In this document: positions 1-14,744 of the stretch, in pieces
Position numbering within the stretch: the stretch's first letter is position 1
Layout of the letters: every line of letters starts with the position of its first letter
NCBI GenBank assembly: GCA_017882935.1
Contig: JADGOP010000014.1
Span: 1 to 14,744, forward strand
Direction: 5' to 3'
Length of the DNA stretch: 14,744 nucleotides
Source: Actinomycetota bacterium
GTDB lineage: Bacteria; Actinomycetota; Acidimicrobiia; Acidimicrobiales; Iamiaceae
The notes under the pieces: model-generated
Told to the model about the DNA's origin: nothing
Databases searched by the model: none
The model's input: the letters and a program-made list of their open reading frames with translations, nothing else
Translations under genes and position numbers: made by a program

Positions 1-1324
<1,324 letters not shown>

Positions 1325-1392
1325 GGCGCACCCCCGGGTCGGTTCGCAGCGCTTCGGCTCTGGCGCCGGTCACCGTAGTTCGTCGCGAATAG

Positions 1393-1402
1393 GGGCATGC
1401 CC
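1393..1402. promoter_or_regulatory. 10-bp perfect palindrome between divergent genes
   Basis: GGGCATGCCC is a perfect palindrome within the 147-bp space between the divergently oriented acyl-CoA synthetase and LLM oxidoreductase. A small regulator could bind it, but ten GC-rich bases can be palindromic by chance here. A possible -10 element for the plus-strand gene (TAGAAC, 1429-1434) and a TANNNT-like element for the minus-strand gene (TACGGT, read on minus from 1377 to 1372) flank it; neither has a convincing -35. Confidence 0.25.
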
Positions 1403-1461
1403 ACGGTGCCGGCGCGGTCCGCACCGGGTAGAACAAGCACCGCACATCAGGTCGCAGCCAC

Positions 1462-1466
1462 AGGAG
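1462..1466 (+). promoter_or_regulatory. Ribosome binding site fixing the LLM start
   Basis: AGGAG lies 5 nt before the ATG at 1472. It decides between that ATG and the in-frame ATG at 1397, which has no such site and would add 25 residues outside the usual LLM N terminus. Confidence 0.75.
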
Positions 1467-1471
1467 CAGGC

Positions 1472-2374
1472 ATGAGAATCGGAATCTTCGCGGGAGGCCT
1501 CACCGGCCGGAGCTCGTCGGTCACCCGCGCCATCGAGGTGGCCCAGCAGGCGGCCGACGACGGCTTCGCGTCGCTGTGGGTGCCGCAGATCTTCTCGGTC
1601 GACGCGCTCACCACGCTGGCGGTCGTCGGCCACGCGGTCCCGGGCATCCAGCTCGGCACGGCGGTCGTCCCCACCTACCCGCGCCACCCCATCGCGCTGG
1701 CGCAGCAGGCCCTCACCGTCCAGTCGGCCTCCGGGGGGCGCCTCACGCTCGGCATCGGCCTGTCGCACCAGATGGTGATCGAGAACATGTACGGGTACTC
1801 GTTCGAGAAGCCGTTGCGGCACATGCGTGAGTACCTCGAGGCGCTCATGCCGTTGCTGCGGGGCGAAGGCGCGTCGATCAGCGGCGAGGCCGTCACCGCG
1901 CACGCCGCCCTCGACTTCGCCGACGCGCCGGCCCCCGACGTGCTGGTCGCGGCGCTCGGTCCCAAGATGCTCGAGCTGGCCGCCACCGTCACGGCCGGCA
2001 CGATCACGTGGATGACCGGCCCGGTCACGCTCGCCGAGCACACCGTCCCCACGCTCACCAAGGCCGCGGGCAGCCGGCCCATGCGGGTGGTCACCGCTCT
2101 GCCGGTGTGCGTCACCGACGACGCCGCGGGCGCCAGGGAGCTGGCCGCCAAGGCGTTCGAGGTCTACGGCATCCTGCCGTCGTACCGGGCCATGCTCGAC
2201 CGCGAGGGCGCCGACGGCCCCGCCGACGTGGCGATCATCGGCGACGAGGCCGCGGTGCGCGACGGCGTCGACCGGCTCCGCCAGGCGGGCGTCACCGAGT
2301 TCGCCGCGGTCGAGTTCCACCCCGGTGACACCGAGTCACAGCGCACCCGGGAGCTGCTCAAGTCGCTCCTCTAG
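1472..2374 (+). CDS. LLM class F420-dependent oxidoreductase
   Basis: A 300-residue luciferase-like (TIM-barrel) oxidoreductase, expected to use coenzyme F420 or flavin for hydride transfer to an unknown substrate in the cytoplasm. It starts MRIGIFAGGL, the first beta strand typical of the family. Then come GFASLWVPQI (about 31-40), the strand LGTAVVPTYPRHP (about 61-73), and the helix and strand QQALTVQSASGGRLTLGIGLSH (about 78-99), which is the strongest family signature. The ATG at 1472 is preferred over the in-frame ATG at 1397 because AGGAG sits 5 nt before it and the protein then begins at the barrel. It may belong to the MSMEG_4879-type subgroup (TIGR03564), but this is from memory of the pattern and unchecked. 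The gene converges with the SDR gene; a strong hairpin follows its stop by 8 nt. Whether it uses F420 or FMN cannot be decided from the sequence. Confidence 0.9.
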   Translation: MRIGIFAGGLTGRSSSVTRAIEVAQQAADDGFASLWVPQIFSVDALTTLAVVGHAVPGIQLGTAVVPTYPRHPIALAQQALTVQSASGGRLTLGIGLSHQMVIENMYGYSFEKPLRHMREYLEALMPLLRGEGASISGEAVTAHAALDFADAPAPDVLVAALGPKMLELAATVTAGTITWMTGPVTLAEHTVPTLTKAAGSRPMRVVTALPVCVTDDAAGARELAAKAFEVYGILPSYRAMLDREGADGPADVAIIGDEAAVRDGVDRLRQAGVTEFAAVEFHPGDTESQRTRELLKSLL

Positions 2375-2382
2375 GGCGAGGC

Positions 2383-2421
2383 CTGGTCCGAAACCGACCG
2401 TGAGGGTCGGTTTCGGACCAG
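2383..2421. terminator. Perfect 17-bp hairpin, likely bidirectional terminator
   Basis: The left arm CTGGTCCGAAACCGACC (2383-2399) is exactly complementary to the right arm (2405-2421) around a 5-nt loop. It sits between the stop of the LLM gene (2374, plus) and the stop of the SDR gene (2429, minus), so one structure can end both converging transcripts. No T-tract follows on either strand, which is usual for terminator hairpins in high-GC actinobacteria. Confidence 0.85.
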
Positions 2422-2428
2422 AGCTCCG

Positions 2429-3223
2429 TCAGCGGGCGGTCCAACCCCCGTCGACCGCGAGCGTCTGACCCGTCACGTAGGTGCTGGCATCGGAGGCGAG
2501 GAACAGCAGCGCGCCGTCGAGCTCGTGCTCGTCGCCCGCGCGCCCCATGGGGCAGTTGCGGGTGAGGAACGCCATCGATCCCTCGTCGGCGAACATCTTC
2601 TCGTTGGTCATCTCGCTGCGGAACCAGCCGGGAGCGATGCCGTTCACACGCACCCCCTTGCGGCTCCACTGGCAGCCGAGCTCTCGGGTGAGGCTCACGA
2701 CCGCGCCCTTCGAGGCCACGTAGCTCGCCTGCTTGATGGGGGCCGACGCCACCAGCCCGAGCATCGACGCGATGTTCACGATGGAGCCGCGCCGTTCGGC
2801 CAGGAAGTGCCGGCCCGCCAGCTGCGAGAGCACGAACAGCGCGTTGAGGTTGACGTCGACGACGCGTTCGAAGTGCTCGATCGGCTCGTCCTCGGCCGGG
2901 TACGTGTCGCCGATGCCGGCGTTGTTGACGAGCACGTCGAAGCGCCGGTTCGTCTCGGCCGCGAACGCCGTGGCGGCCTCCACCAGGCGGGCGCACGCGG
3001 CGTCGTCGGCGACGTCGCACGGAACCGCGCGCATGTGCTCGTGCGCGGCGGCCAGGGCCTCGATGCGGTCGACGCGGCGCGCCGCCACCACCACCGCTGC
3101 GCCGGCCTCGTGCAGCACCTCGGCGAAGCGGACCCCGAGCCCGCTCGAGGCTCCGGTGACGATGGCGACCGAACCGTCGAGACGGAACAGCGACGAGGAG
3201 CCCGCGGAGATCTGGTCGGTCAT
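2429..3223 (-). CDS. SDR family NAD(P)-dependent oxidoreductase
   Basis: A 264-residue classical short-chain dehydrogenase/reductase, interconverting an alcohol and a ketone with NAD(P). The Rossmann cofactor motif TGASSGLG is at residues 23-30, NNAG at 100-103, the catalytic serine in NIASMLG (S153), and the YxxxK pair is Y168/K172. The PG motif (IAPGW, about 196-200) and the C-terminal end VTGQTLAVDGGW are typical of the FabG-like group. Length matches the family. The ATG at 3223 is chosen because the conserved part begins about 15 residues later; no good Shine-Dalgarno precedes it, so it may be leaderless. Only 87 bp separate it from the divergent LLM gene at 3311. Substrate unknown; with an acyl-CoA synthetase nearby a 3-hydroxyacyl or steroid-like alcohol is plausible (inference). 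Confidence 0.93.
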   Translation of the reverse strand: MTDQISAGSSSLFRLDGSVAIVTGASSGLGVRFAEVLHEAGAAVVVAARRVDRIEALAAAHEHMRAVPCDVADDAACARLVEAATAFAAETNRRFDVLVNNAGIGDTYPAEDEPIEHFERVVDVNLNALFVLSQLAGRHFLAERRGSIVNIASMLGLVASAPIKQASYVASKGAVVSLTRELGCQWSRKGVRVNGIAPGWFRSEMTNEKMFADEGSMAFLTRNCPMGRAGDEHELDGALLFLASDASTYVTGQTLAVDGGWTAR

Positions 3224-3273
3224 GGTCAAACCATGGCACGCCGACCCCGGGTGGCCGTTCCACGGGCGACCGG

Positions 3274-3279
3274 TAGCGT
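3274..3279 (+). promoter_or_regulatory. Possible -10 element of the second LLM gene
   Basis: TAGCGT, a TANNNT-type element, lies 31 nt before the GTG at 3311 in the 87-bp divergent space. No recognisable -35 is present at 16-18 bp, so this is a weak call. Confidence 0.25.
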
Positions 3280-3297
3280 CGAGCGGACCGACCCACC

Positions 3298-3303
3298 AAG
3301 GAG
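3298..3303 (+). promoter_or_regulatory. Ribosome binding site fixing a GTG start
   Basis: AAGGAG, 7 nt before the GTG at 3311, is the best Shine-Dalgarno in the window and sets the start of the second LLM oxidoreductase. The open frame continues far upstream (to 2525) only as an antisense shadow of the SDR gene. Confidence 0.8.
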
Positions 3304-3310
3304 TCGTCTC

Positions 3311-4210
3311 GTGAAGATCCGGATCGGCTTCGGGCCGCCGCTGCGCACCGCCCTCGACGACCCCGGCGAGCTGGGCGCGCTGGTCGACTCGCTCGAGGGG
3401 AACGGCTTCGACTCGCTCTGGCTCAGCGAGCGCCTCACGGGCCCGGGCCCCGACCCGCTCATCGCCATCGCCATCGCCGCGGGCCGCAGCCGGCGGCTCC
3501 GGTTCGGCACCGGGGTGCTGGTCCTGCCCGGGCGGAACCCGGTGGTCCTCGCCAAGGAGATCGCCAGCCTCGACCGGCTGTCGGGCGGGCGGTTCCACCC
3601 CGCGGTCGGCCTCGGGGCCGTCGAGCCGCGCGAGCAGGCGGCGTTCGGCGTGGCCCGCAACGAGCGCGCCGCGTGGGTCGACGAGGCGCTGCCCCTCATG
3701 CGGCAGCTGTGGTCGGGCGAGCCCGTGCACCACGACGGGCCGCGCTTCCCCCTCGACGGGGTGCGGCTCAAGGTCACGCCCCATCAGGACCCGCTGGAGG
3801 TGTGGCTGGGCGGCCGGGTGCCCGTCGAGCTGCGGCGCATCGGTCGGCTGGGCGACGGCTGGCTGCCCTCGTTCATGACGCCCGACGAGGTGGCCGAGGG
3901 CTGGGCCGTCATCAACGACGTCGCCGCCGAGCACGGTCGCTCGGTACCGGCCGACCACCTGGGCATGCTCGTGCCGTACGCCGACGGTCCCCTGTCCGAC
4001 GACGTCGCCGCGCTGCTCGCCGCACGGCGCCCCGAGGTCGACGCCCGCGACCTGGTGGCCGGGGGCCTCGACGACCTGCGGGCCAAGCTCGAGGCCTACA
4101 TCGTCATCGGCGCGTCGAAGTTCGTGGTGCTGCCCCTGGCGGCGCCCGCCGACTGGGACGCGGAGCTCAGCCGGCTGGCCGAGGCGGTGCTCCCGCTGCA
4201 GCAGTCGTGA
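3311..4210 (+). CDS. LLM class F420-dependent oxidoreductase (second copy, different subgroup)
   Basis: A 299-residue luciferase-like oxidoreductase. The first strand is MKIRIGFGPP. GFDSLWLSERL (about 32-42) and FGTGVLVLPGRNPVVLAKE (about 65-83) follow, then the signature LDRLSGGRFHPAVGLG (about 87-102). Further on are LPLMRQLWSGEPV and a PLEVWLGG strand, where the family usually contacts the cofactor phosphate or substrate. It is clearly paralogous in fold to the LLM gene at 1472 but not close in sequence, so the two probably have different substrates. The start is a GTG with AAGGAG 7 nt upstream. The 3' end overlaps the converging TetR gene by 44 nt (4167-4210). Cofactor choice (F420 versus FMN) is inferred from family only. 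Confidence 0.92.
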   Translation: MKIRIGFGPPLRTALDDPGELGALVDSLEGNGFDSLWLSERLTGPGPDPLIAIAIAAGRSRRLRFGTGVLVLPGRNPVVLAKEIASLDRLSGGRFHPAVGLGAVEPREQAAFGVARNERAAWVDEALPLMRQLWSGEPVHHDGPRFPLDGVRLKVTPHQDPLEVWLGGRVPVELRRIGRLGDGWLPSFMTPDEVAEGWAVINDVAAEHGRSVPADHLGMLVPYADGPLSDDVAALLAARRPEVDARDLVAGGLDDLRAKLEAYIVIGASKFVVLPLAAPADWDAELSRLAEAVLPLQQS

Positions 4211-4859
4211 CCTGATCCCCGGCACCGGCCCCCGCGCCGGCCCAGGCCACGATCATGCCGCGCAGCCCCTCGGTGGCCAGGGCCACGAAGTCGTCGTCGT
4301 GGGCCGCGTCGCCGTGCTCGAGCCAACCCAGGACCGACTCCACCGCGGCCGTCACCATGAAGTCGACCGACCAACGGTGCAGCGGCTCGGCGCCCGGGGC
4401 GTTCGGACCGGCCAGCTCCTCGGCGAACGCCACGGCACCGCGCCGGATCTCGGCCGCGTAGGCGGCGAACGCCGGCTCGCGGCGGGCATGCACCCACAGC
4501 AGCCGGAAGCCGTCGGGGTTGCGGCGGGCCACGGCGAGCATGGCCCCCACCACCCGGCCGCCCGTGCCGGTGTCGGCCGGGAGCAGGCCCGACTGCTGGT
4601 CGAGGGCCTCCACCAGGTGCCCCGACACCTGCTCCAGCACCGCCCGGTACAGCTCCTCCTTGGAGTCGAAGTGCCGGTACACGATGAGGCGCGTCACCCC
4701 GGCCTCGGCGGCGACGTCGTCCATCGACGTGGCCTGGAAGCCGCCGCGGGCGAAGGCGGAGGCCGCGGCCTGCAGCAGCGAGGTGCGCCGCTCGGCCCGC
4801 CGCATGAGCTGGCGCCCGCCTGTGACCGATGTGGCAGGGGGACGGGGTGAGCGGGCCAT
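4167..4859 (-). CDS. TetR/AcrR family transcriptional regulator
   Basis: A 230-residue one-component repressor. Residues about 20-78 form the DNA-binding domain: RRTSLLQAAASAFARGGF, the helix-turn-helix TSMDDVAAEAGVTRLIVYRHF (about 44-64) and KEELYRAVLEQV. The C-terminal part is a variable ligand-binding region, with a helix containing FMVTAAVESVLGWLEHGD and an Ala/Gly/Thr-rich tail. The ATG at 4859 abuts the divergent operator region. On the minus strand a TTGCCA/TATACA promoter with 17-nt spacing would start transcription almost at this ATG, so the mRNA is probably leaderless. It most likely represses itself and the divergent gene at 4951. The ligand is unknown. Its stop lies 44 nt inside the second LLM gene, tail to tail. 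An internal start at the Met of MRRAERR would also leave the DNA-binding domain intact. Confidence 0.93.
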   Translation of the reverse strand: MARSPRPPATSVTGGRQLMRRAERRTSLLQAAASAFARGGFQATSMDDVAAEAGVTRLIVYRHFDSKEELYRAVLEQVSGHLVEALDQQSGLLPADTGTGGRVVGAMLAVARRNPDGFRLLWVHARREPAFAAYAAEIRRGAVAFAEELAGPNAPGAEPLHRWSVDFMVTAAVESVLGWLEHGDAAHDDDFVALATEGLRGMIVAWAGAGAGAGDQVTTAAAGAPPRPAG

Positions 4860-4896
4860 TGCCAATCTGTATACAGATGTGTTTACACTTTGGCAA
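4859..4896. promoter_or_regulatory. Nested palindromic operator with overlapping divergent promoters
   Basis: The 38 bp begin TTGCCAA (4859-4865) and end TTGGCAA (4890-4896), an inverted pair. Inside is a perfect 14-bp palindrome, ATCTGTATACAGAT (4865-4878), followed by a near-palindrome GTGTTTACAC (4879-4888), so two TGTnTACA half-operator-like units lie side by side. On the minus strand TTGCCA (4896-4891), 17 nt, then TATACA (4873-4868) makes a promoter for the TetR gene. On the plus strand TTGCCA (4859-4864), 17 nt, then TTTACA (4882-4887) makes one for the gene at 4951. A dimeric TetR bound here would block both. The region is AT-rich compared with its surroundings. The symmetry is seen directly; the binding protein is inferred from position. 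Confidence 0.75.
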
Positions 4897-4950
4897 GGAC
4901 CACGGCCGCCGCCGAAGGGGCCTGCAGCCGCAACCACGGGGGTACACCGC

Positions 4951-6075
4951 ATGAGCGCCACGCACACCGGCACCGCACAGCTCGACTACACCGAGGCCGA
5001 GCTGCTCGCCACGCACGACATCGCCGAGCCGCTCATCGCGGGCGGGGTGCGCTGCCACGGGGGCTTCGACGAGACGGGTGCCTACGTGTCGCCGCGCACC
5101 AAGAACCGGTGGCCCGCCATCGAGGCCTGGCAGGCCGAGCACACCGCCACCTTCGGCACCGACCTGCTCGACGTCCCCCTCGAGACCTGGCCCGAGCACT
5201 ACCCGAACGTCCCCCAGACCCGGCTGCTGCTCCAGCGCGGTGTGCCCGAGCCGGCCATCTCCACCCTCACCCGCATCGGCACCGTCGAGGGGTTCGGTGC
5301 CCTCATCCGCCACAGCGTGATCCCCGACTTCGGGACGATCTTCGACGAGGACACGCGGGGCACCGCCCTGACCCACCTCGGCGGCGGGCTCTACGAGGCC
5401 CACGCCCGCGACGAGGCCGGCTACGAGGACGAGGGCGGGCACAAGCAGATGTGGTTCGCCGCCCGCGACGTGGCCTTCGAGAGCCCCGTCACCGAGGACG
5501 AGACCGCCGTCATGCTCGAGCGCATGGGCATCGCTGCGGCCGGCTCCGGCGGCAAGATCGACCCCGCTCGGCTCCGGGCCCAGGCGCTCGCCAACCGGGT
5601 GCTGCCCGACGACATCGACTTCGACCTCGAGGCGCTGCTCACCCGCATGATCGGGCTGCTGTTCATCGAGATCTCCGCGTTCCACGCCTTCTCGTGGGCC
5701 GAGACCGTGCTCGCCGACCCCGACCTCGTGGCCGGCGAGGGCGAGGCCGGCCGCCTCGTCTCCTACATCCGGGCCGACGAGTCGCCCCACGTCGCCTACC
5801 TCAAGACGGTGCTCACCGAGGTGCGCGACCGCACCGTCGTCGGCGCGTCGGGCCGGCGCTACGCGGGCCGCGACATCGTCGGGCCGATCTGGGACCGGGG
5901 CCTCGAGAACTCCCTCGGCGTGCGCCGCAACGAGCAGCTCGACACCATGCGCCGTGAGGTCGAGCACGCCGTGCGCGGCCGCGCCGACCAGGCCGACCTG
6001 CTGGCCGAGTTCGACGCCCTGGGCTCGGTGCGACGTGCCGCCACCGGCGACTGGGTGGTCCGCGCCGCGAGCTGA
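4951..6075 (+). CDS. Unrecognised 374-aa protein, candidate ferritin-like di-iron protein
   Basis: I do not recognise a named family. The protein is soluble, without signal peptide or membrane helix. Its spacing of possible metal ligands resembles a four-helix di-iron bundle: E113 (TVEGFGALIRH), E161xxH164 (DEGGHKQMWFAARD), E240 (LLFIEISAFHAFSWAE) and E277xxH280 (ADESPHVAYLKTVL). This is the Glu, ExxH, Glu, ExxH order of ferritin-like oxygenases and desaturases. The sequence pattern is direct; the fold and any oxidase role are inferred. The N-terminal 110 residues carry no motif I can name. The ATG at 4951 is chosen because GGGGG lies 8 nt upstream and the frame further upstream is antisense to the TetR gene. 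It is divergent from that TetR gene across a palindromic operator, so it is likely the main regulated target. It ends 3 nt before the converging MFS gene, with no terminator between. Confidence 0.8.
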   Translation: MSATHTGTAQLDYTEAELLATHDIAEPLIAGGVRCHGGFDETGAYVSPRTKNRWPAIEAWQAEHTATFGTDLLDVPLETWPEHYPNVPQTRLLLQRGVPEPAISTLTRIGTVEGFGALIRHSVIPDFGTIFDEDTRGTALTHLGGGLYEAHARDEAGYEDEGGHKQMWFAARDVAFESPVTEDETAVMLERMGIAAAGSGGKIDPARLRAQALANRVLPDDIDFDLEALLTRMIGLLFIEISAFHAFSWAETVLADPDLVAGEGEAGRLVSYIRADESPHVAYLKTVLTEVRDRTVVGASGRRYAGRDIVGPIWDRGLENSLGVRRNEQLDTMRREVEHAVRGRADQADLLAEFDALGSVRRAATGDWVVRAAS

Positions 6076-6078
6076 CGC

Positions 6079-7494
6079 TCACCTCTCGATGTCCTCGAGC
6101 TCCCGACCGTGGGTGTCGGGGAACTTCCAGGCGATCAGCGAGAGGCCCAGCAACGGGCCGATCCCGAGCAGCGTCACCGACACCGACAGCGAGCCCGACA
6201 GGGCCACCAGCGCGCCGCCGAGCGCGAAGCTCAGCGCCTGCCCACCCACGTTCGCGACCGTCACCCAGGCGGAGGCCTGGCTCCGCACCGCGGTGCTGAA
6301 GAGCTCGGCGGTGTAGGCACCGAGCACCGGCCCCGCCCCGAGCACGCCGCACAGCATCACCACCATGCACGGGAGCAGCACCGGGATGCCGCCGGGCAGC
6401 CAGAAGAAGCCCATGGCCCCCATCACCCCGAGCCCGGCCAGGAGGCAGCCGACGAGGCGGCGGCCGTAGCGGTCCGACATCGCCCCTGCCGCGAGCATGA
6501 GCGGGATGCCGGGCGCGCCGGCCGCGACCAGCATGAAGCTGGCCGCCGAGGCGCTGAGGCCGCGCTCGGTCTGCAGGAAGTCGAGGGCGAAGCCGCTGGC
6601 CTGCGCCGCCAGGTTGATCAGCAGGCCCGCACCCATCACCAGCACGATCCAGTGAAGGTGCGGTGGCCGGAAGATCTCGCGCCACGATCGCGCCAGCTCG
6701 CCGCGGCGCTGCGCCTCCTCGAAGCGGGCGCTCTCGGGCAGCCGCCGTCGCAGCCACGCCACCACGAGGAGCGGCGGCAGGCCGAGCACGTAGAGCCAGC
6801 GCCACGACAGGCCGAGCGGGTGGATGATGGCGCCGAAGGCCACCGCCCCGAACCCCACGCCCAGTGCCGAGCTCATCTGCAACCAGCCGAACCCCAGGCC
6901 GCGGGCGCGCGCCGGCAGCGACTCGGCCGCCATCGTCCACACGATCGCGGCCTCGGCGTTGAGGAAGAGCTTCGCGGCGAACTGGGCGCCCGCGAACGCC
7001 GCGGCATCGGGGGCGAGCGCAGTGAGGCCCGTGGCCACCGTGTAGCCGATGACGGCACCGATGAGCAGCCGCTTGCGGCCCAGCCGGTCGGCCTGGCGGG
7101 TGAGCGGCACCGCGGGCAGGGCCCCGAGGTAGAGCAGCGCCAGCCACCACGACGCGGCCGACTGCGTGAGCCCGAACGTCTGGCGGATCTGCTTCAGCGC
7201 CACCAGCACGACCCCGCGGTCGTAGCCGTCGAAGAACATGGTGGTGCCGAGCAGGAACAGCATCACCCAGTGCTCACGGTCGAGGGCCTGGAAGCCGTCG
7301 CGGATGGCGGCCAGCCCGCCCGGCCGTCCGGCCAGCTCCCCCACCTCCTCGGCACCGGCGAGGACCGGTGCCACCGAGGCCTCGTCGGAGCTGATGTCGT
7401 CGCGGGCACCGACGTCGTCGGGGAGCACGGGTTCCTCGGCGGGGGTCTCGGTGAGAGGGGTCGGCGTTCCCGCCAGCTCACCCGGCTGCGTCAC
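6079..7494 (-). CDS. MFS transporter, sugar-porter-like
   Basis: A 471-residue major facilitator with about 12 membrane helices. After an unusually long hydrophilic, acidic N-terminal stretch (about residues 1-75) the first helix starts at WVMLFLLGTTMFFDGYD. The first cytoplasmic loop carries RQADRLGRKR (about 133-142, motif A) and the symmetric loop between halves carries MSDRYGRR (about 339-346). PESARFEEA (about 253-261) follows TM6, and AELFSTAVR (about 396-404) and FPDTHGRELEDIE at the C terminus match the sugar-porter/aromatic-acid type. Substrate unknown. The start is a GTG at 7494, with GGGAAGG only 3 nt upstream. It lies 27 nt downstream of the phosphoesterase gene on the same strand, so they are probably cotranscribed, and the transporter may take up a product of that enzyme (inference). 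Confidence 0.92.
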   Translation of the reverse strand: MTQPGELAGTPTPLTETPAEEPVLPDDVGARDDISSDEASVAPVLAGAEEVGELAGRPGGLAAIRDGFQALDREHWVMLFLLGTTMFFDGYDRGVVLVALKQIRQTFGLTQSAASWWLALLYLGALPAVPLTRQADRLGRKRLLIGAVIGYTVATGLTALAPDAAAFAGAQFAAKLFLNAEAAIVWTMAAESLPARARGLGFGWLQMSSALGVGFGAVAFGAIIHPLGLSWRWLYVLGLPPLLVVAWLRRRLPESARFEEAQRRGELARSWREIFRPPHLHWIVLVMGAGLLINLAAQASGFALDFLQTERGLSASAASFMLVAAGAPGIPLMLAAGAMSDRYGRRLVGCLLAGLGVMGAMGFFWLPGGIPVLLPCMVVMLCGVLGAGPVLGAYTAELFSTAVRSQASAWVTVANVGGQALSFALGGALVALSGSLSVSVTLLGIGPLLGLSLIAWKFPDTHGRELEDIER

Positions 7495-7521
7495 GAACCT
7501 TCCCGAGCAACCATTCCCACC

Positions 7522-8943
7522 CTAGGAGTTGCGGTGGATGATGGCGGACGGGGGTGGGATCGGGCCTCCCACCTCACCCGGGGTGCAGGTCGACACGTGC
7601 GGAGCCGCGAGCGTGGGCGGGTGCCGGAAGGCGGCAGCCTTGAAGTCGAGGCAGTCGAGCAGGTTGTCGGCGTTGGCGTCGCGGTAGGTCAGCGCGGGCA
7701 GGTTCCACTTCGTCTCGATGAGCTTCAGCACCGACGTGTGGTCGTGGACCACGTGCGACACGTAGTTCTTGCGGGCGAACGGCGACACCACCACGGCCGG
7801 CACGCGGAAGCCGTACCGGTCGTAGAGGTCGGCGGCGTCGGGGGTGCCCGGGGGACGGGCCACGACCGGGTCGACGTTGTCGGGACGCACCGCGCGGGGC
7901 GGCGGGACGTGGTCGTAGTAGCCGCCGTGCTCGTCGTACATCCACAGCAGCACCGTGCTGCCCCACTGCGGCCCGTGCATCACCGCGTTGACGACCCGGG
8001 CGCCGAACTGCTCGCCCAGGCTGATGTTCTGCGGGTCCTCCTCGGAGGCGTTCTCGAAGTCGGGGTCGACGAAGGTGACGGCGGGGAGCGTGCCCGCGGC
8101 GCAGTCGGTGAAGAACTTGTCGATCGGCTTGAGGTTGCCGGCGCGACCCGTGATGCCGTTCACCCACACGGCCGTGCCGGGAAGGGTGGTGTAGTAGTTG
8201 GCCCACGAGATGCCGTGGGCGTCGAGCTGGTCGAGGATGATGCCGTTCGGCGGGAGCGGGTCGGTGAGCGAGCTGACCGAGGTGCTCACGAGGCCGTTGG
8301 CCGTGCCGCCGAGCAGGAAGCGGCGGTTCGGGTAGGTCTGGCAGAGGGTGGAGCAGAACCAGCGGTCGCACACCGGGAAGCTGCGGGCCATCGAGTGGTA
8401 GAAGGGCAGGTCGGCGGCCGTCCAGTAGCCCATGGCCACGGGCCCGGAGCCGTCGACGAAGCCGTTGTTGCGGCCGTAGTTCCAGGCGGTGTGGCTGGCG
8501 TGCCAGTTCTGGCCGGGGGCGCCGTGGAGCTGGCACTCGCTCGGCATGTGGAACGCCCGGAGGGCCTCCTTGGGGTGGCCCGACCAGGGGTTCGAGTCGA
8601 CCGGCTTGCCGTGGCGGAAGGCGAAGCCGTCGCCCCGGCCCAGGGTGCCGAAGTAGTTGTCGTAGGAGTGGTTCTCCATCATCAGCACGATGATGTTCTG
8701 GATCTGCGGCAGCGACTCCGCCCCGGCCGGCAGCTTGGGGAACGGGCGCGACCCGGGGAAGCGGAGCGCGGCGCTGCCCAGGACCGACTGACGCGTTGCG
8801 GTGCGGGCCGCCGCGCCCTTGGTGCCGGCCACCGCGAGGCCGGTGACGAGCGCCCCGCCCAGGAAGGAGCGCCGCGACCACCGCTCCCCCGGTGGCGGGG
8901 TGTTGTCGTCGGGGGGTGGGACGGGAGGCAAGGCTTCGGTCAC
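7522..8943 (-). CDS. Tat-exported phosphoesterase (phospholipase C / acid phosphatase family)
   Basis: A 473-residue secreted hydrolase of the PF04185 phosphoesterase group, which cleaves phosphate esters or phospholipid head groups outside the membrane. A twin-arginine signal, RWSRRSFLGGALVTGLAVAG (R24/R25), shows export of the folded protein through Tat. Metal and catalytic motifs are MENHSYDNYFG (E90/N91), CQTYPNRRF (T203, candidate nucleophile), MYDEHGGYYDHVPPP (D337/E338) and HDHTSVLKLIE (H400-H402). All the family's key positions appear present, so it should be active. It is shorter than phosphocholine-specific phospholipases (about 700 aa) and lacks their C-terminal repeats, so acid phosphatase or general phosphodiesterase activity is as likely as phospholipase C. 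The GTG at 8943 is the chosen start; no clear Shine-Dalgarno is visible. Phosphate release next to an MFS gene suggests nutrient scavenging (inference). Confidence 0.92.
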   Translation of the reverse strand: MTEALPPVPPPDDNTPPPGERWSRRSFLGGALVTGLAVAGTKGAAARTATRQSVLGSAALRFPGSRPFPKLPAGAESLPQIQNIIVLMMENHSYDNYFGTLGRGDGFAFRHGKPVDSNPWSGHPKEALRAFHMPSECQLHGAPGQNWHASHTAWNYGRNNGFVDGSGPVAMGYWTAADLPFYHSMARSFPVCDRWFCSTLCQTYPNRRFLLGGTANGLVSTSVSSLTDPLPPNGIILDQLDAHGISWANYYTTLPGTAVWVNGITGRAGNLKPIDKFFTDCAAGTLPAVTFVDPDFENASEEDPQNISLGEQFGARVVNAVMHGPQWGSTVLLWMYDEHGGYYDHVPPPRAVRPDNVDPVVARPPGTPDAADLYDRYGFRVPAVVVSPFARKNYVSHVVHDHTSVLKLIETKWNLPALTYRDANADNLLDCLDFKAAAFRHPPTLAAPHVSTCTPGEVGGPIPPPSAIIHRNS

Positions 8944-8963
8944 ACGACCGATTCAACACCTTG

Positions 8964-8984
8964 CCGCCCGGCTTTGCTGGGCGG
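8964..8984 (-). terminator. GC-rich hairpin, first of a tandem pair
   Basis: CCGCCCGGC pairs with GCTGGGCGG (8976-8984) around TTT, a 9-bp stem with one G-U pair. It lies after the stop of the membrane protein gene read on the minus strand (9013) and before the phosphoesterase start (8943), so it may reduce read-through between them. Confidence 0.55.
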
Positions 8985-8993
8985 GACGCCGAA

Positions 8994-9007
8994 CGCCCCG
9001 CAGGGCG
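8994..9007 (-). terminator. Short hairpin directly after the pseudoprotease stop
   Basis: CGCCC (8994-8998) pairs with GGGCG (9003-9007) across a 4-nt loop, only 5 nt beyond the stop codon at 9013-9015 on the minus strand. On its own it is short; with the neighbouring hairpin it makes a plausible tandem terminator or attenuator. Confidence 0.4.
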
Positions 9008-9012
9008 GTGCC

Positions 9013-10467
9013 TCAGATGTTCGGGCCGCCGCCGGGGTTGGTGCCCGGAGGCCCACCGGGACCGGGTGTGGTGGTGCTCGGCGAGCCGCCACCACCGCCA
9101 CCGGCGTGGCACACCGTGGCCTCCACGAGCGACTGCCCGGGGCGCGTGGGGTCGGCGATGATCACGAAGGTGGCCTTCACCCGGTTGGCCCACTGCGTGA
9201 CCGCCTGAGCCATCACCGTCGTCGCCTCGCGGTCGACCGAGGCGAGGCGGATGCGGGCGCACGACCGGCCCTGCGAGGTCCACGCCACGGTGGCGTCGCC
9301 TCGGTAGCCGTCCATCGCCTGCGAGAGCAGGTCGCTGTCGACCTTGTCGGTGAACGCGTCCTGGATCAGCAACTGGCCGAAGGCGCCCGACGCCGTGGGC
9401 GTGGCTCCCGGGGCCGGGGGCGGCACCACCAGGGGCTTCTCGCCCCCCACGTAGCGCGTGGGGTCGAGCGCCTGCTGGCTGCCGCCGGGCGGGGTGCGGA
9501 AGGCGGCGTCGAGGCCCGCCCGACCACCCTGGTCGAGGACGGCCTGCACCAGGTCGGGGCCCGCGTTGTCGGGGCTCGACAGCCAGCGCGCCAGCGACAC
9601 CGGCACCTGGCGGGGATCGGACACGTTGGGCGTGCGGTCGGCCGCCTCGGCCTGCGCGGCCTGCTGCTCGTCGTAGGGCTGGGTGCTGAGCCAGGTGTTC
9701 CCGATGCGCTGCTGGTCGCCCGACACCAGGCTCGCCAGGCCGAACTGCGCCTCACCCAGGCCCTTCGAGGGGTCGAGCCTGCCGATGGAGAACCACTGGT
9801 CGTCGAGGGCCCGCGTGAGCATGCCCACGATGGTCTGCTTCACGTACGACGTGTAGGGCGCCGTGCGCACGTGCAGCACCTTCGTGCCCGGGTCGTAGAA
9901 CGCCACGGTGCCGTCGCCCAGCCACGTCTGCTGGGCCTGGACCAGGTCGGTGTTGCTGGGGTTCAGGCCGAACGCGGTCATGACCACGTTCAGGTGCGTG
10001 AGCAGCGGCTTGTCGGAGCGCAGGTAGGTGTGCCACGCCGACAGGTAGGTCGGCACGGTGTCGAGCACCACCGCTGGCGTGGACTTGAACTTGAGGTCCC
10101 GGTGCTGCTCGACGAAGGCGATGAACCCCGGGAGCGCCCGGGCGAGCTGCGTCCGCGTGAGCACCTGCCCGTCGGGCGTGGTGGTGGTCGGCCCCGGAGC
10201 CGTGGTGGGTGCCGTGGCCGGCGTGACGGTGGTGGGGGGTGCGGTCACGACCCGCTTCTTCGGGGGGCGCAGCAGCAGGAGGAGCCCGAAGGTGGCCAGG
10301 GCCGCCAGCAGCGCCACGCCCACCACGACCGCAGCGAGCGGCATGCCACCCGAGCGGGCTGGTTCGACGACCGGCGCCTCGGGTGGTGGCGGCTCGCTGC
10401 CCGGAGGCCAGTCGAGCGGCGGGCTCGGCGGGTAGGGCGGTGGGTTCGGCAGCCAGCGCTCGGGCAC
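9013..10467 (-). CDS. Membrane-anchored metalloprotease-like protein with lost HExxH (pseudoprotease)
   Basis: 484 residues. A Pro-rich cytoplasmic N terminus (1-40) precedes one transmembrane helix (about 42-67, stop-transfer RPPKKR), a Thr/Pro-rich stalk (about 73-100), the ectodomain (about 100-455) and a Gly/Pro-rich tail. The ectodomain follows an actinobacterial zinc-peptidase layout I know as RGLxF...GFYDPxTxxLxVRG...HELTHALQDQHF...LVEGDA...PxxYxxGE. Here the matching stretches are FVEQHRDLKFKS, VAFYDPGTKVLHVR (about 188-201), GMLTRALDDQWF (215-226), ASLVSGDQQ and DPTRYVGGEKP. The HExxH positions read G215, M216 and R219, and the EGD glutamate is S249, so zinc chemistry is not expected. 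It may bind peptide or act as a scaffold or sensor. Start is a GTG at 10467 with a distant GGAGAG. It is divergent from the sigma-like fusion gene. The assignment rests on remembered family pattern, not a search. Confidence 0.75.
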   Translation of the reverse strand: MPERWLPNPPPYPPSPPLDWPPGSEPPPPEAPVVEPARSGGMPLAAVVVGVALLAALATFGLLLLLRPPKKRVVTAPPTTVTPATAPTTAPGPTTTTPDGQVLTRTQLARALPGFIAFVEQHRDLKFKSTPAVVLDTVPTYLSAWHTYLRSDKPLLTHLNVVMTAFGLNPSNTDLVQAQQTWLGDGTVAFYDPGTKVLHVRTAPYTSYVKQTIVGMLTRALDDQWFSIGRLDPSKGLGEAQFGLASLVSGDQQRIGNTWLSTQPYDEQQAAQAEAADRTPNVSDPRQVPVSLARWLSSPDNAGPDLVQAVLDQGGRAGLDAAFRTPPGGSQQALDPTRYVGGEKPLVVPPPAPGATPTASGAFGQLLIQDAFTDKVDSDLLSQAMDGYRGDATVAWTSQGRSCARIRLASVDREATTVMAQAVTQWANRVKATFVIIADPTRPGQSLVEATVCHAGGGGGGSPSTTTPGPGGPPGTNPGGGPNI

Positions 10468-10511
10468 GGGGTGGGTCTCTCCGTCTGGTGGTAGCCGAAA
10501 CGCTAACGGTA

Positions 10512-10535
10512 TTTCGACCTGCTGGAAGGTCGGAA
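10512..10535. promoter_or_regulatory. Imperfect inverted repeat in the divergent promoter region
   Basis: TTTCGACCT (10512-10520) and AGGTCGGAA (10527-10535) form a 9-bp inverted pair with one mismatch around a 6-nt spacer, in the 149 bp between the pseudoprotease and the sigma-like fusion genes. It could be an operator serving both. The surrounding 10468-10616 has no convincing -35/-10 pair and no clear ECF-type GGAAC...GTC promoter that I can see. Confidence 0.4.
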
Positions 10536-10616
10536 GGCCGCGTCACCTGCAGGAATCTCCACGAATCCGGTCCAGGTGGTTGCGTCGGGCCAGCCGGTGC
10601 TTGACACTCGGCGGCA

Positions 10617-12986
10617 GTGCCTGACCGGGACCCCGCCCCACCCGACGATCCGGGCTCCCCCGCGCCCACGCGCACCGGCCGGCGAGAGCTGCCCGGCCAG
10701 GCCCACGCGGTCGACGACGCCACCGACCTCGAACCGGGGCTGCGGCCCGAGCCGGCCACCCCGCCGTCAACGGTGGGCGGCGACGAGGCCATCGCCAGCC
10801 GCGCCACCCGCGAGGAGGCCCGCGACCTGCTCGCCCTGCGGCGCGCGAAGGCGGGCGACGACGCCTCGTTCGCGGCGCTGCTGCGCGCCAACGACGCCAC
10901 CCTGCGGGCCTTCACGGTCGCCCTCAGCGGCGCCGAGGCCATGGACCGGGTCGTGCGCGACGCCTACGTGAAGGCGTACCGGGCGCTCGACCTGGCTCCC
11001 GACCGCGACCCGCGCCTGTGGCTGCTGCGAGTCGCCGGCACGGCCTGCTTCGACGAGGAGCGGCGCCAGACCCGGCCCTCGCGGCGACGCGCCCGCAGCG
11101 CGACCCACGACGACGGGGAGGCCACCCCCGATCCGGCGCCGGTGCCGATCGAGCTGCCCGACGAGCAGCGCGTGGCCCTGGCGCTGGTCGACGCGGCGGG
11201 CCTCACCATCCGGGAGGCGGCACGCGTCACCGACCGCATCCCCGACCGCCTCCGCGACGACCTCCGTGCGGCCCGCGACGCCACGCCGGGGGTGGCGCTG
11301 CACCGACCCGAGGCCGCACCCGAGCACGCTGCCGACTTCTGGAACGACGTGGCGCGGCGGCTCCTGGTCGCCCGGCAGACCCCCTCCACGCGGCTCGACC
11401 CGGTCGACGAGGGCAGCGCGGCCATCGGCTACGCGCTGCCCACGCTCAGCACCCCGGCGCCGGGCCAGCCGCGCTCCGGGCCGTCGCAGGCGCCGCCACG
11501 CCAGCAGCCGCGCCGCCGCTCGCCGGGAACCGGGCCGGTCGGCAACCGCTCGAGCGAGGCCGCCCGCGCCGCGCAGTCCGCGCACGCGCCCGGAGCCGCC
11601 CCGCCGCGGCCCCGGCCCGTGACCGTGGCGCCGAACCCGCGTGCGGAGCAGGCCGCGAAGGGCATGGCCACCCGCGTGCGGCAGACCCGCACGCGGGACG
11701 TGCCGTGGGGCCGGATCGCGGCGATCGGCGCGGCCGTCGTGGTGATGCTCATCATGGTGCTGGTGGTCGTCACGGTGGCCAGCCGGGCCACCAACCGCGA
11801 CGCCCGGCTGGGCCTCACCACCGACAAGGTGCTGAACCGCCTCGACGACGAGCTCAGCGCCGACCGCACGATCACCGGCACGCTCCGGGTCTCCGCGACC
11901 GGGCGCGCCGCCGAGCCCACCACCGGTCGCTACGTCTTCATCCACGTGTCCGACGGGTCCTACCGGCTCACCGCGGCCGACGGCCACTGGGACGAGGCCT
12001 ACGACGCCTCGGCGGGCACCTTCGCGGTGCGCGGCACCGGTCCGGGCGGCGCTGCGCCTGCGACGAAGGTCTCGCTCACCGGCCTGGCTCCCGGTCCGCC
12101 CGACCCGTCGGCCTTCGACGCGCGGGCCACCGGCGACCCGCTCGCCGCCACCCTGCGCCTGTTGCACGAGGGCACCGGGCGCCAGGTGACCACCTCGGAG
12201 CTGCTGCCCGCCGGCACCACCGACACCAGCCGGGCGACGGCCGTGTGGGTCATCACCGCCCACCTCCCGCGCTCGTCGGCGGCCGCGCTCCACCCCCTGC
12301 TCGCAGGGGTGGGCTCCCTGGCCACCGAACCCGCGGGCGACGAGGTCCGCGTGGTGGTCGACCAGTCGCTGCTGCTGCCCCTGCGGCTCCAGGTGCTGCA
12401 CGGGGGTGCGTCGGTCATCGACGTCCACCTCGGGTCGCTCGCCACCAACAACCCGCTGCCGGCAGGCAGCCTCCGCGTCGGCGGCGCCGCGCTCACGGCC
12501 ACGCGCGACCTCGGGTTCCGCGCCACGGTGCTCAGCGGAGCGCAGGCCGTCGTGGGCTACCAGCCGCTCACGCCTGCCTTCGTCCCCGACGGCTACGTGC
12601 TGACCGACGTCGCGGTCCGGGCCACGGCGCCGGCCGGCGTCCGCAGCACCGCAGGCGGCACCAACCCGCCCGACGTCGACGTGGTGTCCCTCACCTACCG
12701 GCGCGGCTCGCTCTCGCTCACCGTCACCACCCGTCGCACGGGCGCCTCCACCAAGGCGTGGCACGACCCCTTCGCGTCCCCGGGCCGCGCGGGCGGCACC
12801 GGCTCACCGGCGCGCACCGACCCCGACGCGACCCACCTCGGGTCGGGCGCGTTCGCCGGCACCACGGCGCGCGGCGGACCGTCGCCGCTCCCCCACCTCT
12901 GGGCGGTCGACGACCAGTACGTGCTGACCGTCGCGGGCGACCTGGGGGCCTCCGAGCTCCACACGGTCGCGGCGTCGATGCACTGA
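10617..12986 (+). CDS. ECF-sigma-like / transmembrane / RseB-LolA-like fusion protein
   Basis: 789 residues in one uninterrupted frame. Residues 1-60 are Pro/Asp-rich and disordered. About 78-152 resemble sigma region 2 (DDASFAALLRANDATLRAF, then DRVVRDAYVKAYRALDL and DPRLWLLRVAGTACFDEERR). About 179-222 resemble region 4 (LPDEQRVALALVDAAGLTIREAARVTDRI...). A Pro/Arg/Gln-rich linker (about 270-362) leads to one membrane helix (about 366-389). The extracytoplasmic part (395-789) has a LolA/RseB-like beginning (TITGTLRVSATGR...GRYVFIHVSDGSYRL), a PAFVPDGYVLTDV segment and a C-terminal VAGDLGASELHTVAASM, like RseB/DUF4367 proteins. The putative recognition helix is acidic (D210, D214, D215), so DNA binding may be weakened. 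It starts at GTG 10617, the first start codon after an in-frame TGA at 10602-10604; the Shine-Dalgarno is weak. It likely links envelope state to transcription, perhaps through proteolytic release. Alternatively it is a degenerate decoy or anti-sigma scaffold. Confidence 0.8.
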   Translation: MPDRDPAPPDDPGSPAPTRTGRRELPGQAHAVDDATDLEPGLRPEPATPPSTVGGDEAIASRATREEARDLLALRRAKAGDDASFAALLRANDATLRAFTVALSGAEAMDRVVRDAYVKAYRALDLAPDRDPRLWLLRVAGTACFDEERRQTRPSRRRARSATHDDGEATPDPAPVPIELPDEQRVALALVDAAGLTIREAARVTDRIPDRLRDDLRAARDATPGVALHRPEAAPEHAADFWNDVARRLLVARQTPSTRLDPVDEGSAAIGYALPTLSTPAPGQPRSGPSQAPPRQQPRRRSPGTGPVGNRSSEAARAAQSAHAPGAAPPRPRPVTVAPNPRAEQAAKGMATRVRQTRTRDVPWGRIAAIGAAVVVMLIMVLVVVTVASRATNRDARLGLTTDKVLNRLDDELSADRTITGTLRVSATGRAAEPTTGRYVFIHVSDGSYRLTAADGHWDEAYDASAGTFAVRGTGPGGAAPATKVSLTGLAPGPPDPSAFDARATGDPLAATLRLLHEGTGRQVTTSELLPAGTTDTSRATAVWVITAHLPRSSAAALHPLLAGVGSLATEPAGDEVRVVVDQSLLLPLRLQVLHGGASVIDVHLGSLATNNPLPAGSLRVGGAALTATRDLGFRATVLSGAQAVVGYQPLTPAFVPDGYVLTDVAVRATAPAGVRSTAGGTNPPDVDVVSLTYRRGSLSLTVTTRRTGASTKAWHDPFASPGRAGGTGSPARTDPDATHLGSGAFAGTTARGGPSPLPHLWAVDDQYVLTVAGDLGASELHTVAASMH

Positions 12987-13007
12987 CCGGCGACACGTCG
13001 AGCGGGG

Positions 13008-14447
13008 TCAGCGCAACGGCGTGGCGTCGATGGGGCAGCACACCAGGGGCTCCACGGCGCGGGCCTCGTGGGTCGGCCGCACGAACACCCAGCTGATGGC
13101 CCCTGCGGCCGCGGCCAGGACCGCGGCGATCTCCATGGCCGACTGGTAGCCGGCGGTGAGGGCGAGGGGCCGGCGGTAGGCGTTGCCGCTGAGGCCCACG
13201 AGCGCGGGGAGGGCCGCCACCGCCATCAGACCGCCCACGCGGGCGATGGCGTTGTTCACCCCCGAGGCGACGCTGGCGTGCTCGATCGGCGCGGACGACA
13301 GCACCGCCGCGGTGAGGGGCGCCACGAACCCGGCGATCCCGAAGCCGAACACCGTGGCGGCTGGCAGCACGTCGGCCACGTAGGTCGACCCCGGCCCGAT
13401 CCGGGAGAACATCAGCAGTCCCGCCGACGCCAGGAACGACCCCACGGTCATGGGCAGGCGCGGACCGATGCGCTCGGCCAGCGCGCCGGAGCGGGCCGAC
13501 AGGCCCAGCATGATCACGGTGAGCGGCAGCAGCGCGGCGCCCGCCTCGACCGGCGAGTACCCCAGGGCGTTCTGCAGCTCGATGCTGATCAGGAAGAGGC
13601 TCCCGAGCGCGGTGTAGAGCACCAGGGTCACGGCGTTGGTGGCGCGGAACATCGGTGCCGCGAACAGGCCGGGAGGGATGAGCGCGTTCGGGCGCGACCT
13701 GCCGGTCAGGGCGAAGAGCAGCAGGGCGCCGATGCCCACCATCGCCGGGAGCGCGACGACCCCGCCACCGCCGTGGCCCCCCGCCTGGATGAGGGCGAAC
13801 GTCACACCACCGAGGCCAACGGTGAGCGTGGCCGCCCCGACCAGGTCCACGGGACCGGTGGCGGAGGCGTCGCGCGTCTCGGGGATGGCACCGGAGATGG
13901 CCACCACCACGATGCCGAGCGGCACGTTCAACAGGAACACCAGGCGCCACGACACGGCCTCGACCAACCACCCGCCGAGGAACGGGCCGAACGCGTTCGC
14001 CACCCCACCGAACGCCGACCAGGCGCCGATCGCCCGTCCCCGCTGCCCCGGGGCGAAGCTGGCCTGCAGGATCGCCAGGCTGCCGGGGAGGAGGAGGGCG
14101 CCCGCCGCACCCTGCAGCACCCGGGCCGCCACGAGGACGGGGAGGTTCGGCGCCGCGGCGCAGGCCGCCGACGTGGCCACGAACAGCACCACCCCCAGGC
14201 GGAACACGCGGCGCCGCCCGTAGCGGTCGCCGAGCGCGCCGCCCACGAGGATGAGCGACGCCAGGGTCAGCAGGTAGCCGGTGAGCACCCACTGCAGGCC
14301 CGCCAGCTGGGCGTGGAGGTGGGCGCCGATGCTGGGCAGCGCCACATTGACGACGGTGGCGTCGAGCGACACCAGCGCCGACCCGAGCACCGTCGCGACC
14401 AGCACCGTGCGCCCGGCACCGCTGTCGAGGCTGAGGCCCTGCTGCAC
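13008..14447 (-). CDS. MFS drug exporter, DHA2 (EmrB/QacA-like)
   Basis: A 479-residue proton-driven efflux pump with about 14 hydrophobic segments. TM1 carries the DHA2 motif LDATVVNVALPSI (about 28-40). Motif A is GGALGDRYGRRRVF (about 69-82), RVLQGAAGALLLPGSLAIL matches motif B in TM4, and GPFLGGWLVEAVSWRLVFLLNVPLG (about 154-178) matches motif C and the following loop. The C-terminal half has the degenerate 14-helix arrangement of the family. Drug or metabolite specificity cannot be told; no regulator gene is adjacent in the window. The start is a GTG at 14447 without a good Shine-Dalgarno, so the exact first residue is uncertain. It converges with the sigma-like fusion gene, with a 21-nt gap and no clear terminator, and is divergent from the nuclease gene at 14523. 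Confidence 0.93.
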   Translation of the reverse strand: MQQGLSLDSGAGRTVLVATVLGSALVSLDATVVNVALPSIGAHLHAQLAGLQWVLTGYLLTLASLILVGGALGDRYGRRRVFRLGVVLFVATSAACAAAPNLPVLVAARVLQGAAGALLLPGSLAILQASFAPGQRGRAIGAWSAFGGVANAFGPFLGGWLVEAVSWRLVFLLNVPLGIVVVAISGAIPETRDASATGPVDLVGAATLTVGLGGVTFALIQAGGHGGGGVVALPAMVGIGALLLFALTGRSRPNALIPPGLFAAPMFRATNAVTLVLYTALGSLFLISIELQNALGYSPVEAGAALLPLTVIMLGLSARSGALAERIGPRLPMTVGSFLASAGLLMFSRIGPGSTYVADVLPAATVFGFGIAGFVAPLTAAVLSSAPIEHASVASGVNNAIARVGGLMAVAALPALVGLSGNAYRRPLALTAGYQSAMEIAAVLAAAAGAISWVFVRPTHEARAVEPLVCCPIDATPLR

Positions 14448-14510
14448 GTCGGCGATGGGGCCAGTCCAGCACCGATCGCCGTGCCGCGTCGTGCTGTCAC
14501 ACCCCCTGCG

Positions 14511-14516
14511 TATGTT
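14511..14516 (+). promoter_or_regulatory. -10 element for a leaderless start
   Basis: TATGTT ends 6 nt before the ATG at 14523, placing transcription start at or next to the first codon. No Shine-Dalgarno precedes this ATG, in agreement with leaderless translation. The -35 is weak. Confidence 0.5.
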
Positions 14517-14522
14517 CGCCCC

Positions 14523-14744
14523 ATGCCCCTGTCCGCCCAGTTCGTGCCCTACGGACGACCCGGTGCCGTCCGGCTCCAGGCCCTCCTCGCCGAGCTGCGC
14601 GGCGCCGATCCCCTGGCCCCGGCCACGGTCGTGGTGCCCCGGTCGTGGGTCGGCCTCTCGCTGCGCCGGCAGCTCGCGTCGGGCGCCGTGTCGGCCACGC
14701 CGGGGGCGGCGGGGCTCGCCAACGTGCGCTTCCCCACGCTCGAC
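14523..14744 (+). CDS. AddB-like / PD-(D/E)XK exonuclease subunit, N-terminal fragment
   Basis: Only the first 74 codons are inside the window. The visible N terminus (YGRPGAVRLQALLAELRGADPLAPATVVVP, then WVGLSLRRQLASGAV and GLANVRFPTLD) matches in layout the start of actinobacterial AddB-like proteins. In these, DPLAPxTVVVPS is the first strand of a degenerate helicase domain and a PD-(D/E)XK nuclease domain lies at the far C terminus. Such proteins work with a UvrD-type helicase in processing double-strand breaks. A helicase partner gene may follow outside the window. No catalytic motif is visible in this fragment, so the call rests on the N-terminal pattern alone. The ATG appears leaderless behind TATGTT. 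Confidence 0.7.
   Translation, partial: MPLSAQFVPYGRPGAVRLQALLAELRGADPLAPATVVVPRSWVGLSLRRQLASGAVSATPGAAGLANVRFPTLD

Follow-up and report, generated by a model that had tools for sequence, protein, structure and literature searches.

The window is a stretch of 14,744 nucleotides that corresponds to contig C442 of a 2.76 Mb genome (478 contigs, 78.67% complete). It contains a gene that encodes an ECF-sigma-like module, an anti-sigma-derived helix, a membrane helix and an RseB-like extracytoplasmic region in one chain (Table 1). The frame at 10617-12986 of the forward strand begins with GTG and continues for 789 residues without an internal stop. Its product has a hydrophobic peak at residues 367-385 and a single cysteine at residue 144. 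Conservation of the frame among relatives rules out that it arose by chance in GC-rich DNA, and the long antisense frame at 10767-12764 is probably a by-product of codon bias.

Table 1. Features of the fused gene and its divergent neighbour, in positions of the window
Feature	Residues	Positions	Strand	Basis
Whole fused gene	789 and stop	10617..12986	+	homologous single frames in relatives
Sigma-2-like domain	64-153	10806..11075	+	
Altered region 2.2 patch (canonical A.D..QE, here M.R..RD)	109-115	10941..10961	+	residue comparison
Sigma-4-like domain	180-223	11154..11285	+	AlphaFold2 helices 182-222; Pfam r4_2 in relatives
Anti-sigma-derived helix region (PEHAADFWNDVARRLLVARQTP...)	234-257	11316..11387	+	conservation; alignment to stand-alone anti-sigma-like N termini; model helix 241-254
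Basic, Pro-rich linker, predicted disordered		11388..11696	+	pLDDT mostly <50
Single membrane helix	about 364-390	11706..11786	+	model and hydrophobicity
LolA/RseB-N-like extracytoplasmic domain	400-632	11814..12512	+	predicted model, fold search
RseB-C/DUF4367-like extracytoplasmic domain	633-789	12513..12983	+	predicted model, fold search, domain profiles
Divergent neighbour, single-pass membrane protein with metallopeptidase-like ectodomain		9013..10467	-	homologue near the fused gene in 9/18 loci

An earlier note on this DNA had described an ECF-sigma-like module, one membrane helix and an RseB/LolA-like sensor in a single 789-codon frame, and profiles in relatives, the predicted model and Foldseek confirm that description. 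Its picture of a sigma-like module that carries its own sensor holds for the single-chain layout but missed the anti-sigma remnant between sigma-4 and the membrane helix. A sigma fold at the N terminus, which the note had named beforehand as a test, is found: the AlphaFold2 model has the sigma-2 and sigma-4 folds of ECF sigma factors, the module matches the sigma-E fold, and relatives match the corresponding Pfam families. The profile check that it proposed succeeds in part. Relatives of the fused protein exceed the Pfam sigma cut-offs (Sigma70_r4_2 in 3 of 10), but the window protein itself stays below them (Sigma70_r2, E 0.0086; Sigma70_r4_2, E 0.02), as it does in its 24 matches to NCBIfam sigma models (best E 4.4e-8, all below the cut-offs of those models). 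For the extracytoplasmic region, the structure check agrees with the proposal, and Foldseek places RseB/MucB structures at ranks 1-15. Residues 400-789 form the RseB/MucB pair of a LolA-like and a C-terminal domain, an assignment by fold alone; a search of PDB sequences with the ectodomain profile returns no sequence relative, only two designed proteins at E of about 0.05. At E values up to 10, Pfam gives the window protein neither a carbohydrate-binding module nor an anti-sigma zinc finger, and it finds no receiver domain. The zinc-finger domain is ruled out by this result together with the single cysteine.

How widely does this architecture occur? Within the family, 12 of 13 genomes, the window's own among them, match a query made of the membrane and outside half; none of 8 genomes from other families of the order does. 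An 18-row profile detects some match in 19 of 24 genomes sampled from the family. Seventeen of these matches are full-length, one is split across two contigs (G006) and one is weak and partial (G075); the other five genomes have none. In 16 of the 17 full-length matches, one open frame also covers the sigma part; for this count, some genomes were tied to named contigs through their location and the length of the frame. The homologue survey suggested in the earlier note thereby finds a conserved fusion. In the seventeenth case (L090 in G071), the sigma part lies in another frame, through a frameshift or a sequencing error. A sample of 59 genomes from the order, with at most 27 candidates per genome scored, has matches in at least 14; most of the short weak ones were taken without inspection, and full-length proteins among the matches listed occur only in two genomes of the Acidimicrobiales family that carries the fusion. 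At phylum level (149 genomes, at most 10 candidates per genome scored), matches occur in at least 39, and none of the 29 non-window loci fetched from this sample has an ECF match in the frame of the ectodomain match. Among public contigs, L046, L047, L048, L050, L052, L053 and L054 carry the fused gene, under titles that read Acidimicrobiales, Acidimicrobiia or Actinomycetota. A later protein search adds 45 fused relatives, 44 of which align over sigma-2; two are labelled Aquihabitans, which NCBI places in Iamiaceae. With the window sequence alone as query, a contig scan gives 199 pattern matches and no relative, and a protein search gives the protein itself and P0003 among its matches; a plasmid search has no match. 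Within these samples, the fusion is a recurrent feature of a single Acidimicrobiales family, and the candidates scored from the order and the phylum gave no further full-length fused match.

Conservation differs among the segments. Across 11 sequences, mean pairwise identity is highest in the anti-sigma helix (0.51), followed by sigma-2 (0.41) and the LolA-like domain (0.29). The sigma module is no frozen remnant, since its sigma-2 part has changed less than the LolA-like domain. These values bear on the possibility that the gene is a decaying, functionless fusion or an assembly artefact. Such a reading could draw on the weak Pfam scores of the window protein, on the family genomes without a copy and on the neighbouring protease-like gene, in which the HExxH position (9811-9825) reads GMLTR. 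It is nevertheless very improbable, given the sigma-2 conservation and the single frame that persists in the 16 genomes and the 45 further database proteins. The HExxH motif is also lost in the neighbours of L043 and L040 and is retained in six relatives.

The origin of the fused chain is indicated by loci at which its halves are separate. A scan of species genomes with a 12-row alignment yields 17 loci. L045, L049 and L051 each have a canonical ECF sigma gene followed by one for a membrane anti-sigma-like protein that shares the ectodomain, and the two genes overlap by ATGA; the second gene of L049 is frame-broken farther downstream, by an error or a real frameshift. L104 (genome G188) has an ECF gene and an anti-sigma-like gene in the same order as L045. 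These split pairs are adjacent genes in other Actinomycetota records. Two more anti-sigma-like proteins, P0010 and P0011, also stand alone, and neither has a Pfam match over its cut-off. The N terminus of the stand-alone anti-sigma (...LPVPEHGPTFWADLDHRL... in L051) aligns just ahead of the linker in the fused proteins (...LPVPPASPTFWADLGRRLLAE... in L047). The motif FWxxLGRRLL forms the short helix of the inhibitor part and matches the stand-alone N termini.

In an unrooted tree built from 48 sigma modules, a branch with 99/97 support separates the 22 fused modules from the rest, and the sigmas of the split pairs adjoin this clade. All three components of a sigma/anti-sigma fusion, namely an ECF module, an anti-sigma part and a membrane helix, are present in one chain. 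Because outgroups carry the halves as adjacent overlapping genes, we regard the fused protein as a sigma/anti-sigma fusion, and we hold this architecture and its fusion origin with high confidence. The narrow range suggests, on a tree without a root, that the fusion is the derived state. In the split pairs, the gene overlap points to a second product that probably binds the adjacent ECF sigma, and the second half of the fused chain would likewise inhibit its sigma module. Other two-gene arrangements also occur. In L105 (G121), an ECF gene precedes a CxxC-type anti-sigma-like protein, of zinc type by eye, with an RseB-like ectodomain, which combines RseA- and RseB-like functions in one chain. 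In L072 (G055), the membrane protein after the ECF gene has, by eye, only the C-terminal RseB-like/DUF4367-like part and lacks the LolA-like domain.

The fused proteins differ from canonical ECFs in region 2.2. We take positions 111 and 114, mapped from the sigma-70 literature, to be docking residues of sigma-2 on RNA polymerase. The contacts of sigma-2 with the beta-prime coiled coil are extensive and electrostatic in the sigma-H holoenzyme, and the residues that make them are conserved among sigma-A and ECFs (PMC6411747); region 2.2 residues are implicated in core binding (PMC4383634). The canonical set comprises 26 ECFs, with 10 from the window's own genome and 16 from other loci. Among 16 Sigma70_r2 matches in the genome, L016 is the window and L001, L002, L004, L005 and L012 were excluded by eye as other sigma types; the primary-type sigma L002 also has glutamine at 114. 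The comparison leaves aside three ECF frames of L056, and the set of five other long ECF-type proteins was drawn up without P0014. The canonical subset from L045-L061 was retrieved by a region 2.2 pattern in which this glutamine plays no part. Position 114 is glutamine in 25 of 26 canonical ECFs (serine in one) and in 5/5 other long ECF-type proteins, compared with 0/24 fused proteins. Position 111 is aspartate or glutamate in 26/26, 5/5 and 4/24, respectively. Position 115 is acidic in all 26 canonical ECFs, in 9/24 fused proteins and in 0/5 other long proteins, and therefore only 111 and 114 separate the fused clade cleanly. In the window protein, both positions are arginine, and the near-invariant D..Q of ECF region 2.2 is absent.

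The later proteins extend this pattern. Among P0019-P0063, 44 proteins are scorable (P0062 has a gap at the region 2.2 columns); in these, position 111 is never acidic and is arginine in 38, position 115 is never acidic and is alanine in 41, and glutamine at 114 occurs in two, P0058 and P0059. These two and the canonical L110 are the exceptions to the glutamine rule. Positions 111 and 114 are thus altered across the clade, apart from two proteins. The proteins are related and the sets overlap in origin (P0022 and the L047 query share 95% identity), so that the counts do not represent independent events. Arginine at 111 is a conserved charge reversal and may mark a new binding surface. Y117, A120 and R122 are invariant in the fused proteins (24/24 and 44/44 scored). 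A scan of all columns for residues present in at least 80% of canonical and at most 35% of fused proteins identifies five canonical-only positions, namely 109, 111 and 114 in region 2.2 and 211 and 215 in sigma-4; the reverse scan identifies four fused-specific positions (86, 93, 97 and 110).

The sigma-4 domain could suggest a membrane-anchored DNA-binding regulator in the style of ToxR/CadC, which would use the sigma-4 helix-turn-helix without docking on RNA polymerase. Sigma-4 is indeed retained, and position 215 is arginine in 44 of the 45 later proteins, so that the sigma-4 changes are not clade-wide. However, position 215 is altered in 16 of the first 24 proteins, the window protein included, and threonine at 211 is found in only 7 of these 24 and 2 of the 45. 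Such a regulator is an improbable description of the family.

Does the fused protein still work as a sigma factor? The earlier note had left a choice between a latent sigma that awaits release and a fixed sequestering device, and the clade-wide changes in region 2.2 favour the second option, with a sigma-like module that would bind something else. In the first, a working ECF sigma would be tethered to the membrane until a signal at the sensor triggers site-1/site-2 proteolysis that frees the module, a route known from IutY and proposed for ECF52. The domain order agrees with this scheme, IutY (PMC5411451) and ECF48/52/53 (PMC8999054, PMC5826349) offer precedents, sigma-2 is well conserved, and the arginine at 215 prevails in the later proteins. 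The genome also has a short match, just at the cut-off, to Peptidase_M50, a site-2 protease family. Nonetheless, the latent sigma is rather unlikely: positions 111 and 114 are altered throughout the clade and are both retained in the five other long ECF-type proteins, and a crude ECF-like promoter pattern is absent from 14 of 16 upstream regions, with hits at L034, inside coding sequence, and at L043. A scan for sigma-70 promoters and terminators found none.

The altered putative docking residues lead us to favour, over a simple latent sigma, a membrane-tethered sigma-like module that is impaired for RNA polymerase and would act mainly through another, putative partner; we put the probability of this reading at about 0.55. 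Alterations at conserved residues suggest, and do not prove, a loss of RNA polymerase binding. We propose that an ancestral ECF sigma and its cognate membrane anti-sigma, encoded by two overlapping genes, became one single-pass membrane protein in one Acidimicrobiales family. Homology, gene order and predicted fold support a layout in which the sigma-2/sigma-4 module lies on the cytoplasmic side, next to the short anti-sigma helix that would formerly have inhibited it in trans, with the C-terminal half as an RseB-type sensor outside the membrane. An envelope or peptidoglycan signal at the RseB-like part may loosen the helix from the sigma-like module, either by regulated proteolysis or by a conformational change. 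The output would then be the binding of another partner, for example titration of an anti-sigma factor as by the PhyR sigma-like domain, rather than action as an ordinary sigma subunit.

The fused protein shares the RseB/MucB sensor fold and the sigma-E sigma fold with the sigma-E/RseA/RseB system of E. coli and with AlgU/MucA/MucB, but these systems consist of separate proteins; short of a direct comparison, no sequence match between the anti-sigma helix and RseA was seen. RseB/MucB is a separate periplasmic protein that binds RseA, whereas the window ectodomain shares its chain with a membrane helix. In CnrH/CnrY, CnrY is a separate protein whose ectodomain differs from that of the window protein. 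IutY (ECF243) of Pseudomonas putida, the most thoroughly studied fusion, likewise has an ECF sigma and an anti-sigma in one polypeptide, with the anti-sigma in the periplasm. IutY responds to the siderophore aerobactin, and cleavage by Prc and RseP leaves its sigma domain active (PMC5411451); the window protein instead has an RseB-like ectodomain and an altered region 2.2. Sigma/anti-sigma fusions are also predicted for ECF48, ECF52, ECF53 and some ECF36 (PMC8999054). ECF52, ECF48 and ECF53 resemble the window protein as actinobacterial ECFs with a C-terminal anti-sigma-like part, a membrane helix and an outside domain. ECF52 (SCO4117, Streptomyces) has a zinc finger and a carbohydrate-binding module (PMC5826349), in contrast to the RseB-like double domain outside and the absence of a detected zinc finger here. 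Among the sigma/anti-sigma fusions described in the available parts of the literature searched, a comparison that stands apart from the 2021 ECF re-classification, none with an RseB-type sensor was found. This sensor and the altered patch appear to distinguish the window protein from known sigma/anti-sigma fusions.

A sigma fold that is degenerate and non-initiating has a precedent in PhyR: its ECF-like domain has apparently degenerate promoter and core regions and titrates an anti-sigma factor (PMC8103513). The window protein differs from PhyR in that it lacks a receiver domain, is membrane-anchored and has an RseB-like C-terminal half. An RNA-polymerase-dead module would make the protein the membrane-bound equivalent of PhyR; if the module still works, it would revise which region 2.2 residues an ECF sigma needs. 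One chain packs sigma, anti-sigma and RseB-like sensor, and the passage from split pair to fusion would offer a natural series on a sigma fold freed from holding RNA polymerase.

The gene neighbourhood may point to the cell wall. A gene for an L,D-transpeptidase lipoprotein-like protein is the commonest divergent neighbour of the fused gene (L034, L035, L036, L037, L040, L041, L042, L047, L052 and L093); it was not found in the window, L033, L038, L039, L043, L050 or L054. A more specific proposal, which we advance tentatively and at somewhat less than even odds, is that these proteins form a transmembrane pseudo-sigma family that lost RNA polymerase docking after fusion with its own RseB-type anti-sigma and became a tethered partner-binding switch tied to L,D-transpeptidase crosslinking. 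The recurrent neighbour leaves such a cell-wall role open to direct test. Elsewhere in the window, positions 2-6075 encode an acyl-CoA ligase, luciferase-like oxidoreductases, an SDR and a fatty-acid desaturase, homologues of which recur near the fused gene in L033, L036, L038, L039 and other loci. The reverse strand at 7525-8943 encodes a phosphoesterase-family (phospholipase C-like) protein with, by eye, a twin-arginine-like N terminus (RRSFLGG).
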